64,000 nt of DNA from positions 2,728,001 through 2,792,000 of the forward strand of contig NZ_JACCFH010000001.1 in the NCBI RefSeq assembly GCF_013410775.1, read 5' to 3'. The notes beneath the pieces were generated by a model. It searched no databases and was not told where the DNA came from. It saw nothing but the letters and a program-made list of their open reading frames with translations. Origin of the DNA: Sphaerotilus montanus. Lineage in GTDB: Bacteria; Pseudomonadota; Gammaproteobacteria; Burkholderiales; Burkholderiaceae_C. Within the stretch, counting starts at the first letter, position 1; the number at the start of each line of letters is the position of its first letter. Positions 1-64,000 of the stretch are shown here, piece by piece. The translations under genes and the position numbers were made by a program.

Positions 1-1
1 G

Positions 2-208
2 CTGGCCTTCGGCCTCACCCCACGCGAGGCCGAAGCGCTCTACTGGGTTGCCAAGGGCAAGACCAACCGCGACATCGGCGACATCGTCGGCGCCAGCCCC
101 GCGACGGTGAAGAAGCACCTGGAGCACGTCTACGAGAAGCTCGGCGTCGAGACGCGCAACGCGGCGGCGGCGGTGGCGATGGCCAAGGTGCCGCAGTTGG
201 GACGGTGA
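2..208 (+). CDS. LuxR-type HTH transcriptional regulator, C-terminal fragment (cut by window edge)
   Basis: The only open frame at the left edge reads as the last 68 residues of a LuxR/FixJ-type DNA-binding domain. It has GLTPREAEAL near the start, the helix-turn-helix stretch TNRDIGDIVGASPATVKKHL, then EKLGVETRNAAAAVA and a stop. The N-terminal sensory or receiver domain lies outside the window, so the inducing signal cannot be judged. It is co-oriented with urtA and ends 172 bp upstream, so it might regulate urea uptake; that is inference from position only. Confidence 0.8.
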   Translation: MAFGLTPREAEALYWVAKGKTNRDIGDIVGASPATVKKHLEHVYEKLGVETRNAAAAVAMAKVPQLGR

Positions 209-380
209 GCGGGCCTGTGGCCTCCATGGGCTGGCCTCTATGGTGTGGCGCCAGGCGAGGGGGCTGGCGACCGCTTGTTCGCGTCTACGCCATCTGGCGT
301 ATTTCACGATCCGACCCCGGCCGGGACACTGCGTGCATCCGATCCACCCGCTTACCAGCCCCTTCCGGAGTCACCCAGTC

Positions 381-1667
381 ATGAAGATTGTTTCTGCTTC
401 CCGTCGTGCGTTTGCCCAGAAGCTCAGCGCCGTTGCCCTCGGCGTCGCCGTGACCACGCTGCCGCTGCTGGCGCACGCTGCCGACACCATCAAGGTCGGC
501 GTGCTGCACTCCCTGTCGGGCACGATGGCCATTTCGGAAACGGTCCTCAAGGACGTGGCCCTGATGACCATCGACGAGATCAACGCCAAGGGCGGCGTGC
601 TCGGCAAGAAGCTCGAACCCGTGGTGGTCGATCCGGCCTCCAACTGGCCGCTGTTCGCCGAAAAGGCCAAGCAGCTCATCGACCAGGACAAGGCGGTCGT
701 GACCTTCGGCTGCTGGACCTCGGTGTCGCGCAAGTCGGTGCTGCCGGTGTTCGAAGAGAAGAACTCGCTGCTGTTCTACCCCGTGCAGTACGAGGGTGAA
801 GAGCTGTCGAAGAACGTGTTCTACACGGGTGCGGCGCCGAACCAGCAGGCCATCCCTGCGGTCGAATACCTGATGAGCAAGGACGGCGGCTCGGCCAAGC
901 GCTTCGTGCTGCTGGGCACCGACTACGTCTACCCGCGCACGACCAACAAGATCCTGCGTGCCTTCCTGAAGTCCAAGGGCGTGGCCGAGTCGGACATCAT
1001 CGAGGAGTACACCCCGTTCGGTCACAGCGACTACCAGTCGATCATCGCCAAGATCAAGAAGTTCTCCAGCGAAGGCAAGAAGACCGCCGTCATCTCGACC
1101 ATCAACGGCGACTCCAACGTGCCCTTCTACAAGGAACTGGGCAACCAGGGCCTGAAGGCGACCGACGTGCCGGTGGTGGCGTTCTCGGTGGGTGAGGAAG
1201 AGCTGCGCGGCGTGGACACCAAGCCGCTGGTGGGTCACCTGGCCGCCTGGAACTACTTCATGTCGATCAAGAACCCGGCCAACACCGCGTTCATCAAGCA
1301 GTGGAGCGAGTACGCCAAGGCCAAGGGCATCGCCGGCCACAAGGACAAGCCGCTGACCAACGACCCGATGGAAGCCACCTACCTCGGCATCCACATGTGG
1401 GCGCAGGCGGTCGAGAAGGCCAAGTCGACCGACACCGACAAGGTGATCGCGGCGATGGCGGGCCAGACCTTCAAGGCTCCGGGCGGCTTCATGTCCACGA
1501 TGGACAAGGAAAACCACCACCTGCACAAGCCGGTCTTCATCGGCGAGATCAAGGCGGACGGCCAGTTCAACGTGGTGTGGAAGACGCCGGGTCCGGTCGT
1601 GGCCGATCCGTGGAGCGACTACATCGCCGAGAACAAGGGCAAGAAGAACGTGCCCGAGAAGAAGTAA
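381..1667 (+). CDS. urtA: Urea ABC transporter, periplasmic substrate-binding protein UrtA
   Basis: A 428-aa protein that captures urea (or short amides) in the periplasm and delivers it to the UrtBC permease. A Sec signal peptide is visible (KLSAVALGVAVTTLPLLAHA, cleavage near residue 33). The mature protein opens with DTIKVGVLHSLSGTMA, typical of the branched-chain amino acid/amide binding family. The length matches UrtA proteins. The start at 381 is chosen because the signal peptide begins there; an in-frame upstream extension to 240 looks non-coding. First gene of a five-gene cluster whose order (substrate-binding, two permeases, two ATPases) is diagnostic for urt. Confidence 0.93.
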   Translation: MKIVSASRRAFAQKLSAVALGVAVTTLPLLAHAADTIKVGVLHSLSGTMAISETVLKDVALMTIDEINAKGGVLGKKLEPVVVDPASNWPLFAEKAKQLIDQDKAVVTFGCWTSVSRKSVLPVFEEKNSLLFYPVQYEGEELSKNVFYTGAAPNQQAIPAVEYLMSKDGGSAKRFVLLGTDYVYPRTTNKILRAFLKSKGVAESDIIEEYTPFGHSDYQSIIAKIKKFSSEGKKTAVISTINGDSNVPFYKELGNQGLKATDVPVVAFSVGEEELRGVDTKPLVGHLAAWNYFMSIKNPANTAFIKQWSEYAKAKGIAGHKDKPLTNDPMEATYLGIHMWAQAVEKAKSTDTDKVIAAMAGQTFKAPGGFMSTMDKENHHLHKPVFIGEIKADGQFNVVWKTPGPVVADPWSDYIAENKGKKNVPEKK

Positions 1668-1678
1668 GGCTGCTGGCG

Positions 1679-3241
1679 ATGCGCACCCGGTTCCTGCCCC
1701 TGTTGTTCAGTGGCCTGCTGTGGTGCGTGGGCGCGGTGCACGCGCTCACGCCGCAACAGGCGCTTTCCCTCTCCACAGGCGAGACCGATGCGCGCATCGC
1801 TGCCTTGAACCAGGCGGCGGCCGAGGCCGACCCCGCGCTGGCCGACTTCGTGCGGGCCTTGCTGGACGGCGAAGTCAAGGTCGCCGCCGGCAAGGTCTTT
1901 GTCGTGCGGGGTGACGCCACCGCCCCCGACACGGCCGAAGACGTCATCAACAACAACCGCATGCGCGGCGCCCTCGAAGCCGCGCTCGGCGCCTTGAAGC
2001 TCGTGTCACCCGACGTGCAGGTGCGCACCGAGGCGTTGGACGAGCTGCGCAAGCAGTCGCTCGAAGAGGCGCAGTTGCCGCTGATCGAGAAGGCCTACGC
2101 CGCCGAGACCGACGCGACGCTGAAGGCGCGCCTGGAGCTGATGCGCGCCACCATCCTGATCACCTCGGCCGATCCGGCCAAGCGCCTGGCGGCGGCCCAG
2201 TCGCTGGCCGGCAGCAGCGAGCCGGCGGTGAAGAGCCTCATCCAGGAGCGCCTCGTCGCCGGTGCAGAAACCGACAACGCCGTGCGCGGTGCCTTGCTGA
2301 CCGCGCAGAGCGCCGTCGAAGGCCGGCTGGCCTGGGGCGAGCGGCTCGGCGTGGTGTTCACCGGCGTCAGCCTGGGCTCGATCCTGCTGCTGGTCGCCCT
2401 GGGTCTGGCGATCACCTACGGCCTGATGGGCGTGATCAACATGGCCCATGGCGAGCTGATGATGATCGGCGCCTACGCCACCTACCTGGTGCAGAACCTT
2501 TTCCGCCAGTACCTGCCCGCCAGCCTGTTCGACTGGTACATCGTGCTGGCGATCCCTGCGTCCTTCGCGGTGGCGGCGCTGGTCGGCGCGGTGCTGGAGC
2601 GCACGGTGATCCGCTGGCTCTACGGCCGCCCGCTCGAAACCCTGCTCGCCACCTGGGGCATCTCGCTGGTCCTGATGCAGGGCGTGCGCACGCTGTTCGG
2701 CGCGCAGAACGTTGCGGTCGAGAACCCGTCCTGGCTCTCCGGCGGCGTGCAGGTGATGTCGAACCTGATCCTGCCGTACAACCGGCTCGCCATCATCGCC
2801 TTCGCCTTCCTCGTGCTGGCCGGCGTGACGCTGATGATCAACCGCACGCGGCTGGGTCTCTTCGTGCGCGGCGTGACGCAGAACCGCCGCATGGCCGCCT
2901 GTGTCGGCATCAACACCGCCCGCATCGACACGTATGCCTTCTCGCTCGGTGCCGGCATCGCGGGCCTGGCCGGCTGCGCGCTGAGCCAGATCGGCAACGT
3001 CGGGCCGGACCTGGGCCAGAGCTACATCGTGGACGCCTTCATGGTGGTCGTCACGGGTGGCGTTGGTCAGCTCGCCGGCACGGTCTACGCCGCGCTCGGG
3101 CTGGGTGTCCTGAACAAGTTCCTCGAAGGCTTTGCCGGCGCGGTGCTGGCCAAGATCATGGTGCTGGTGTGCATCGTGGTCTTCATCCAGAAACGTCCGC
3201 AGGGTCTGTTCGCCATGAAGGGCCGGAGTGCAGAGGCATGA
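1679..3241 (+). CDS. urtB: Urea ABC transporter permease UrtB
   Basis: A 520-aa protein. The first about 215 residues are a signal-peptide-led extracytoplasmic region (FLPLLFSGLLWCVGAVHALT at the start) with helical, repeat-like content. They are followed by a LivH-type multi-spanning permease starting near GVSLGSILLLVALGLAITYG. Such an N-terminal extension is usual in proteobacterial UrtB and does not occur in LivH. Starts 11 nt after urtA. Its TGA overlaps the ATG of urtC (ATGA), implying coupled translation. With UrtC it forms the inner-membrane channel. Confidence 0.92.
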   Translation: MRTRFLPLLFSGLLWCVGAVHALTPQQALSLSTGETDARIAALNQAAAEADPALADFVRALLDGEVKVAAGKVFVVRGDATAPDTAEDVINNNRMRGALEAALGALKLVSPDVQVRTEALDELRKQSLEEAQLPLIEKAYAAETDATLKARLELMRATILITSADPAKRLAAAQSLAGSSEPAVKSLIQERLVAGAETDNAVRGALLTAQSAVEGRLAWGERLGVVFTGVSLGSILLLVALGLAITYGLMGVINMAHGELMMIGAYATYLVQNLFRQYLPASLFDWYIVLAIPASFAVAALVGAVLERTVIRWLYGRPLETLLATWGISLVLMQGVRTLFGAQNVAVENPSWLSGGVQVMSNLILPYNRLAIIAFAFLVLAGVTLMINRTRLGLFVRGVTQNRRMAACVGINTARIDTYAFSLGAGIAGLAGCALSQIGNVGPDLGQSYIVDAFMVVVTGGVGQLAGTVYAALGLGVLNKFLEGFAGAVLAKIMVLVCIVVFIQKRPQGLFAMKGRSAEA

Positions 3242-4359
3242 GCGCCGTGATGACCAATTCCCTCCTGGGCGCCAAGGGCTGGGCCGCCGTGATGGCCGCG
3301 ACGGTCACCGTGGTCGTGCTGGTGCCGATCCTGAACCTGCTGGTGCCGGCCGACAGCGCCTTCCACCTCAGCGACTACGCCGTCAGCCTGATCGGCAAGA
3401 TCATGTGCTACGCGATCTGCGCGCTGGCGATGGACCTGATCTGGGGCTACACCGGCATCCTGAGCCTCGGCCACGGCCTGTTCTTCGCGCTCGGCGGCTA
3501 CGCGATGGGCATGTACCTGATGCGCCAGATCGGCCGCGACGGCAACTACAAGAGCGACCTGCCGGACTTCATGGTCTTCCTCGACTGGAAGGAATTGCCC
3601 TGGGCCTGGACCTTCTCGGACAGCTTCCTGTTCCAGATGGCGCTGGTCGTGCTGGTGCCGGGGCTGCTGGCGCTGGTGTTCGGCTTCTTCGCCTTCCGCA
3701 GCCGCATCAAGGGCGTGTATTTCTCGATCATCACGCAGGCGATGACGTTTGCCGCGATGCTGCTGTTCTTCCGCAACGAGACCGGCTTCGGCGGCAACAA
3801 CGGCTTCACCGACTTCAAGCGCATCCTGGACATCCCGCTCGCGCAGCCGTCGACCCGCATGACGCTGTTCGTGCTGACGGGCCTGACGCTGATCGGCTTC
3901 TACCTGCTGGCACGCTGGATCGTCGGCAGCAAGTACGGCCGCGTGCTGCAGGCCATCCGCGACGCCGAGACCCGCGTGATGTTCACCGGCTACGACCCGA
4001 TCGCCTACAAGCTGAGCATCTGGACCTTCAGCGCGGTGATGTGCGGCGTGGCGGGCGCGCTCTACGTGCCGCAGGTGGGGATCATCAACCCGGGCGAGAT
4101 GAGCGCGGCGGCCTCGATCGAGATCGCGATCTGGACGGCGGTCGGCGGGCGCGGCACCTTGATCGGCCCGATCCTCGGCGCGTTCTTCGTCAACGGCGCC
4201 AAGAGCTGGTTCACGCAGGTCTTCCCCGAGTTCTGGCTGTACTTCCTCGGCGCGCTGTTCATCGCGGTGACGCTGTTCCTGCCGCGCGGCATCGTCGGCC
4301 TGTTCGACAAGTTCTCGTCCGCTGCGGCCAAGGGTGACAAGAAGGAGAAGCGCGCATGA
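3238..4359 (+). CDS. urtC: Urea ABC transporter permease UrtC
   Basis: A 373-aa LivM-type inner-membrane permease with many hydrophobic segments and the conserved cytoplasmic stretch GRVLQAIRDAETRVMFTGYD, the loop that contacts the ATPases in this family. The 3238 ATG overlaps the urtB stop and follows a GGAG/AGAGG-like ribosome-binding site. An in-frame upstream start at 3169 would run far into urtB and is rejected. Ends with a Lys-rich tail. Its stop overlaps the urtD start by four bases. Confidence 0.92.
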   Translation: MSAVMTNSLLGAKGWAAVMAATVTVVVLVPILNLLVPADSAFHLSDYAVSLIGKIMCYAICALAMDLIWGYTGILSLGHGLFFALGGYAMGMYLMRQIGRDGNYKSDLPDFMVFLDWKELPWAWTFSDSFLFQMALVVLVPGLLALVFGFFAFRSRIKGVYFSIITQAMTFAAMLLFFRNETGFGGNNGFTDFKRILDIPLAQPSTRMTLFVLTGLTLIGFYLLARWIVGSKYGRVLQAIRDAETRVMFTGYDPIAYKLSIWTFSAVMCGVAGALYVPQVGIINPGEMSAAASIEIAIWTAVGGRGTLIGPILGAFFVNGAKSWFTQVFPEFWLYFLGALFIAVTLFLPRGIVGLFDKFSSAAAKGDKKEKRA

Positions 4360-5240
4360 CGCCCGACCTGATGGAATCGATGTCCGAGCTGCGCGCGCGC
4401 CACGAAGCGCGGGTGGCGCAGACGCAGGGCGAGTCCGGCGACCGCGCCGCGGCGTTCGGGCGGCTGCTGAAGGGGGGCGAGCCGGATTTCACGCACGGCG
4501 TCGCGCTCTACCTCGACGACATCACCGTGAGCTTCGACGGCTTCAAGGCGCTGAACGCGCTGAGCCTGACGATCAACGTGGGCGAGCTGCGCTGCATCAT
4601 CGGCCCGAACGGCGCCGGCAAGACGACCATGATGGACGTCATCACCGGCAAGACGCGCCCCGACGCGGGCAAGGCGTCGTTCGGCTCGACCATCGACCTG
4701 CTGCGCCTGCGCGAGAACGAGATCGCGCAGATCGGCATCGGCCGCAAGTTCCAGAAGCCCACCGTCTACGAGCAGCTCAGCGTGTTCGAGAACCTGGAGC
4801 TGGCGCTGAAGGCCGACCGCCGCGCCCGCGCCAGTCTCTTCCACCGCCTCACCGGCACCCAGCTCGACCGCATCGGCGAGATCCTGGCGCTCATCCACCT
4901 CAAGGACGACGCGCAGCGCACGGCCGGGCTGCTCTCGCACGGGCAGAAGCAGTGGCTGGAGATCGGCATGCTGCTGATGCAGGATCCGAAGCTGCTGCTG
5001 CTCGATGAACCTGTGGCCGGCATGACCGACGAGGAAACCGAGCGCACCGCCGAGCTGTTCCTGTCGCTGGAGGGTCAGCACTCGCTGGTGGTGGTCGAGC
5101 ACGACATGAAGTTCGTCGACCAGCTCACCGAAGGGCGCAAGACCGTCACCGTGCTGCATGAAGGCAGCGTGCTGGCGGAGGGGAAGCTGTCCGAGGTGCA
5201 GGCCAACGAGAAGGTGGTCGAGGTCTACCTCGGTCGCTGA
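4356..5240 (+). CDS. urtD: Urea ABC transporter ATP-binding protein UrtD
   Basis: A 294-aa LivG-type ATPase energising urea import. Walker A GPNGAGKT at residues 83-90, signature LSHGQ at 193-197, Walker B LLLLDEP at 213-219. The signature has H in place of the usual G, as is common in UrtD. An N-terminal extension of about 50 residues precedes the ATPase core. The start overlaps the urtC stop (ATGA). Works as a heterodimer with UrtE. Confidence 0.92.
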   Translation: MTPDLMESMSELRARHEARVAQTQGESGDRAAAFGRLLKGGEPDFTHGVALYLDDITVSFDGFKALNALSLTINVGELRCIIGPNGAGKTTMMDVITGKTRPDAGKASFGSTIDLLRLRENEIAQIGIGRKFQKPTVYEQLSVFENLELALKADRRARASLFHRLTGTQLDRIGEILALIHLKDDAQRTAGLLSHGQKQWLEIGMLLMQDPKLLLLDEPVAGMTDEETERTAELFLSLEGQHSLVVVEHDMKFVDQLTEGRKTVTVLHEGSVLAEGKLSEVQANEKVVEVYLGR

Positions 5241-5268
5241 AGAGAAGACGGGAACAAGGGACGACACC

Positions 5269-5961
5269 ATGCTCAAGGTCCAAGGTCTGAACCAGTATTA
5301 CGGCGGCTCGCACATCCTGCGCGGGCTGGATTTCGAAGCGAAGCTCGGCGAGGTGACGGTCATCCTCGGGCGCAACGGCGTGGGCAAGACGACGCTGCTG
5401 AAGAGCCTGATGGGCGTGGTGCCGATCAAGACCGGCTCGGTCACGCTCGACGGGGTGGACATCACCAAGGACACGCCCTACGACCGCGTGCGCAAGGGCC
5501 TCGGTTACGTGCCGCAGGGCCGCGAGATCTTCGGGCGGCTCACGGTCGAGGACAACCTGCTGATGGGGCTGGCGTACAAGAAGGCCAGCGAGCCGATCCC
5601 GGCGGAGCTGTTCGAGCTGTTCCCGGTGCTCAAGCAGATGATCCATCGGCGTGGGGGCGACCTCTCTGGCGGGCAGCAGCAGCAGTTGGCGATTGCCCGC
5701 GCGTTGGCGGCGGGGCCGAAGCTGCTGATCCTCGACGAGCCGACCGAAGGCATCCAGCCCAGCATCATCAAGGACATCGGCCGCGTGATCCGCATGCTCG
5801 CCGACCGCGGCAACATGGCGATCGTGCTGGTGGAGCAGTTCTATGACTTCGCCGCCGAGCTGGCCGACCAGTACCTCGTGATGGAGCGCGGCGAAATCAT
5901 CCAGCGCGGGCGGGGCAAGGACATGGAGGCCGAGGGGGTTCGGCGCCTGATGTCGATCTGA
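5269..5961 (+). CDS. urtE: Urea ABC transporter ATP-binding protein UrtE
   Basis: A 230-aa LivF-type ATPase, the usual UrtE length. Walker A GRNGVGKT at 34-41, canonical signature LSGGQ at 132-136, Walker B LLILDEP at 152-158. The ATG at 5269 follows an AAGGG-containing leader 28 nt after urtD; the longer in-frame start at 5158 lies inside urtD and is rejected. Last gene of the urt cluster. No urease genes follow in this window, so urea hydrolysis must be encoded elsewhere. Confidence 0.92.
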   Translation: MLKVQGLNQYYGGSHILRGLDFEAKLGEVTVILGRNGVGKTTLLKSLMGVVPIKTGSVTLDGVDITKDTPYDRVRKGLGYVPQGREIFGRLTVEDNLLMGLAYKKASEPIPAELFELFPVLKQMIHRRGGDLSGGQQQQLAIARALAAGPKLLILDEPTEGIQPSIIKDIGRVIRMLADRGNMAIVLVEQFYDFAAELADQYLVMERGEIIQRGRGKDMEAEGVRRLMSI

Positions 5962-6156
5962 AGTCGATCGGCAGTTGTTGCATATTCCCCTGGTCGTCCT
6001 GTGATTCCATCTACGGCGAAACTTACATCACCGTGACATCGGGCGGCTATTTGTCGGCCCATGTGTCACGGCATGATTCATGTCATCCGAAATTCCTCTC
6101 CCCCGACGCTCCCGCATTTATCGCGAAAACGAAAGTGCATGAAGTGAAAATTCACA

Positions 6157-6184
6157 TTGACACCTCTTAAGCGCGCGATAACAT
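6157..6184 (+). promoter_or_regulatory. Sigma-70-like promoter for the lipoprotein operon
   Basis: A perfect TTGACA (6157-6162) and TAACAT (6179-6184) are separated by 16 bp, in an AT-richer stretch of the 327-bp gap between urtE and the COG3014 gene. This leaves a leader of about 100 nt before the 6289 start. Apart from this the 5962-6288 gap shows nothing I can name. Predicted from sequence only. Confidence 0.6.
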
Positions 6185-6288
6185 GCGCTCGTCTTCATCG
6201 GGTACCGCGCTAGGTAACTAGAAAATCAGAATGGTTCGACTGCGCGCGCCACGTGTTGCGAATTCATGTCATGGGGATCGGGGGGGGA

Positions 6289-7806
6289 ATGAAAGCGATT
6301 GCAATAAAGCTGGGCCTGATTGCGCCCATGTTTCTGGCCGGGTGTGCCACCATCAGCACACAGACCTATGACCAGGTGCGTGAAGCCCGTGACACGAGCG
6401 GCCCGCAGGGTGCGGTCAAGGTGCTGGAACAGGCTGGTGGCACGGATCTGCTGTCCCAGCTGGAATATGGCGAGATGCTGCGTCTGGCCTCCCGCCACGA
6501 AGACAGCCTGAAAGCTTTCCAGTCCGCGGACCAGAAGGTCGGCGAATGGGAAAACGGCGCCCGCTCCGACATCGAGAAAACCGCCGGCATGGTATTGGGT
6601 GCAGTCGTCAGCGAGCGGCTCACGGCCTACGAAGGCCAGGATTATGAAAAGGTCATGCTCACCGTGCGCATGGCGCTCGACCGGATGGCCCTCGGCGACT
6701 GGAATACGGCCCGCGTCGATATCCGCCGTACCCACGACCGCGAAGACCTGATCGCCGAACTGCGCGCGAAGGAATACAGCAAGGTCGAGGAAAAGGCGAA
6801 GGCGGAATCGAAGACCGAAGGTTTCCAGCCGATCAAGCTGACTGAAATCGACGGGTATCCGGTGAAGTCGATCCAGGATCCCCGGCTGAGCCAGCTGAAG
6901 AATGGCTACCAGAATGCGCTCGGGCATTATCTGTCCGGGTTTCTCTACGAAGCCTTGCAGGAGCCCAGCCTCGCCGCACCGGGTTACCAGCGCGCTGCCG
7001 AGTTGTCGCCTGGCAGCAAGTTGCCGCAGCAGGCCCTGGCCACGCTGGATCGCCGCGTGGCCCGTGCGACCGCGGGCCAGACCGATGTCCTGTTCCTGAT
7101 CGAACATGGCGAAGCGCCCCGACTGGTGGCGAAGAGCTTTGCGATTCCCTATGGCATTGGCGGGGTCGGCGTACCGAAATTCTTCCAGATGAGCATCCCC
7201 TACTTCGACGACATGCCGTCGAAGAGCGCGGCGCCCAGCCAGATCACGGTGGGTGGCCGCAGCCTGAAGCTGGAACCCATCGTCGATTTCGGCCTGATGG
7301 CCAACCGTTCCCTGAAGGACCGCATGCCCGGCATCCTGCTGCGGGGGTTCATCCGTGGCGCGGCCAAGGCGGTCGTGCGGGACAAGGTGAACGAGCGGAA
7401 TCCGCTGCTGGGCCTGGCCGTCACCCTGGCGACTGTGGCCAGCGAGGTGCCGGATGACCGCACCTGGCGTGGCCTGCCGCAGCGCATCTACATCGCCCGG
7501 GCGCAGATGCCCGAGGGTGAGCACACCATCAGGATCGACGGTGTCGCGGACGCCGTCCAGCCGGTGAGGGTCGCGGGCCGCTATGCGGTGGTGCCCATCC
7601 GGATCATCGGCAGCCGCGGGTTCAACACGGGGGTGGCCTTGTTGAATCAAGGTGGTGCGGTGACCGCCAGTTCAGGGGACACGCCGGGAACTTCGGCGGA
7701 TTCTCCGGTGGGTGGTGATGCCGGCACGCCGTCCGCATCCCCCATCGCGGTGACGCCGGATGTGGCTGCGCCAGCGGCTGTCCGGCGCGTCAAGGTACGG
7801 AAATGA
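6289..7806 (+). CDS. COG3014-family lipoprotein of the LpoB-associated envelope cluster
   Basis: A 505-aa protein with a lipoprotein signal peptide (basic start MKAIAIK, hydrophobic core, lipobox LAGC with the modified Cys near residue 22). The body contains TPR-like helical stretches (for example YGEMLRLASRHEDSLKAFQSAD), in keeping with COG3014. The function of the family is not established; it recurs beside ycfL/lpoB-type genes. The 6289 ATG is chosen because it starts the signal peptide; an in-frame ATG at 6271 is possible. First gene of a four-gene same-strand cluster downstream of the 6157 promoter. The last about 55 residues are a low-complexity Ser/Thr/Pro/Ala tail. Confidence 0.72.
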   Translation: MKAIAIKLGLIAPMFLAGCATISTQTYDQVREARDTSGPQGAVKVLEQAGGTDLLSQLEYGEMLRLASRHEDSLKAFQSADQKVGEWENGARSDIEKTAGMVLGAVVSERLTAYEGQDYEKVMLTVRMALDRMALGDWNTARVDIRRTHDREDLIAELRAKEYSKVEEKAKAESKTEGFQPIKLTEIDGYPVKSIQDPRLSQLKNGYQNALGHYLSGFLYEALQEPSLAAPGYQRAAELSPGSKLPQQALATLDRRVARATAGQTDVLFLIEHGEAPRLVAKSFAIPYGIGGVGVPKFFQMSIPYFDDMPSKSAAPSQITVGGRSLKLEPIVDFGLMANRSLKDRMPGILLRGFIRGAAKAVVRDKVNERNPLLGLAVTLATVASEVPDDRTWRGLPQRIYIARAQMPEGEHTIRIDGVADAVQPVRVAGRYAVVPIRIIGSRGFNTGVALLNQGGAVTASSGDTPGTSADSPVGGDAGTPSASPIAVTPDVAAPAAVRRVKVRK

Positions 7807-7829
7807 ACAGGTATCGAAGGATGCAGGAG

Positions 7830-8255
7830 ATGGACTTGAAACAATCGATTCGGTGCGTGTCGCTGATCTCCCTGGTGTCGCTGGCCATGGTGGGCTGTGC
7901 CCAGCAGGACCGTGTCGTGGAAATGGCCACGCCGATGGCGCAGTCGCAAATGGCGGGATCTGCGGCCAGCAAGGTACTGCTGCGCGGCGCGGCCAATGAC
8001 GTGAAGATCGTGGATGTCCGCGCCCAGAAGCGTTCCGGCATGCTGACGGTGCAGACCGAAGTGATCAACGAGGCCGGCCGCAACCGCACCGTGTACTGGC
8101 GCTATCGCTGGCTGGATGACGCGGGCATGCAGATTGGCGATGACGAACCCTGGAAGCCGCAGCAACTGCTCGGACACCAGTCGATCATGCTGCGTGGCAG
8201 CGCGATGAAAACCACCGCCGCCGATTTCCGGCTTGAAATGAATGTGGAACCCTGA
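7830..8255 (+). CDS. YcfL-like lipoprotein (DUF1425)
   Basis: A 141-aa lipoprotein with signal peptide and lipobox MVGC near residues 20-23. The C-terminal about 100 residues match the YcfL pattern: a beta-rich domain with VQTEVINEAGRNRTVYWRYRW and a WKPQQLLGHQS stretch. The 7830 ATG is preferred because AGGA sits about 8 nt upstream and the signal peptide begins there. An alternative ATG at 7803 overlaps the previous stop. Role unknown; ycfL lies next to lpoB in enterobacteria, and the same neighbour follows here. Confidence 0.75.
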   Translation: MDLKQSIRCVSLISLVSLAMVGCAQQDRVVEMATPMAQSQMAGSAASKVLLRGAANDVKIVDVRAQKRSGMLTVQTEVINEAGRNRTVYWRYRWLDDAGMQIGDDEPWKPQQLLGHQSIMLRGSAMKTTAADFRLEMNVEP

Positions 8256-8256
8256 C

Positions 8257-8871
8257 ATGAACAAGAATCTCCTGCGCCGCCTGCCGGCCATCGTGACGCT
8301 GGCGGCCGTGGCGGTCCTGGCTGGTTGTGCCACGCCGGTGAATTCCCCGGTGTCGGACCCGTCCTCGGGCGTGCAACGGGTCGATCCCGGTCTGGTCGGC
8401 AATACCGGCACCGGCCATGACGCGACGGACCTGAATCTCATCGCCGAGAAAATGACGCAGTCGCTGCTGGAATTGCCGCTGCTGACGGGCCGTCCGACGC
8501 TCGCGATTGCGCAGGTCAAGAACAAGACCGGCGAATACATCGACACCAACAACATCCTGAACACCATCCAGACCCAGGTGCTCAAGAGCGGCAAGGTCCG
8601 ATTCGTGCGCAGCACGGCGGAACTGGGGGGCGCGGTCGACCAGCTGAGCACGACCAACAGCTCCGGCCTGTACGACAAGAAGACCGCCCCGAAAATGGGC
8701 AAGATGCTGGCCGCCAAATACACGCTCGAAGGCGAGTTCACCTCGATCGTCAGCAGCAATGCGCGCGTGAAGGATGTCTTCTACAAATTCACCCTCAAGA
8801 TGATCGACACGGAATCCGGTGTGATCGAGTGGGTGGACGAGAAGCAGATCCGCAAGATCCAGAACAAGTGA
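8257..8871 (+). CDS. lpoB: Penicillin-binding protein activator LpoB-like lipoprotein
   Basis: A 204-aa outer-membrane lipoprotein candidate with signal peptide and lipobox LAGC. The folded domain has the LpoB/CsgG N-terminal pattern: PTLAIAQVKNKTGEYIDTN, a central helix-strand region, and KYTLEGEFTSIV...YKFTLKMIDTESGVIEW. In E. coli, LpoB reaches through peptidoglycan to activate PBP1B; here that role is inferred from family membership and context. The start at 8257 is one base after the ycfL stop, giving the signal peptide cleanly. No long disordered Pro-rich linker, unlike E. coli LpoB. Confidence 0.75.
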   Translation: MNKNLLRRLPAIVTLAAVAVLAGCATPVNSPVSDPSSGVQRVDPGLVGNTGTGHDATDLNLIAEKMTQSLLELPLLTGRPTLAIAQVKNKTGEYIDTNNILNTIQTQVLKSGKVRFVRSTAELGGAVDQLSTTNSSGLYDKKTAPKMGKMLAAKYTLEGEFTSIVSSNARVKDVFYKFTLKMIDTESGVIEWVDEKQIRKIQNK

Positions 8872-8935
8872 GTGACCGTGGCCGTGACCGCGTGATCCGA
8901 TGCGCGGTCCGGTCGGTTGGCGAGGGAGAACACAC

Positions 8936-9874
8936 ATGATCGACATGACGAAGCGCCGGGACGTTCTGGTGGGCCTGTGCGCCTTGCTGGGCATGGGCGT
9001 GCAGACGGTGGCCAGCGCCCAGGCGCCGTCCACGGCACCGAAGATCGCGGTGACGGATCTGGCGTACTCGGAGCGGGTGAGCGAGTATTTCGACGTCACC
9101 TCGATCAAGGCCAAGAGCGAGGAGCAGTCGCGCCTGCAGGCGCGCGACGGTGTCTACAGCAGCTCGATGTCCGGATCGCATTCATCGAAGCAGGAACTGG
9201 ACGCCACGCGCGTGACCGGGGCCTACAGCTACATCCAGCAGACCGAGCTGCGCAATTTCACGTCGGACCTGAAGGGGATGATCCTGAAGGGTGCCGGGGC
9301 GCGGCTGGTCCAGGGCAGCCAGTTCGATGCCGGAGAGCCGCAGCCGAGCCGCGCCGAGCAGGTGCTGCGCGAGGTGCGCACCGGCAAGGAAACGAAACTC
9401 AAGCGCCAGCCCGACCTGAACGACATCGTTTCCCGCATCCGCAAGGGCGAGTTCAAGGGCGCCGACTATGTCCTGTTCGGCACGGTCAGCGCGATCGAGT
9501 TCCGCAGCGAGTTCACGCCGATCCCCTCGACCCAGACGGTGTCGTACATCTTCAATCTCGACCTGGGTGCGGATTTCAATCTGATCAACACCCGCACGCT
9601 CGAAGTGAAGGCGGCCTTTTCGTCGCAGGGTTCTGGCAGCGACGTCAAGCTGATGAATGCCAACGGCAACATCGTGGTGCCCAGCCGCGTCAAGGTGATC
9701 CGCGAAACCTCGCAGTCGCTGGCGGAAGAGGCCTACGGCCAGTTGCTGGAGCAGCTGAGCCTGAGCGACCCGAACTTCGGCGCCCGCGCCCGTTCGCGCT
9801 CGTCGTCGGGGTCGCCGTCATCGGCGCCGGAGGCTCGTCAGCCGGTCGTGGAGCCGGTGACCGTCTTCCGGTGA
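8936..9874 (+). CDS. Exported CsgG/LpoB-like protein of unknown role
   Basis: A 312-aa protein with an N-terminal Sec signal peptide (RRDVLVGLCALLGMGVQTVASAQA) and no lipobox. The mature start PKIAVTDLAYSERVSEYF and the later GADYVLFGTVSAIEF resemble the alpha/beta fold shared by CsgG and LpoB N-terminal domains, so it may be a diverged paralogue of the upstream lpoB. A GAGGGAG ribosome-binding site lies 7 nt before 8936; an ATG at 8945 is also possible. The C-terminus is low-complexity Ser/Arg/Pro. Fourth gene of the cluster. The function is not assignable from sequence. Confidence 0.55.
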   Translation: MIDMTKRRDVLVGLCALLGMGVQTVASAQAPSTAPKIAVTDLAYSERVSEYFDVTSIKAKSEEQSRLQARDGVYSSSMSGSHSSKQELDATRVTGAYSYIQQTELRNFTSDLKGMILKGAGARLVQGSQFDAGEPQPSRAEQVLREVRTGKETKLKRQPDLNDIVSRIRKGEFKGADYVLFGTVSAIEFRSEFTPIPSTQTVSYIFNLDLGADFNLINTRTLEVKAAFSSQGSGSDVKLMNANGNIVVPSRVKVIRETSQSLAEEAYGQLLEQLSLSDPNFGARARSRSSSGSPSSAPEARQPVVEPVTVFR

Positions 9875-9886
9875 AAGGGGGCGGGG

Positions 9887-10636
9887 TCAATCCCGCCACA
9901 CCTCGTCCGCCAGTGTTCCCTGGTTCAGCTCTGCCCGCAGCGAGGTCCACGCGGGCAGCACCCGGTCCAGCAGCGCGCGGAAGCGCTCGTCGTGCCGCCG
10001 CTCGACGAGGTGCGCGAGTTCATGCACGACGACGTACTCGATGCACGCCGGCCGGTGCCGCGCCAGGTCGAGGTTCAGCCAGATGCGGCCGGTTGCGGGC
10101 GTGCAGCTTCCCCATTTGGTTTTCATCCGCTTCACGCCCCAGGCGCCGACCGTGACGCCCAGCACCGGCGCCCAACGCGCCAGCAGCTCGGGCACCAGCC
10201 GCTTCATTTCGGCGCGGTTCCACTCCTGCAGCACCCGCGCACGCCGGTCCCGGTCCATGCCGGGGCGCACCTGCAGCCGCAGCGTCGTCAGTCCGACGCG
10301 CTCGACTTTGGGCGGCGCGTCCACCTCGACCACGCGCAGCCGACGCCGCTGGCCGAACACCTGGTGGCTTTCGCCGCTGACCATCTCGCGCCGTGATTCG
10401 CGTGGCTGCGCCGCAAACCGCGCCTGCTGGCGGCGGATCCAGCCCAGCCGCTGCACGACCGCGAGCCGCACCGCCTCGTCGTCCACTGCCAACGGCGCCG
10501 CCACGCGCACGCGCCCGTCCGGCGGGTAGACCCCGAGGTGCAGGTGCTTGATGCGCTGGCGGGCGATCTCGACGCGCAGGCCGCTGATGTCGAGATGGTG
10601 GGTCTGCGGCGGAGAAGATGGTGATGGCGAGGGCAT
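9887..10636 (-). CDS. YgjP-type (DUF45) zinc metallopeptidase domain protein
   Basis: A 249-aa protein with the zincin motif HELAH at residues 205-209 and the family landmark MKTKWGSC (171-178) shortly before it, as in YgjP/DUF45 proteins. No signal peptide, so it is predicted cytoplasmic. It begins 6 nt after the hsdR stop on the same strand and is almost certainly cotranscribed. Such peptidase genes are repeatedly found next to type I restriction genes. What it cleaves is unknown; control of restriction-subunit turnover is a hypothesis only. Confidence 0.8.
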   Translation of the reverse strand: MPSPSPSSPPQTHHLDISGLRVEIARQRIKHLHLGVYPPDGRVRVAAPLAVDDEAVRLAVVQRLGWIRRQQARFAAQPRESRREMVSGESHQVFGQRRRLRVVEVDAPPKVERVGLTTLRLQVRPGMDRDRRARVLQEWNRAEMKRLVPELLARWAPVLGVTVGAWGVKRMKTKWGSCTPATGRIWLNLDLARHRPACIEYVVVHELAHLVERRHDERFRALLDRVLPAWTSLRAELNQGTLADEVWRD

Positions 10637-10642
10637 CGGTGA

Positions 10643-13600
10643 TCAGTATTCGGGCTGGTTCCGGACCAGCTCAAGGATACGGTCCGCCCGCGCATCCAGG
10701 TCTTCCTGCGTCCCGCTGCCTTCTGCCGCGATCAGCACGCCCGGCGCACCCAAGGCCAGCTTGATCGCCGTGCGCAGCTTGCGTGTCTTCATCTTCGCGT
10801 TGACCGTGCGCCAGTCGTCCTCGCGGTGTGTCACCACGGCGTGGTGGACGCTGAGCGCGAGCGGCTGGTTCTGGCCGAGGTTGTCGAACAGCGCCTGTTT
10901 GCCGGGTGTGTCGATGGCGCGCGGGTAGGCCGCGCCGGAGGAGGGCGACTGCACCTGCCGCGCCAGCGTGCTGGCCTGCTTGAGAAACTCGGCGTAGTCG
11001 ATCGCCTGTTCCCGCCGCTGCGCGATCAGCGCGTCCAGCAGCGCCGACATGCGCTCGTAGTACTTCGGGTTGACCGGCGACTCGTCGATGATGACCCGGC
11101 GCACGTTGTTCTCGATCGTCTCGGCCACCGAGTCCGTGCTCGTGCGCAGCCCGTCCGGCAGCGCCTCGACCGCTTCGGGGCCGCGCGTGGCAAGCATCTG
11201 CACCAGCGTCAGGTCGTCGAAGGCCGAGAGCTTTTCGCTGTCGCCCGCCTGCACGTAGGTGTCGATCAGGTGGCGCATCGCCGGTTCGTAGGCCTTCAGG
11301 TCGATGTAGTCGCCGCTGCGGATCTTCACCGCGCTGCGCACCGCCTCGAACTGCGTCACCTCGGCTTTCAGCGCCTTCGCTTCGTCGGGTGTCACGCCGG
11401 CTTCCGCGAAATCGCCCGCGAGGTTCGCGTAGGCGCGCACCAGCGCCGCGGTCAGCTTGTAGAGCGCCAGCCGCTGGCCTTCCCGTGCCTTGAGTTCCGC
11501 TGTGTCCCCCGCCGCCGTGCCGCAGAAGAAGCGCAGGTAGGTCTCCATCGTCCGCGGTGTCTCGACCGGCTCGCACAGCGCCCGCACCGATTCGAGCACC
11601 TCGTCCAACCGCTCGCGGGCCTTGTCGATGCGGCTGGTGATGAGGCCGGCGATGTCGGTGGCGTCGTAGCCGTCGAGCGCGCCGCGGGTGTAGTCCTGGA
11701 TCGCGCCCTCGACGCGCTCGAACAGGTGCTTGTAGTCGACGATGCAGCCCACCTCCTTGTCGTCGCCGTCCAGCCGGTTGACGCGGCAGATCGCCTGGAA
11801 CAGGCCGTGGTCGCGCATCGGCTTGTCGATGTAGAGGTAGGTCGCGGGCGGCGCGTCGAAGCCGGTCAGCAGCTTGTCCACGACGATCAGCAGTTGCATC
11901 TGCGCCGGCTCGTCGATGAAGCGCTGTTTCACCTCGGTCTCGAAGTCGTCGATGCGCAACACCGCTTCGTCAGGCGGCAGCTTGAACCAGTCGGCCAGCA
12001 TCCGGCGGTAGGTCTCGTACTTCTGCAGCGCGTCCGTCACGCCTTCGCCGGTCGCTTCGCCTTTCACGTCCGCCACCTTCGGCACGTAGGAGCTGACCAC
12101 CGCGCAGCGCCCGGCCAGCGGCGTGCGCGAGAACAGGTCGTGGTAGCGGCAGGCCTCGTACACGCTGCCCGCCACCAGCATCGCGTTGCCGCACCCGCTC
12201 TTCAGGCGGTCGCGGGTGGCCATGTCGAGCAGGATGTCGGCCACGATCTGCTCCAGCCGGCTGCGGCTCGACAGCAGCGTCTGCATCGTGCCCCAGCGCG
12301 CCTTGAGCTGCGCCTTGGCGAGGTCGGTCAGCGCGGCGGTGTGGGCCTCGAACCAGTCGTCGATCTTGCGCTGCGAGGTGATGCGCTGGTCGATGTCGCG
12401 CGCCTCGTAGCGCAGGTCGAGCACCACGCGGTCGCGCACCGCCTCGTTGAACTTGTAGGTGTGGAGGTAGCCGCCGAAGACCTCGATACTGCGCTGCTTG
12501 TCGCTCTTGAGCAGGGGCGTGCCGGTGAAGCCGATGAAGACCGCGTCGGGCAGGATGGCCTTCATCGCGTCGTGCAGCAGGCCGGACTGGGTGCGGTGGC
12601 ATTCGTCCACGAAGACGTGGAGCCGGCCCCGCGCCTGGAAGCCTGGGGGCAGCGCCTTGTGGATCGCTTCGACAAACCCGGCCACGTCGCCCGCCTCGCC
12701 GCCGTCGTTTTCGTCGCGCGCGGTTTTCCGGCTGACACCGCCGAACTTGTGGACCAGCGAGCCGATCAGCCACGGCCGGTCGTCGCCCAGCACGCGCACG
12801 AGGTCGGCGCCGTCGCGGGTGCGGTGGAGCTGTTCCTGCACGCCGTGGAAGACCTTTTCGATCTGGGCGTCGAGTTCGGTGCGGTCGGTGATGATGAGGA
12901 CGCGGGCGTCGGCGATGTGTTCGCGGATCCATTTGGCCAGCCAGACCATCGTCAGGCTCTTGCCGGACCCTTGGGTGTGCCAGAGGATGCCGCCCTCGCG
13001 GCGCTGCAGGTGGGTCTGGGCGGCGCGCACGCCGAAATACTGGTTGTGGCGACAGAGTTTCTTGCGCCCGCTGTCGAACACCACGAAGTCGTGGACCAGC
13101 TCCAGCAGCCGCGCCTTGTGGCAGAGCCAGCCGAGGTGCTGGTCGAGCGGGCTGCGCGGGTCGTCGGCGAGGTCGGCGCCGTCTTCGCGCCAGGTCAGGT
13201 AATGGCGTTCGGGCGTGCCGATGGTGCCGTAGCGCAGGCCCTCGGTGTCGCTGCCGGCCATGACGAACTGCAGCGTCGAGAAGAAGCCTTCGATGAATTC
13301 GGGTTTCTGGTTGTCGAGGTTCTGGCGGATGCCTTCGGACACCGAGACGGTGGAGCGTTTCAGCTCGATCACGGCGAGGGCGATGCCGTTGACGTACAGC
13401 ACGAGGTCAGGGCGCTTGGTGTGGGCGCGCGGGTCGTGCGGCTTGACGGTGACTTCCTCGGCGATGCCGAAGTGGTTGCGCTCGGGGTGTTTCCAGTCGA
13501 TCAGCCAGACATCGCGGGTCTGCTCGCCCGCGTCGGGGCGCACCTTGACGCCGTAGCGCAGCAACTCGTACACGGCGCGGTTGCGGTCGTGCAGGCGCTG

Positions 13601-13822
13601 GACGCGGTCGTTGGCGGTTTGCTCCAGCTGGAATATCGCGCGGTTGGCGAGTGCGGCGTCCACGCCTTGCGCCAAGAGAAAAGCCCGCAGCAGGGCGGGC
13701 TCGATGTTGCGGTTGTCGGGGCGGTCGGACCAGTGGCCGAGGTAGGTGTAGCCGAGGGACTCGGTGAAGAGGTGTAGGACTCGGCACTGAGTGGTGAACT
13801 CATTCAGGGAAATTTGCTTCAC
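10643..13822 (-). CDS. hsdR: Type I restriction enzyme, R (endonuclease/translocase) subunit
   Basis: A 1059-aa protein. The N-terminal PD-(D/E)xK nuclease is visible as RPDLVL (137-142) followed by VIELKRS (ELK at 153-155). The superfamily 2 motor has Walker A TQGSGKS (283-289), motif Ia LIITDRTELD, DECH box (406-409) and FTGTP. The C-terminal helical region binds the methylase core. The length is normal for HsdR. Separated from hsdM/hsdS by a lipoprotein gene on the opposite strand, so it likely has its own promoter in 13823-13984. Needs HsdM2S for site recognition, so the damage to hsdS matters for its activity. Confidence 0.93.
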   Translation of the reverse strand: MKQISLNEFTTQCRVLHLFTESLGYTYLGHWSDRPDNRNIEPALLRAFLLAQGVDAALANRAIFQLEQTANDRVQRLHDRNRAVYELLRYGVKVRPDAGEQTRDVWLIDWKHPERNHFGIAEEVTVKPHDPRAHTKRPDLVLYVNGIALAVIELKRSTVSVSEGIRQNLDNQKPEFIEGFFSTLQFVMAGSDTEGLRYGTIGTPERHYLTWREDGADLADDPRSPLDQHLGWLCHKARLLELVHDFVVFDSGRKKLCRHNQYFGVRAAQTHLQRREGGILWHTQGSGKSLTMVWLAKWIREHIADARVLIITDRTELDAQIEKVFHGVQEQLHRTRDGADLVRVLGDDRPWLIGSLVHKFGGVSRKTARDENDGGEAGDVAGFVEAIHKALPPGFQARGRLHVFVDECHRTQSGLLHDAMKAILPDAVFIGFTGTPLLKSDKQRSIEVFGGYLHTYKFNEAVRDRVVLDLRYEARDIDQRITSQRKIDDWFEAHTAALTDLAKAQLKARWGTMQTLLSSRSRLEQIVADILLDMATRDRLKSGCGNAMLVAGSVYEACRYHDLFSRTPLAGRCAVVSSYVPKVADVKGEATGEGVTDALQKYETYRRMLADWFKLPPDEAVLRIDDFETEVKQRFIDEPAQMQLLIVVDKLLTGFDAPPATYLYIDKPMRDHGLFQAICRVNRLDGDDKEVGCIVDYKHLFERVEGAIQDYTRGALDGYDATDIAGLITSRIDKARERLDEVLESVRALCEPVETPRTMETYLRFFCGTAAGDTAELKAREGQRLALYKLTAALVRAYANLAGDFAEAGVTPDEAKALKAEVTQFEAVRSAVKIRSGDYIDLKAYEPAMRHLIDTYVQAGDSEKLSAFDDLTLVQMLATRGPEAVEALPDGLRTSTDSVAETIENNVRRVIIDESPVNPKYYERMSALLDALIAQRREQAIDYAEFLKQASTLARQVQSPSSGAAYPRAIDTPGKQALFDNLGQNQPLALSVHHAVVTHREDDWRTVNAKMKTRKLRTAIKLALGAPGVLIAAEGSGTQEDLDARADRILELVRNQPEY

Positions 13823-13984
13823 GCTGATTTTCCTAGTGTCTGACGAATTTTGTGTTCGACTGGAATCATGGTATTTTGAGGTGGATCAATAATTTTTTCC
13901 GATGTGGCTGTAGTCTGGTCTTGATGACTGGGTGCCTATGAATGTCATTGACCATCTGAGTTGTCGAAAATAGTTGAGGGGCGT

Positions 13985-14710
13985 ATGAGTAAATTGATCA
14001 TGGGTCTGCTGGTGTCCACAGCAATATCTGGGTGTGCCAGTCTCAGTGACTTTGGGGGTAAGCCCCCTGTCCCGGTTATCCCGCCGCCTTTGGCCACTGT
14101 GGCGCCGAGTCCCGGCGCAATGGTTTCACCTATTTTGGAGTTTGTTTCCGTTGATCCTGCGACATCTCCATGGTTCGAGAAAGAAACTCAGTCTGGTGTG
14201 AAGAAGGTTTTCTGGGAGGACCTCAAAAATTCAGAGGCAAACCCGGAGTTGCCTTTGGAGCGATCATTCGTTTCGATAAAAAGAGTGACCGGAGATGGGT
14301 CTTTGGGGTTTGCTTCTACAAAATTCTCTGCCGAGGCTGGAAAATATAGGACAATAATTGATTATGCAAAATATAGGGATGAGGTTATGGGGCCAAATAA
14401 TATACCGTGCAAAGTCGGGGTTGGCGTGAGAATAGTTGCTGATATTGTTACAACAAAAGCCAATGTGGATCTTGGTAGCCTGTTTGCCATTGCATTTGCC
14501 GCTAAGTCAGGGTATCTGAGTGGTCAAATTGAAGTGATAAAAATCGGTATTGATTCGCCTGCATTGAGTTTAATACTTCCGCCGCCGACTGAGATTAATG
14601 ATACATCTCTTCAGAACGCAATGCAGGCTGTCGCTGCGATTAGAGCGAAAATGTATGATGATGAGACGAAAATTCGACCGCATGTTATTGCTATTAAGTA
14701 TCTTAAGTGA
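13985..14710 (+). CDS. Predicted lipoprotein of unknown function inside the hsd locus
   Basis: A 241-aa protein with a lipoprotein signal peptide (MSKLIMGLLVSTAISGCAS, lipobox ISGC) and a Pro-rich stretch just after it. The remainder matches no family I recognise. A GAGG ribosome-binding site lies upstream of 13985; an in-frame TTG-type start at 13961 would spoil the signal peptide. The gene is clearly AT-richer than its neighbours and runs against hsdR and hsdS, overlapping the hsdS stop tail-to-tail by 8 nt. It looks like a separately acquired cargo gene. Confidence 0.6.
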   Translation: MSKLIMGLLVSTAISGCASLSDFGGKPPVPVIPPPLATVAPSPGAMVSPILEFVSVDPATSPWFEKETQSGVKKVFWEDLKNSEANPELPLERSFVSIKRVTGDGSLGFASTKFSAEAGKYRTIIDYAKYRDEVMGPNNIPCKVGVGVRIVADIVTTKANVDLGSLFAIAFAAKSGYLSGQIEVIKIGIDSPALSLILPPPTEINDTSLQNAMQAVAAIRAKMYDDETKIRPHVIAIKYLK

Positions 14711-15527
14711 GTTGGATCATAAGTTGGCATGCTTGCCTTGACAGTAAATTCTGCATCATCCCTTGCTTGATGAGGCGAGTTTTTTCTCGGCGGGCTTCGA
14801 GGGCGGTGATCTCGGTGTCCATGTCACTGAGCACGCCCGCGATTCGATTCTGTTCAGGCAGTTCCGGCATCGGGATCTTGCAGTCACGTACCTGGGCGAG
14901 ACTCAGTTGCGGATATGCTTGGCCGGTCGTGATTTTCTCGAAGTCCTTGCGAACGCGGCGCTGGGAAAAGTAGTGATAGACGAATCTCGAATTGATTTGA
15001 GGGTCGTTGATCCTGATGCGGGCGATGTGCTGATTGATGTTGCTGCCGTCGCATTCTGGAGTTGCTTGGACCACGCGCCCCACGTTGCCGGTAATGGTCA
15101 TGAGCAAGTCGCCTTGCAGCACTTCGCTGCGTTTCAATACGGCGTGGGCTTCTGGCGATATGTGCATGGATTGGGTCAGGTCAATGCCTGCATCGCTGAC
15201 ACATTCGCTCCGCAGAAACAGAACGCCGCTGGTTTCCCAGTTGAAACCATAGGTCGTTGGTGTTGAACCTTTGGTGATGAATGCTGAAATGTCTGTCAGC
15301 TTGCGAGAAGTCCAGTTTTTGGCTGGCTTCTCGAAAAACTCCTGCATCGCCGCCTGCTTGATATCCCGCTTCTTGGCGATGAGTTGGTCGAGCTTGGCGA
15401 GCAGGGCGTCCATATCCGACAGGGCAGAAGCAATGGCGTTTTGCTCTGCTGGTTTGGGGAATGGAATCAATAACTTTCGAATTTGCTGAATATTTATTCT
15501 TTCCTGATTAGCAATGATTCTCAGCAA
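14703..15527 (-). pseudogene. hsdS: hsdS 3' part: type I specificity subunit, second half, detached by IS1595-family insertion
   Basis: About 263 native codons covering the end of the central conserved helix region (AEQNAIASALSDMDALLAKLDQ), the second target-recognition domain and the C-terminal conserved repeat (EQNRIAGVLSDMDTEITALE). The IS sits at 15503-16547. Joining the flanks after removing the IS and one 8-bp duplication gives a continuous frame (FKRI then NIQQIRK), so the native protein was about 412 aa. The fragment is now open from a TTG inside the IS end, with the IS contributing LLRIIANQ in frame. It could make a half-size subunit if translated. Confidence 0.85.
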
Positions 15528-16547
15528 GGTGCCAACTGACGATCAGGCGTAGCGTAGAAGACAGACCAAGCGCAGGAGCGAGCACATGCCGATGAACCGA
15601 ATCCAGTTCCAGCAGGGGATGTCGCTGCCAGAGTTCATGGCCAGCTTCGGCACGGAAGAGCAATGCGCCGAGGCGGTCAAGCAGGCGCGCTGGCCGCAGG
15701 GCTTCGAGTGCCCGCGCTGCGGCAGTGCGGCGCACTACGTGGTGGGCCACGGGGCGCGCAAGCTGTTCCAGTGCAACGGCTGCCGCCACCAGACATCGCT
15801 GACCGCGGGCAGCCTGTTCGCCAGCACCAAGCTGCCACTGAAGACGTGGTTCCTGGCGATCTACCTGCTCAGCCAGGCCAAGACGGGACTGTCGGCGCTG
15901 GCGCTCAAGCGGCAGGTGGGCGTGAGCTACCCGACGGCGTGGCTGATGCACCAGAAGATCATGCACGCGATGGCCGAGCGGGTGGACCAGTACCGACTCG
16001 ACGGCACGGTGCAGCTCGACGATGCCTACCTTGGCGGAGAGCGCAGCGGCGGCAAGGCGGGCCGGGGTTCGGAGAACAAGGTGCCGTTCGTGGCGGCGGT
16101 CTCGGTCGATGACCAGGGGCATCCGCAGTACGTCAAGCTCGCGCCGGTGAGCGGCTTCACGCTGGAGGCGGTGGGCCAGTGGGCGCAGGCGGCGCTGATG
16201 CCGGGAACGCGGGTGGTCAGCGACGGGCTGGGGTGCTTCGCCGCGGTCACCAGCGCGGGCTGCCTGCACACGCCGATCGTGGTGGGCCAGCGCAAGCCGC
16301 GCGAGCTGCCCGAGTTCACCTGGGTCAACACGGTGCTGGGCAACCTGAAGACGACGTTGTCGGGTGCGTTCCATGCGTTCAAGTACCCCAAGTACGCCAG
16401 CAGCTATCTGGCAGCGTTCGCCTACCGCTTCAACCGCCGGTTCGACCTGCGCGGGCTGGTGGCTCGGCTCATCATCGATGTCGCGCGGTGCAAGCCTCGG
16501 GCTCAGCGGGTCGTTCTGGGGAATGCTGAGGATCGTTGCTAATCAGG
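15503..16547 (+). mobile_element. IS1595-family insertion sequence, copy 1 (1045 bp) in hsdS
   Basis: The ends are CCTGATTAGCAA at the left and TTGCTAATCAGG at the right. The imperfect terminal inverted repeat extends about 24 bp, with mismatches where the left reads AATGATTCTCAGC and the right (reversed) AACGATCCTCAGC. Flanked by a perfect 8-bp direct repeat TATTCTTT at 15495-15502 and 16548-16555, the size expected for this family. Carries one transposase gene. Nearly identical to copy 2 (I saw one transposase difference, at codon 311), which implies recent movement. Confidence 0.95.
15586..16542 (+). CDS. IS1595-family (ISXO2-like) transposase, copy 1
   Basis: A 318-aa transposase. The N-terminal zinc ribbon has cysteines at 42/45 and 63/66 (CPRCG, CNGCR). 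The catalytic core has acidic residues in LDDAYLGGERSGGK (145-146) and VVSDGLGCF (D213), and the conserved Asn-rich stretch FTWVNTVLGNLK (245-255). The start ATG follows GGAG in the IS leader. The stop lies within the right terminal repeat. Differs from copy 2 near the C-terminus (Leu versus Arg at residue 311). Apparently intact. Confidence 0.95.
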   Translation: MPMNRIQFQQGMSLPEFMASFGTEEQCAEAVKQARWPQGFECPRCGSAAHYVVGHGARKLFQCNGCRHQTSLTAGSLFASTKLPLKTWFLAIYLLSQAKTGLSALALKRQVGVSYPTAWLMHQKIMHAMAERVDQYRLDGTVQLDDAYLGGERSGGKAGRGSENKVPFVAAVSVDDQGHPQYVKLAPVSGFTLEAVGQWAQAALMPGTRVVSDGLGCFAAVTSAGCLHTPIVVGQRKPRELPEFTWVNTVLGNLKTTLSGAFHAFKYPKYASSYLAAFAYRFNRRFDLRGLVARLIIDVARCKPRAQRVVLGNAEDRC

Positions 16548-16994
16548 TATTCTTTTGAATGTTGAGCCAACCATGGCATCTGAAATCTGTCTCCCAATGG
16601 CTTCAGACTGAAGTGTCTGCTGAAGGGATTCTGGCGAGTAAATTTCATTTCGTCTTCTCAATAGGCAAACATCTTGCCCCATTGCGAATTTTGGATGCGT
16701 GTTGCTTACTTGAGCGACAGAGCCGATAGTTGCGTTCCTACTTATTATTAAATCGCCGGGTTTCGGCTTTCTGTTGCCTTCACAAAGTTGGAGATAAAAA
16801 TCTTCTGTTGTTTGTTTGGCATTGGTTAGATCGACGAATTTACTTTGAACTTCTGCGATGCTCGCAACGGGATATCCATCGAGGATGAATTTTGCGGTTA
16901 TATGCTTGCAGTCGATTACATCCCAATAGTCGCCGAGTTCACTATAGTCCCAGTCTGTCGGAAGTTCATTTTTTGGCTTTTGATTGGTGCTCAT
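16539..16994 (-). pseudogene. hsdS: hsdS 5' part: type I specificity subunit, first target-recognition domain, truncated by the IS
   Basis: The native start ATG at 16994 overlaps the hsdM stop (TAATG). The frame encodes about 149 native residues of the first target-recognition domain, including KPGDLIISRNATIGSVAQV, a usual HsdS landmark. It then crosses into the IS at 16547 and stops at 16539 after two foreign codons (Pro-Asp). It lacks the central conserved helices needed for HsdM contact, so the fragment alone is unlikely to assemble. The AT-richer composition than hsdM fits the variable nature of recognition domains. Confidence 0.85.
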
Positions 16995-19387
16995 TACAGC
17001 CCCATAGCTTTCAGGTTGAGAGATGTTTTGGTGCTGATGTATTCAATTTCTGAAATTAAAGCCGGCAACGGCACCGCATACCGCTCCCCCAACTCCCGCA
17101 CCCGCCCCGTCAACCCCTGCGACACCCGATCCAGCTCCGACTGCACATCCGCCGCCAGCCGCGTCATCCACTTGTCGTCGATCACCAGCGCCCGGATCTC
17201 GTCGTCGGTCAGCGCGGCGTATTGCCGGGCGGCCTTCGTCTCCAGCGCTTTGCGGGCGTCCTTGATGCGCCGCCCCGCGTCGGCTTCCTGGTCGTTCAGC
17301 GCCAGCCACGCCTCCAACTGCACCCGCTCGTCCGCCGCCCCCGGATCGCCCTTGATCGCCTTCAGCCGCGCCTTGACGCTCAATGCCGTCAGCTTGCCCT
17401 TGTCCGTGCGCGCCTCGGCCCCGAGCAGCCCGTCCTCGCCGCCGTGTTCCTCTTCCAGTTCCTCCAGCAGCCGCGTGAACCCGTCGCGCACCGTCTCCAG
17501 CTCCGCCACCCACGCCGCGTCCGCCGCGAAATACCGCGCCACCACCAGCGGCATCGGGATCAGGTCCGTGTTCGGCTCCATCCGCCCCGCCGTCGCCCCC
17601 GGCCGCTGCGCCCGCCAGCCGTCCTGGACGATCTGCGACACGTCGTCCTGCATCACCTCGTCCCAGTAATCCATCAGGTGCTGGTACACGTCATAAGCGT
17701 CGATCAGCGGCGCCCCCTCGAACCGCGCCAGGATCGACTCCCCCAACGCCCGCACCAGCGCCCGCGCCGCATCCCCCACCGCCAGCGCCCGCAGCCCCAC
17801 CGTGCTCTCCTCGCGCCACGCCGCAAACCGCCCGCTCACCGTCGCGTTGAACGCCGTGAACTCCGCATGGCCGAAGATCGCCGCCCGGATCTCCGCCGCC
17901 GGCACCTTCAGCCGCACATGCCCCGGCCGCCCCGCCAGATCCTCGAACAAGGCCGCCCGCACCCCCGGAAACACCGCCCAGTAACGCTGCAGCGCGTCGA
18001 TGTCCCGCCGCGGAATGCCGCCGCGCAGGTGCGCCTCGATGTCCTGCAGATCCTCCGGCTCGCTGCCGTCGATGTAGCGCGGGATGTTCAGGTTCCAGTC
18101 GTTGGCCTCGATCTCCGCCAGCGGCACCCGGCGCGCATACCGCTCCGCTTCGCCCTGGCGCGTCACCACGTCCACGATGCGGTGGATGTCCTGCGCCCGC
18201 AGCCGGTTCTTGTTGCCGTCCTTGCGGAAGCCCCGGCTCGCATCGACCACGAACACGCTGTCCCGCGTCGCCGCCTGCGACTTGTCCAGCACGAGGATGC
18301 AGGCCGGGATGCCGGTGCCGTAGAACAGGTTCGCCGGCAACCCGATCAGCGTCTGGATGAACCCCTGTTTCAGCAGCCGCTGCCGGATCAACCCCTCCGC
18401 GCCACCTCGGAACAGCACCCCGTGCGGCAGGATCACCGCCGCCCGCCCGGTGCTCTTCAACACCTTCAGGATGTGCAGCAGGAAAGCGTAGTCGCCGTTC
18501 TTCTCCGGCGGCACGCCATACACGAAGCGCCCGAACTCGTCGTCCTGCGGCTGCAGCCCGTTGCTCCACGCCTTGCTGGAGAAGGGCGGATTGGCCACCA
18601 CGTAATCGAAGGTCTTCAACTGCCCCGCCGCGTCGCGGAACTGCGGCGACGACAGCGTGTTGCCCTTCTCGATCGCGCCCGTGGTGCAGTCGTGCAGGAT
18701 CATGTTCATCTTGGCCAGCGCGCTGGTGGCGTTGTCCATTTCCTGTCCGTAGAGCGTCAGCCCGTGCGGCGCCTCGGCCGCCACCTTCAGCAACAGCGAG
18801 CCGGAGCCGCAGGTCGGGTCGTGCGCGCTCCTCGATGCCGGCGTGTCCGCCCCGATCCCCAGCAGCCGCGCCATCACGGTCGAGACCTCGGCGGGTGTGT
18901 AGAACTGGCCCTTGCTCTTGCCGCTCTCGGTGGCGAAGTGGCGCATCAGGAACTCGTAGGCGTCGCCGAGCAGGTCATCGCCCTCGGCCCGGTTGCCGCT
19001 GAAGTCCAGCCCCGGCGCGTTGAAGATGCCGATCAGGTTGGAGAGCCGATCGACCATCTCCCGGCCCTTGCCGAGCTTGTCTGGGTCATTGAAATCGACG
19101 AGGTTGATGATGCCGTTGAGGTCGTTCTCTTCGGCCAATGCAGTGATCGCTGTGTTCAGCTTGTCGCCGATGTCCTTGTTGCCCTTGAGTGCCACCAGAT
19201 CACTGAAGCGGCTGCCCTCGGGCACGAAGATCTGGCCATCCGGATCACCCGCATACCGGTCGCTGACATATTTCATGAACAGCAGCACCAGCACGTAGTC
19301 CTTGTACTGGCTGGCGTCCATGCCGCCTCTCAACTCATCACAGCTCTTCCACAGCGATGCATACAGTTCTGATTTCTTGACGGCCAT
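16994..19387 (-). CDS. hsdM: Type I restriction-modification N6-adenine methyltransferase subunit M
   Basis: A 797-aa protein with the helical N-terminal HsdM domain (KKSELYASLWKSCDELRGG...), SAM-binding DPTCGSGSLL at 190-199 and catalytic NPPF at 266-269. The C-terminal part is longer than in the classic 490-530 residue HsdM and ends in a helical segment. The start MAVKKSEL at 19387 is preferred; an upstream extension to 19480 reads as non-coding and would overlap the start of the divergent GST gene. First gene of the minus-strand hsdM-hsdS unit. Methylates the site chosen by HsdS. Confidence 0.93.
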   Translation of the reverse strand: MAVKKSELYASLWKSCDELRGGMDASQYKDYVLVLLFMKYVSDRYAGDPDGQIFVPEGSRFSDLVALKGNKDIGDKLNTAITALAEENDLNGIINLVDFNDPDKLGKGREMVDRLSNLIGIFNAPGLDFSGNRAEGDDLLGDAYEFLMRHFATESGKSKGQFYTPAEVSTVMARLLGIGADTPASRSAHDPTCGSGSLLLKVAAEAPHGLTLYGQEMDNATSALAKMNMILHDCTTGAIEKGNTLSSPQFRDAAGQLKTFDYVVANPPFSSKAWSNGLQPQDDEFGRFVYGVPPEKNGDYAFLLHILKVLKSTGRAAVILPHGVLFRGGAEGLIRQRLLKQGFIQTLIGLPANLFYGTGIPACILVLDKSQAATRDSVFVVDASRGFRKDGNKNRLRAQDIHRIVDVVTRQGEAERYARRVPLAEIEANDWNLNIPRYIDGSEPEDLQDIEAHLRGGIPRRDIDALQRYWAVFPGVRAALFEDLAGRPGHVRLKVPAAEIRAAIFGHAEFTAFNATVSGRFAAWREESTVGLRALAVGDAARALVRALGESILARFEGAPLIDAYDVYQHLMDYWDEVMQDDVSQIVQDGWRAQRPGATAGRMEPNTDLIPMPLVVARYFAADAAWVAELETVRDGFTRLLEELEEEHGGEDGLLGAEARTDKGKLTALSVKARLKAIKGDPGAADERVQLEAWLALNDQEADAGRRIKDARKALETKAARQYAALTDDEIRALVIDDKWMTRLAADVQSELDRVSQGLTGRVRELGERYAVPLPALISEIEYISTKTSLNLKAMGL

Positions 19388-19478
19388 GGATCTCGGTCTC
19401 GGTGGGTCTGAAAGGTCTGAAAAGGGGCTGAAAACGCGGGCCGGAGCGTAACCCGACCTGCGCCCGTAGCATCGCGGC

Positions 19479-20156
19479 ATGCTGACCGTTCACCATCTCG
19501 AAAACTCCCGCTCGCAGCGCGTGCTGTGGCTGCTGGAAGAGCTGGGCCTGCCGTACGAGGTCCGGCACCACGCCCGCGACCCCCAGACGATGCTGGCGCC
19601 GCCCGCCCTGCTGCAGATCCATCCGCTGGGCAAGTCCCCGGTGCTCACCGATGACGCGGCGGGACTGACCGTGGCCGAGACAGGCGCCATCGTCGAGTAC
19701 CTGCTCGACGCCTGTCCCGGCTCACCGCTGCGGCCCGCACCGGGCACGCCGGACTTCCTGCGCTACCGCTACTGGCTGCACTTCGCCGAAGGCTCGGCGA
19801 TGCCGCCGCTGCTGCTCAAGCTGGTCTTCGACAAGGTGGCGTCGGCGCCCATGCCGTTCTTCGTGCGGCCGGTCGCGCGCGGGATCGCGGCCAAGGTGCT
19901 GGACAGCTTCGTCAACCCCAACCTCGTGCGCCAGCTCGCTTTCATGGAAGCCGAACTGGCGAGCCGCCCCTGGTTCACCGGCGAACACTTCACCGCGGCC
20001 GACGTGATGATGAGCTTCCCGCTGGAGGCCTCTGCCCAGCGCGCCGGTCTCACGGCGGCCTCGCATCCGGCACTCCACCAGTGGCTGCAGACCATCCACG
20101 CCCGACCGGCCTGGCAGCGGGCGCTGGCGCGGGGCGGGCCTTACGCGTTCGCCTGA
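19479..20156 (+). CDS. Glutathione S-transferase family protein
   Basis: A 225-aa protein with an N-terminal thioredoxin-fold domain (residues 1-80, NSRSQRVLWLLEELGLPYEV, the substrate-binding cis-Pro in GKSPVL, and the ETGAIVEYL glutathione contact) and a C-terminal all-helical domain with WFTGEHFTAADVMMSFPLE. This is the general bacterial GST layout. The substrate is not predictable. Divergent from hsdM with 91 bp between the starts. Confidence 0.85.
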   Translation: MLTVHHLENSRSQRVLWLLEELGLPYEVRHHARDPQTMLAPPALLQIHPLGKSPVLTDDAAGLTVAETGAIVEYLLDACPGSPLRPAPGTPDFLRYRYWLHFAEGSAMPPLLLKLVFDKVASAPMPFFVRPVARGIAAKVLDSFVNPNLVRQLAFMEAELASRPWFTGEHFTAADVMMSFPLEASAQRAGLTAASHPALHQWLQTIHARPAWQRALARGGPYAFA

Positions 20157-20318
20157 ACTTCTCCGTTGGTTGGACTTTGGGCACTTGCGATCCGGGGTGT
20201 CGCTATAAAACCACTCAGTACCAACCGATCGTTTCTGCTCCAGTACATGGTGTGACTGGGCAAACGGCGGGTTCTACAAGGAGCAAGAGAGGGCGGCTTA
20301 TCGGCTGATTGAGGGACT

Positions 20319-20361
20319 GACGGTCGATGTCGCTCTGCGTCGCAGAGCACACTTGACCGTC
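20319..20361 (+). other. Nested inverted repeat in the 457-bp gap between GST and LuxR genes
   Basis: Outer arms GACGGTC (20319-20325) and GACCGTC (20355-20361) enclose inner arms GCTCTGC (20332-20338) and GCAGAGC (20342-20348) around a 3-nt loop. There is no run of T after it, so a classic terminator is unlikely. It could be an operator, an RNA structure or chance. The rest of 20157-20613 holds no gene I can support, apart from a promoter candidate at 20432. Confidence 0.35.
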
Positions 20362-20431
20362 GATCTATTTCGTTCGGTTCTGACCGGCCGAGGCGCCTCA
20401 ATAGTGCGTGCGGTAGAACGCTGGAAGCGGA

Positions 20432-20460
20432 TTGATTTGTGAAAACCATCACGCTATCCT
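20432..20460 (+). promoter_or_regulatory. Possible promoter for the LuxR-family gene
   Basis: TTGATT (20432-20437) and TATCCT (20455-20460) are separated by 17 bp, about 150 bp ahead of the regulator start at 20614. Each hexamer has two mismatches to consensus, so this is tentative. Confidence 0.35.
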
Positions 20461-20613
20461 GAACTTACTTTTCGGCAATTCGAGGCCGTGGGGGTCACTC
20501 GAAGTTTGCCGGCAGGCCAGTCGTCAGGGGGCTGCCATGTTGAAACGGTCGAGCATCTTCAACTCGGTGCTGGGTGGCCTTGTGGCCACCGGGTTTCCAC
20601 AAGGCGGTGCGAC

Positions 20614-21795
20614 ATGACGCATGCCCTCGCTCAATACGATGCGCTGGTTCATCGCATCTACGACGCTGCGCTTGAACCCTCGCACTGGCCGGCGGTCGTC
20701 GCCGACATCGCCGCAGCTTGTGGCGGTAGCCGCTGTCTGTTGTTCACGCCGACCACCAGCCCGAAGCGGGGCGGGTTCACCATCCCGCACAACCTGTCGC
20801 AAGGGGCGCTGGAGCGTTGGGCGGCCAAGAGCATTCACGAAGATCCGCTCGTGCAAGCGGGGCTGCGCCGCAATCTGCTGCGTGAGGGCAACGCAGCCAC
20901 CAGTGTGGATCTGCTGTCGGATGAGGAACTGCACCGAACTTCCTTCTACAAGGAACTGTGGGCGCCGCTCGACATTGCCCGAGCCTGCTTCGGGGTGGTG
21001 TTCGATGGCATCGATTCCCACAAGCGGCCGACGGTGCTGGCGGTCTATCGAAGTGAACGTGACGGGCTGTTCGAGCCGGTGGTCGTGGATCTGGTGGCCC
21101 GACTCGTGGTTCACCTGTCGCGGTCGCTGGGGGTGATGTACCACCTGCGTGACAGTGAGTGGAAGGTGGCGTCTTCGCAGGCGGCGCTGGATCGTCTGGC
21201 GGCGGGGGTGTTGCTGCTGGACAGCAAGGGCGCGGTGCAGTTCACCAATGTCGCGGCGCATCGCGTGCTTCAGTGCGGTGATCCGCTCGCGTTGGTCCGG
21301 GGCGTGGCGTCCGGCCAGCTTCGGCCGACGCTTCACGCCAGGTTGAAGCGGTTCGAGGCGGATTTTCACCAAGCCGTCAGGGATGCGCTATCGCCGCTGG
21401 AGGAGGACAGTCCGCGGCATTTCTCCCAGTCGCTGGTGCTGCCGGACGCGGAGGATCGACCGGCCTGGGTGGTGCATGTCGCGCCGATCGGTGAACACGC
21501 GGCGTTGCCGGCCGGGTCGGGTGACGCGCTGTCGCGGGCCATTGTCATTCTGTATGACCTGGGGGCGGCTACCAGCGTGGAGCCCGCCGTGCTGAGCGAC
21601 CTGTTCGGACTGACACCAGCCGAATGCCGTGTGGCCTTGCAGGTGCTCAAAGGCGGAACGGCGGAAGAGATGGCCGGCCGCGTCGGGGTCGCGGTGACCA
21701 CCTTCAAGACGCAGTTGCAGAACGTCTATGCGAAGACGAACACGCATCGGCAGGCGGATTTGTTGAAGCTGTTTTTGGCGTTGGTTGCGCAGTAA
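20614..21795 (+). CDS. LuxR-family transcriptional regulator, single-domain HTH with unrecognised N-terminal sensor
   Basis: A 393-aa protein. The C-terminal about 65 residues are a LuxR helix-turn-helix (LFGLTPAECRVALQVLKGGTA, then MAGRVGVAVTTFKTQLQNVYAKTNTHRQADL). The N-terminal 320 residues show no receiver or autoinducer domain; a PAS-like stretch around LAAGVLLLDSKGAVQFTNVAAHRVL suggests a ligand- or redox-sensing module. The start MTHALAQYDALVH at 20614 is chosen over the upstream 20488, which reads as low-quality sequence. Targets unknown. Confidence 0.75.
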   Translation: MTHALAQYDALVHRIYDAALEPSHWPAVVADIAAACGGSRCLLFTPTTSPKRGGFTIPHNLSQGALERWAAKSIHEDPLVQAGLRRNLLREGNAATSVDLLSDEELHRTSFYKELWAPLDIARACFGVVFDGIDSHKRPTVLAVYRSERDGLFEPVVVDLVARLVVHLSRSLGVMYHLRDSEWKVASSQAALDRLAAGVLLLDSKGAVQFTNVAAHRVLQCGDPLALVRGVASGQLRPTLHARLKRFEADFHQAVRDALSPLEEDSPRHFSQSLVLPDAEDRPAWVVHVAPIGEHAALPAGSGDALSRAIVILYDLGAATSVEPAVLSDLFGLTPAECRVALQVLKGGTAEEMAGRVGVAVTTFKTQLQNVYAKTNTHRQADLLKLFLALVAQ

Positions 21796-21954
21796 TGGAT
21801 CGTGTGTATTTGGGGTAAACCCTCATTTTTTACTTGAGTAGGATCATCCGATCAGATGATTTGCGGCGAGTGGAAGTTGTTTATTATGATATTGTGTTTT
21901 GAGTGAGATTTTTAGAGTAAATTGTTTTTTGGCGAATACTGTCAGGAGTTTCCA

Positions 21955-21988
21955 TGAAGACGCTTTTCGTTTCTATGGCATTTTTGCT
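21955..21988 (+). pseudogene. 5' stub of a secreted-protein gene cut off by IS copy 2
   Basis: The ATG at 21955 opens MKTLFVSMAFL and then the IS begins at 21989. Joining this stub to the sequence after the right-hand duplication gives the signal peptide MKTLFVSMAFLLACVGAKAQ, continuous with the gene at 23034-23996. The stub shows that the native start codon and first eleven codons were separated from the rest. Confidence 0.8.
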
Positions 21989-23033
21989 CCTGATTAGCAA
22001 TGATTCTCAGCAAGGTGCCAACTGACGATCAGGCGTAGCGTAGAAGACAGACCAAGCGCAGGAGCGAGCACATGCCGATGAACCGAATCCAGTTCCAGCA
22101 GGGGATGTCGCTGCCAGAGTTCATGGCCAGCTTCGGCACGGAAGAGCAATGCGCCGAGGCGGTCAAGCAGGCGCGCTGGCCGCAGGGCTTCGAGTGCCCG
22201 CGCTGCGGCAGTGCGGCGCACTACGTGGTGGGCCACGGGGCGCGCAAGCTGTTCCAGTGCAACGGCTGCCGCCACCAGACATCGCTGACCGCGGGCAGCC
22301 TGTTCGCCAGCACCAAGCTGCCACTGAAGACGTGGTTCCTGGCGATCTACCTGCTCAGCCAGGCCAAGACGGGACTGTCGGCGCTGGCGCTCAAGCGGCA
22401 GGTGGGCGTGAGCTACCCGACGGCGTGGCTGATGCACCAGAAGATCATGCACGCGATGGCCGAGCGGGTGGACCAGTACCGACTCGACGGCACGGTGCAG
22501 CTCGACGATGCCTACCTTGGCGGAGAGCGCAGCGGCGGCAAGGCGGGCCGGGGTTCGGAGAACAAGGTGCCGTTCGTGGCGGCGGTCTCGGTCGATGACC
22601 AGGGGCATCCGCAGTACGTCAAGCTCGCGCCGGTGAGCGGCTTCACGCTGGAGGCGGTGGGCCAGTGGGCGCAGGCGGCGCTGATGCCGGGAACGCGGGT
22701 GGTCAGCGACGGGCTGGGGTGCTTCGCCGCGGTCACCAGCGCGGGCTGCCTGCACACGCCGATCGTGGTGGGCCAGCGCAAGCCGCGCGAGCTGCCCGAG
22801 TTCACCTGGGTCAACACGGTGCTGGGCAACCTGAAGACGACGTTGTCGGGTGCGTTCCATGCGTTCAAGTACCCCAAGTACGCCAGCAGCTATCTGGCAG
22901 CGTTCGCCTACCGCTTCAACCGCCGGTTCGACCTGCGCGGGCTGGTGGCTCGGCTCATCATCGATGTCGCGCGGTGCAAGCCTCGGGCTCAGCGGGTCGT
23001 TCGGGGGAATGCTGAGGATCGTTGCTAATCAGG
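21989..23033 (+). mobile_element. IS1595-family insertion sequence, copy 2 (1045 bp)
   Basis: Same ends as copy 1 (CCTGATTAGCAA / TTGCTAATCAGG), same length and same orientation. Flanked by a perfect 8-bp duplication TTTTTGCT at 21981-21988 and 23034-23041. Because copies 1 and 2 each have their own duplication, they inserted independently and are not the arms of one composite transposon. They are nevertheless direct repeats about 5.4 kb apart and could recombine. Confidence 0.95.
22072..23028 (+). CDS. IS1595-family (ISXO2-like) transposase, copy 2
   Basis: A 318-aa transposase matching copy 1 at every position I compared except residue 311 (Arg here, Leu in copy 1). The zinc-ribbon cysteines and the DDA / SDG acidic motifs are all present, so it is expected to be active. 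Arg at this position is shared with copy 3, so Leu in copy 1 is the derived state. Confidence 0.95.
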   Translation: MPMNRIQFQQGMSLPEFMASFGTEEQCAEAVKQARWPQGFECPRCGSAAHYVVGHGARKLFQCNGCRHQTSLTAGSLFASTKLPLKTWFLAIYLLSQAKTGLSALALKRQVGVSYPTAWLMHQKIMHAMAERVDQYRLDGTVQLDDAYLGGERSGGKAGRGSENKVPFVAAVSVDDQGHPQYVKLAPVSGFTLEAVGQWAQAALMPGTRVVSDGLGCFAAVTSAGCLHTPIVVGQRKPRELPEFTWVNTVLGNLKTTLSGAFHAFKYPKYASSYLAAFAYRFNRRFDLRGLVARLIIDVARCKPRAQRVVRGNAEDRC

Positions 23034-23996
23034 TTTTTGCTTGCGTGTGTGGGTGCGAAAGCTCAGATAGAGTCGTGTGAACGCTTGATGGCTTTTGATA
23101 CAACAGTCATTCAAAGCAATGTGGCTGCTAAATATTCTATATTGTCATTAATTAATCAACAAAACTATGAGTCTGTTAAACAAAGTGGTTCGGCAACTAT
23201 TTTAGGATATTTTGAGGGCGGCTTTGATGAGTTCAAACAAAAGCGTAGTCAGCTTGAATCACTACTTTTTGCTTCAGGAAGTTTTTCTTTGGATCAAGGT
23301 TTCTATCGGCATGCTCTTTCTTCTGTTGGCGCCCAAGCCTATGCCGAGTGTATTGCTAGGCAAGGAAATAAGCCTATTGCTGCTTGGATTGCAAACAAAA
23401 GTGCTGACGGTATTATTGCTGTTACCGTAAAGAGTGGAGTTACTGGCAATGCTACTGTAGTTTATACGGTTGACGGATCAGCCAAACCTATGAATCAGCC
23501 TGCACCGCTTTCGGCAGGGTCGAGTCAAACTTTGCTGTTTGCGCGTGATCCAAGTAAAGCATTCCTGATTGCTGTTAATGCGATTAATCAGGCAACTCAA
23601 GCTACAGACTCTGCGGTTATTGAGTTGCCAAGAATGCGGAATTTTGAAGTTGCATCTGAAGAAAAGATAATTAGTACTTCCCTCATGTGTGCTGCAGGCT
23701 GTCAAGGTAATACTGCAGGTTGTCGTATTATGGAGCCTGGTAAAATTGTAGCGCCTACAGGGTATGCGATAGATCGTAATACATTGCGTGAAGTTGGTCG
23801 TAGAACTAGATTTGGTCCCGGCAGTAAAAATATCTATATAAATTGGGTGGATGCTTTTGGTTCTGATGGAGGCATTCAATCTATTGATGGTCAAATTCAA
23901 TCTTGCGAGGGCAATAGTCCTCACACACAAGGGGCGACGGAGTTGACCTTTGAGGCGAGAGCGATTAGAAAATTTGTTCGCGAGGTTGTGAAATAA
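23022..23996 (+). pseudogene. Body of an AT-rich secreted-protein gene, now opening from a TTG inside the IS end
   Basis: Native coding resumes at 23034. Before it, the IS end supplies TTG-CTA-ATC-AGG in frame, giving a hybrid leader LIRFLLACVGAKAQ that partly recreates a signal peptide. The body (about 315 residues) matches no family I recognise. It has a Cys-rich patch (LMCAAGCQGNTAGCRIMEPG) and beta-rich stretches. Markedly AT-rich compared with flanking genes, consistent with transfer. Whether any product is exported depends on weak TTG initiation; classed as disrupted. Confidence 0.6.
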
Positions 23997-24115
23997 ATAA
24001 AATATATAATCCCACTTCTTTGCCGGAAGATGAAAGACTGGAACAATTTGCGTTTTGTAGATGACGGCAATATTTAGGTGGCCCCTATTAGCCGCTTTGA
24101 TCGGCTCACAAATTG

Positions 24116-24130
24116 AAAGCCCCCGGCTTT
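24116..24130 (+). repeat. Perfect hairpin resembling an IS200/IS605 end, in the 496-bp gap 23997-24492
   Basis: AAAGCC-CCC-GGCTTT forms a 6-bp stem with a 3-nt loop. A second small hairpin (AGCCG / CGGCT) lies at 24090-24106. Hairpins of this kind mark the ends of single-strand transposing IS200/IS605 elements, and a decayed tnpA lies 2.6 kb away at 26744. Linking the two is inference. I see no supportable gene in 23997-24492; a 102-codon open frame at 24113 has no family resemblance or ribosome-binding site. Confidence 0.35.
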
Positions 24131-24492
24131 GCTTGGGATGGCTACTTTACGTGTAAGAAATCACGATCTTTCAAACGCGCGTCGAATTGCAGACTGCATT
24201 ACGAGAGGAAGCGCTCGATGTTGATCCATCGCCGCTACTACTGCATGCCCATCGGCAGGCCGCACATGATAACGCAGTGGTCTGCAAATGCCCTGTCTGG
24301 CACAGTAAATAATCGGCATAGCAAAATTCAATTTTCAATTGAAGCAAGGAATTTTCGTTTATTCATAATATTGTCTATGTCAGGTTATCGGTGCGATGCG
24401 ATTTTGCCTCATGGATTATGAATCTTTAGTGTGGCATAAATTAATTACATATTTGTTTCGCGCAACTTTCACGCCCGAGTGGACCAGCCAAA

Positions 24493-26742
24493 ATGACCAA
24501 TAATTTCGTTAAATCCTCCGGATCTGTTTTTCGACGCTTATGCGCAATAGCCTCCCTTCTGTCTTTTCTAACTGCATGCGGCGGCGGTAGCAGTCAGGAC
24601 AACAGTGAATCGCCGCAGAGCGGTCCGGCACTGGCCGGCACAGCAAGTATTGCGACCCCGCTGTCGGCAGCATCGCTGACGGTGAAAGACGCAAACGGCC
24701 AAACCAAGACAGGCACTACCAGATCAGATGGCGGTTTTTCCGTGTCTGCCGAGGGATTGTCCTATCCGGTCATGGTGCGCGTGGAGGTTCCCTCTGCGGA
24801 CAATACGCAGGTTTCAGTTCTGTATGCTGCTTTGAGCAGCCATCCCGATGGCCCAATCTTGGTCTCGCCATTGAGCAGTGCGCAGGCGTCGGCACTATCA
24901 CACAATGAAACGGAACTGCTTTTTAACGTGCTTGGCACTGCACAATCAGCGAGAAATGCCTTGGCTGCGGGTCGCTTTGCTGAAACAGAGGCTGCGCTGC
25001 AAAAACAGGTGATCAACCTTATCGGAGCAGGTAATTTGTCGACCTTGCTGAATGGGACTACGACTTTGACGCGGGCGACGATTCAAGGAGGTGTGCAAGC
25101 TATATCAAAATTGCTAACCCAGACCGCATCGCTAGTGGGGCAGGCAGAATTGGCGCGCGCGGTGGGCGGCTCAGTCGGTAGTGTCTCGCTGGCCTGCGAT
25201 GTGCAATCGCTGCGACTAGGTGGCAATGGTAGCGTGCGCCCCACGTGTCTGACAGGATCGGACACGTCTTTGTCTTCAAGTTTCATGGGTGATATACGCC
25301 CCGTTGCCGTGAGTCACCCTGCCAGCGCCGATGCCTGGGCCGATGAACTAGCAGGCGTCAACCTTGGCCGCAACTGGAAGCACTTCACGCCGCAGGTCGA
25401 TGCAACACAGTTGCAACAGGCGCTGGAGCGCAAACTCAAGAGCGAAATCTCTACATTGTGGTCGGGCGGGGGAATTGCCTCTTTTCCAGAAACCCAGGGT
25501 ATTGCTGACGGCAGCATACAGGAACTCGTCGATTCGGTGATTGGTATCCAATGGGCGAAGCTGGGGGCAGTCTTGAAGGCACCGGAAGTATCAAACTTGA
25601 CTTTCGAGTACCAAGTGCTGCGCACGCTGTTGGGATCGACGGCAGGCCGGAAGCAGATATTTCCATTCATGCAGATTGACGCGGTTCGGCTGGCGGTGCC
25701 ATCCACCCTTGATCGTGAACGCACGCTCAATGCTTTTGGACCGGCCATCGAAGCTTTCGCCAAGCAGTGGCTGCTCGCGCCTGACAACCGCGCTGCTACG
25801 GCGAGTGCGCCCTCGGGTGTTCGTGAAGTGCAAGCCGCATTTGAAGCCCTCTACAACTATCTGACAAGTAACAGCCCTTTGCAGGCCAGCGAAATAGAAA
25901 TAGTGAGATTAGGTGATGCATGGATCAAAGCGGCAAATCAGCTTCCTGATGCTTTGGCGACGCTGAGGGCCGCGGCTATTGCATACGCCCAAGCCTCCGT
26001 ACAGTTTGGCATCCAGTGCGCGACGGCGGCCGTGGTCAAGGCATCTGATAACAGCGCTTGCTTGGCTTCGGGTGCCGCAGCTCAACGCACTGGTTTGGCA
26101 TACCAGTTAGCGCTGTCATCGGTGACCCAGAGTGCGCCGCCCACGGCAGCGCAGTTCTATACTCGCTTCCTCACTGCTCTGGGGACGTTCATCTCCAACA
26201 CCTGGGATCAGCATCACGACAGCATTTACCCGGTGCAGGGGTTGATCGATACCCCGCCGGTTACATACTCGCCAGTGGTCGCGCGGGTACAAGCCTATGA
26301 CGGCCTTTGGACGCCCGAGTGTTGTCTGACAAGCAAGGAGTTGTCGTCCCGACGGTCCGGCATGCTGTATGTCGTGGACGGAGCATCCGTCCGTTTCAAA
26401 GAGGATGTCACCGGCAGGCTTCTCGTCGATACCGAGCCTGATGCACCCCTGCTTCGACTGGACATTGATACCTTCTCGGCAGCGGGGCCGCGCGGCCAAG
26501 CCCTCTCACCGACGACCTTTGATGCTCTCCTGAGGCCCGGTAGCGTGGTCGACGCCTATCTCATCGGCTGCGCGCAGGCCGACGAGGCCTGCATGGCACG
26601 CTTCCAACTCAGCCGGATCGAGCCGGGTACTACCGCCTATTCCACAGCTACCTTCGATACCACTTTGATGAATCAGATCCGCCGATCGGGTGGTATGGGC
26701 GACGGCATGACCACACTTCACGTGTTGTCGACCACGCAGTGA
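24493..26742 (+). CDS. Large predicted lipoprotein of unknown function
   Basis: A 749-aa protein with a lipoprotein signal peptide (FRRLCAIASLLSFLTACGGGSS, lipobox LTAC, Cys near residue 29, then Gly/Ser linker). Residues about 45-100 (AGTASIATPLSAASLTVKDANGQTKTGTTRSDGGF) resemble a carboxypeptidase-regulatory-like beta-sandwich module. The remaining 600 residues are alpha-helical with no family I can name, and paired cysteines occur near CCL and CAQADEAC in the C-terminal third. GC content is intermediate between the AT-rich genes before it and the core genes after it. Confidence 0.65.
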   Translation: MTNNFVKSSGSVFRRLCAIASLLSFLTACGGGSSQDNSESPQSGPALAGTASIATPLSAASLTVKDANGQTKTGTTRSDGGFSVSAEGLSYPVMVRVEVPSADNTQVSVLYAALSSHPDGPILVSPLSSAQASALSHNETELLFNVLGTAQSARNALAAGRFAETEAALQKQVINLIGAGNLSTLLNGTTTLTRATIQGGVQAISKLLTQTASLVGQAELARAVGGSVGSVSLACDVQSLRLGGNGSVRPTCLTGSDTSLSSSFMGDIRPVAVSHPASADAWADELAGVNLGRNWKHFTPQVDATQLQQALERKLKSEISTLWSGGGIASFPETQGIADGSIQELVDSVIGIQWAKLGAVLKAPEVSNLTFEYQVLRTLLGSTAGRKQIFPFMQIDAVRLAVPSTLDRERTLNAFGPAIEAFAKQWLLAPDNRAATASAPSGVREVQAAFEALYNYLTSNSPLQASEIEIVRLGDAWIKAANQLPDALATLRAAAIAYAQASVQFGIQCATAAVVKASDNSACLASGAAAQRTGLAYQLALSSVTQSAPPTAAQFYTRFLTALGTFISNTWDQHHDSIYPVQGLIDTPPVTYSPVVARVQAYDGLWTPECCLTSKELSSRRSGMLYVVDGASVRFKEDVTGRLLVDTEPDAPLLRLDIDTFSAAGPRGQALSPTTFDALLRPGSVVDAYLIGCAQADEACMARFQLSRIEPGTTAYSTATFDTTLMNQIRRSGGMGDGMTTLHVLSTTQ

Positions 26743-26743
26743 A

Positions 26744-27031
26744 GAACATGTATCACGCAAGTTCAGCAGCACTGTGATCGCCGTGGATGTCGCAGAACGA
26801 GTACGAGATTTAGTGCGAGAGACCTGTGATGCCTTCGAGATTCGCATTGTGAAAGGCGTGGTGAGCAAGGAACATGTGCATATTCTGGTGAGCTGTCCAC
26901 CGAGTATGGCGCTGAGCGAAATCATGAGGCGAATCAAGGGGCGAACGGCAGCGAATCTGTCTGAGTAGTATCCGTAGATCAAGAAGAGGTACTGTGGGCG
27001 GTATTTCTGGACGCGAGGGTATTTTGTTTGA
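26744..27031 (+). pseudogene. Remnant of an IS200/IS605-family Y1 transposase (tnpA)
   Basis: One frame across this interval reads SRKFSSTVIAVDVAERVRDL, then the HUH motif in KEHVHILVSCPP, MRRIKGRTAANLSE, two TAG codons (26966, 26975), and IKKRYCGRYFWTRGYF. This is the usual IS200 TnpA order: His-x-His, then the K(R)G(R) helix, then the WxRGYF end. The N-terminus is missing and the catalytic Tyr helix is absent, so it is dead. Accounts for the 313-bp gap between the large lipoprotein and the flavoprotein gene. Confidence 0.75.
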
Positions 27032-27055
27032 TGGCTTCCGGCTAAACTCGCTCGG

Positions 27056-28345
27056 ATGTCTGCCTCCTCCGTTCCCCTCCACATCGCCGTCATCGGCGCC
27101 GGCCCCGCCGGCCTCATGGCCTGCGAAACCCTCCTCGCCGGCGGCGCCCGCGTCACGCTGTACGACGCCATGCCCTCCGTCGGCCGCAAGTTCCTGCTCG
27201 CCGGCAAGGGCGGCCTGAACCTCACCCACAGCGAACCCGCCACCACCTTCCGCGCCCGCTACGCCGAGCGCCAGCCCGAAGTCTCCGCCTGGCTCGACCG
27301 ACTCGACGCCGACGGCCTGCGCGCCTGGGCCGCCGAGCTGGGCATCAGCACCTTCGTCGGCAGCTCCGGCAAGGTCTTCCCCGCCGAGATGAAGGCCGCG
27401 CCGCTGCTGCGCGCGTGGCTGCACCGGCTGCGTGCCGCGGGCCTGACGCTGCACATGCGCCACCGCTGGAATGGCGCGCTGACACCCGCACCCGCCGACG
27501 CCAGCCCCGATTCCGCCCGCTGGACGCTGCAGTTCGACACCCCGAGCGGCACGAAGACCGTCCACGCCGACGCCGTCGTGCTCGCCCTCGGCGGCGCGAG
27601 CTGGGCGCGGCTTGGCTCGGACGGCGCGTGGCAGCCGTGGCTGGCGGGGCAGGGCGTGGACGTGCGCCCGCTCGTGCCGTCCAACTGCGGCTTCGACATC
27701 GCCTGGAGCGAACACCTCAAGGGCAAGCAGGCCGGCGCGCCGCTCAAGGGCGTGCGCCTGACCTTCACCGACCGCCTCGGCCACCATTTCAGCCGCCTGG
27801 GTGAAGCCGTGGTCAGCGCCAACGGCATCGAAGGCAACCTCGTCTACGCGGCGTCCGCGCTGCTGCGCGACGAGATCGCGGCGAACGGCCACGCCGACCT
27901 GCACCTCGACCTGCTGCCCGCCAAGGACTTGCCGACGCTGACCACCGCGCTCGCCAAGGGCCGCGGCGCCCGCTCGATGCCCAACCACCTGAAGGAACAG
28001 GTGGGGCTGACCGGCGTGAAGGCGGCGCTGCTGCGCGAGGGGCTGGACGCGGCGCAGTGGACCGCGCTGTGTGCCGATCCGGCCGCGCTCTCTGGCCGCA
28101 TCAAGGCGCTGCCGCTGCGCCTGACCGCCCCGCGCCCGATCGACGAGGCGATCAGCAGCGCGGGCGGCGTACGGCTGGAGGCGATGGACGCGGGGCTGAT
28201 GCTGTCCGCGCTGCCGGGTGTGTTCTGCGCCGGCGAGATGCTCGACTGGGAAGCGCCGACCGGCGGCTACCTGCTGACCGCGTGTTTCGCCAGTGGCCGG
28301 GTAGCAGGCCAGGGCGCATTGGCCTTGCTGGCGAACAAGGGCTGA
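27056..28345 (+). CDS. HI0933/YhiN-like FAD-dependent flavoprotein (TIGR03862-type)
   Basis: A 429-aa protein with an N-terminal dinucleotide-binding motif (IAVIGAGPAGLMACE), the family hallmark GRKFLLAGKGGLNLTHSE, a second FAD contact VVLALGGASWARLGSDG, and the C-terminal GEMLDWEAPTGGYLLTACFASGR that closes the flavin site. This matches the PP_4765-like branch of HI0933 flavoproteins. The physiological substrate is unknown. Starts immediately after the tnpA remnant, so its native upstream region may have been replaced. Confidence 0.85.
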   Translation: MSASSVPLHIAVIGAGPAGLMACETLLAGGARVTLYDAMPSVGRKFLLAGKGGLNLTHSEPATTFRARYAERQPEVSAWLDRLDADGLRAWAAELGISTFVGSSGKVFPAEMKAAPLLRAWLHRLRAAGLTLHMRHRWNGALTPAPADASPDSARWTLQFDTPSGTKTVHADAVVLALGGASWARLGSDGAWQPWLAGQGVDVRPLVPSNCGFDIAWSEHLKGKQAGAPLKGVRLTFTDRLGHHFSRLGEAVVSANGIEGNLVYAASALLRDEIAANGHADLHLDLLPAKDLPTLTTALAKGRGARSMPNHLKEQVGLTGVKAALLREGLDAAQWTALCADPAALSGRIKALPLRLTAPRPIDEAISSAGGVRLEAMDAGLMLSALPGVFCAGEMLDWEAPTGGYLLTACFASGRVAGQGALALLANKG

Positions 28346-28361
28346 AGGACCGGGCGGGCGG

Positions 28362-29018
28362 TCAGGCGCGCCGACGGCGCGCCACGGACCCCACCACACC
28401 AAGACCCGCCAGCATCAGCGCCATCGAGGCTGGCTCTGGCACGGCGCTGACGTTCATGAAGCTGCCCGCGAGGGGCGTCAGGCCGCCCAGGCCGCCGGCG
28501 GTGGTGCCAGAGAAGGAGATGAACTCCGAGGCCGGGTAGCCGCCCGAAAATCCGAAGTAGCCGCCATGCACTTGACCGGCCGCGAGTGCATCCTCGCCGG
28601 TGATGTTGACGGGCAATCCGGCGCTGTCTGCCGTGCCGTTCCAGTACAGGAACGCAGCGTGTTCCTCGGTGCCGAAGACGGCGGAAAACTGTCCGATGGC
28701 GCTGAGGTTCTGGGTGCTGTTCCAGGTGGCCTCCGACACGTACACCTTGCTCCAGGTGAAATACTCCGACCACGCTTCGGCGTTGGCTGGCGCCGTGGTG
28801 CTGACGGCAAAGGCGGTGATGGCCTCTTGCGAGTAGTTGTAGATCCCGTATGACGCCCCCATGCCGAAGCCGTCACTCCAAGCGCATTCCTCGATCGTCA
28901 CGCCGCTGGCGGATGTGAGCGACGTGCATTCGGATTGCACAGCCAAGGCATGGCTGTGCGTGGAACTCAGGGCCAGCACGGCCAGCAGACTGCTGGAGAT
29001 CAGAGGGCGGATGTTCAT
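28362..29018 (-). CDS. PEP-CTERM sorting-domain protein
   Basis: A 218-aa protein with an N-terminal signal peptide (SSSLLAVLALSSTHSHALA) and a C-terminal PEP-CTERM tag: VPEPAS, a hydrophobic helix (MALMLAGLGVVGSV), then ARRRRA. Such proteins are sorted by an exosortase (EpsH/XrtA), usually in exopolysaccharide-producing bacteria; no exosortase gene is in this window. The central domain is beta-rich with Gly/Ser/aromatic content and no recognised family. Convergent with the flavoprotein gene (16 bp between). Confidence 0.85.
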   Translation of the reverse strand: MNIRPLISSSLLAVLALSSTHSHALAVQSECTSLTSASGVTIEECAWSDGFGMGASYGIYNYSQEAITAFAVSTTAPANAEAWSEYFTWSKVYVSEATWNSTQNLSAIGQFSAVFGTEEHAAFLYWNGTADSAGLPVNITGEDALAAGQVHGGYFGFSGGYPASEFISFSGTTAGGLGGLTPLAGSFMNVSAVPEPASMALMLAGLGVVGSVARRRRA

Positions 29019-29116
29019 GGGAAACCTCGAAGGGGACTTGTGTGGATGCAGTGAAGAGGGAACTTTTTCACTTTAACCATCCAAGGCCGGCGAACCATCC
29101 CCTTGGGCAGAGGGGT

Positions 29117-32100
29117 TCAAGTGGCGGCTTCGTCGTGGTAGACCATCCGCGCCGCGCCGCGTGTCTGCGCCTTCCACCACGCCAGCGCAGCGTCACTCGG
29201 GAAAAAGCGCACCGCGTCGCCGAGGTCCACATCCCCCGTGGCCGTCTCGCGCTGGATGCGCAGCCGCACGTTGACGCCTTGTGGGCGCGTGTCTTCGCCG
29301 AACTCGGAGGGCGGCGCCGGGCGCGCCGGGTGCTCGGCCAGCAGCGCGTCGAACGCCGGCAGCGTGTCCGTCACCGGGACGAGCAGGTGCCGCGCCCGCT
29401 GGCTGCGCGCCGTGGCGAGGTCGGTGATCTGCTGCACGTTGAAGCGTACGCCGCCGCTGAAGCGGTCCGGCTGCGCCTTGCCGGTGAGGATGAGCAGCTC
29501 GTCGTCTTTCAGCAGCGCGAGGTTGGCGTTCAGCAGGTCTTCGGCGACGACCGACTCGACCGCGCCGGTCTTGTCGTCGAGCTTGAAGATCGCCACCTTG
29601 CCGCGCTGGCCGTTGACGATGCGCAGGTCGGTGACGATGCCAGCCAGTGTCTGCGGGTCGCGGCTGTCGCTGAGGTCCTCGATGCGGCGGCGGGCGAACT
29701 GGCGCACCTCGGCTTCCACCTGGTCGAACAGGTGGCCCGAGAAGTAGTAGCCCAGCGCGACCTTCTCGTGCGTGAGCCGGGTCTTCACGTCCCAGGTCTC
29801 GACGACGGGATAGTCCGGCTCGCGGGTCGAGCTGCCGTGGTCGTCGTCCGCGCCACCGAAATCGAACAGGCCGACCTGGTCCGCGTGCGCCGCCTGTGAA
29901 TCGGCGTATTCGAGCGCGAGGCTGACGCTGGCGAGCAGTTGCGCCCGGCCGTCCAGACCGAGCGGGTGCAGCTTGTCGAAGGCGCCCGCCTTGATCAGCG
30001 CCTCGATCACGCGCTTGTTGAGGCTCTTGCGGTCCACACGCGCCGCGAAATCGAACAGCGAGCGGAACGGCCCGCCCTCGGTGCGCGCCCGGATGATGGC
30101 CTCGATCGCGCCCTGGCCCGTGCCCTTGACGGCGCCCAGCCCGTAGCGGATCAGCTTGTTGCCCGCCTTGCCCGGCGCCGGCTCGAAGCGGTAGACGCCG
30201 AGGTTGATGTCGGGCGCTTCAAACGCGATCCCGAAGTTCTTCATCGCGTCGTCGCGCAACACCTTGAGCTTGTCGGTGTCGTCGAGTTCGATGGTCATGT
30301 TGGCCGCGAAGAACTCGGCCGTGTGGTGGACCTTGATCCAGCCGGTGTGGTACGCCAAGAGCGAGTAGGCGGCGGCGTGCGACTTGTTGAAGCCGTAGCC
30401 CGCGAACTTCTCCATCAGGTCGAAGACCTCGTCGGCCTTGTCCTGGCTGATGTCCTTCTCGGCCGCGCCCTTGCGGAAGATGGCGCGGTGGGTGGCCATC
30501 TCGTCGGCCTTCTTCTTGCCCATCGCGCGGCGCAGCATGTCCGCACCACCCAGCGAGTAGCCGCCCAGCACCTGCGCGGTCTGCATCACCTGTTCCTGGT
30601 AGACCATGATCCCGTAGGTCTCGGCGAGCACCTTCTCCACCAGCGGGTGCGGGTACTCGACCACCTCGCGGCCGTGCTTGCGCGCCACGAAGCTGGGGAT
30701 CAGGTCCATCGGGCCCGGGCGGTACAGGGCGTTCAGCGCGATCAGGTCTTCCAGCCGGCTCGGCTTGGCGTCGCGCAGCATCCGCTGCATCCCGCCCGAT
30801 TCGAACTGGAACACCGCCTCGGTCAGCCCGTCGGAGAACAGCTTGTAGACGGCCGCATCGTCCAGCGGGATGGTCTCGAAGGCGAAGTCCTTGCGGTGCT
30901 CGTGGCGGGTGACGATGAACTCCTTGGCGAGTTCGAGGATCGTCAGCGTCGCCAGCCCCAGGAAGTCGAACTTCACGAGGCCGATCGCCTCCACGTCGTC
31001 CTTGTCGTACTGGCTGACCGCGGAGTCGCTGCCGGGCTGCTGGTACTGCGGGCAGAAGTCGGTGATCTTGCCGGGGGCGATCAGCACGCCGCCCGCGTGC
31101 ATGCCGATGTTGCGCACCATGCCTTCGACGCGCATGGCCAGGCTCAGCAGCTCGGCCACCTCTTCCTCGTTCTTCTCGCGCTCCTCCAGCTCGGGCGCTT
31201 CCTTGCGCGCGTAGATGACGCCGCTGTCCGGCTCGTCCGGCACGCGGGCCAGCGTCACCGACTTGCCCGGCGGGGCGGGGATCAGCTTGGCGATCGAGTC
31301 CACGTGGCCGTAGCCCATGCCCAGCACGCGGCCGATGTCGCGCAGCGCGGCCTTGGCGGCCATCGTGCCGAAGGTGGCGATCTGGCTCACCGCCGGGCGG
31401 CCGTAGCGCTCCTTGACATAGTCGATGACACGGTCGCGGTTGCCTTGGCAGAAGTCGATGTCGAAGTCGGGCATCGACACGCGCTCGGGGTTCAGGAAGC
31501 GCTCGAACAGCAGGTTGTATTGCAGCGGGTCGAGGTCGGTGATCGACAGCGCGTAGGCAACCAGCGAGCCGGCGCCGGACCCCCGCCCTGGGCCGACCGG
31601 GCAGCCGTTGGCCTTGGCCCAGCGGATGAAGTCCGACACGATCAGGAAGTAGCCGGGGAAGCCCATCTTCAGGATCGTCGTCAGCTCGAATTCCAGCCGC
31701 TCGACGTAGCGCGGGCGTTCCGTGTCGCGCCTGGCCACGTTCGGGTAGAGCAGCTTCAGGCGGTCTTCCAGGCCCTCGAAGGAGAGCTGGCGGAAGTAGT
31801 CGGCCATCGGCATCGGCGTGCCGTCGGCCAGCAGCGGCGTCGGGAAGTTCGGCAGCTGCGGCTTGCCCAGCACCAGCGTCAGGCTGCAGCGCCGGGCGAT
31901 CTCTGCCGTGTTCTCCAGCGCGCCGGGCAGGTCGGCGAAGAGGGCAGCCATCTCGGCTTGCGTCTTGAAATGCTGGTCGCGGCTGAAGCGCTTGACCCGC
32001 TTCGGGTTGCCGATCGTGTCGCCTTCGGCCACGCAGACACGCGCCTCGTGGGCGTCGAAATCATCGGCTTCCAGGAACTGCACCGGGTGCGTGGCGACCA

Positions 32101-32695
32101 CTGGCAGCTTGAGCTTCGCCGCCAGTGGCACCGTGGCGCGCACGTTGGCTTCGTGGCCGGGCAACTGGGCGCGCTGCACCTCCAGGTAGAAGCGCGTCGG
32201 GAACATCGCCGCCAGCCGCTTCGCCAGATCGCGCGCCCGGGGCTGATCCCCCATCGCCAGCGCCTGCCCCACGCAGCCCATCACGCCGCCGGACAGCACG
32301 ATCAGGCCCTCGCCCAGCTCCTCCAGCCAGGCCCACTTCACCCAGGCCTGGTTGTTGCGCTGCACGTTGGTGATCCAGGCCCTTGAGAGCAGCTCGCACA
32401 GGTTCAGGTAGCCCTGCCGGTTCTGCACCAGCAGCAGCAGCCGGGATGGGGGCCGCGCATCGCCCGCGGTGGCCGGGCCTTCGGGTTCGAGCCAGACATC
32501 GGTGCCGAGCAGCGGCTGCACGCCCTTCTTGCGGGCGGCGTTGTAGAACTTGATGGCACCGAAGAGATTGGACAGGTCGGTGATGGCCATGGCGGCCTGG
32601 CCGTCCTTGGCTGCGGCCTTGACCGCGTCATCGATCCGCAGGGTGCCATCGACGACGGAGTACTCGGTGTGGGTGCGCAGGTGGACGAAGTTCAT
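29117..32695 (-). CDS. dnaE: DNA polymerase III alpha subunit
   Basis: A 1192-aa replicative polymerase. The PHP domain at the N-terminus begins NFVHLRTHTEYSVVDG, the catalytic aspartates are in MPDFDIDFCQGNRD, and the finger region has YQEQVMQTAQVLGGYSLGGADMLRRAMGKKK. Tandem helix-hairpin-helix and OB-fold regions follow. The length is usual for DnaE1. The start at 32695 is chosen because MNFVHLRTH is the family N-terminus; the open frame continues upstream to 33493 only by chance antisense to the next gene. Confidence 0.95.
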   Translation of the reverse strand: MNFVHLRTHTEYSVVDGTLRIDDAVKAAAKDGQAAMAITDLSNLFGAIKFYNAARKKGVQPLLGTDVWLEPEGPATAGDARPPSRLLLLVQNRQGYLNLCELLSRAWITNVQRNNQAWVKWAWLEELGEGLIVLSGGVMGCVGQALAMGDQPRARDLAKRLAAMFPTRFYLEVQRAQLPGHEANVRATVPLAAKLKLPVVATHPVQFLEADDFDAHEARVCVAEGDTIGNPKRVKRFSRDQHFKTQAEMAALFADLPGALENTAEIARRCSLTLVLGKPQLPNFPTPLLADGTPMPMADYFRQLSFEGLEDRLKLLYPNVARRDTERPRYVERLEFELTTILKMGFPGYFLIVSDFIRWAKANGCPVGPGRGSGAGSLVAYALSITDLDPLQYNLLFERFLNPERVSMPDFDIDFCQGNRDRVIDYVKERYGRPAVSQIATFGTMAAKAALRDIGRVLGMGYGHVDSIAKLIPAPPGKSVTLARVPDEPDSGVIYARKEAPELEEREKNEEEVAELLSLAMRVEGMVRNIGMHAGGVLIAPGKITDFCPQYQQPGSDSAVSQYDKDDVEAIGLVKFDFLGLATLTILELAKEFIVTRHEHRKDFAFETIPLDDAAVYKLFSDGLTEAVFQFESGGMQRMLRDAKPSRLEDLIALNALYRPGPMDLIPSFVARKHGREVVEYPHPLVEKVLAETYGIMVYQEQVMQTAQVLGGYSLGGADMLRRAMGKKKADEMATHRAIFRKGAAEKDISQDKADEVFDLMEKFAGYGFNKSHAAAYSLLAYHTGWIKVHHTAEFFAANMTIELDDTDKLKVLRDDAMKNFGIAFEAPDINLGVYRFEPAPGKAGNKLIRYGLGAVKGTGQGAIEAIIRARTEGGPFRSLFDFAARVDRKSLNKRVIEALIKAGAFDKLHPLGLDGRAQLLASVSLALEYADSQAAHADQVGLFDFGGADDDHGSSTREPDYPVVETWDVKTRLTHEKVALGYYFSGHLFDQVEAEVRQFARRRIEDLSDSRDPQTLAGIVTDLRIVNGQRGKVAIFKLDDKTGAVESVVAEDLLNANLALLKDDELLILTGKAQPDRFSGGVRFNVQQITDLATARSQRARHLLVPVTDTLPAFDALLAEHPARPAPPSEFGEDTRPQGVNVRLRIQRETATGDVDLGDAVRFFPSDAALAWWKAQTRGAARMVYHDEAAT

Positions 32696-32945
32696 GCGGG
32701 AATTGTAGGCAGCCGTGCCGCCTCCAGATCGCATGTGCTGGATGTGCCGCAAAGTGCCGTTTAACGCGCGCGTCCAGAATTGAGAATATCGCAAAATGAC
32801 GCCGCTTTCACCCCTCTGTTTCCGGTGCATTCCGGGACCGATCAGGGTAAGTTGATCGGCTGAACGCCCACACCATATGCACACGTCGCTGCCGATTGCG
32901 GAACGCAGCGACACGGACGACCTGTATTCAAGGCATGACCATTCA

Positions 32946-35936
32946 ATGAACCATTTGTTTCTCGGGCTCGGGGGAGCCGGTGTCCGGGTCTGGCAGGCGC
33001 TGCAGCAGCGTCTGCAGTCCCGGCTGGAAGGAGCGCCGGCCAGCCGCCGGCCAGCCATCGAGGTGGTTCTGCTGGACACCGATGCCCGCGCGCTGGCCGA
33101 CAGCGCGCCCGGCTGGCGCGTGCTGGGCGTGTGTTCCATGCCGCCTGTGTCCCAGCGTGTCCTGCTGGGCGCCGACACCGAGGCGCTGACGTCCCTGCTG
33201 CAGGCCCGCACCGAGTTGCGCTCCACCGTGGCACCGGACGGCCAGGGCTGGGCCGCCCGCCTGCAGCAGCTCGGCGCCTTCGACGCGCCGCTGTCGCAAG
33301 TCGGCGAGCGCCTGCCGGGCTGGCCGACACGCCGGCTCGGCCGGCTGCTGCTGGCGCTGCACCAGGCGCGCGTGCGCTGCGCCGTCGACGCGGCGGTGCA
33401 GGCCTTGCAGGCGCGCACCGCCGACAAGGCGCTCACCATCCACGTCGTGGCCCACCTGGGCGGGACGACCGGTGCTGCCTTGCTGCTGGACATGCTCGCG
33501 CTGCTGCACCGGCATCCGCCCGCGCCGCGCTGCGTGGTGCAGGTCCACGTCGAGTTGCCCGACCATGACAGCGCCGGCCTGTACCCGGCGCCGCTGGCCG
33601 AGGTCCAGGCCTACGCGGCGCTGCGCGAGTTGCAGGTCGCCGCGCAGTCGGGGCTGTTCGAGCTGTGTTTCCTGGGCGCGATGACCGACGAGCGCGGCCT
33701 GCAGCCCTTCGATGCCGCGGGCCGGGAGCACCGGCTGGCGGACTGGCTGTTCCACCGCATGGCCGAGGCCACGGATCCGCTGGCCTTGCCGGCACCGGCG
33801 CCGGTGCGTGCGCAGGGTGCGGTCCGTGCCGGCGAGTTCGCGGCCTTCGGGCTGGCCGAGCGGGCGGCGGACCGCCATGCCGTGCGCGCCCACCTGAGCC
33901 ACGAGCTGATGCTGCGGCTGCTGGCCCAGCTGCGCTACAACCACTGGCGCGCCGGCCTGGGCTTCGTCACGCATCCGCGGGTGACCGGGCACGAGTCGCT
34001 GGCCGAGCTGATGAACGCCTGGGGCCTGAGCGACGCGCATTTCCAGCTCGCCGTGCCGCTGCCGGAAATCGATGGCGACACGCTGCCGAGCCTGTCGATC
34101 GAGCAGGAATGGCAGATGCTGGAGACCCACTTTGTCGGGCTGATCGCGCTGGTGGCGCCCTCGCGCCGCATCAACGAGCTGCGGCGGCTCTTCGACCAGG
34201 GCCTGTCCGAACGCTTCCGCGGCCAGGGCATCGAGGCCGTGTTCGACCAGCCCGACCACACGCTGCGCCGCCGCGCGGTGGTGGTGCGCCAGCGGGTCGA
34301 GAACAGCCTCTGGGACGACTGGCGCCAGGGCCGCCGCGCGCTGCACGAGTGCGGGCAGCTGCTGGCGGCCGTGCTGGCCGATCTGGCCGACCGGATCGAG
34401 CCGCTGCGCCAGGAGCAGCACGGGCTGGAGACCCAGGCCACCGTGCTGAACCGCCAGCTCGACGCGCTGGAGCAGGCCGCGAGCGGCCCGCTGCAGGCGC
34501 TCGGGCTGCTGCGCGGCGTGCGCGAGCGCGACCTGTCCGAGGCGACCGCACTGCTGCGCGAATACGCACTGGCCCGCACCCGCTCCAGCGCGATCACGCT
34601 GAGCCTGCGCTTGCTGGCCGAGGTGCAGTCGCAGCTGACCACGCTGCAGGGCATGGTCGACGGTGGCGAGATGGCCGTGGCGACGCTGGCCGAGGAAACC
34701 GACGTCGCCGCCACCGCGACACTGCCGCCGCTCAACGCGGCCGACGCGGACGGCCGGCTCGATACCCGCGAACTGCTGGCCCACTGGCGCACCCAGCTCG
34801 TCACGCGCGAGTCCGTGCAGCGCGAGCACCTGCGCGTGCTGCGGGCCGGTCTGTTCGCGCAACTGGGCGAACAGGCCAATTTCCGCATCTTCGCGCAGCG
34901 CATCGGCGAGCAGGAGACCTGCGACGCGTTGCTGGCGGCCTGCGCGAAGCGGCTGCCGCCGGTCGCCCTGCAGCCGGTGGTGTCGGCGGCCTGGGATGCC
35001 TGGGTGATGCGACTGCATGGCGAATCGGATGCCGCGGCGCGCGACCTCGCCACGCTGCAGACCCGCGCCAGCATCGGGCTGGCCTGGCTGCCGGCGGTGG
35101 CTGCAGGCCGTGTGGCGCAGGGCGAACTGCTGCGTGTGCCGGCACCGCCGAGGCCGGATCCGGTGGAGGAGCCCGATGGGGAGGAGGCGGTGGCCGAGGC
35201 GACCGGATCCGCCCCGGACGATCCGGAGACCGATGGCGAGCAGACCGTGGTCCTGCGCCCGGTGACCCGCGTGGTGCCAGCGCTGCCAGGCGTGGCGGAG
35301 CTGATCCACCGCATCAACCGCCTGCAGCCGCTGGTGCAGGAGCTGCCGGAGGGCCAGGGCGAACTGGTGCTGTTGCGCATGGTGCGGGGCCTGCCCCTGC
35401 AGGCGCTGCCGCGGGTGCAGGAGCTGCACCTGCGCCACGAAGCCCACCGGCTGCAGGCCGGCCGCGCCGCACTCTGGCTGCAACTGGATGACGAGGCTGC
35501 CTTGCCCGAACTGCTGGCCGCCGACGTACAGGCGCAGAAGGCCCGCGCCCGTACCGTGGTGCTGCTGGCCGAGGCCTTTGGCCTGTTGCGCGAGGACATC
35601 GACCCCGTCAGCGCCGAGCCGGTGCTGCTGCATGTCCGCCTGGACGAGGACGGCTTCGAGCTGGACCGCCTGTGTCTGGGCCGCGGGCCGCTCGACGCGG
35701 TGGAGCAGGCGCGCGAGCGGGTGCTCCACGGTCTGCATGACGAGGTGACCGTGAGATTGCAGGCGCGCGACATGCAGCAGCCCGCAGTCCAGACCGCATT
35801 GCGCGACGCCATGCGCCAGCGCATCGATCTGCTGCGCAACCAGGCGCCGCCCGAACAGCGCGACACCGTCAGTCGCGAATGGAACGAGGCGGCCCGTGCC
35901 GCCATGAAACTGGCCAGACAGGAATCCGTGCAATGA
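32946..35936 (+). CDS. Tubulin-like protein (Tubulin_2/PF13809-type) of unknown role
   Basis: A 996-aa protein. The N-terminus NHLFLGLGGAGVRVWQAL places a Gly-rich nucleotide loop at residues 7-12. VVLLDTDARAL follows at 40-50, and HVVAHLGGTTGAALLLDML (168-183) corresponds to the tubulin/FtsZ signature loop, here GGTTGA. These features and the length fit the bacterial 'tubulin-like' family. The middle holds helical, coiled-coil-prone segments (around residue 500). An acidic linker (EEPDGEEAVAEATGSAPDD, near 740-770) precedes a C-terminal domain. The start at 32946 puts the loop at the N-terminus; an in-frame start at 32877 is possible. AAGG lies 12 nt upstream. The stop overlaps the next gene (ATGA). 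Confidence 0.75.
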   Translation: MNHLFLGLGGAGVRVWQALQQRLQSRLEGAPASRRPAIEVVLLDTDARALADSAPGWRVLGVCSMPPVSQRVLLGADTEALTSLLQARTELRSTVAPDGQGWAARLQQLGAFDAPLSQVGERLPGWPTRRLGRLLLALHQARVRCAVDAAVQALQARTADKALTIHVVAHLGGTTGAALLLDMLALLHRHPPAPRCVVQVHVELPDHDSAGLYPAPLAEVQAYAALRELQVAAQSGLFELCFLGAMTDERGLQPFDAAGREHRLADWLFHRMAEATDPLALPAPAPVRAQGAVRAGEFAAFGLAERAADRHAVRAHLSHELMLRLLAQLRYNHWRAGLGFVTHPRVTGHESLAELMNAWGLSDAHFQLAVPLPEIDGDTLPSLSIEQEWQMLETHFVGLIALVAPSRRINELRRLFDQGLSERFRGQGIEAVFDQPDHTLRRRAVVVRQRVENSLWDDWRQGRRALHECGQLLAAVLADLADRIEPLRQEQHGLETQATVLNRQLDALEQAASGPLQALGLLRGVRERDLSEATALLREYALARTRSSAITLSLRLLAEVQSQLTTLQGMVDGGEMAVATLAEETDVAATATLPPLNAADADGRLDTRELLAHWRTQLVTRESVQREHLRVLRAGLFAQLGEQANFRIFAQRIGEQETCDALLAACAKRLPPVALQPVVSAAWDAWVMRLHGESDAAARDLATLQTRASIGLAWLPAVAAGRVAQGELLRVPAPPRPDPVEEPDGEEAVAEATGSAPDDPETDGEQTVVLRPVTRVVPALPGVAELIHRINRLQPLVQELPEGQGELVLLRMVRGLPLQALPRVQELHLRHEAHRLQAGRAALWLQLDDEAALPELLAADVQAQKARARTVVLLAEAFGLLREDIDPVSAEPVLLHVRLDEDGFELDRLCLGRGPLDAVEQARERVLHGLHDEVTVRLQARDMQQPAVQTALRDAMRQRIDLLRNQAPPEQRDTVSREWNEAARAAMKLARQESVQ

Positions 35937-37579
35937 GTCGAGGTGTGTGTACCAATCTGCCCGCCGCCTGTAGCCAGGCAGCGGCCCGGGCCGTGCTGCC
36001 CTGTCCCGACCAGGACACCCGCTGCCCCACCTGTGGCGCGGCCCTGCTGCCGATCGGCGATGGCACCGGGGCCGGCAAGGGCGCGGGCGCCGCGCGCTGG
36101 GCGGCTTCGTCGCTGGCTGTGGCGCTGGCGCTGGGGGCTGGCTGGAACTGGTGGCCCCACAGCACGCCGGAGGCGGAGCAGTCCGTGGGCGCCGCAGCGG
36201 GGATGTCGCCGGCCGCGCTGGCGGTGGCACAGGCCGCCTCGGCGCTCGAATCCGAACCGCCCGGGGTCGGCACGCCCAACGTCTTCGCGCTGCACGGCAT
36301 GGACGTCCTCGGCCCGGTGCTGAGCGGCGAGCTGATGGAGACGTTCCTGACGCAGGAGGGCCACGTGGAAGTCCACCGCAGCCCGCCGGATCCGCGTGGC
36401 GCCGTGCTGGTTTCCGCCCGGCGTCCTGGCGGTCTGCGCCAGGACATCCGGCTCGCGTTCGACGGTGGTTCTGCTGCGCCGAACGACGCCAGCCTGCGCC
36501 GTGTCTCGTCCACCTCGGGCGCGGACCTGAAAGACAACCAGGTGCTGGTCGGCATGGACGCCCTCGCGGTGATCGTGCACCCGGGCAATCCCATGGACCG
36601 CGTCAGTCTCGCGCAGTTGCGCGAGCTGCTCTCGGGCCGGGTGGTCGATGGCACCCGCCTGGGCGGCCCCGCCGGTCCGGTCCGGGTGAACGTGCGCAAC
36701 GAGGCGTCCGACAGCTGGAATCTGGTGTGGCACCAGGTGCTCGGGGATGCGAGCGCTGGTGCGGATCTGCAGCGCCATGCCTCCGACGCGGCCCTGGTCG
36801 CCGCCGTCGGCGCCGACGAGCATGCGCTGGGACTGGTGCCGCTGTCGGCCGTCGGCGCGGCCAAGGTGCTGGCGGTGGTCGACTCGATCGGCTCGGTCTG
36901 GCAACCCACGCCGGAGTCGGTCGCGACCGAGCGCTATCCGCTGACGCACCGGCTGGTGATGCAGATGCCGGTCGCGTCGTCGCCGGTGGCGCTGCGCTAT
37001 GCCCAGTTCCTGGCCGGTCCGGTCGCGCAGACGAAGCTGCGCAGCAGCGGGCTGGCCAGCGCGTTGCCGGTGCTGGTCGATCAGACGAACGCCGGTCCGC
37101 TGACGGCGGGTGCGGCCGTGAAGCTGCCCAAGGACTACGTCGCGCTGACCCGCGGCGCGCAGCTGATGACCGGGCGCATCGGGTTTGCCGCCGAATCGGC
37201 CGACCTCGACGCGGTGGCCCATGTCGATGTCGATCGCCTGGCGCGCCAGCTCAAGGAGCAGACCGCGGGCAAGCCGGTCTCGGTGGTGGTGGTGGGTGTG
37301 GCCAACGATCCGGGTGGTTTCTGCGCCAACCGGGCGCTGTCGGACAGGCGTGCCGCCAGCGTGGCCGATGCGCTGACGGCGCAGGGCGTGCAGGTCCGCG
37401 TCGTGCGTGGTGTCGGCCGCTTCGCGCCGGCGCCCGCGACCGGTGCGGATGATGTGGCCCGTGACCGCCGGGTCGAGGTCTGGGTGTCCGATGCGGCGGT
37501 GCGCCAGCCTGCGCCGTTCAAGTGCATTTCGGGCACCGGGCAGGTCGCCATGGTCGGCGGAGCCGCTTCGGCGCCCTGA
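35933..37579 (+). CDS. Zinc-ribbon / transmembrane / PBP-like / OmpA-domain protein
   Basis: A 548-aa protein coupled to the tubulin-like gene by a 4-nt overlap. Residues 6-34 are Cys-rich (C6, C13, C24, C31, C34, with CPTC), like a zinc ribbon. A single hydrophobic span follows at 57-74. Residues about 105-375 look like a PstS-type periplasmic binding domain (VFALHGMDVLGPVLSGELMETFL, ALAVIVHPGNPMDRVSLAQLRELLSG). Residues about 415-530 are OmpA-like (FAAESADLDAVAHVDVDRLARQL ... RDRRVEVWV), which usually binds peptidoglycan. The predicted topology is N-in, C-periplasmic, so it could connect a cytoplasmic polymer to the wall; this is inference. Confidence 0.72.
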   Translation: MSRGVCTNLPAACSQAAARAVLPCPDQDTRCPTCGAALLPIGDGTGAGKGAGAARWAASSLAVALALGAGWNWWPHSTPEAEQSVGAAAGMSPAALAVAQAASALESEPPGVGTPNVFALHGMDVLGPVLSGELMETFLTQEGHVEVHRSPPDPRGAVLVSARRPGGLRQDIRLAFDGGSAAPNDASLRRVSSTSGADLKDNQVLVGMDALAVIVHPGNPMDRVSLAQLRELLSGRVVDGTRLGGPAGPVRVNVRNEASDSWNLVWHQVLGDASAGADLQRHASDAALVAAVGADEHALGLVPLSAVGAAKVLAVVDSIGSVWQPTPESVATERYPLTHRLVMQMPVASSPVALRYAQFLAGPVAQTKLRSSGLASALPVLVDQTNAGPLTAGAAVKLPKDYVALTRGAQLMTGRIGFAAESADLDAVAHVDVDRLARQLKEQTAGKPVSVVVVGVANDPGGFCANRALSDRRAASVADALTAQGVQVRVVRGVGRFAPAPATGADDVARDRRVEVWVSDAAVRQPAPFKCISGTGQVAMVGGAASAP

Positions 37580-37632
37580 GGGGTTGATGTAACCGGGGGG
37601 TGTCCGGCGCCGGACTTTCTACAATCGGTGCC

Positions 37633-38406
37633 GTGAATACCTCCCTTCCCATCCTCAACATCTCCACCTACAAGTTCGTCACGCTGGCCGATCCCGAGGC
37701 CTTGCGGGCCCAGTTGCAGGGCAACGCCGCGGCGAACCACCTCAAGGGCACCATCCTGCTGGCCGAGGAGGGCATCAACCTCTTCCTGGCGGGGCCCGCC
37801 GAGGGCGTGCGTGCCTTCGTCGACTACCTGCGGGCCGATGCGCGCTTCGCCGATCTGGCGCCCAAGGAAAGCTGGAGCGCGGCGACGCCGTTCCTGCGCC
37901 TGAAGGTCAAGGTCAAGCGCGAGATCATCCGCATGAACCACCCGAGCATCCGCCCCGAGGCGGGCCGTGCGCCGAGCGTGGCGCCGGCGGTGCTGGCGCG
38001 CTGGCTGGCGCAGGGACAGGACGACGAGGGGCGCCCGGTCGTCACGCTCGACACGCGCAATGCCTTCGAGATCGACCACGGCACCTTCGCCGGCGCGATC
38101 GACTGGCGCATCACGAAGTTCAGCGAGTTCCCGCAGGCCGTGCTGGACCACCGCGACGACCTGACCGGCAAGACCATCGTGAGCTTCTGCACCGGCGGCA
38201 TCCGCTGCGAGAAGGCGGCGATCTACCTGCAGGACATCGGCCTCGACCACGTCTACCAGCTCGAAGGCGGCATCCTGAAGTACTTCGAGGAAACCGACGG
38301 CGCGCCCGGCTGGCAGGGCGGCTGCTTCGTCTTCGACGAGCGCGAGGCGCTCGGCGCGCAACTCACCCCGCTGCGGGCGGATGCAGCGACTCCATCGGCT
38401 CGTTGA
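37633..38406 (+). CDS. trhO: tRNA uridine(34) hydroxylase TrhO (rhodanese-domain, YceA-like)
   Basis: A 257-aa protein with a ferredoxin-like N-terminal domain ([32 protein letters not shown]) and a rhodanese domain with the active-site loop [11 protein letters not shown]. TrhO makes 5-hydroxyuridine at tRNA position 34. A GTG at 37633 ([10 protein letters not shown]) is taken as the start because homology begins there; an in-frame GTG at 37600 is an alternative. The 3' end overlaps the convergent DUF599 gene by 44 bp. Confidence 0.88.
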
Positions 38407-39109
38407 GCTGCGCCAGCACGTCGGAGTGGAACTCGCGCCGGTAGAGCACCGCAATCACCAGCGCCGTGCCGACCACGAAGGCCAGCGGTGACAGGAACCA
38501 CAGCACCGCCGCGAAGCTCAGGTAGACCGCCCGCAGCCCGTCGTTGAAGGTCTCGGCGGCCAGGCCGAGCACCCGCCCGGCCCGGTTGGCGTGGCGGCGG
38601 CGCAGCGTGGCATCGGCCGCGGCCTCGAAATCCTTCGACGACGGGGTGGCGCCGATCAGCAGCGCACCGAAGCTGTACTGCCGCATCGACCACGTGAAGC
38701 GGAAGAACGCATGCACGAAGATGCCGGTCAGCACCAGCAGCTTCAGGTCGAGCACCAGCGTGGTCGTCGGGGTGGTGAAGGGCAGGTCGTGCACCATCTC
38801 GGCGGTCTTGTCCCCGGCACCGATCGCCGCGATCAGGCCGCCGATGATGAAGATCGTCGTCGAGGCGAAGAAGCTCGGGCTGGAGGCCATGCTCTGCGAG
38901 ACGGCGGCGTCCACGATCCGGTTGTCGCGGAAGGTGGCCTCGTGCATCCAGTCCAGGCGCAGGCGGTTGGTGGCGGCCAGCACCGACGGCCGGTGCTGCG
39001 CCCGCGTCTTGGCGAAGCGGACGTAGCCGATCCAGCCGGTGAAGAACGTCAGCAGCGCCAGCCAGTCGGCCAGCGGCAATACCCGGATCACGCGCATCAG
39101 GAAGTCCAT
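38363..39109 (-). CDS. DUF599-family membrane protein
   Basis: A 248-aa protein with four to five hydrophobic spans ([84 protein letters not shown]) and the conserved NRxxD-type and [12 protein letters not shown] stretches of DUF599. The function is unknown. The start at 39109 is chosen because the membrane protein begins [11 protein letters not shown]; the open frame continues upstream inside the pirin gene by chance. Confidence 0.8.
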
Positions 39110-39144
39110 GGCGGGACTGTAGCGCGGCCGGGCGATCCGGCGGA

Positions 39145-39855
<711 letters not shown>

Positions 39856-39972
39856 GGTGGGGCCTTTGGTCGAGGTGTCCATGATGCGCGCCCGGGGTTC
39901 GGTCAGGGCGGCGGCGGCGTGATGGCATCATTCAAAAGACTTGAACCCGAGCGCCTGTGCGCCCCGCCGCCG

Positions 39973-40941
39973 ATGACCGACCGCCGCCACGCCCTGACCC
40001 CCGAAGCGCTGGAGATGATGGACACCATCGCCCGCACCGGCAGTTTCGCCGCCGCCGCGCGCGAGCTGGGCAAGGTGCCTTCGGCGCTGACCTACAGCGT
40101 GCGGCAGCTGGAGGAATCGCTCGACGTGCTGCTGTTCGACCGCAGCTCGCGCCAGGCGCAGCCCACCGCGGCCGGCACCGAGCTGCTGCACGAAGGCCGC
40201 CGCCTGCTCGCGCAGATGGACGCCGTGGCCAACCGCGTGCAGCGCGTGGCCACCGGCTGGGAGACGACGCTGGCGATCGCGGTGGACAACATCGTGGCGC
40301 CGCGGGCGATCTTCGACCTGATCGAGGCCTTCTACGCGCTGCGCTGCACCGAGTCGCCCGACGCCGGCCCGCTGCCGACGCGGCTGAAGCTGCGCAACGA
40401 GGTGATGGCCGGCACGGTCGAGGCGCTCACCACCGGGCAGGTCGATCTGGCCATCGGGCTGGCCGGATCGCCCAGCCTGCCGCAGGGGCTGGAGTGCGCG
40501 CCGCTGGGCACGCTGGAGATGCTGCTGGCGGTGGCACCGCACCACCCGCTGGCGCCGCTGCCCGAGCCGCTGTCGATGCAGACCGTGGCGCAGCACCGCA
40601 TCATCGCGATGGCCGACACCGCACAGCGCATGGACCGCCACACCTTCGGCATCCAGCCGGGGCAGGACGTGCTGACCGTGCCCTCGCTGGTGGCCAAGCT
40701 GGAGGCGCAGATCCGCGGCCTGGGCTGCGGCCGGCTGCCCGAGCCGCTGCTGCGCGCGCATGTCGCCGCCGGGCGGCTGGTGGTCAAGCGCACCGAGGGG
40801 ATGACCTCGACCGTCGATCTGCAGTATGCGTGGCGGGCCGGGCCGGGCATGGGCCGGGCGCTGGCCTGGTGGCTGCAGCAACTGGAGAGCCCCGTCACCC
40901 GCCAGGCGCTGCTGGAGCAGCACGCTGGCCTGATCTTGTGA
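39973..40941 (+). CDS. LysR-family transcriptional regulator
   Basis: A 322-aa protein with a winged HTH at residues 9-65 ([42 protein letters not shown]) and a LysR effector-binding domain after it. The divergent pirin gene 117 bp away is the natural candidate target. An in-frame ATG at 39922 would add 17 residues; 39973 is preferred because it lies closest to the HTH. Its TGA overlaps the GTG start of gluQ. Confidence 0.88.
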
Positions 40942-41861
40942 GCGCCGCGCCCGCAGCGGGCGGCGGCTATGTCGGCCGCTTCGCTCCGTCGCCGACCGGG
41001 CCGCTGCACGCTGGCTCGATGGTCGCCGCGCTGGCCTCGTGGCTCGATGCGCGGGCGCACGGCGGGCGCTGGCTGGTGCGCATCGAGGATGTGGACACGC
41101 CGCGCTGCATCCCCGGCGCGGACCTGGAGATCCTGCGGCAGCTCGCCGCCTGCGGGCTGCACCCGGATGCGCCGCCGGTCTGGCAGTCGCGCCGCGGCGA
41201 TCTGTATGCCCGCGCGCTGGACACGCTGCACGCGGCCGGGCTGGCCTACGGCTGCCGCTGCACGCGCCGCGAGATCGCGCTGGCGCTGGCCGCTGCGGGG
41301 CACGACCGCAGCCGCCACGGTGAACTGGTCTACCCCGGCACCTGCCGCCCCGGCGGCGCGCAGCCGGTCCCGTGGGCCGAGGCGCGTGCCGTGCGGCTGC
41401 TGACCGTGCAGCCGGATGGGGCCGACGTCTGCATCGACTGGACCGACGACCGGCTCGGCCCGCAGCACCAGAACGTCACCCGCGAGGTCGGCGACTTCGT
41501 GCTGCGCCGCGCGGACGGGCTGTGGGCCTACCAGCTCGCGGTGGTGGTCGACGACGCGGCGCAGGGCATCACCCACGTCGTGCGCGGCGAGGATCTGGCC
41601 GACAACACGCCCCGACAACTCTGGCTGCAGCGCTGCCTGGGCCTGCCGACCCCGCGTTACCGCCACACGCCGCTGGTGCTGGACGCACACGGCGAGAAGC
41701 TCTCCAAGCAGACGGGCGCGGCGGCGATCGACCCGGCGCGACCCCTGGCGGTGCTGCGGGCCGCTGCGCAGGCGCTGGACTTGGTGGTACCCGCCGGTGA
41801 TGACGTGGATCAATTCCTGCGCGCAGCGGTTCCGCGCTGGACCATTCGATGTCAAGTGTGA
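40938..41861 (+). CDS. gluQ: Glutamyl-Q tRNA(Asp) synthetase
   Basis: A 307-aa class I synthetase-like enzyme that glutamylates queuosine at position 34 of tRNA-Asp. It has the HIGH-equivalent [14 protein letters not shown], the zinc-site cysteines in [10 protein letters not shown] and YPGTCR, and the KMSKS-equivalent [10 protein letters not shown]. It lacks the anticodon-binding domain, as expected for GluQRS. The start is the GTG at 40938, which overlaps the LysR stop (GTGA); homology begins a few residues later at YVGRFAPS. Confidence 0.9.
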
Positions 41862-41941
41862 CAACGAATGGGCGCGGGCCGGAACTGGTGGCATGATCGC
41901 GCCCGCTTTTGTTGTTCTCCCACCCTTGCAAAGGTTTCCAC

Positions 41942-42298
41942 ATGATTTCTACCCCCTCGGGTCTGCAGTACGAAGACACGGTCGTCGGTACCGGTGATAC
42001 CGCCGTCGCCGGCCGCCAGGTCAGCGTCCACTACACCGGCTGGCTGCACGACACCACCGCGCCGGATGGCCGCGGCCGCAAGTTCGACTCCAGCAAGGAC
42101 CGCGGCCAGCCGTTCCGCTTCGCGCTCGGCGCGGGCATGGTCATCGGCGGCTGGGACGAAGGCGTGCAGGGCATGCAGGTCGGCGGCACCCGCGTGCTGC
42201 TGATCCCGCCGAACCTGGGCTATGGCGCGCGTGGTGCGGGTGGCGTGATTCCGCCGAACGCGACGCTGGTGTTCGAGGTGGATTTCCTCGGGTACTGA
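41942..42298 (+). CDS. FKBP-type peptidyl-prolyl cis-trans isomerase
   Basis: A 118-aa single-domain FKBP: VSVHYTGWLHD, KFDSSKDRGQPFRFALGAGMVIGGWDEGVQGM and GYGARGAGGVIPPNATLVFEVDFL include the usual active-site aromatic residues. No signal peptide, so cytoplasmic. The ATG at 41942 follows an AAAGG ribosome-binding site. Followed by a probable terminator at 42320. Confidence 0.92.
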   Translation: MISTPSGLQYEDTVVGTGDTAVAGRQVSVHYTGWLHDTTAPDGRGRKFDSSKDRGQPFRFALGAGMVIGGWDEGVQGMQVGGTRVLLIPPNLGYGARGAGGVIPPNATLVFEVDFLGY

Positions 42299-42319
42299 GC
42301 CTCCCGGCTGAATGGCAAA

Positions 42320-42341
42320 GACGCCCCTGCAGTGGGGCGTC
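42320..42341 (+). terminator. Probable rho-independent terminator after the FKBP gene
   Basis: GACGCCCC (42320-42327) pairs with GGGGCGTC (42334-42341) around a 6-nt loop. A short T-containing stretch (GGCGTTTCT) follows 3-8 nt later. It lies 22 bp after the FKBP stop. The weak T run lowers confidence. Confidence 0.5.
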
Positions 42342-42460
42342 GGCGTTTCTGGCGCCGCTCCGTGTGCATTGCGAGTACTCAATCGCCACCGCTGCAGACG
42401 CCCCTACCGTGGAAGGGCCATTCGGGCGGTCGCCCGGAGGCCTACTCCGAGGAGATCGAC

Positions 42461-42889
42461 ATGAGGGTGACGTTGCCGCGGTGCGTGGTTCTGACGGGGG
42501 TCTGGCTGGTGTCGTCGCTGGCGGTGGCGCAGGGGCGGTTCGACCTGGGCAAGCGGGTGTACGACAACAGCTGTGCGAGTTGCCATGGCGTGGCGGCCAA
42601 GGGGGATGGCCCGCTGACCCGCTACCTCGTCAAGCCGTCACCGGACCTGACCCTGCTGGCGCGCCACAACGGCGAGGTGTTCCCGCGGGACCGCGTCGCG
42701 GAGGTGATCGACGGCCGCACCTCCACCGAGATCGGTCCGCATGGTTCGCGCGAGATGCCGATCTGGGGCGATGTCTTCCGCAAGGACGCCGGGACCGCTG
42801 GTGTCCGTGGTGCACGCCAGGTCGAGCGGCATGCACAGCAGCGCGTGCAGGCACTGGTCGACTATCTGGCCCGTCTCCAGGAAAAGTAG
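42461..42889 (+). CDS. Exported c-type cytochrome
   Basis: A 142-aa protein with a signal peptide (LPRCVVLTGVWLVSSLAVAQG) and a single haem c attachment motif CASCH. A later Met in REMPIWGD is the likely sixth haem ligand. Periplasmic electron carrier of unspecified partner. The ATG at 42461 follows GAGGAGA; the in-frame region upstream lacks a signal and is rejected. Confidence 0.88.
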   Translation: MRVTLPRCVVLTGVWLVSSLAVAQGRFDLGKRVYDNSCASCHGVAAKGDGPLTRYLVKPSPDLTLLARHNGEVFPRDRVAEVIDGRTSTEIGPHGSREMPIWGDVFRKDAGTAGVRGARQVERHAQQRVQALVDYLARLQEK

Positions 42890-42934
42890 GGCCGAGGCCG
42901 GCAGGCGCACGGCGCGACCAGTCATTGCGCCCAT

Positions 42935-42964
42935 GAAAAAAGCCCGCTGTGGTGCAGCGGGCTT
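42935..42964 (-). terminator. Rho-independent terminator downstream of tRNA-Ser
   Basis: AAGCCCGCTG (42940-42949) pairs with CAGCGGGCTT (42955-42964) around a 5-nt loop. On the minus strand the hairpin is followed by a run of U (the AAAAA at 42936-42940 read in reverse). It lies 11 nt beyond the tRNA 3' end, so it terminates the tRNA/serS-direction transcript and may also serve the cytochrome gene from the other side. Confidence 0.75.
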
Positions 42965-42975
42965 GTTCCATTCAT

Positions 42976-43063
42976 TGGCGGAAGGGGAGGGATTCGAACC
43001 CTCGGTACGTTTCCGTACGCTTGATTTCGAGTCAAGTACAATCGACCACTCTGCCACCCTTCC
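42976..43063 (-). tRNA. tRNA-Ser (anticodon CGA)
   Basis: On the minus strand the acceptor arm GGAAGGG (5' end at 43063) pairs with CCCTTCC, followed by G and an encoded CCA. The anticodon stem TTGA/TCAA encloses the 7-nt loop CTCGAAA, giving anticodon CGA (plus-strand 43027-43029), which reads UCG codons. The long variable arm CGTACGGAAACGTACC-like region identifies a class II serine tRNA. The T arm has GGTTCGAATCC. Lies directly downstream of serS. Confidence 0.93.
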
Positions 43064-43125
43064 TGAAAGTGGCTTGCCTGGGTCAATTCAGGCAAGACCG
43101 CAAGTATAGCGAACTTTTCGCCAGT

Positions 43126-45466
<2,341 letters not shown>

Positions 45467-45467
<1 letters not shown>

Positions 45468-45919
45468 CACAGCACTCCGATCAGTTGCACTTCGAAGGTC
45501 AGCGGCTGGCCGGCCAGCGGGTGGTTGAAGTCGAATACCGCCCAGTCCTCTTCGGCCGGACCGAGTTCGCGCAGCACGCCGGCGAACGAGCCCCGGCCGT
45601 CCGGCGTCGGGAACTGCACGACGTCGCCGACGCTGTACTGCTCGTGCGGGTCGCCCATCTCGCGCAGGATGGCGAGCTTGAGCTTCTGGACCATGTCGGG
45701 GCTGCGGGGCCCGAAGGCTTCGCCAGGTTCGAGCGCGATGGTCGTGCGCGTGCCTTCTTCCAGGCCGAGCAGGCGCGACTCGATGGCGGGTGCGAGTTCG
45801 CCAGCGCCGAGCGAGAGCGTCGCGGGCTTGTCGTTGAAGGTGTTGACGATGTCGCCGCCGTCGGGGCCGGCGAGGCGGTAATGCAGGGTCAGGAATGAAC
45901 CCGGTTGGACCTGAGGCAC
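45467..45919 (-). CDS. fkpB: FKBP-type peptidyl-prolyl isomerase (SlpA/FkpB-like)
   Basis: A 150-aa protein of the SlyD/SlpA FKBP branch with an insert-in-flap domain: [54 protein letters not shown]. The HPLAG motif is typical. Immediately upstream of and overlapping ispH. Cytoplasmic chaperone/isomerase role is inferred from the family. Confidence 0.9.
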
Positions 45920-46019
45920 GGCGGTGATCCTGTTGGGGGAGTGGAAGGGGGAAATGGGGGATACGGGGGCAGGGCGGGGTCAGTTCTGGGTAGACTGGCC
46001 CCGATTTTAGGTGCCGCCG

Positions 46020-46688
46020 ATGAAAGACCTTCCTGCTGCGATGCGTCCCCGCGAAAAGCTGCTCGCCCAAGGCCCGTCCGCGCTGGCCGATGCCGAGCTG
46101 CTGGCGCTGCTGCTGCGCACCGGCATCCAGGGCACGGGCGTGCTGCAGATGTCCGAGCAGGTGCTGGCCCGGTTCGGTGGCATCGGTGGCCTGCTGCGTG
46201 CGGAAGGGGATGCGCTCAAGGTCGTGAAGGGCCTCGGGCCGGCCAAGCGTGCCGAGCTGCAGGCGGTGCTGGAGCTGGCGCGGCGGGCGCTGTCGATGGA
46301 GCTGGCGCAGCGCCCGGTGTTCGACTCGCCCCAGTCGGTGCGCGACTACCTGAAGCTGCAGCTCGGCGAGCTGGGGTACGAGGTGTTCGCCGTGCTCTTC
46401 CTGGATGCCCAGCACCGGCTGATCGCCTACGAGCCGATGTTCCGCGGCACGCTGACGCAGACCAGCGTCTACCCGCGCGAGGTGCTCAAGCGCGCGCTGG
46501 CGCTGAACGCGGCGGCCGTGATCCTCGCGCACAACCACCCGTCCGGCGTCGCGGAGCCCTCGCGCGCCGACGAGTTCCTGACGCACAGCCTGAAGTCGGC
46601 GCTGGCGATGGTCGACGTGCGGGTGCTCGACCACATGGTGGTCGGGCGCGGGCCGGTGGTGTCGTTCGCGGAGCGGGGGTTGCTATGA
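46020..46688 (+). CDS. radC: RadC-family JAB-domain protein
   Basis: A 222-aa protein: an N-terminal helix-hairpin-helix-like UPF0758 domain ([28 protein letters not shown]) and a JAB/MPN metalloprotease-like domain with the zinc motif [15 protein letters not shown] role in DNA repair has been questioned for this family. The ATG at 46020 is preferred over the GTG at 46011. An imperfect inverted repeat (GGGGTCAGT / ACTGGCCCC, 45976-46002) lies just upstream. The stop overlaps the smr start. Confidence 0.9.
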
Positions 46689-47344
46689 AGGCGCATTCGC
46701 TGTCGGAGCTGGCTGCCATCCACCGGGCGCTGCGCGAACAGCGCCAGCACGCCGAGGAGGCCGCCGCCCGGCGTGCAGCGATCGAAGCTGCCCGGCAGCG
46801 CGAGCGCGAGCTGTTCGCGCGCACGGTGGGCGAGGTCACGCCGCTGCGCGATGCCAATCTGGCCGACATCGCCCGCCCGAGGCCGCTGCCCGAACCCTTC
46901 CAGCGGGCGCTCGACGAGGCCGAGGTGCTGCGCGTGTCGCTGTCGGACGACTTCGACGCCGCGTCGCTGATGGAGACCGATGACCAGCTCTCCTACCGCC
47001 AGTCGGGCATCGGGGACGACGTGCTCAAGCACCTGCGCCTGGGCCGCTGGTCGCTGCAGGGCCAGATCGATCTGCACGGCCTGAACCGCGACGCGGCGCG
47101 CGAGGCGCTGGCGGGCTTCCTCAACGCCGCGGGCAAGCGCGGCTGGCGCTGCGTGCGCGTCGTGCATGGCAAGGGACTGGGCTCCCCCGGCCGGCAGCCC
47201 GTGCTGAAGGGCAAGGTGCGCAGCTGGCTGGTGCAGCGCCAGGAGGTGCTGGCCTTCACGCAGGCGCGCGGGCCGGATGGCGGGGCGGGGGCGCTGATCG
47301 TGCTGCTGGCTTCGGCGCGCAGGCCGGACGGGCGCCTGCGCTGA
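46685..47344 (+). CDS. Smr-domain protein
   Basis: A 219-aa protein: N-terminal basic helical region ([24 protein letters not shown]), then a C-terminal Smr domain with [32 protein letters not shown] and LKGKVRSWL. The HGxG loop is the DNA/RNA endonuclease hallmark of MutS2 C-termini and SmrA/B. The start overlaps radC (ATGA). A possible role in nucleic-acid processing or ribosome rescue is family inference. Confidence 0.88.
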
Positions 47345-47359
47345 GCGCGGGGCTGCGGA

Positions 47360-47758
47360 TCAGCGGTTGCGCATCCAGTCGGCGGTGCCGAAGAAGCTCT
47401 CGGTCAGCCGCTCGGTCAGCACCGGGTCGACGCCCACCTCGGTCATCGCCTGGTGCATGCAGGCGACCCACTGGTCGCGCTCCTGCACGCCGATCGAGAA
47501 GGGCATGTGGCGCATGCGCAGCCGCGGGTGACCGAAGCGCTCGATGTAGTGGTTCGGGCCGCCCAGCCAGCCGCTGAGGAACCAGTAGAGCTTGTCGCGG
47601 GCGTCGGTGAGCGTGGTGCCGTGGGCGGCGCGCAGTTCGCGGTAGCCGGGCTCCAGGTCCATCAGGTCGTAGAAGCGGTCGACGAGTTCGCGCACGCGGG
47701 CGTCGCCGCCGACCCAGGCATAGGGGGTCGCGGGCTGGTCGGGGGTCTCGGGGTTCAT
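47360..47758 (-). CDS. Group II truncated haemoglobin
   Basis: A 132-aa 2-over-2 globin. Family landmarks are VRELVDRFYDLMDLEP, the Trp-containing WFLSGWLGGP, and GHPRLRMRHMPFSI, where H84 is the probable proximal haem ligand. Likely binds O2 or NO. Last gene of a three-gene overlapping unit (GGDEF, MinD-like ATPase, globin); its ATG overlaps the upstream stop. Confidence 0.88.
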   Translation of the reverse strand: MNPETPDQPATPYAWVGGDARVRELVDRFYDLMDLEPGYRELRAAHGTTLTDARDKLYWFLSGWLGGPNHYIERFGHPRLRMRHMPFSIGVQERDQWVACMHQAMTEVGVDPVLTERLTESFFGTADWMRNR

Positions 47759-48552
47759 GGCGGAGACTGTAGCCCAGCCGCGGCTGTCGCCGTTGCCTCG
47801 GCCAGCCGGCGGGCGATCTCGCGGATGTCCTGGGCCGCGTCCGAGCCGGGATAGGCCAGCATCAGCAGCTGGCGCTTCTGCACCGACTGGCGCACGGCCG
47901 TGTCCAGCGTGATGTTGCCCAGTGGCTGCAGGGTGATCGACGCACCATCCGCCAGCTGCACGAAGCGCTGGAGGACGGCCTGCAGCTGCGTGGCGACATG
48001 GCGGCCTTCGCCGGGACGCTGGGTCTGGTTGACCACCAGCATGGTCGAGGTGCGGCCCTGCTGCATCGCCAGCACCTTGATCGTGGCGTAGGCGTCTGCC
48101 AGCGCGGGCGGCTCGGGCGTGGCGACGACCAGCACCTCGTCGGCCAGCGACACTGCGTAGAGCACGATGTCCGAGATGCCGGCGCCGGTGTCGATCAGCA
48201 CCCGGTCGTAGCGCGGGCGGACGGTGTCGAGCAGCAGCGCGAGCTGTTCGCGCACCTGGGGCGTGAGCCGCGAGTACTCGATCAGGCCCGAGCCGGCCAG
48301 CATCACCTGGAAGCCCCCCGGCGCGTCGATCACCGCCTGGTCGAGCGGGGCCTTGCCAGTGAAGACGTCGTGCAGCGTAATGCGCGGGTGCAGGTTGAGC
48401 ACCACGTCGAGGTTGGCCAGGCCCAGGTCGGCGTCGATGACGAGCACCTTCTCGCCGCGGCGGGCGAGTGCCGCCGCCAGATTGGCGCTGAGCATGGTCT
48501 TGCCGACACCGCCCTTGCCGCTGGTGATGGCCAGGATGTGGGCGCCGCTCAC
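47755..48552 (-). CDS. MinD/ParA-family ATPase, FlhG/FleN-like
   Basis: A 265-aa deviant-Walker ATPase: SGKGGVGKT near residues 11-19, DADLGLANLDVVLNL (switch I / Walker A' region) and LIDTGAGISDIVLYAV. The DADLGLAN stretch is typical of FlhG/FleN, which controls flagellar number with FlhF. No flagellar genes are in the window, so an FlhG role is plausible but unproven; a chromosome- or chemoreceptor-partitioning ParA is the alternative. Overlaps its neighbours on both sides by 4 nt. Confidence 0.82.
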   Translation of the reverse strand: MSGAHILAITSGKGGVGKTMLSANLAAALARRGEKVLVIDADLGLANLDVVLNLHPRITLHDVFTGKAPLDQAVIDAPGGFQVMLAGSGLIEYSRLTPQVREQLALLLDTVRPRYDRVLIDTGAGISDIVLYAVSLADEVLVVATPEPPALADAYATIKVLAMQQGRTSTMLVVNQTQRPGEGRHVATQLQAVLQRFVQLADGASITLQPLGNITLDTAVRQSVQKRQLLMLAYPGSDAAQDIREIARRLAEATATAAAGLQSPP

Positions 48553-49352
48553 GGGGCAGCATCCATCGACGGATCCAGCGTCGGATCCATGGACGAATCC
48601 ATGGCGTCCGGCACGAAGGCCGACACGGCGCTGAAGAGCATGTCGCGCTCCTCGTTGCTCACCTCGGAGCGCGGCTGCGATTCCAGGCAGATGCGGTTGC
48701 GGCCCGCGGCCTTGGCGCGGTAGAGCTGCTGGTCAGCGCGCTCCATCCAGAGGTGCGACGACGAGCGCACCCACTGCGGCGCGAACGCGCCGCCGACGCT
48801 CACGGTGACGCTGATGCGCTGGCCCGGTGCCGCGACGACCACCGTGGACTCGATCGCCTGGCGCACCCGGTCGGCCACGGCCTGACCGAAGCTGGCCGGG
48901 CAGTTGGGCAGCACGGCGCCGAATTCCTCGCCCCCCAGCCGCGCGACCGTGTCCATCGGGCGCACGCTGTCCTGCAAGGCCTTGCCGATGTGGCGGATGA
49001 CGACATCACCGGCGGCGTGTCCGTAGGTGTCGTTGACCCGCTTGAAGTGGTCGATGTCGAGCAGCAGCAGCAGCGCGGACTCGCCGGTGCGCGCCACGCG
49101 GTCGATCTCGCTGTCCAGGCTGGCCTCGAACTGGCGGCGGTTGAACAGCCCCGTCAGCGGGTCGCGGCTGGACAGCATGCACAGGCCGTCGATCAGCGCC
49201 TGCAGCCACGCTGGCGAGCCGGGTTCGAGTCGCGCCATCCAGTCGTGCTGGCCGGCGCGGTCCAGCAACTGCAGCGCCAGTCCGACCTGCAGCGTGTGTC
49301 CGCCGACCGTGATCACGGCCGCTTCACGCGCGGGAGAGGGCGGCTGGTGCAT
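48549..49352 (-). CDS. Diguanylate cyclase (GGDEF domain)
   Basis: A 267-aa soluble protein: about 60 N-terminal residues of unclear fold, then a GGDEF domain with SSRDPLTGLFNRRQF, DIDHFKRVNDTYGHAAGD and active-site GGEEF (140-144). RPMD lies exactly five residues before it, the RxxD product-inhibition (I) site. Predicted to make c-di-GMP with feedback control. No transmembrane segment or known sensor domain. The start MHQPP at 49352 is chosen over a TTG at 49367. The C-terminal tail comes from a 12-bp tandem repeat. Confidence 0.9.
   Translation of the reverse strand: MHQPPSPAREAAVITVGGHTLQVGLALQLLDRAGQHDWMARLEPGSPAWLQALIDGLCMLSSRDPLTGLFNRRQFEASLDSEIDRVARTGESALLLLLDIDHFKRVNDTYGHAAGDVVIRHIGKALQDSVRPMDTVARLGGEEFGAVLPNCPASFGQAVADRVRQAIESTVVVAAPGQRISVTVSVGGAFAPQWVRSSSHLWMERADQQLYRAKAAGRNRICLESQPRSEVSNEERDMLFSAVSAFVPDAMDSSMDPTLDPSMDAAP
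48561..48608 (-). repeat. Four imperfect 12-bp tandem repeats in the 3' end of the GGDEF gene
   Basis: On the plus strand the units ATCCATCGACGG, ATCCAGCGTCGG, ATCCATGGACGA and ATCCATGGCGTC lie end to end. They encode the Asp-Ser/Pro-Met/Thr tail (MDSSMDPTLDPSMD). Because the unit is a multiple of three, copy changes would keep the frame and vary only tail length. Confidence 0.75.
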
Positions 49353-49447
49353 GGCGATTGCGGGCAATTCGGCAGGAAGAATGAAAAAGACATCCGAAAG
49401 TGAGGCATTTGCAGTCTACGGCATGGCCTCGGCGACTTGAGCGGGAG

Positions 49448-50221
49448 ATGGCTGGTGTTTGGCGGGCTTCTCCGCGTGCGGACAGGCGCTTGCGACCAGC
49501 ACAGTGGCCTGAATTGCACAGCGAGCTGTCCTTGTCCCAACTGCCTACTTCTCCGGTCGCCGAACCTTCCCGCACCGAACCCGCCCTGGCCCGCGTCGTG
49601 CCCGGGCGCATCGAGCGGCTGCGTGCGTTGCCACGGGTCGACGGGCAGGCGAATTTTTTCTACCGCGAGGTGGTTTTCAACGCCGATGCGGTGCGCATCA
49701 TGCCGGGCGAGTTCTTCGTGCATGGCGAAGACATCGTCATCACCACCACGCTGGGCTCGTGCATCGCGGCCTGTCTCTGGGACCGCCAGGCGCAGATCGG
49801 TGGCATGAACCACTTCATGCTGCCCGGGGGCTCCGGTTCGGCGCCCGACGCGGGCCGCTACGGCATCGAGGCCATGGAGCGCCTCATCAACGCGCTGCTG
49901 CGGCAAGGCGCGACCCGCAGGACGCTGGAGGCCAAGCTTTTCGGTGGCGCCGCGATGATCCCGGGGCCGGGATCGCTCAATGTCGGCGAGCGCAACACCC
50001 GGTTCGCGATCGACTACCTGCGCGACCACGAGATCACGCTGATCTCGAAGGACGTGCTCGGCAGCAGTCCGCGCAAGGTCTGCTTCTTCCCGCAAACGGG
50101 GCGGGTGATGGTGCGCCGGCTGCCGCCCACCCAGCACAACCTGGTGCTGGCGCTGGAGCGCGAGGCCCGGCGCAAGGTCAGCAGCAGCCTGTCGACCACT
50201 TCATTTGCCGATCTGCCGTGA
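49448..50221 (+). CDS. cheD: Chemoreceptor glutamine deamidase CheD
   Basis: A 257-aa protein. The catalytic Cys and His are in TTTLGSCIAACLWD and GGMNHFMLPG; EAKLFGGAAMI, NVGERNTRFAIDYL and GRVMVRRL are usual CheD blocks. Deamidates Gln in chemoreceptors and interacts with CheC/CheY-type partners. The conserved domain starts near residue 65. The start is uncertain: ATG 49448 is chosen, a GTG at 49400 is in frame, and a later start is possible, so the N-terminal 60 residues may be overcalled. The stop overlaps cheB (GTGA). Confidence 0.88.
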   Translation: MAGVWRASPRADRRLRPAQWPELHSELSLSQLPTSPVAEPSRTEPALARVVPGRIERLRALPRVDGQANFFYREVVFNADAVRIMPGEFFVHGEDIVITTTLGSCIAACLWDRQAQIGGMNHFMLPGGSGSAPDAGRYGIEAMERLINALLRQGATRRTLEAKLFGGAAMIPGPGSLNVGERNTRFAIDYLRDHEITLISKDVLGSSPRKVCFFPQTGRVMVRRLPPTQHNLVLALEREARRKVSSSLSTTSFADLP

Positions 50222-51345
50222 CGCTCCCCGCCAGTTCCTTCCGGACCACCGCCGCGGGTGCCCCCATCCGCGTGCTGGTGGTCGACGATTCCGCTGCGGC
50301 GCGGGCCATGATCTGCGCTGTCCTCGCCCGCCACCCCGACCTGGTCTGCGTCGGCGAGGCGGCCGACGCACTGCAGGCCCGCGAGATGATCCGCGGGCTT
50401 GACCCGGACGTGGTCACGCTCGACATGGTCATGCCGGGCATGGACGGCCTGGACTTCCTGGAGCGGCTCATGCGGCTGCGGCCGACCCCGGTGGTGGTGA
50501 TCGCCTCGGCGACGCGCCAGCACCAGACCACCGTGCTGCGCGCCACGGCGCTCGGTGCCGTGGCCTTCATCGAAAAACCGCAGCCCGGTGCGCAGGGTGT
50601 CCTCGACGCCTTCGAGAGCACCGTGGTCGCCCGTCTGCGCGAGGCGGCGCGGTCTCGCCAGACGGTCCGCCGCAGCGCCGTTGCGGGCGAGGTGGTTGCC
50701 GTGCCCGCATCTGCCAGCGGCCGCCTCATCGCCATCGGCGCATCGACGGGCGGTACCGAAGCAACCCCGCGCCTGCTTGCCCGCCTGTCACCGGCGGTGC
50801 CACCGGTGCTGATCGTGCAGCACATGCCGGCCGGCTTCTCGGCCCGGTACGCGACCCGTCTGAACGGACTCGGCCCGCTCGCGGTCAGCGAAGCGCGCGA
50901 CGGTGAGTCGCTGCAGGCCGGCCACGCGTATATCGCGCCGGGTGGGCAGCACCTGTCGGTTGAACGCGGTGCCGCCGGCGGCTATGTGGCGCGGGTGTCG
51001 GATGGGGAACCGGTGCAGCGGCACCGGCCCAGCGTCGATGTGCTGTTCCGCTCCGTGGCCAAGGTGGCCGGCGACCGTGCCATCGGCATCATGCTCACCG
51101 GCATGGGCGGTGACGGCGCGCTGGCGATGCGCCTGCTGCGCGAGGCCGGTGCCTACAACCTGGCGCAGGACGAGGCCACCAGCGCCATCTTCGGGATGCC
51201 GCGCGAGGCGATCCGGGCGGGGGCTTGCCAGGAGGTGCTGCCGCTCGATGCGATCGGGCCGCGGGTGATGGCGCTGCTTGGTCTGGCCGCACCCGCCGTG
51301 TGCACCACGCGGCTCAGGCCAGAAACAAGCCCTGCAGATCGCTGA
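50218..51345 (+). CDS. cheB: Chemotaxis response regulator methylesterase CheB
   Basis: A 375-aa protein. The receiver domain (residues 17-130) has phospho-acceptor D69 in DVVTLDMVMPGMDG, and K120 in FIEKP is the conserved Lys. The C-terminal methylesterase has its catalytic triad in GASTGG (S176), QHMPAGFS (H202) and LTGMGGDGA (D299). The GTG start at 50218 overlaps cheD. Its 3' end overlaps the convergent hemW by 32 bp. CheA, CheW and CheR are not in the window. Confidence 0.93.
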   Translation: MTLPASSFRTTAAGAPIRVLVVDDSAAARAMICAVLARHPDLVCVGEAADALQAREMIRGLDPDVVTLDMVMPGMDGLDFLERLMRLRPTPVVVIASATRQHQTTVLRATALGAVAFIEKPQPGAQGVLDAFESTVVARLREAARSRQTVRRSAVAGEVVAVPASASGRLIAIGASTGGTEATPRLLARLSPAVPPVLIVQHMPAGFSARYATRLNGLGPLAVSEARDGESLQAGHAYIAPGGQHLSVERGAAGGYVARVSDGEPVQRHRPSVDVLFRSVAKVAGDRAIGIMLTGMGGDGALAMRLLREAGAYNLAQDEATSAIFGMPREAIRAGACQEVLPLDAIGPRVMALLGLAAPAVCTTRLRPETSPADR

Positions 51346-52564
51346 GGAAGTCGAAGCCGCGTGGCGTGGGTGCGGCGCGCTCCCAGTCACGCACCAGCAG
51401 GCCGCGCTGTTCGGACTGCGCCAGCGCCGCCTCGATGCTGGACAGCGGCAGCCCGGTGCGGTCGCGGAACAGCCCCAGATCGAAGCCGTCCTTCAGCCGC
51501 AGCGCGTTCAGCATGAACTCGAAGGGCAGCGCCTTGCGGCCCACGTCCTCGTCGTTCGACACCGCCTGTCCGGCCAGGGCCTTCTGCATGTACATCGCCG
51601 GTTCGCGCCAGCGCACCTGCCGAACGACCCGGTGCGGGAAGCTCAGCTTGGTGTGCGCACCCGCGCCGATGCCCAGGTAATCGCCGAACTGCCAGTAGTT
51701 CAGGTTGTGCGTGCAGCGGTGGCTGGGCCGCGCGAAGGCCGAGACCTCGTAGCGCGACAGCCCCTGCGCGCCGGTCATCGCCACGATCTGGTCGAGCATG
51801 TCGCTGGCCAGATCGTCGTCCGGCACAGTCGGCGGGTGCACGGCGAACAGCGTGTTCGGCTCGATCGTCAGGTGGTAGACCGACAGGTGCGGCGGCTGCA
51901 GCGCCAGCGCGGTGCGCAGGTCCTCGGCCGCCTCGGCGAGCGTCTGGCCGGGCAGGGCGTACATCAGGTCGAGGTTGAAGGTGTCGAAGGCCTGCGCGGC
52001 TTCCTCGGCGGCGGCGAGTGCCTGCGCGCGGCTGTGCACGCGGCCGAGTGCCTGCAGCTTGGCGTCGTCGAAGCTCTGCACGCCGATCGACAGCCGCGTC
52101 ACCCCCGCGCCGCGGAAGGCGCGGAAGCGCTCGCGCTCGAAGGTGCCGGGATTGGCCTCCAGCGTCACCTCGCAGCCCGGCGCCAGCGGCATCAGCGCCC
52201 GCACGTCGCTCAGCAGCCGCTCGATGCCCTCCGGCGAGAACAGGCTGGGCGTGCCACCACCAATGAAGATCGACTGCACGCTGCGGCCCCAGACCAGCGG
52301 CAGCGCGGCTTCGAGGTCGGCGCGCAAAGCGTCCAGATACGCGGCTTCCGGGTGCCCGCCACTGGCCGCTTCGTGCGAGTTGAAGTCGCAGTACGGGCAC
52401 TTGCGCAGGCACCACGGCAGGTGGATGTAGAGCCCCAGCGGCGGCGGTGCACCGAGTTGCAGCGTGCCGGGACGCAGGTAACGCGCCACCACATCGGCGC
52501 CGTTGGCAGCGGCTGCGGTGTCCGTGGCGGAATGGGCCGGCTGGATCGGGATGAACTCAGCCAA
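51314..52564 (-). CDS. hemW: HemW-type radical SAM haem chaperone (coproporphyrinogen dehydrogenase-like)
   Basis: A 416-aa protein with the radical SAM motif CLRKCPYCDF (CxxxCxxC) after GLYIHLPW, then FIGGGTPSLFSPEGIERLL and LTIEPNTLFAVHPP. HemW is a haem-transfer protein related to, but distinct from, HemN; the HemN-specific N-terminal extension is absent. The start overlaps the rdgB stop by 8 nt. Minus-strand operon with rdgB and rph. Confidence 0.9.
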   Translation of the reverse strand: MAEFIPIQPAHSATDTAAAANGADVVARYLRPGTLQLGAPPPLGLYIHLPWCLRKCPYCDFNSHEAASGGHPEAAYLDALRADLEAALPLVWGRSVQSIFIGGGTPSLFSPEGIERLLSDVRALMPLAPGCEVTLEANPGTFERERFRAFRGAGVTRLSIGVQSFDDAKLQALGRVHSRAQALAAAEEAAQAFDTFNLDLMYALPGQTLAEAAEDLRTALALQPPHLSVYHLTIEPNTLFAVHPPTVPDDDLASDMLDQIVAMTGAQGLSRYEVSAFARPSHRCTHNLNYWQFGDYLGIGAGAHTKLSFPHRVVRQVRWREPAMYMQKALAGQAVSNDEDVGRKALPFEFMLNALRLKDGFDLGLFRDRTGLPLSSIEAALAQSEQRGLLVRDWERAAPTPRGFDFLSDLQGLFLA

Positions 52565-53207
52565 GCTGCCAGACCTCGCGCATCAGGGTCAGCATCTGCG
52601 CACAGGCCAGCGCGCGGTGGCTCCGGGCGTTCTTGACATCAGCGGGCATCTCGGCGGCCGTCAGGCCCTGCGCCGGGACGAACATCAGCGGGTCGTAGCC
52701 GAAGCCGCCCGCGCCGCGCCGCTCGGCCAGGATCTCTCCTTCCCAGCGACCGAAGGCGATGAGCGGCTCGGGATCGTCCGCCGAGCGCACGGCCACCAGC
52801 GCGCAGACGAAGCGCGCGCGGCGGGTGGCGGCGCCGTCCAGCGCGGCCAGCAGCTTGCGGTTGTTCGCCTCGTCCTGCAGCGCGCGCTGGGCTTCGCGGT
52901 CGATGCCGGCCGGGAACTCCACCGCCGCGTAATGTGCCGACTGCACACCCGGCGCGCCGCCCAGCGCGTCCACGCACAGGCCGGAGTCGTCCGAGATCGC
53001 GGGCAGGCCGCTGATGGCTGCGGCGTGGCGGGCCTTGGCGAGCGCGTTCTCGATGAAGGTGTGGTGCGGCTCCTCGGCTTCCGGGATGCCGAGCGCGCCT
53101 TGCGTGACCAGCTCGACCGACACCGGCGCCAGCAGCGCACCCAACTCCTTCAGCTTCTTGGCGTTGTTGGACGCCAGCACCAGGCGGTGGCGCAGCAGCT
53201 CGGCCAT
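52557..53207 (-). CDS. rdgB: XTP/dITP diphosphatase (RdgB/HAM1)
   Basis: A 216-aa nucleotide sanitation enzyme: HRLVLASNNAKKLKEL at the N-terminus, TFIENALAKARHAA, SDDSGLCVDALGGAPGV, and the C-terminal GGFGYDPLM with SHRALA. Removes inosine- and xanthosine-containing triphosphates. Follows rph by 4 nt, consistent with one transcript. Confidence 0.94.
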   Translation of the reverse strand: MAELLRHRLVLASNNAKKLKELGALLAPVSVELVTQGALGIPEAEEPHHTFIENALAKARHAAAISGLPAISDDSGLCVDALGGAPGVQSAHYAAVEFPAGIDREAQRALQDEANNRKLLAALDGAATRRARFVCALVAVRSADDPEPLIAFGRWEGEILAERRGAGGFGYDPLMFVPAQGLTAAEMPADVKNARSHRALACAQMLTLMREVWQLG

Positions 53208-53211
53208 GGCC

Positions 53212-53949
53212 TCAGGCTCCGATCGCGGTGGACAACGCCTGGCGCTGCAGCGCGACCAGATCGCGGATGCCCGCGTCGGCCAGCGCGATCAGCGTGTCCA
53301 TCTCGGCGCGGCTGAAGGGCGTGCCTTCGGCCGTGCCCTGGACTTCGACGAAGCCGCCGGAGCCGGTCATCACGACGTTCATGTCGGTGTCGCAGGCCGA
53401 GTCCTCGACGTATTCGAGGTCCAGCAGCGCCACGCCGTCCAGCAGCCCGACCGAGATGGCGGCCACGTGGTCGCGGATCGGGGTGTCGGCGATGAGGCCC
53501 TGCGCCAGCAGCGTGGCGACGGCGTCGTGCGCGGCGACGAAAGCGCCGGTGATCGCGGCGGTGCGGGTGCCGCCATCGGCCTGCAGCACGTCGCAGTCGA
53601 TGGTGATGGTGCGCTCGCCGAGCTTCTTCAAGTCGAACACGCTGCGCAGCGAGCGGCCGATCAGGCGCTGGATCTCCTGCGTGCGGCCGGTCTGCTTGCC
53701 CTTGGCGGCTTCGCGGGCGCTGCGGGTGTGGGTGGCGCGGGGCAGCATGCCGTATTCGGCGGTGACCCAGCCTTCGCCGGAGCCCTTCTTGTGCGGCGGG
53801 ACACGTTCCTCGACGGACGCGGTGCACAGCACCTTGGTATCCCCGAAGGCGATCAGCACCGAACCTTCGGCGTGCTTGGTGTAGCCGCGGGTGAGCTGGA
53901 CGGGGCGCAGGGCGTCGGGGGCGCGGTCGTTGGGGCGGGTCATGGTCAT
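53212..53949 (-). CDS. rph: Ribonuclease PH
   Basis: A 245-aa phosphorolytic tRNA 3'-end exonuclease: [65 protein letters not shown], and [19 protein letters not shown]. Start at 53949 (MTMTRP) or two codons later at 53943. Part of the minus-strand operon after the PP2C gene. Confidence 0.94.
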
Positions 53950-53966
53950 GGAGTAGGCTGGTCTGC

Positions 53967-54881
53967 TTAGCTGCGCTTCTGGGCGCTGCGCTTGATGGCT
54001 TCGTTGATCTCGCGGATCGAGCGTTCGATCTCGGCTTCGTCGAGCAGGTCGTCCGGGTTGCCGACGCCGGCACCCGCCTGGATGGTGGAGGCGAACACGT
54101 CGTCGCCGAGCGCGTCGGTCTCGATGCCGGTGAGGGTCTCGTCGTCCTCGGCGGACTCCCACTCGACGGCGATCACGGTCACGTTGTCGCTCTTCTCGCC
54201 GGCGATGCGCAGCGCGCGCTCCACCAGATCGGGCGCAGCTTCGGTGATCGCGCCTTCGGCGAGGATGCGGGTGATGGTGTCGTCGTCGAGGGCGCCCCAC
54301 AGGCCGTCGGAGCACAGCAGGAGCTTGTCGCCCGGTTGCAGCGACACGGGGCCGACCAGGTCGATCACCGGCTTGCCCGGGCTGCCCAGGCAGGTGAACA
54401 GCACGTTGCGGTTGACCTTGTCGCCCAGCGGCACGACGCCGTTGAGCGACTCCTGCAGCTCGGAGTAGGAGTGGTCGCGGGTGCGCGCCTGCAGCCGGCC
54501 GCCGCGCACGAGGTAGAGGCGCGAGTCGCCGCAGTGCGCCCAGTAGGCCTCGCGGCCCTGGAGGATGCAGGCGACGATGGTCGTGCGGGGCGTGTCGAGC
54601 AGGGCGCGCTCGGTGGCGTAGCGGATGAGCGCGTGGTGGCCGGCGAGGATGGACTCGGTCAGGAAGCGGCGGGGCTCGCGGATCACCGGCTTGGCGTCAC
54701 GCTGGAACATGCCGGCCATGGTCTGCAGCGACATCTGCGAGGCGACTTCGCCCTCGGGGTGGCCCCCCATGCCATCGGCGAGCGCGAACAGGCCGGAGTC
54801 ACGGGTGTAGCAATAGCCCATGCGGTCCTCGTTCTTCTCGCGCCCGCCACGGCGGCTGATCTGGTAGACGGAAAAACGCAT
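53967..54881 (-). CDS. PP2C-family serine/threonine protein phosphatase
   Basis: A 304-aa protein: [59 protein letters not shown] and [14 protein letters not shown] supply the metal-binding aspartates of the PPM fold. It would reverse phosphorylation by the adjacent kinase. The start MRFSVYQ at 54881 is family-like; a GTG at 54926 overlaps the kinase stop and could instead give translational coupling. An acidic C-terminal tail extends beyond the catalytic domain. Confidence 0.9.
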
Positions 54882-54922
54882 GGGCAGGGGTTCCGAGAAA
54901 GATTCCGGCGCGGCGGGAGGGC

Positions 54923-55891
54923 TCACGCCTTGGCGCCGGACTTGATGTTTTCAAGCTGCAGCTTGAGGCGTTCGCTGAAGCTGAGCTTGGTGTAGCGGCG
55001 TTCGGTTTCCCGGGACAGCTCCTTCTGGAGCGCGAAGACACTCTGCGGCCGCGCCAGCGGGTCGAGCGACATGCACCACTCGGTCACCTCGATGAGGTTG
55101 TCCGAATAGACATTGCGCAGGCGCGACAGCGACAGGCTCAGGCGGTCCTTCTCGATGCGCTGGGGGGCGTCGTTCGGCGGATAGCCCTGCATGCAGGCGT
55201 AGATGCACGCGCCGATGGCGTAGATGTCGGTCCACGGCCCCAGTGACCCGTCGCGGCGGTACATCTCGGGCGCAGCGAAGCCGGGGGTGTACATCGGCCG
55301 GATGAAGTTGCCTTCCTTCGACAGCACTTCGCGTGCGGCGCCGAAGTCGAGCATCACGGCCTTGTTCTCGTTGGTGACGAAGATGTTGGCCGGCTTGATG
55401 TCCAGGTGCAGCATCTTGTGCTGGTGCACGATGCGCAGGCCGCGCAGGATCTCGTCGAAGAGGCTGCGGATGGTGCTCTCGCGGAAGACCTTGTCGCGCT
55501 TCAGGTCGCGGGCGGTGACGATGAAGTCCTGCAGCGTGTCGCCCTGCAGGTAGTTCATCACCATGTAGACCGTCTCGTTCTCGCGGAAGAAGTTGAGCAC
55601 CGAGACGACGCTCTGGTGGCTGATCTGCGCGAGCGAGCGGCCTTCCTCGAAGAAGCTCTTCAGGCCCAGGCGGTAGAGCGGCTGCTTTTCGGGCTTGACG
55701 CGCGGAATCAGCTCGCCCGCAGAGCGCTCGGCCAGCGAAGACGGGAGGTACTCCTTGAGGGCCACCAGCCTGCGCTCGGCGTCTTCGGCGAGGTAGACGA
55801 CTCCGAATCCGCCCGCTGCCAGCTTCCGGATGACCTGGTAGCCGCCTACCACCGTGCCGGGCGGCAACGGGGCAGGTTTTTGCTTTGACAT
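54923..55891 (-). CDS. Serine/threonine protein kinase (Hanks type)
   Basis: A 322-aa kinase: Gly loop KLAAGGFGVVYLAED, catalytic Lys in VALKEYLP, HLDIKPANIF loop (HLD rather than HRD, as in many bacterial kinases), DFG in MLDFGAAR, and APE in GFAAPEMY. No transmembrane or PASTA domain, so cytosolic. The start MSKQKP at 55891 is chosen; upstream codons lie inside the third IS. Partner of the downstream PP2C. Targets unknown. Only 53 bp of native sequence now separates its start from the IS. Confidence 0.92.
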   Translation of the reverse strand: MSKQKPAPLPPGTVVGGYQVIRKLAAGGFGVVYLAEDAERRLVALKEYLPSSLAERSAGELIPRVKPEKQPLYRLGLKSFFEEGRSLAQISHQSVVSVLNFFRENETVYMVMNYLQGDTLQDFIVTARDLKRDKVFRESTIRSLFDEILRGLRIVHQHKMLHLDIKPANIFVTNENKAVMLDFGAAREVLSKEGNFIRPMYTPGFAAPEMYRRDGSLGPWTDIYAIGACIYACMQGYPPNDAPQRIEKDRLSLSLSRLRNVYSDNLIEVTEWCMSLDPLARPQSVFALQKELSRETERRYTKLSFSERLKLQLENIKSGAKA

Positions 55892-55944
55892 AATCGTATT
55901 TTGATTGGGCGAAATCCGCGATGTCAGTTTACAGCATGACCGGT

Positions 55945-56989
55945 CCTGATTAGCAACGATCCTCAGCATTCCCCCGAACGACCCGCTGAGCCCGAGGCTT
56001 GCACCGCGAGACATCGATGATGAGCCGAGCCACCAACTCGCGCAGGTCGAACCGACGGTTGAAGCGGTAGGCGAACGCTGCCAGGTAGCTGCTGGCGTAC
56101 TTGGGGTACTTGAACGCATGGAACGCACCCGACAACGTCGTCTTCAGGTTGCCCAGCACCGTGTTGACCCAGGTGAACTCGGGCAGCTCGCGCGGCTTGC
56201 GCTGCCCCACCACGATCGGCGTGTGCAGACAGCCCGCGCTGGTGACCGCGGCGAAGCACCCCAGCCCGTCGCTGACCACCCGCGCTCCCGGCATCAGCGC
56301 CGCCTGCGCCCACTGGCCCACCGCCTCCAGCGTGAAGCCGCTCACCGGCGCGAGCTTGACGTACTGCGGATGCCCCTGGTCATTGACCGAGACCGCCGCC
56401 ACGAACGGCACCTTGTTCTCCGAACCCCGACCCGCCTTGCCGCCGCTGCGCTCCCCGCCGAGGTAGGCATCGTCGAGCTGCACCGTGCCGTCGAGCCGGT
56501 GCTGGCTCTCCCGCTCGGCCATCGCGTGCATGATCTTCTGGTGCATCAGCCACGCCGTCGGGTAGCTCACGCCCACCTGCCGCTTGAGCGCCAGCGCCGA
56601 CAGCCCCGTCTTGGCCTGGCTGAGCAGGTAGATCGCCAGGAACCACGTTCTCAGCGGCAGCTTGGTGCTCGCGAACAGGCTGCCCGCGGTCAGCGAAGTC
56701 TGGTGGCGGCAGCCGTTGCATTGATACAGCTTGCGTGCGCCCTGGCCCACCACGTAGTGCGCCGCAGTGCCGCAGCGCGGGCACTCGAAGCCCTGGGGCC
56801 AGCGTGCCTGCTTGACCGCCTCGGCGCATTGCTCTTCCGTGCCGAAGCTGCTCATGAACTCCGGCAGCGACATCCCTTGCTGGAACTGGATTCGGTTCAT
56901 CGGCATGTGCTCGCTCCTGCGCTTTGTCTGCCTTCTACGCTACGCCTGATCGTCGGCTAGGGCCTTGCTGAAGATCATTGCTAATCAGG
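55945..56989 (-). mobile_element. IS1595-family insertion sequence, copy 3 (1045 bp), in the start of yicC
   Basis: Inverted relative to copies 1 and 2, same length, ends CCTGATTAGCAA and TTGCTAATCAGG. Flanked by a perfect 8-bp duplication TGACCGGT at 55937-55944 and 56990-56997. The sequence differs at scattered positions from copies 1 and 2 (about a dozen transposase residues), so it is an older or separately acquired relative. Inserted 45 nt upstream of the kinase-facing side of the tight kinase/yicC divergent region. Confidence 0.95.
55950..56906 (-). CDS. IS1595-family (ISXO2-like) transposase, copy 3
   Basis: A 318-aa transposase with the same zinc ribbon (CPRCG, CNGCR) and acidic motifs (LDDAYLGGERSGGK, VVSDGLGCF) as the other copies. 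About 12 substitutions were seen, for example RESQHR for RVDQYR and RELVAR for RGLVAR, roughly 96% identity by eye. No frameshift or stop, so probably functional. Confidence 0.95.
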   Translation of the reverse strand: MPMNRIQFQQGMSLPEFMSSFGTEEQCAEAVKQARWPQGFECPRCGTAAHYVVGQGARKLYQCNGCRHQTSLTAGSLFASTKLPLRTWFLAIYLLSQAKTGLSALALKRQVGVSYPTAWLMHQKIMHAMAERESQHRLDGTVQLDDAYLGGERSGGKAGRGSENKVPFVAAVSVNDQGHPQYVKLAPVSGFTLEAVGQWAQAALMPGARVVSDGLGCFAAVTSAGCLHTPIVVGQRKPRELPEFTWVNTVLGNLKTTLSGAFHAFKYPKYASSYLAAFAYRFNRRFDLRELVARLIIDVSRCKPRAQRVVRGNAEDRC

Positions 56990-57906
56990 TGACCGGTTAT
57001 GCCAGCGCCTCCTCCAGCGCGCTGCCCGAGGCCGGGGAACACACCGAGAACACTGCCGCACAAGCGGGATCCGCCGGATCGGTCACGGTGGAACTTCGCT
57101 CCGTGAACAGCCGATTCCTGGATCTGGCGCTGCGCCTGCCCGACGAGTTTCGCGCGCTGGAGCCAGCGCTGCGCGAGCTGCTCACCCGGACCTTCAAGCG
57201 CGGCAAGATCGAGCTGCGCCTGAACCCGGACCGTGCACCCGATGCCGCCGCCGCACTGCCGCAACCCGAGCAGCTCGTCCGGCTGGCGGCGCTCCAGGTG
57301 GCCGTGCGCTCGCAGTTGCGGGATGCCGAGCTGATGTCGGTGCACGAGGTGCTGCAGTGGTGCCGCAGCACCGCGCCGGTGGCCGTGCTGGACGAGGCGG
57401 CGCTGGCGGCGGCACGGGTGTGTGTCGAGCGACTCGGCGAAGCCCGTGCCCGCGAGGGCGATCGGCTGGTCGCGATCCTGATGGAGCGTGTCGAGCACCT
57501 GCGCGGGCTGGCCGCCCAGGCGGCACCGCTGGTGCCGCAGGTCGTGGCACGTCAGCAGCAGCGCTTCCTGGAGCGCTGGAACGAAGCGCTGGCCACTGCG
57601 GGCGCCAACCAGAGCGTCTCTGCGCAGTCGCTGACCGAGCGGGCCATGTCCGAGGCGGCGGCGTTCGCGATCCGCATCGACGTCGCGGAGGAACTCGGCC
57701 GGTTGGGGGCACATCTCGACGAGATCACCCGGCTGCTGCGCAAGGGTGGTGAGCTGGGCAAGCGGCTCGATTTCCTGATCCAGGAACTGCACCGCGAGGC
57801 CAACACCCTGGGCTCGAAGTCCGCCGCGCTGGAGCTGACGCAGATCTCGGTGGAGATGAAGGTCGCGATCGAGCAGATGCGCGAGCAGGTGCAGAACATC
57901 GAGTGA
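56965..57906 (+). CDS. yicC: YicC-family protein, 5' end replaced by the IS
   Basis: YicC proteins are stress-linked endoribonucleases of a conserved family. Native sequence is visible from VTGYASASSS at the junction, then VTVELRSVNSRFLDLALRLPDEF and the C-terminal LDFLIQELHREANTLGSKS and EIKVAIEQMREQVQNIE-like end. Before the insertion the gene began at 55921 (MSVYSMTGYAS after removal of the IS). Now the frame opens from TTG 56965 inside the IS end (LLKIIANQ) or from a GTG at 56989 made by the last IS base plus the duplication, replacing the native internal ATG. Expression level is doubtful. Confidence 0.8.
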   Translation: MLKIIANQVTGYASASSSALPEAGEHTENTAAQAGSAGSVTVELRSVNSRFLDLALRLPDEFRALEPALRELLTRTFKRGKIELRLNPDRAPDAAAALPQPEQLVRLAALQVAVRSQLRDAELMSVHEVLQWCRSTAPVAVLDEAALAAARVCVERLGEARAREGDRLVAILMERVEHLRGLAAQAAPLVPQVVARQQQRFLERWNEALATAGANQSVSAQSLTERAMSEAAAFAIRIDVAEELGRLGAHLDEITRLLRKGGELGKRLDFLIQELHREANTLGSKSAALELTQISVEMKVAIEQMREQVQNIE

Positions 57907-57940
57907 ACGGGCGCGGGCCCGGCGGCCCGCCGGAATGCGC

Positions 57941-57967
57941 AAGGGCCACCCGAGGGTGGCCCTTCTT
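57941..57967. terminator. Shared terminator between yicC and icd
   Basis: AAGGGCCACC (57941-57950) pairs with GGTGGCCCTT (57955-57964) around a 4-nt loop. A short TTCTT follows on the plus strand, and the AAGG on the other side gives CCTT on the minus strand. It sits in the 96-bp gap between convergent yicC and icd and probably serves both. Confidence 0.7.
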
Positions 57968-58002
57968 GGTGGCGGAGCGGGCGTTGCCGCCCGCTGCGGG
58001 TC

Positions 58003-60240
58003 TTAGCCGCGCGCAGCCGCCAGCGCCGCGTTGAGCGTGGCGCTCGGGCGCATGATGGCCTTGGTCTTCTCGGCATCGGCCAGGTAATAGCCGCCGATGT
58101 CCGCCGGCTGGCCCTGCACGGCGCTGAGTTCGGCCACGATCTGGGCTTCGCCGTCGGTCAGGGCCTGGGCGAGCTTGCCGAAGTGAGCGGCCAGTTCGGC
58201 GTCTTCGGTCTGGGCGGCGAGTTCCTGCGCCCAGTACATCGCCAGGTAGAACTGGCTGCCGCGGTTGTCGAGCTGGCCGGTCTTCGGGCTGGGCGACTTG
58301 TTGTTGTCGAGCAGCTTGCCGGTGGCCGCGTCGAGCGTCTTGGCGAGCAGCTTGGCCCGGGCGTTGCCTTCCTTGATGCCCAGCTCTTCCAGCGACACGG
58401 CCAGTGCCAGGAATTCGCCCAGCGAGTCCCAGCGCAGGTGGTTTTCCTGCACCAGCTGCTGCACGTGCTTCGGGGCCGAGCCGCCGGCGCCGGTCTCGTA
58501 CATGCCGCCGCCGTTCATCAGCGGCACGATCGACAGCATCTTGGCCGAGGTGCCCAGTTCCATGATCGGGAACAGGTCGGTCAGGTAGTCGCGCAGGATG
58601 TTGCCGGTGACGCTGATGGTGTCCAGGCCACGGGCGACGCGCTCCAGGGTGAACCGCATGGCGCGGACCTGGGACATGATGTGGATGTTCAGCCCGGTGG
58701 TGTCGTGGTCCTTCAGGTAGGTCTCCACCTTCTTGATCAGCTCGTTCTCGTGCGGGCGGTACGGGTCCAGCCAGAACACCGCCGGCATGCCCGAGTTGCG
58801 GGCGCGCGTGACAGCCAGCTTGACCCAGTCGCGGATCGGCGCGTCCTTGACCTGGCACATGCGCCAGATGTCACCCGCCTCGACCGGCTGGCTCAGCAGC
58901 ACTTCGCCGGTGTCCAGGTCGGTGATGTTGGCCACGCCGGCTTCGGCGATCTCGAAGGTCTTGTCGTGCGAGCCGTACTCTTCGGCCTGTTGCGCCATCA
59001 GGCCGACGTTCGGCACCGTGCCCATCGTGCGCGGGTCGAAGTTGCCGTGCCACTTGCAGAAGTTGATCATCTCCTGGTAGATGCGGGCAAAGGTCGATTC
59101 CGGCATCACGCATTTGCTGTCGTACTGCTTGCCGTCGGCGCCCCACATCTTGCCGCCCTGGCGCATCATCGCCGGCATCGAGGCGTCCACGATGATGTCG
59201 TTGGGCGAGTGGAAGTTGGTGATGCCCTTGGCCGAGTCCACCATCGCCAGACGCGGACGGTGCTCTTGGCAGGCGTGCAGGTCACGGATGATCTCGTCGC
59301 GCTTGGATTCCGGCAGCGTCTTGATCTTGTCGTACAGGCTCACCATGCCGTTGTTGACATTGATGCCCAGTTCGTCGAACAGCGCGCCGTGCTTCTCGAA
59401 GGCGTCCTTGTAGTAGATCTTGACGCAGTGGCCGAAGACGATCGGGTGCGAGACCTTCATCATCGTCGCCTTGACGTGCAGCGAGAACAGGATGCCCGAC
59501 TTGCGGCAGTCTTCCAGCTGGGCTTCGTAGAAGTCGCACAGCGCCTGCTTGCTCATGAACATCGAGTCGATGATCTCGCCGTCGAGCAGGGCCAGCTTCG
59601 GCTTCAGCACCACGGTCTTGCCGCTGGCGGTGAGCAGCTCCATCCGGACGTTGCGGGCCTTGTCCAGCGTCAGCGACTTTTCGCCGTGGTAGAAGTCGCC
59701 GTGCTCCATGTGCGAGACATGGGTCTGCGACCACTGCTTCCACTCGCCCATCGAGTGCGGGTGCTTGCGGGCGAAGTTCTTGACGGCCATCGGTGCGCGG
59801 CGGTCGGAGTTGCCTTCGCGCAGCACCGGGTTCACGGCCGAGCCGAGGCACTTGCCGTAGCGGGCCTTGATGGCCTTCTCTTCGTCGGTGGTCGGGTTCT
59901 CGGGGTAATCGGGGATCTGGTAGCCCTTGGCCTGCAGCTCCTTCACGCAGGCCGCCAGCTGCGACACCGACGCGCTGATGTTGGGCAGCTTGATGATGTT
60001 GGCGTCCGGCTCCAGGGTCTTCTTGCCCAGCTCGGCGAGCGTGTTGGGCACCTTCTGGCGGTCCGTCAGGTATTCCGGGAACTCGGCCAGGACCCGTGCG
60101 GACACGGAGATGTCGGCCTTCTGGATATTGATGCCGACCGGCGCCGTGAAGGTGCGCACGATGGGCAGGAAAGCGCAAGTCGCCAGCAAGGGCGCTTCAT
60201 CGGTCAGGGTGTAGATGATGGTCGGCTGCTTGGTCGTCAT
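58003..60240 (-). CDS. icd: NADP-dependent isocitrate dehydrogenase, monomeric type
   Basis: A 745-aa protein, the length of monomeric IDH (about 740) rather than the 415-residue dimeric enzyme. Landmarks are [21 protein letters not shown] at the N-terminus, [21 protein letters not shown], and [19 protein letters not shown]. Converts isocitrate to 2-oxoglutarate in the TCA cycle. GGAG lies about 9 nt before the start. Convergent with yicC. Confidence 0.95.
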
Positions 60241-60464
60241 TCACGAATCTCCGGGAGTTCTGCTGGGTTCTGCTTGAAAGTTTCTGGCCTGCTGCGGAAT
60301 CTTCGCGGCGGCTGTGCCCAGACGGAACACTGTGCCACTGGATCCTGTGCAGGTGCTGACTGACCGTTCGCGCGGTGTCGCAGCCCATATTGTCGTTTGC
60401 CCGCGCGACATCGGGGACAATTGCCCGCCCGTCGCCCTTGTCGCGCCAGCCCAGCGAGTCCGCC

Positions 60465-61112
60465 GTGTCCCATTTCGCCACCCCTTCGCCTGCCGACTAC
60501 CCCGGCAACCTCTATGTCGTCGCCGCTCCGTCCGGCGCCGGCAAGTCCAGCCTCGTCAAGGCCCTGCTGGAGATCGATACCCGCCTGATGGTGTCGATCT
60601 CGCACACCACCCGTGCGCCACGCGGGCAGGAGGAGCATGGCCGCGAATACTGGTTCGTCTCGAAAGCGGAGTTCGACGCCATGATCGCGCGCGGCGACTT
60701 CTTCGAGTGGGCCGAGGTCCACGGCAACCGCTATGGCACCTCGCGCGACGCGATCGAGCAGCGCCTGCACGATGGCCAGGATGTCGTGCTGGAGATCGAC
60801 TTCCAGGGCGCGCTGCAGATCAAGGAACTGTTCCCGAGTGCGGTGCTGATCTTCATCCTGCCGCCTTCGTGGGAGGAACTGCAGCGGCGCCTGTTCCGCC
60901 GCGGCGAAGACACCCCCGAGGTCATCGCGCAGCGCATGGTCAACGCCCGCCACGAGGTGGCGCAAGCCCGGCACTTCGATTACATCGTGGTCAATGCCCT
61001 GTTCGAGACCGCCTTGTTCGACCTGAAAACCATCGTCCACGCGCAGCGGTTAAAATATTCGACCCAGCGTCTCAGCCGCCCGGCTGTGTTCGACGCCCTT
61101 CAACTGTCTTGA
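60465..61112 (+). CDS. gmk: Guanylate kinase
   Basis: A 215-aa enzyme phosphorylating GMP to GDP. P-loop APSGAGKSS (around residues 22-30), [14 protein letters not shown] (GMP-binding), [13 protein letters not shown], and [13 protein letters not shown]. The GTG at 60465 (SHFATPSP) is preferred on length; a GTG at 60375 is in frame but would add 30 unusual residues. Upstream neighbour of rpoZ-spoT, a standard proteobacterial order. Confidence 0.92.
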
Positions 61113-61145
61113 CCGACTCCTCACCCGCGGAAGCACGATCCCACC

Positions 61146-61349
61146 ATGGCCCGTATCACTGTCGAAGACTGTCTGCTGAAGATCCCCAACCGCTTCCAAT
61201 TGGTGCTCGCCGCCACCTACCGTGCCCGCATGCTGAGCCAGGGCCATGCGCCCAAGGTCGAGACGAAAAACAAGCCCGGCGTGACCGCGCTGCGCGAAAT
61301 CGCTGCCGGCCAGGTCGGCATCGAGATGCTGCGCAAGGTCCCGACCTGA
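61146..61349 (+). CDS. rpoZ: RNA polymerase omega subunit
   Basis: A 67-aa protein with the RpoZ signature [22 protein letters not shown] and [16 protein letters not shown]. Helps assemble the beta' subunit and is part of one ppGpp site. Sits 33 bp after gmk and 76 bp before spoT, the usual gmk-rpoZ-spoT operon. Confidence 0.95.
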
Positions 61350-61425
61350 GTCGCATCTGACCCGCACTTGTCGGGCATCGGCCACACGGTGCCCGGTCTG
61401 CTGCGGGACACGCTAGAGTCGATCC

Positions 61426-63840
61426 ATGGTGTCCCGCACAGCCGATGTCCTGCGCCGCATGTTCTTCTCGTCCTGGCGACGAGGAGGCAAACCCGAGTCC
61501 ACCGAGTCCGAACCGTTTCCGGACACGCAGCCCAGTGACCCGGGCGAAGACCGCAGCGCGGACACCGCGGTCAAAAGCAAGCTCCGTACCCGTGTAGGGA
61601 AACCGCCGCGGCCGGTGATCGAGCAGGTGCCCGGTGCGCACGGCGCGAGTGCCGCCTCCTTCGCGGTGCTCATGGCGAAGCTCGACTACCTCGACGAGGC
61701 CGACATCCGCCGCGTGCGCGAGGCCTACCGCTTCGCCGACCAGGCCCACCTCGGCCAGTTCCGCGCCAGCGGCGAGCCCTACATCACCCACCCCATCGCG
61801 GTGGCCGGTCTGTGCGCCGACTGGAAGCTTGATGCCCAGGCGATCATGGCCGCGCTGATGCACGACGCGATGGAAGACTGCGGCGTGACCAAGTCCGAAC
61901 TGGTCGAGCGCTTCGGCACCCCGACCGCGGAAATCGTCGACGGCCTGACCAAGCTCGACAAGCTGCAGTTCTCGACCCGCGAGGAGTCGCAGGCCGAGTC
62001 CTTCCGCAAGATGCTGCTGGCGATGGCGCGCGACGTGCGCGTCATCCTGATCAAGCTCGCCGACCGCATGCACAACATGCGCACGATGGGGGCGATGGCG
62101 CAGAACAAGCGCGGCCGCATCGCCCGCGAGACGCTGGAGATCTACGCCCCGATCGCGCACCGGCTCGGGCTGAACCAGTGCTACCGCGAATTGCAGGAGC
62201 TGTCGTTCAGCTTCCTGCAGCCCTGGCGCCATGCGGCGCTGTCGCGGGCCGTGGACAAGGCCCGCGGCCACCGCCGCGACATGGTCGAGCGGGTACGGGA
62301 AGAAGTCGAGATCTCGCTGACGCAGGCCGAGGTGCCTGCGCAGGTCTACGGCCGCGAGAAGACCGTGCATTCGATCTACACCAAGATGCGCGAGAAGCAC
62401 CTCAGCTTCGCGCAGGTGAGCGACATCTTCGGTTTCCGGCTGGTCGTGGCGACGCTGCCGGAGTGTTACCTGGCGCTGGGCGTGCTGCACCAGCTCTACA
62501 AGCCCGTGCCCGGCCGCTTCAAGGACTACATCGCCATCCCCAAGGCCAATGGCTACCAGTCGCTGCACACCACGGTGGTGAGCCCGGTCGGCACGGCGGT
62601 GGAGTTCCAGATCCGCACCGCCGCGATGCACGCGGTGGCCGAGGCCGGCATTGCCGCGCACTGGATGTACAAGACCGGCGGCGGCGGCGAGTCGCCCGAC
62701 ACCAAGCACCTCGGCACGATGTGGCTGCAGTCGCTGGTGGACATCCAGAGCGAGACACGCGATTCGGCCGAGTTCCTGGAACACGTCAAGATCGACCTGT
62801 TCCCGGAGTCCATCTACCTCTTCACGCCCAAGAGCAAGATCCTGGCGCTGCCGCGCGGGGCCACGCCGGTGGACTTCGCCTATGCGATCCACTCGCGGGT
62901 GGGTGACCACTGCGTCGCGGCCCGGGTCAATGGCGAGCCGGTGGCATTGCGCACCGAGCTGAATTCGGGCGATGTGGTAGAGATCATCACCGCCCCGTCG
63001 GCGCGCCCCAATCCGGCCTGGCTCAACTTCGTGCGCACCGGCAAGGCGCGCTCCAAGATCCGCCACTACCTGAAGAACATGGAGGCCGAGGAGTCCTACG
63101 ATCTCGGCCTCAAGCTGCTGGCACAGGCCCTGCGCACCGAAGGGCTGCAGTTGCCGGGCGTCGACGACAGCGGCCTCAGCGAGGCGGATGCGGCGCTGTG
63201 GCAGTCGCTGGTGCGCTGGAGCGGCAACCGCAACCGGCGCGAGCTGCTCACCGACATCGGCCTGGGCCGCAAGATCGCCGTCATCGTGGCCAAGCGCATG
63301 GCGCGCAAGATGGTCGAGCAGGGCCGCCGCCCCGACGCGCTGACGCTCAGCATGGGCCGCTACGCCACCGACCAGGAGGCTCCGACCCAGGGCGCCGTGG
63401 TCATCGACGGCAGCGAGAACGCCACGATCCAGCTCGCCACCTGCTGCCAGCCGATCCCGGGCGACGAGATCGTCGGCTACCTCGGCCGCGGCGAAGGGCT
63501 GACGGTGCACACCAGCGACTGCTCGGTGGGCAAGCGCCACTTCGAGCGCGACCCCGAGCGCTGGCTGGGTGTCGAGTGGGCCGAGCAGCCGGCGCGGACC
63601 TTCCGCACCGCGGTGGCCGTGCTGGTGCACAACGGCAAGGGCGTGCTGGCCGAAGTGGCGCAGGCCGTGAGCCATGCCGAGGCCGACATCGCCCACATCG
63701 ACATGGACCCGACCCGCGCGGACGAGACCTCCGAGCTGAAGCTCACCCTCGCGGTGCGCGACCGGCAGCACCTGGCGGACGTGCTGCGCGTGGTGCGGCG
63801 CTGCCCGTCGGTGGTGCGGGTGTCCCGCGTCAAGCCCTGA
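61426..63840 (+). CDS. spoT: Bifunctional (p)ppGpp synthetase/hydrolase SpoT/Rel
   Basis: An 804-aa protein. The N-terminal HD hydrolase has THPIAV, ALMHDAMEDC and the HD/ED residues. The synthetase domain has QVYGREKTVHSIYTKM and RFKDYIAIPKANGYQSLHTTVV. A TGS domain (IYLFTPKSKILALPRGATPVDFAYAIHSRVGDHC) and a C-terminal ACT domain (GVLAEVAQAVSHAEADI) follow. The about 80-residue N-terminal extension (LRRMFFSSWRRGGKPES...) is longer than in E. coli. Sets ppGpp levels in starvation. Confidence 0.95.
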   Translation: MVSRTADVLRRMFFSSWRRGGKPESTESEPFPDTQPSDPGEDRSADTAVKSKLRTRVGKPPRPVIEQVPGAHGASAASFAVLMAKLDYLDEADIRRVREAYRFADQAHLGQFRASGEPYITHPIAVAGLCADWKLDAQAIMAALMHDAMEDCGVTKSELVERFGTPTAEIVDGLTKLDKLQFSTREESQAESFRKMLLAMARDVRVILIKLADRMHNMRTMGAMAQNKRGRIARETLEIYAPIAHRLGLNQCYRELQELSFSFLQPWRHAALSRAVDKARGHRRDMVERVREEVEISLTQAEVPAQVYGREKTVHSIYTKMREKHLSFAQVSDIFGFRLVVATLPECYLALGVLHQLYKPVPGRFKDYIAIPKANGYQSLHTTVVSPVGTAVEFQIRTAAMHAVAEAGIAAHWMYKTGGGGESPDTKHLGTMWLQSLVDIQSETRDSAEFLEHVKIDLFPESIYLFTPKSKILALPRGATPVDFAYAIHSRVGDHCVAARVNGEPVALRTELNSGDVVEIITAPSARPNPAWLNFVRTGKARSKIRHYLKNMEAEESYDLGLKLLAQALRTEGLQLPGVDDSGLSEADAALWQSLVRWSGNRNRRELLTDIGLGRKIAVIVAKRMARKMVEQGRRPDALTLSMGRYATDQEAPTQGAVVIDGSENATIQLATCCQPIPGDEIVGYLGRGEGLTVHTSDCSVGKRHFERDPERWLGVEWAEQPARTFRTAVAVLVHNGKGVLAEVAQAVSHAEADIAHIDMDPTRADETSELKLTLAVRDRQHLADVLRVVRRCPSVVRVSRVKP

Positions 63841-63855
63841 GGTTCCGGGCCGGGC

Positions 63856-64000
63856 TCAGGCGGCGTCCGGCGCCGGGTACCGCACGGCAATCACCTCCAG
63901 CCGCTGCAGCCCGCCCGGGGTCATCAGCTGCACCTCGTCCCCCTCGCGCGCCTTGATCAGCGCACGGGCAATCGGCGCCACCCAGCTCACCTCGCCGTTC
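63856..64000 (-). CDS. greB: Transcription elongation factor GreB, C-terminal fragment (cut by window edge)
   Basis: The minus-strand frame gives the last about 48 residues: NGEVSWVAPIARALIKAREGDEVQLMTPGGLQRLEVIAVRY and a stop. The ISW(V)SPIARAL / GDEV stretch is the GreA/GreB C-terminal domain; GreB is preferred because greB commonly sits beside spoT. The coiled-coil N-terminal half lies outside the window. Confidence 0.8.
   Translation of the reverse strand, partial: NGEVSWVAPIARALIKAREGDEVQLMTPGGLQRLEVIAVRYPAPDAA

Follow-up and report, generated by a model that had tools for sequence, protein, structure and literature searches.

In the EcoDXXI type I restriction-modification system, an insertion of Tn5 in the C-terminal TRD of HsdS is described as giving an active homodimer built on the N-terminal TRD, an engineered deltaN subunit is described as recognising GAAYN5RTTC, and co-expression of N- and C-truncated S genes as regaining wild-type activity (PMC3874165). 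The same review presents NgoAV as the natural case of a half-S, with no equivalents outside type IC reported by 2013 (PMC3874165), and a further report attributes the NgoAV arrangement to a poly-G frameshift that leaves an active N-terminal half of 208 aa with a symmetric site (PMC9577141). In a S. aureus system, both a half-S and an M-half-S fusion are stated to be active, with restriction once HsdR is added (PMC6158711), and fused HsdM-HsdS forms have been named Type IMS (PMC3510504). An hsdS split by a frameshift is mentioned for Prevotella (PMC5608340), and a truncated HsdS in S. xylosus is stated to have given no modification (PMC10030836). As for the genus studied here, the m6A methylase M.Sna507I of Sphaerotilus strain D-507 is listed as type I and has CGCAN7TGCG as its symmetric motif, without a statement of which protein it is, and an orphan S of that strain relies on a methylase belonging to a different system (PMC6856280). 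No description of natural single-TRD HsdM fusions in Sphaerotilus was found by title or abstract in one literature collection.

Here, we analyzed an hsd locus of Sphaerotilus montanus in which an insertion sequence (IS) splits hsdS, within a window of 64,000 nucleotides (the whole stretch of DNA under analysis). In this strain the locus is probably inactive or close to it, and the same HsdM/HsdR lineage is found with other S architectures in the genus.

An hsdS gene split by an insertion sequence

On the minus strand, hsdM is followed by hsdS (16994-14703) and, past a plus-strand ORF (13961-14710), by hsdR (Table 1). The initial annotation had taken hsdM and hsdR to be intact, and both frames were indeed open and matched the expected domains, which in HsdM are N6_Mtase and HsdM_N, together with TIGR00497. 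The hsdM stop overlaps the separate hsdS start in a TAATG. The element within hsdS was assigned to the IS1595 family on the basis of PF12762, PF12760 and NF033547 matches above their cut-offs, inverted ends of 24 bp (15503-15526 and 16524-16547, 92% complementary) and an 8-bp duplication. Target duplications of 8 bp are typical of this family.

Table 1. Coordinates of the hsd genes, the insertion sequence and the hsdS pieces in the window.
Feature	Position	Strand	Details
hsdR	10643..13822	-	1059 aa, open; HSDR_N, SWI2_SNF2, TIGR00348
3' part of hsdS	14703..15527	-	274 aa from TTG in IS end; frame open from 15542
Distal conserved helix	14709..14861	-	fragment residues 223-273; AlphaFold2 model
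TRD2	14862..15320	-	about fragment residues 70-222
Central conserved helix	15330..15452	-	fragment residues 26-66; AlphaFold2 model
Target-site duplication TATTCTTT, left copy	15495..15502	.	8 bp
IS1595-family insertion sequence	15503..16547	+	1045 bp; splits hsdS
Transposase	15586..16542	+	318 aa; PF12762, PF12760, NF033547
5' part of hsdS (stub)	16539..16994	-	ORF 151 aa, ends inside IS
Target-site duplication TATTCTTT, right copy	16548..16555	.	8 bp
hsdM	16994..19387	-	797 codons from ATG 19387; frame open from 19480

It had also been proposed that an IS with its duplication cuts an hsdS of 412 codons, and that removal of the IS and one duplication restores the frame. Both points were confirmed: the 8-bp TATTCTTT stands on both sides of the element, and the flanks joined minus one duplication yield 1239 nt with a single terminal stop and one frame of 412 residues. 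Three features coincide, namely a matching duplication, a frame that is regained on joining, and matches to HsdS domains on either side of the element; the split is beyond chance, and it is certain that the IS divides hsdS. The cut lies at codons 147-149, ahead of the conserved P..EQ motif, and the stub is therefore devoid of the whole central helix. With its HsdS present as two pieces only, the locus differs from a type I restriction-modification system composed of HsdM, HsdR and a two-TRD HsdS; with hsdM and hsdS separate, it also differs from Type IMS, in which HsdM is joined to S.

The IS occurs 19 times in the genome, with 11 copies near-identical to one another and the other 8 at 96%, and a matching 8-bp duplication was present at 15 of the 19. 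Two other copies lie in the window, at 21989-23033 and 55945-56989, one near-identical and one with 96% identity. The copy within hsdS carries one private base with respect to the consensus of its group, and in the HsdM tree the end branches of the window protein and of its nearest intact relative (genome G007) are equal (0.022 each), which gives no sign of long relaxation. The insertion is thus probably young, its dating being limited to that one private base and the HsdM branch, and for this reason the open frames in the 3' fragment say little on selection. As an event it is of a known kind, an ordinary and probably young insertion, and it makes a good natural test case.

Several observations concern the surroundings of the split gene. 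The plus-strand ORF between hsdS and hsdR was absent from the other genomes of the genus (13 searched), and gene content in the hsdS-hsdR gap differed between the sister genomes (loci L055, L056 and L057), with matches to Peptidase_C92, 3D and phospholipase A1 among the ORFs of genome G011; the interval looks like a slot for variable cargo. The end of the window hsdS (14703-14752) reads ...NLLSRQACQLMIQLT, the sister genes ending in ...ELLSGRVRLI, and DNA similarity to the sisters stops at 14752, adjoining the foreign ORF that overlaps the hsdS stop. Two more type I loci with HsdS of two-TRD size occur in the same genome, one at ~3.36 Mb (L066, G000:C1), where an HsdR match is present, and one at ~0.54 Mb (L067), where none was found.

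Content and expression signals of the two hsdS pieces

Both pieces were compared with a profile of a single TRD plus helix (202 positions) built from HsdS proteins of related loci. The 5' stub matched positions 1-132, the helix part (133-202) being missing; it comprises most of TRD1 and has no helix through which to dimerise. The 3' part matched positions 1-193, with the tail of a further module ahead of this match, and matched PF01420 at its residues 70-247. The division into a TRD1 stub and a 3' part with central helix, TRD2 and C-terminal repeat, in an open frame from a TTG, was therefore drawn correctly in the initial annotation. A TRD and a conserved helix, the two components of a half-S, are both present in one open frame of the 3' part, with weak translation signals. 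TRD2 is 62-64% identical to C-terminal TRDs encoded beside distant HsdMs in cyanobacterial and Ktedonobacteria genomes (L095, L109), as would be expected of exchangeable TRDs.

An AlphaFold2 model of the 3' fragment as a single chain, obtained with an alignment of 34 sequences, reached a mean pLDDT of 92.1 and a pTM of 0.83, with two long helices at the positions given in Table 1. Among solved structures it was most similar to the S subunit of PacII (7vru_C; 229 residues aligned, Z 22.8, rmsd 1.8); the other top matches were HsdS chains, and the fourth was the single-TRD Esub1 (8vsr_B, Z 18.7, rmsd 2.5, 185 aligned). No weight was given to families missing from these structure matches. The model thus predicts that the 3' part is a complete, confidently folding module. 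Model residues 24-260, that is, both helices and TRD2, superposed on residues 148-382 of the intact PacII S with an rmsd of 1.8, and given this superposition of a single chain, the additional central helix may find its partner in its own chain, which would produce a one-armed monomer. Transfer of the RCAAY half-site of PacII S (7vru) to TRD2 was also considered; by reading of the alignment only some contact residues are kept, and no motif is proposed.

With regard to expression, the usual starts in the 3' frame are TTG 15527, followed by TTG 15470 and by ATG 15413, the last one inside the central helix, and no clear Shine-Dalgarno sequence precedes any of these three candidates. By computed pairing energy, TTG 15527 (-5.6) does not fall behind the three hsd starts (-3.0 to -4.7); on visual inspection, however, the pairing is due to a GATC far upstream and not to an AGGAGG-like stretch. 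Furthermore, TTG occurs in two of the three outward frames of the same IS end, so finding one at 15527 does not point to adaptation. The minus strand within the IS, including outward from the IS end, gave no promoter-like match, and the TAATG coupling to hsdM, which no longer provides for translation of the 3' fragment, serves the stub alone. Judging from these letters, low-level initiation at TTG 15527 may nevertheless occur. Two other routes were considered and set aside. A Shine-Dalgarno sequence from the junction of IS and duplication (AGGA before ATT 15491 or ATA 15497) would serve rare starts and is not relied on. Re-initiation from a long ORF at 15508-16374 is possible in its geometry, since the TTG falls in the overlap with the end of this ORF; nothing suggests translation of the ORF, which is antisense to the transposase.

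Sister loci and single-TRD fusions

Of 13 genomes of the genus that were searched, four, the window's own included, carry an HsdM at about 93% identity or more. In G007 (HsdM 96.5%, HsdR 96.6% identical), a separate, intact HsdS of 398 aa with two modules is found. In G006 (S. natans ATCC 13338; HsdM 92.8%, HsdR 95.5%) and G011 (HsdM 93.1%, HsdR 94.9%), HsdM runs into one TRD and the distal helix, forming proteins of 1020 and 1039 aa, respectively, and no further S match was detected near either fusion in the 16 kb taken from each. Both loci, in which HsdM and a TRD form one protein and HsdR is encoded separately, have the architecture of a single-TRD Type IMS. A fifth genome, G012, holds remnants only (~214 bp of hsdM and ~605 bp of hsdR; locus L065, contig C8), a decayed copy of the window's hsd locus.

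DNA similarity in the S region was limited to anchors, namely hsdM up to 17064, the central helix, shared with G007 only (98% identity over 15437-15337), and the distal helix (14825-14752), common to G007, G006 and G011. This confinement indicates that TRDs have been exchanged between conserved stretches. At the G011 junction the HsdM tail passes into an apparent HsdS N-terminus, whereas at that of G006 it passes into the apparent end of the central region (LLSGERRLP vs LLTGRRRLP in G007). The HsdM tree does not join G006 and G011, and junctions and tree together suggest two separate fusions.

A set of 111 HsdM loci, made up of 8 individual regions, 80 from genome contigs and 23 from a family search, was examined for the arrangement of S. 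A two-module S in a single ORF lay downstream at 80 of them, one module was seen at 11 and none at 14, all 25 of the latter having less than 2.6 kb of downstream sequence. HsdM was fused to S at six loci, two of which (L056 and L069) are from the same genome and one of which (L153) runs into a contig end, where one and two TRDs are not distinguishable; four distinct single-TRD fusions were left (L056, L057, L146 and L151). Among 45 further loci from the order and class no fusion was found, L189 and L191 in this group repeating earlier places. For the five rows labelled fused, L153 included, well supported branches force at least four changes, and HsdM-TRD fusion is rare but recurrent. In PADLOC, the model PDLC03032, 1001 positions long, aligns with HsdM over positions 1-784 and with the 3' fragment over 804-996; as it spans HsdM plus a half-S, databases already contain fusions of this kind. 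At L155, one of the loci with a single module, a longer stretch (L172, genome G265) showed that the hsdS is split by a different element, whose inverted ends measure 19 bp.

Outcome for the locus and comparison with known systems

Two outcomes had been posed for this locus, loss of activity or altered specificity, and these were the right ones to weigh. Inactivation is the simplest and fits the weak expression signals. In this reading, a recent IS1595-family insertion has broken hsdS, leaving a TRD1 stub that can still be translated via hsdM coupling but has no helix for dimerisation, and a 3' module that transcripts reach solely after 1 kb of antisense IS sequence and that has just a poor TTG start; HsdM and HsdR, left without a specificity subunit, would neither methylate nor cut. 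We counted in favour of inactivity the stub without helix, the poor TTG, the missing IS promoter, the TAATG coupling now confined to the stub, the multicopy IS with its single private base, the G012 remnants and the S. xylosus result, and against it the complete 3' module, the one-TRD sisters, an HsdM branch not longer than that of the intact relative and the possible low-level start at the TTG. Re-activation would be close, by better expression of the 3' half, an in-frame join or TRD exchange at the conserved anchors, given that in sister species this HsdM/HsdR lineage has its HsdM joined to a single TRD.

Altered specificity survives best among the alternatives, and we consider it unlikely. 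The 3' fragment would be translated and form a homodimer via its helices, which with two HsdM would recognise a symmetric bipartite site, made up of the TRD2 half-site, a spacer and the reverse complement of that half-site, to be restricted by HsdR. This part of the initial annotation gains from the single-TRD sister forms of the same HsdM, 93% identical and with HsdR kept at 95%, and it is on their account that a half-subunit has greater plausibility at this locus than where hsdS is disrupted in general. The predicted complete TRD with helix, folding like S subunits and Esub1, the symmetric D-507 motif (PMC6856280) and the reported activity of EcoDXXI deltaN and of M-half-S fusions (PMC3874165, PMC6158711) point the same way. 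The weak translation and promoter signals of the 3' part and the failure in S. xylosus speak against it, as do the natural single-TRD forms being fused to HsdM, with the window half unfused, and the possible one-armed monomer.

The remaining alternatives are far less probable. The stub and the 3' fragment could associate non-covalently and bring back the original two-part specificity, as the truncated EcoDXXI S genes are reported to have done (PMC3874165), and the two pieces jointly hold all 412 residues; however, the break does not separate two modules but interrupts TRD1 itself, ahead of the last strand and helix of that module, and translation of the 3' piece would still be required, so that reassembly is very doubtful. 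A shade less credible is a reversible switch, in which precise excision of the IS would restore hsdS in part of the population: both duplications are intact and would restore the frame, but no sequence feature points to excision. Precise excision of an IS is usually rare. Least probable of all is that the window HsdM works with an HsdS encoded at another genomic locus, for which the two other type I loci and the D-507 orphan S (PMC6856280) could be adduced, since the HsdMs of those loci (L067, L066) are just 27-32% identical to it and their S is unlikely to fit.

While inactivity is the reading preferred for the window strain, the genus as a whole allows a broader and rather improbable proposal, namely that this HsdM/HsdR shifts naturally between two-TRD and single-TRD forms, and that the window represents an IS-driven step in which a homodimer of the C-terminal half, not joined to HsdM, would read a new symmetric site. 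If true, a transposon would here have produced a C-terminal half-S in nature, as an intermediate on the way to the single-TRD fusions of the sister species; conversion between one-TRD and two-TRD enzymes has so far been argued mostly from engineered constructs. Within one genus and with near-identical HsdM and HsdR, an intact two-TRD S, an IS-split S and two different single-TRD fusions are found, with remnants in a fifth genome, and a methylome comparison across these genomes would be a direct test of that evolution and of whether an insertion can create, and not just destroy, specificity.

With respect to described systems, the EcoDXXI precedent invoked in the initial annotation stands in that a type I hsdS is interrupted by a transposon, potentially leaving a subunit with one TRD; it does not stand in that the active Tn5 product (deltaC), as described, is N-terminal with its own start (PMC3874165), whereas the N-terminal piece of the window has no helix and the candidate is a C-terminal half without native start. 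EcoDXXI deltaN is, from its description, the nearer precedent in that a C-terminal half can work, although it was engineered and the window half is known from sequence. NgoAV resembles the window as a natural hsdS in pieces and differs, by the account given of it, in having been broken by a poly-G frameshift, with the N-terminal half active. Type IMS and the engineered M-half-S of S. aureus CC398 are matched in architecture by G006 and G011, which have one TRD and a separate HsdR, while the window encodes HsdM and its half-S in two distinct genes. Finally, a likeness is found at the G265 locus, where a different insertion sequence splits hsdS beside an HsdM 56% identical to that of the window.

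Follow-up and report, generated by a model that had tools for sequence, protein, structure and literature searches.

The FtsZl1 family of FtsZ-like proteins and its association with OmpA-domain proteins were described in 2010 by Makarova and Koonin, and membrane remodelling was proposed as the role of FtsZl1 (PMC2875224). Reviewer comments in the same paper raise transport or signalling as an alternative, citing a periplasmic binding protein, as well as the objection of how an FtsZ-like protein in the cytoplasm could cooperate with partners in the periplasm and outer membrane (PMC2875224). The main text of that paper makes no mention of zinc. In 2020, conflict systems with tubulin components were described (PMC7159879).

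A two-gene cassette in the window, the 64,000-nucleotide stretch of the Sphaerotilus montanus genome analysed here, is a variant of the FtsZl1-OmpA association known since 2010 (Table 1). Both genes of the pair are real. Translation from the ATG codons at 32946, in agreement with the aligned N termini of relatives, and at 35933 confirms the two open reading frames described in an earlier note on this DNA, together with the GLGGAG and GGTTGA motifs of the first, and the translational coupling proposed there is borne out by the ATGA overlap. The dN/dS values of the window genes against relatives are 0.18 to 0.27 (approximately 0.2 to 0.3), so both P0001 and P0002 are under purifying selection, and a pseudogene reading is ruled out by these values and the intact reading frames. 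The neighbours scanned code for an HI0933-like flavoprotein, a PEP-CTERM protein, DnaE, a UPF0176/rhodanese protein (trhO), a DUF599 protein, and a pirin, with neither a vWA nor a MoxR gene among them. The pair had been described as sitting alone between dnaE and trhO, which is right as regards these neighbours, but a solitary cassette is ruled out by a second pair in the same genome (G000:C1, 918.8-923.1 kb).

Table 1. Positions in the window of the tubulin-like gene, its partner, and their predicted features
Feature	Positions	Strand	Basis or remark
P0001, Tubulin_2/FtsZ-like 1 protein, 996 aa	32946..35936	+	Pfam PF13809, AlphaFold model, fold search
T1-type glycine loop GLGGAG, residues 7-12, near-canonical	32964..32981	+	Translation, loop alignment
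Altered T4-type loop GGTTGA, residues 172-177; AGGTGSG in close outgroups	33459..33476	+	Translation, loop alignment
Helical/coiled-coil region, residues ~437-592	34254..34721	+	Secondary structure of the model
ATGA stop/start overlap	35933..35936	+	4-nt junction; shared by 12/13 genus junctions read
P0002, Zn ribbon-TM-PstS-fold-OmpA protein, 548 aa	35933..37579	+	Translation, Pfam, model
Four-cysteine ribbon C6, C13, C31, C34	35948..36034	+	Invariant in Sphaerotilus-clade partners and the Comamonas partner
Candidate membrane span, residues ~57-74, weak in window copy	36101..36154	+	Hydropathy
PstS-type binding-protein fold without phosphate-binding loops	36278..37066	+	Loop alignment, model
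OmpA-like peptidoglycan-binding domain	37163..37492	+	Pfam, model

P0001 is placed in FtsZl1/Tubulin_2 because of its homology and fold, and this placement does not imply GTPase activity. Its match to Pfam PF13809 (E 1.4e-13, 51.3 bits) is above the curated cut-off of 27, and the tubulin-like character that had been read from its two glycine-rich loops is upheld by the predicted structure, an AlphaFold model built from nine sequences and of moderate quality (mean pLDDT 63). The best match of this model in a fold search is CetZ (3zid; Z 18.8, 184 residues at 3.0 A), many tubulins also match it at Z 16-18, and Foldseek alone gives E 1.1e-3 to the same top match; the tubulin/CetZ fold corresponds to residues ~1-275, with alignments falling within residues 1-301. 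The predicted layout is a tubulin-fold N-terminal domain, a long coiled coil, a disordered stretch, and a small alpha/beta C-terminal domain, with residues 861-990 modelled as a small helical domain with three strands. The coiled coil and mostly helical C-terminal region typical of FtsZl1 are thereby present in the model, as long helices at residues 385-700 and the small domain at 861-990; the second tubulin domain is not recovered.

GTP-dependent filament formation is assumed for the FtsZl1 family. The FtsZl1 GTP-site signature GGGTG(S/T)G, which is not a requirement of the PF13809 model, is missing from P0001, which reads LGGTTGAA compared with LAGGTGSG in the outgroups, and GTP binding may therefore be absent; GGTTGA is thus present as the earlier note reported, but as an altered T4 loop. 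P0001 has no match to an NCBIfam family or a PADLOC defence family and no sequence match in the PDB, and a phage origin was rejected, with 0 matches in 50,697 phage records.

The PstS-like and OmpA-like domains previously suggested for P0002 are both supported, with Pfam matches to OmpA (E 1.4e-9) and PBP_like_2 (E 3.5e-6), and with a model that matches PstS proteins (1twy; E 5e-15, TMt 0.78) and, in its OmpA part, PA0833, OprF, and Pal; its PADLOC matches are weak ones to MotB/ZorB, confined to the OmpA part. A candidate membrane span is present at the place first proposed, but it is weak (mean Kyte-Doolittle score 1.26 over 19 residues, compared with 1.8-2.8 in most pairs), and the flanking charges leave its topology unsettled. 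The phosphate-contacting loops (GSNT, HGSSTAF..ADIGMSSR, and RDxxSGT) are kept by the other paralogue groups and by the Comamonas partner and are replaced or deleted in P0002, so that the proposal of a periplasmic ligand sensor lacks support for the window copy. OmpA domains hold diaminopimelate with a conserved Asp and a conserved Arg. The Arg is retained in P0002 (LSxRRA), and the Asp stretch reads AND, shifted by one; site-A OmpA domains have AND around the peptidoglycan-binding Asp, compared with FAD in the Comamonas domain, and their peptidoglycan binding may be changed as a result.

The two genes travel together. In a genus sample of 13 genomes, named Sphaerotilus/Leptothrix from close relatives, P0001 homologues are present in 11, and full-length P0002 homologues are found in exactly those 11 genomes, so that the refuting outcome named in the earlier note, neighbours not conserved across genomes, does not arise; there are 16 copies of P0002 in the genus, of which one is truncated where its contig stops. 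The one junction among the 13 read that lacks the ATGA overlap has a gap of ~35 nt. The pairs occupy several genomic sites across the genus, the place near dnaE is stable in several genomes with no mobile signs seen, and the trees of both genes contain the same three clades. Outside the genus, Tubulin_2 is rare (8/301 genomes of the family, 4/369 of the class, and 6/398 of the phylum), and in a Comamonas metagenome-assembled genome (L059) a canonical tubulin-like gene precedes a distant homologue of P0002 with 28% identity.

A protein with a four-cysteine ribbon and a transmembrane segment is coded directly downstream of P0001-type FtsZl1 in all eight lineages read (8/8), and its periplasmic part varies by lineage, being PstS plus OmpA, TPR, or a short tail, in which case a TAXI-type binding protein is coded next. 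Outside the genus, the ribbon-TM gene lies 0-80 bp downstream of FtsZl1 in L059, L060, L061, L102, L048, L097, and L047. In L060, L061, and L102 the ribbon-TM protein is short and precedes a binding protein whose N terminus is signal-like; Pfam assigns the binding proteins of L060 and L102 to the NMT1/TAXI type, and that of L061 is similar to them. The ribbon-TM proteins of L048, L097, and L047 have a periplasmic part of their own (TPR by Pfam in L048). A ribbon HMM built from eight sequences, with the genus left out and outgroups only used, ranks most genus ribbons above background (the window copy at E 5.6e-4, several paralogues weakly), and no ribbonless PBP-OmpA homologue appears among its matches. 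The ribbon is also absent from the N termini of all 26 tubulin-less PBP-OmpA homologues read from other Pseudomonadota, one of which (L129) has CCRC upstream of its likely start; the genomes of these homologues have no Tubulin_2 match in the class and phylum samples, to which they are assigned by their handle numbers. Presence of the ribbon therefore tracks that of the tubulin-like gene, and the PBP-OmpA part can do without it. The ribbon is not universal in Tubulin_2, with no ribbon protein directly downstream in L100, L113, L114, L101, or the Thermus locus, and L112 has a different, double-CxxC protein downstream of its Tubulin_2 gene. This pattern of co-occurrence suggests that the ribbon-TM protein is likely a cytoplasmic adaptor of FtsZl1, and such an adaptor next door would be a direct, testable answer to how a cytoplasmic FtsZ-like protein works with periplasmic or outer-membrane partners. 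A search of the main texts of openly readable articles found no paper joining FtsZl1 with a zinc-ribbon adaptor.

Other Tubulin_2 loci have varied surroundings. A recurring neighbourhood (L047:5332-12762, L048:7533-14419, and L097:9602-16501) contains genes for a caspase-like protein, DUF4384 (a Pfam match in L047 and L048, a similar protein in L097), Tubulin_2, the ribbon-TM protein, and a small second protein, with a separate OmpA protein as well in L047, and looks like a distinct FtsZl1 system. At L100:9171-14851, a Tubulin_2 open reading frame of 1382 aa overlaps that of a protein whose N-terminal part is ATPase-like and whose C-terminal stretch is TIR-like, resembling a conflict system, and Thermus and Allomeiothermus plasmids (L098:8392-16351 and L099:8363-17455) have consecutive vWA, tubulin-like, unknown, and BrxL-annotated genes. 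The 9.8-kb uncultured phage record MT836542.1 includes a stretch (6946-7947) 22% identical to an FtsZl1 protein (E 3e-5), and L115:8164-9525 codes for a 454-aa Tubulin_2 piece that is a truncated copy by appearance.

Within Sphaerotilus/Leptothrix, comparison of loop sequences indicates that the duplicated pairs decayed reciprocally. The tubulin-like loops of close outgroups read GLGG(T/S)G (T1) and AGGTG(S/G)G (T4), and those of window-type copies GLGG(A/T)G and GG(A/T)TGA. Single-pair species have sequences such as LGDIGAAG or LGDPVGGG, and both loops are absent from site-B copies. Conservation of the GTP loops in homologues, to which the earlier note had tied its tubulin reading, thus holds in the outgroups, where T1 and T4 are intact, but not in the window group, where they are altered, or in several paralogues, where they are destroyed. 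The partners show the opposite pattern: window-type partners lost GSNT, the HGSSTAF..ADIGMSSR segment, and SGT, all of which the other genus copies retain, and full-length window-type copies match the Comamonas partner at 24-30% identity in the PBP part, compared with 46-51% for the other copies. The trees of the two genes have complementary stem lengths. The window organism carries both kinds of pair, one copy of each; its second pair has kept T1 and the PstS loops and lost T4. By their sequences, window-type copies have kept an altered GTP loop and lost the phosphate-binding loops, and the other copies have kept PstS and lost one or both tubulin loops. Such reciprocal decay is a natural experiment parting tubulin function from ligand-binding function in sheath-forming filamentous bacteria; neither it nor the ribbon-TM adaptor beside FtsZl1 was found in the literature searched. 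The site-B tubulin-like proteins at L038:8890-12833, L040:8474-12366, and L041:9333-13192 are 737-749 aa long and have lost both nucleotide loops, and their loci retain the gene order and the ATGA overlap with an intact-looking PstS-OmpA partner.

The best overall explanation, which we hold with moderate confidence, is an FtsZl1 (Tubulin_2) system in which P0002 is the dedicated membrane-crossing partner of P0001. P0001, with its tubulin fold and long coiled coil, would reside in the cytoplasm, and the N-terminal zinc ribbon of P0002, itself predicted to be cytoplasmic, would recruit it to the inner membrane; from its co-occurrence with the tubulin-like gene, this ribbon most likely binds P0001; the TM helix would span the inner membrane, and the OmpA domain would engage peptidoglycan on the periplasmic side. 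Because the PstS domain looks intact in some relatives and a separate binding protein follows in others, the ancestral role is best read as the coupling of a periplasmic cue, either a small ligand or the state of the wall, to a nucleotide-dependent assembly beneath the inner membrane, and the use of a binding protein from either of two families, fused or adjacent, points to a ligand cue. The pair would then have been duplicated in the Sphaerotilus/Leptothrix clade and its copies have diverged, the window type having an altered, possibly nucleotide-binding tubulin domain, an OmpA anchor, and a dead PstS domain, and the second copy a retained PstS domain and a tubulin domain without one or both loops. 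The earlier suggestion of a tether to the cell wall is supported in part, as it fits the tubulin fold, the coupling, the co-occurrence, and the ribbon-TM-OmpA layout but sits less well with the weak TM span; since the cue domain of the window copy looks dead and its span is weak, OmpA anchoring is the better supported part. More tentatively, a clade of FtsZl1 systems could be transmembrane signalling or anchoring modules built on an interchangeable ribbon-TM adaptor with a swappable periplasmic part, the two duplicated pairs in Sphaerotilus possibly being complementary halves of one complex, with one nucleotide-dependent and one phosphate-sensing subunit.

A conflict or cell-death (anti-phage) system, with the tubulin-fold protein as an oligomerizing switch and the periplasmic part sensing envelope damage, is a fairly unlikely account of the pair. 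Relatives do adjoin caspase-like proteins and DUF4384, a protein ending in a TIR-like stretch (L100), and vWA/BrxL genes (Thermus), tubulin components are described in such systems (PMC7159879), and Tubulin_2 is sparsely distributed, yet the window locus has no effector, its stable position near dnaE in several genomes is free of mobile signs, and defence-family searching gives nothing for P0001 and weak MotB/ZorB likeness for the OmpA part of P0002. Persistence of the pairs with GTP-site loops altered or lost in every genus copy makes it distinctly unlikely that they are the membrane remodelling machine proposed in 2010, in which GTP-dependent FtsZl1 filaments would deform the inner membrane with P0002 merely an anchor, and FtsZ filament-forming elements are not recognised in FtsZl1, even though membrane and OmpA proteins are general associates of FtsZl1 (PMC2875224) and P0001 has a predicted tubulin fold. 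A remnant heading for loss, its nucleotide switch gone and its proteins a static scaffold between cytoplasm and wall, would accommodate the erosion of the T4 loop, of the PstS loops, and of the TM span in the window copy and the missing tubulin loops of site-B copies but is very improbable given the dN/dS values, intact frames, and invariant ribbon cysteines.

As a tubulin-like protein with a probable membrane-crossing partner, the pair can be compared with three described arrangements. It resembles GTPase-centred conflict systems with tubulin (PMC7159879) in having a tubulin-fold protein as a possible assembly component and a membrane-proximal partner, but the window locus has no DO-GTPase, GAP1, vWA, or effector gene. 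Tubulin-less PstS/OmpA fusions, such as that of Pseudoalteromonas sp. THAF3 (WP_152441739.1), share the PBP-OmpA chain (~42% identity to the Comamonas partner) but have no ribbon and no adjoining tubulin-like gene, and in the homologues sampled a signal peptide or TM segment comes first. With FtsZl1 (PF13809) itself P0001 shares the N-terminal tubulin-fold domain, coiled coil, and C-terminal domain, and the locus the association with an OmpA-domain protein and, as in Polaromonas, with a periplasmic binding protein; the locus differs in having no vWA, kinase, or GTPase gene, in the nucleotide loops that are decaying in Sphaerotilus/Leptothrix, and in a partner that combines a Zn ribbon, TM segment, PstS, and OmpA in a single chain.
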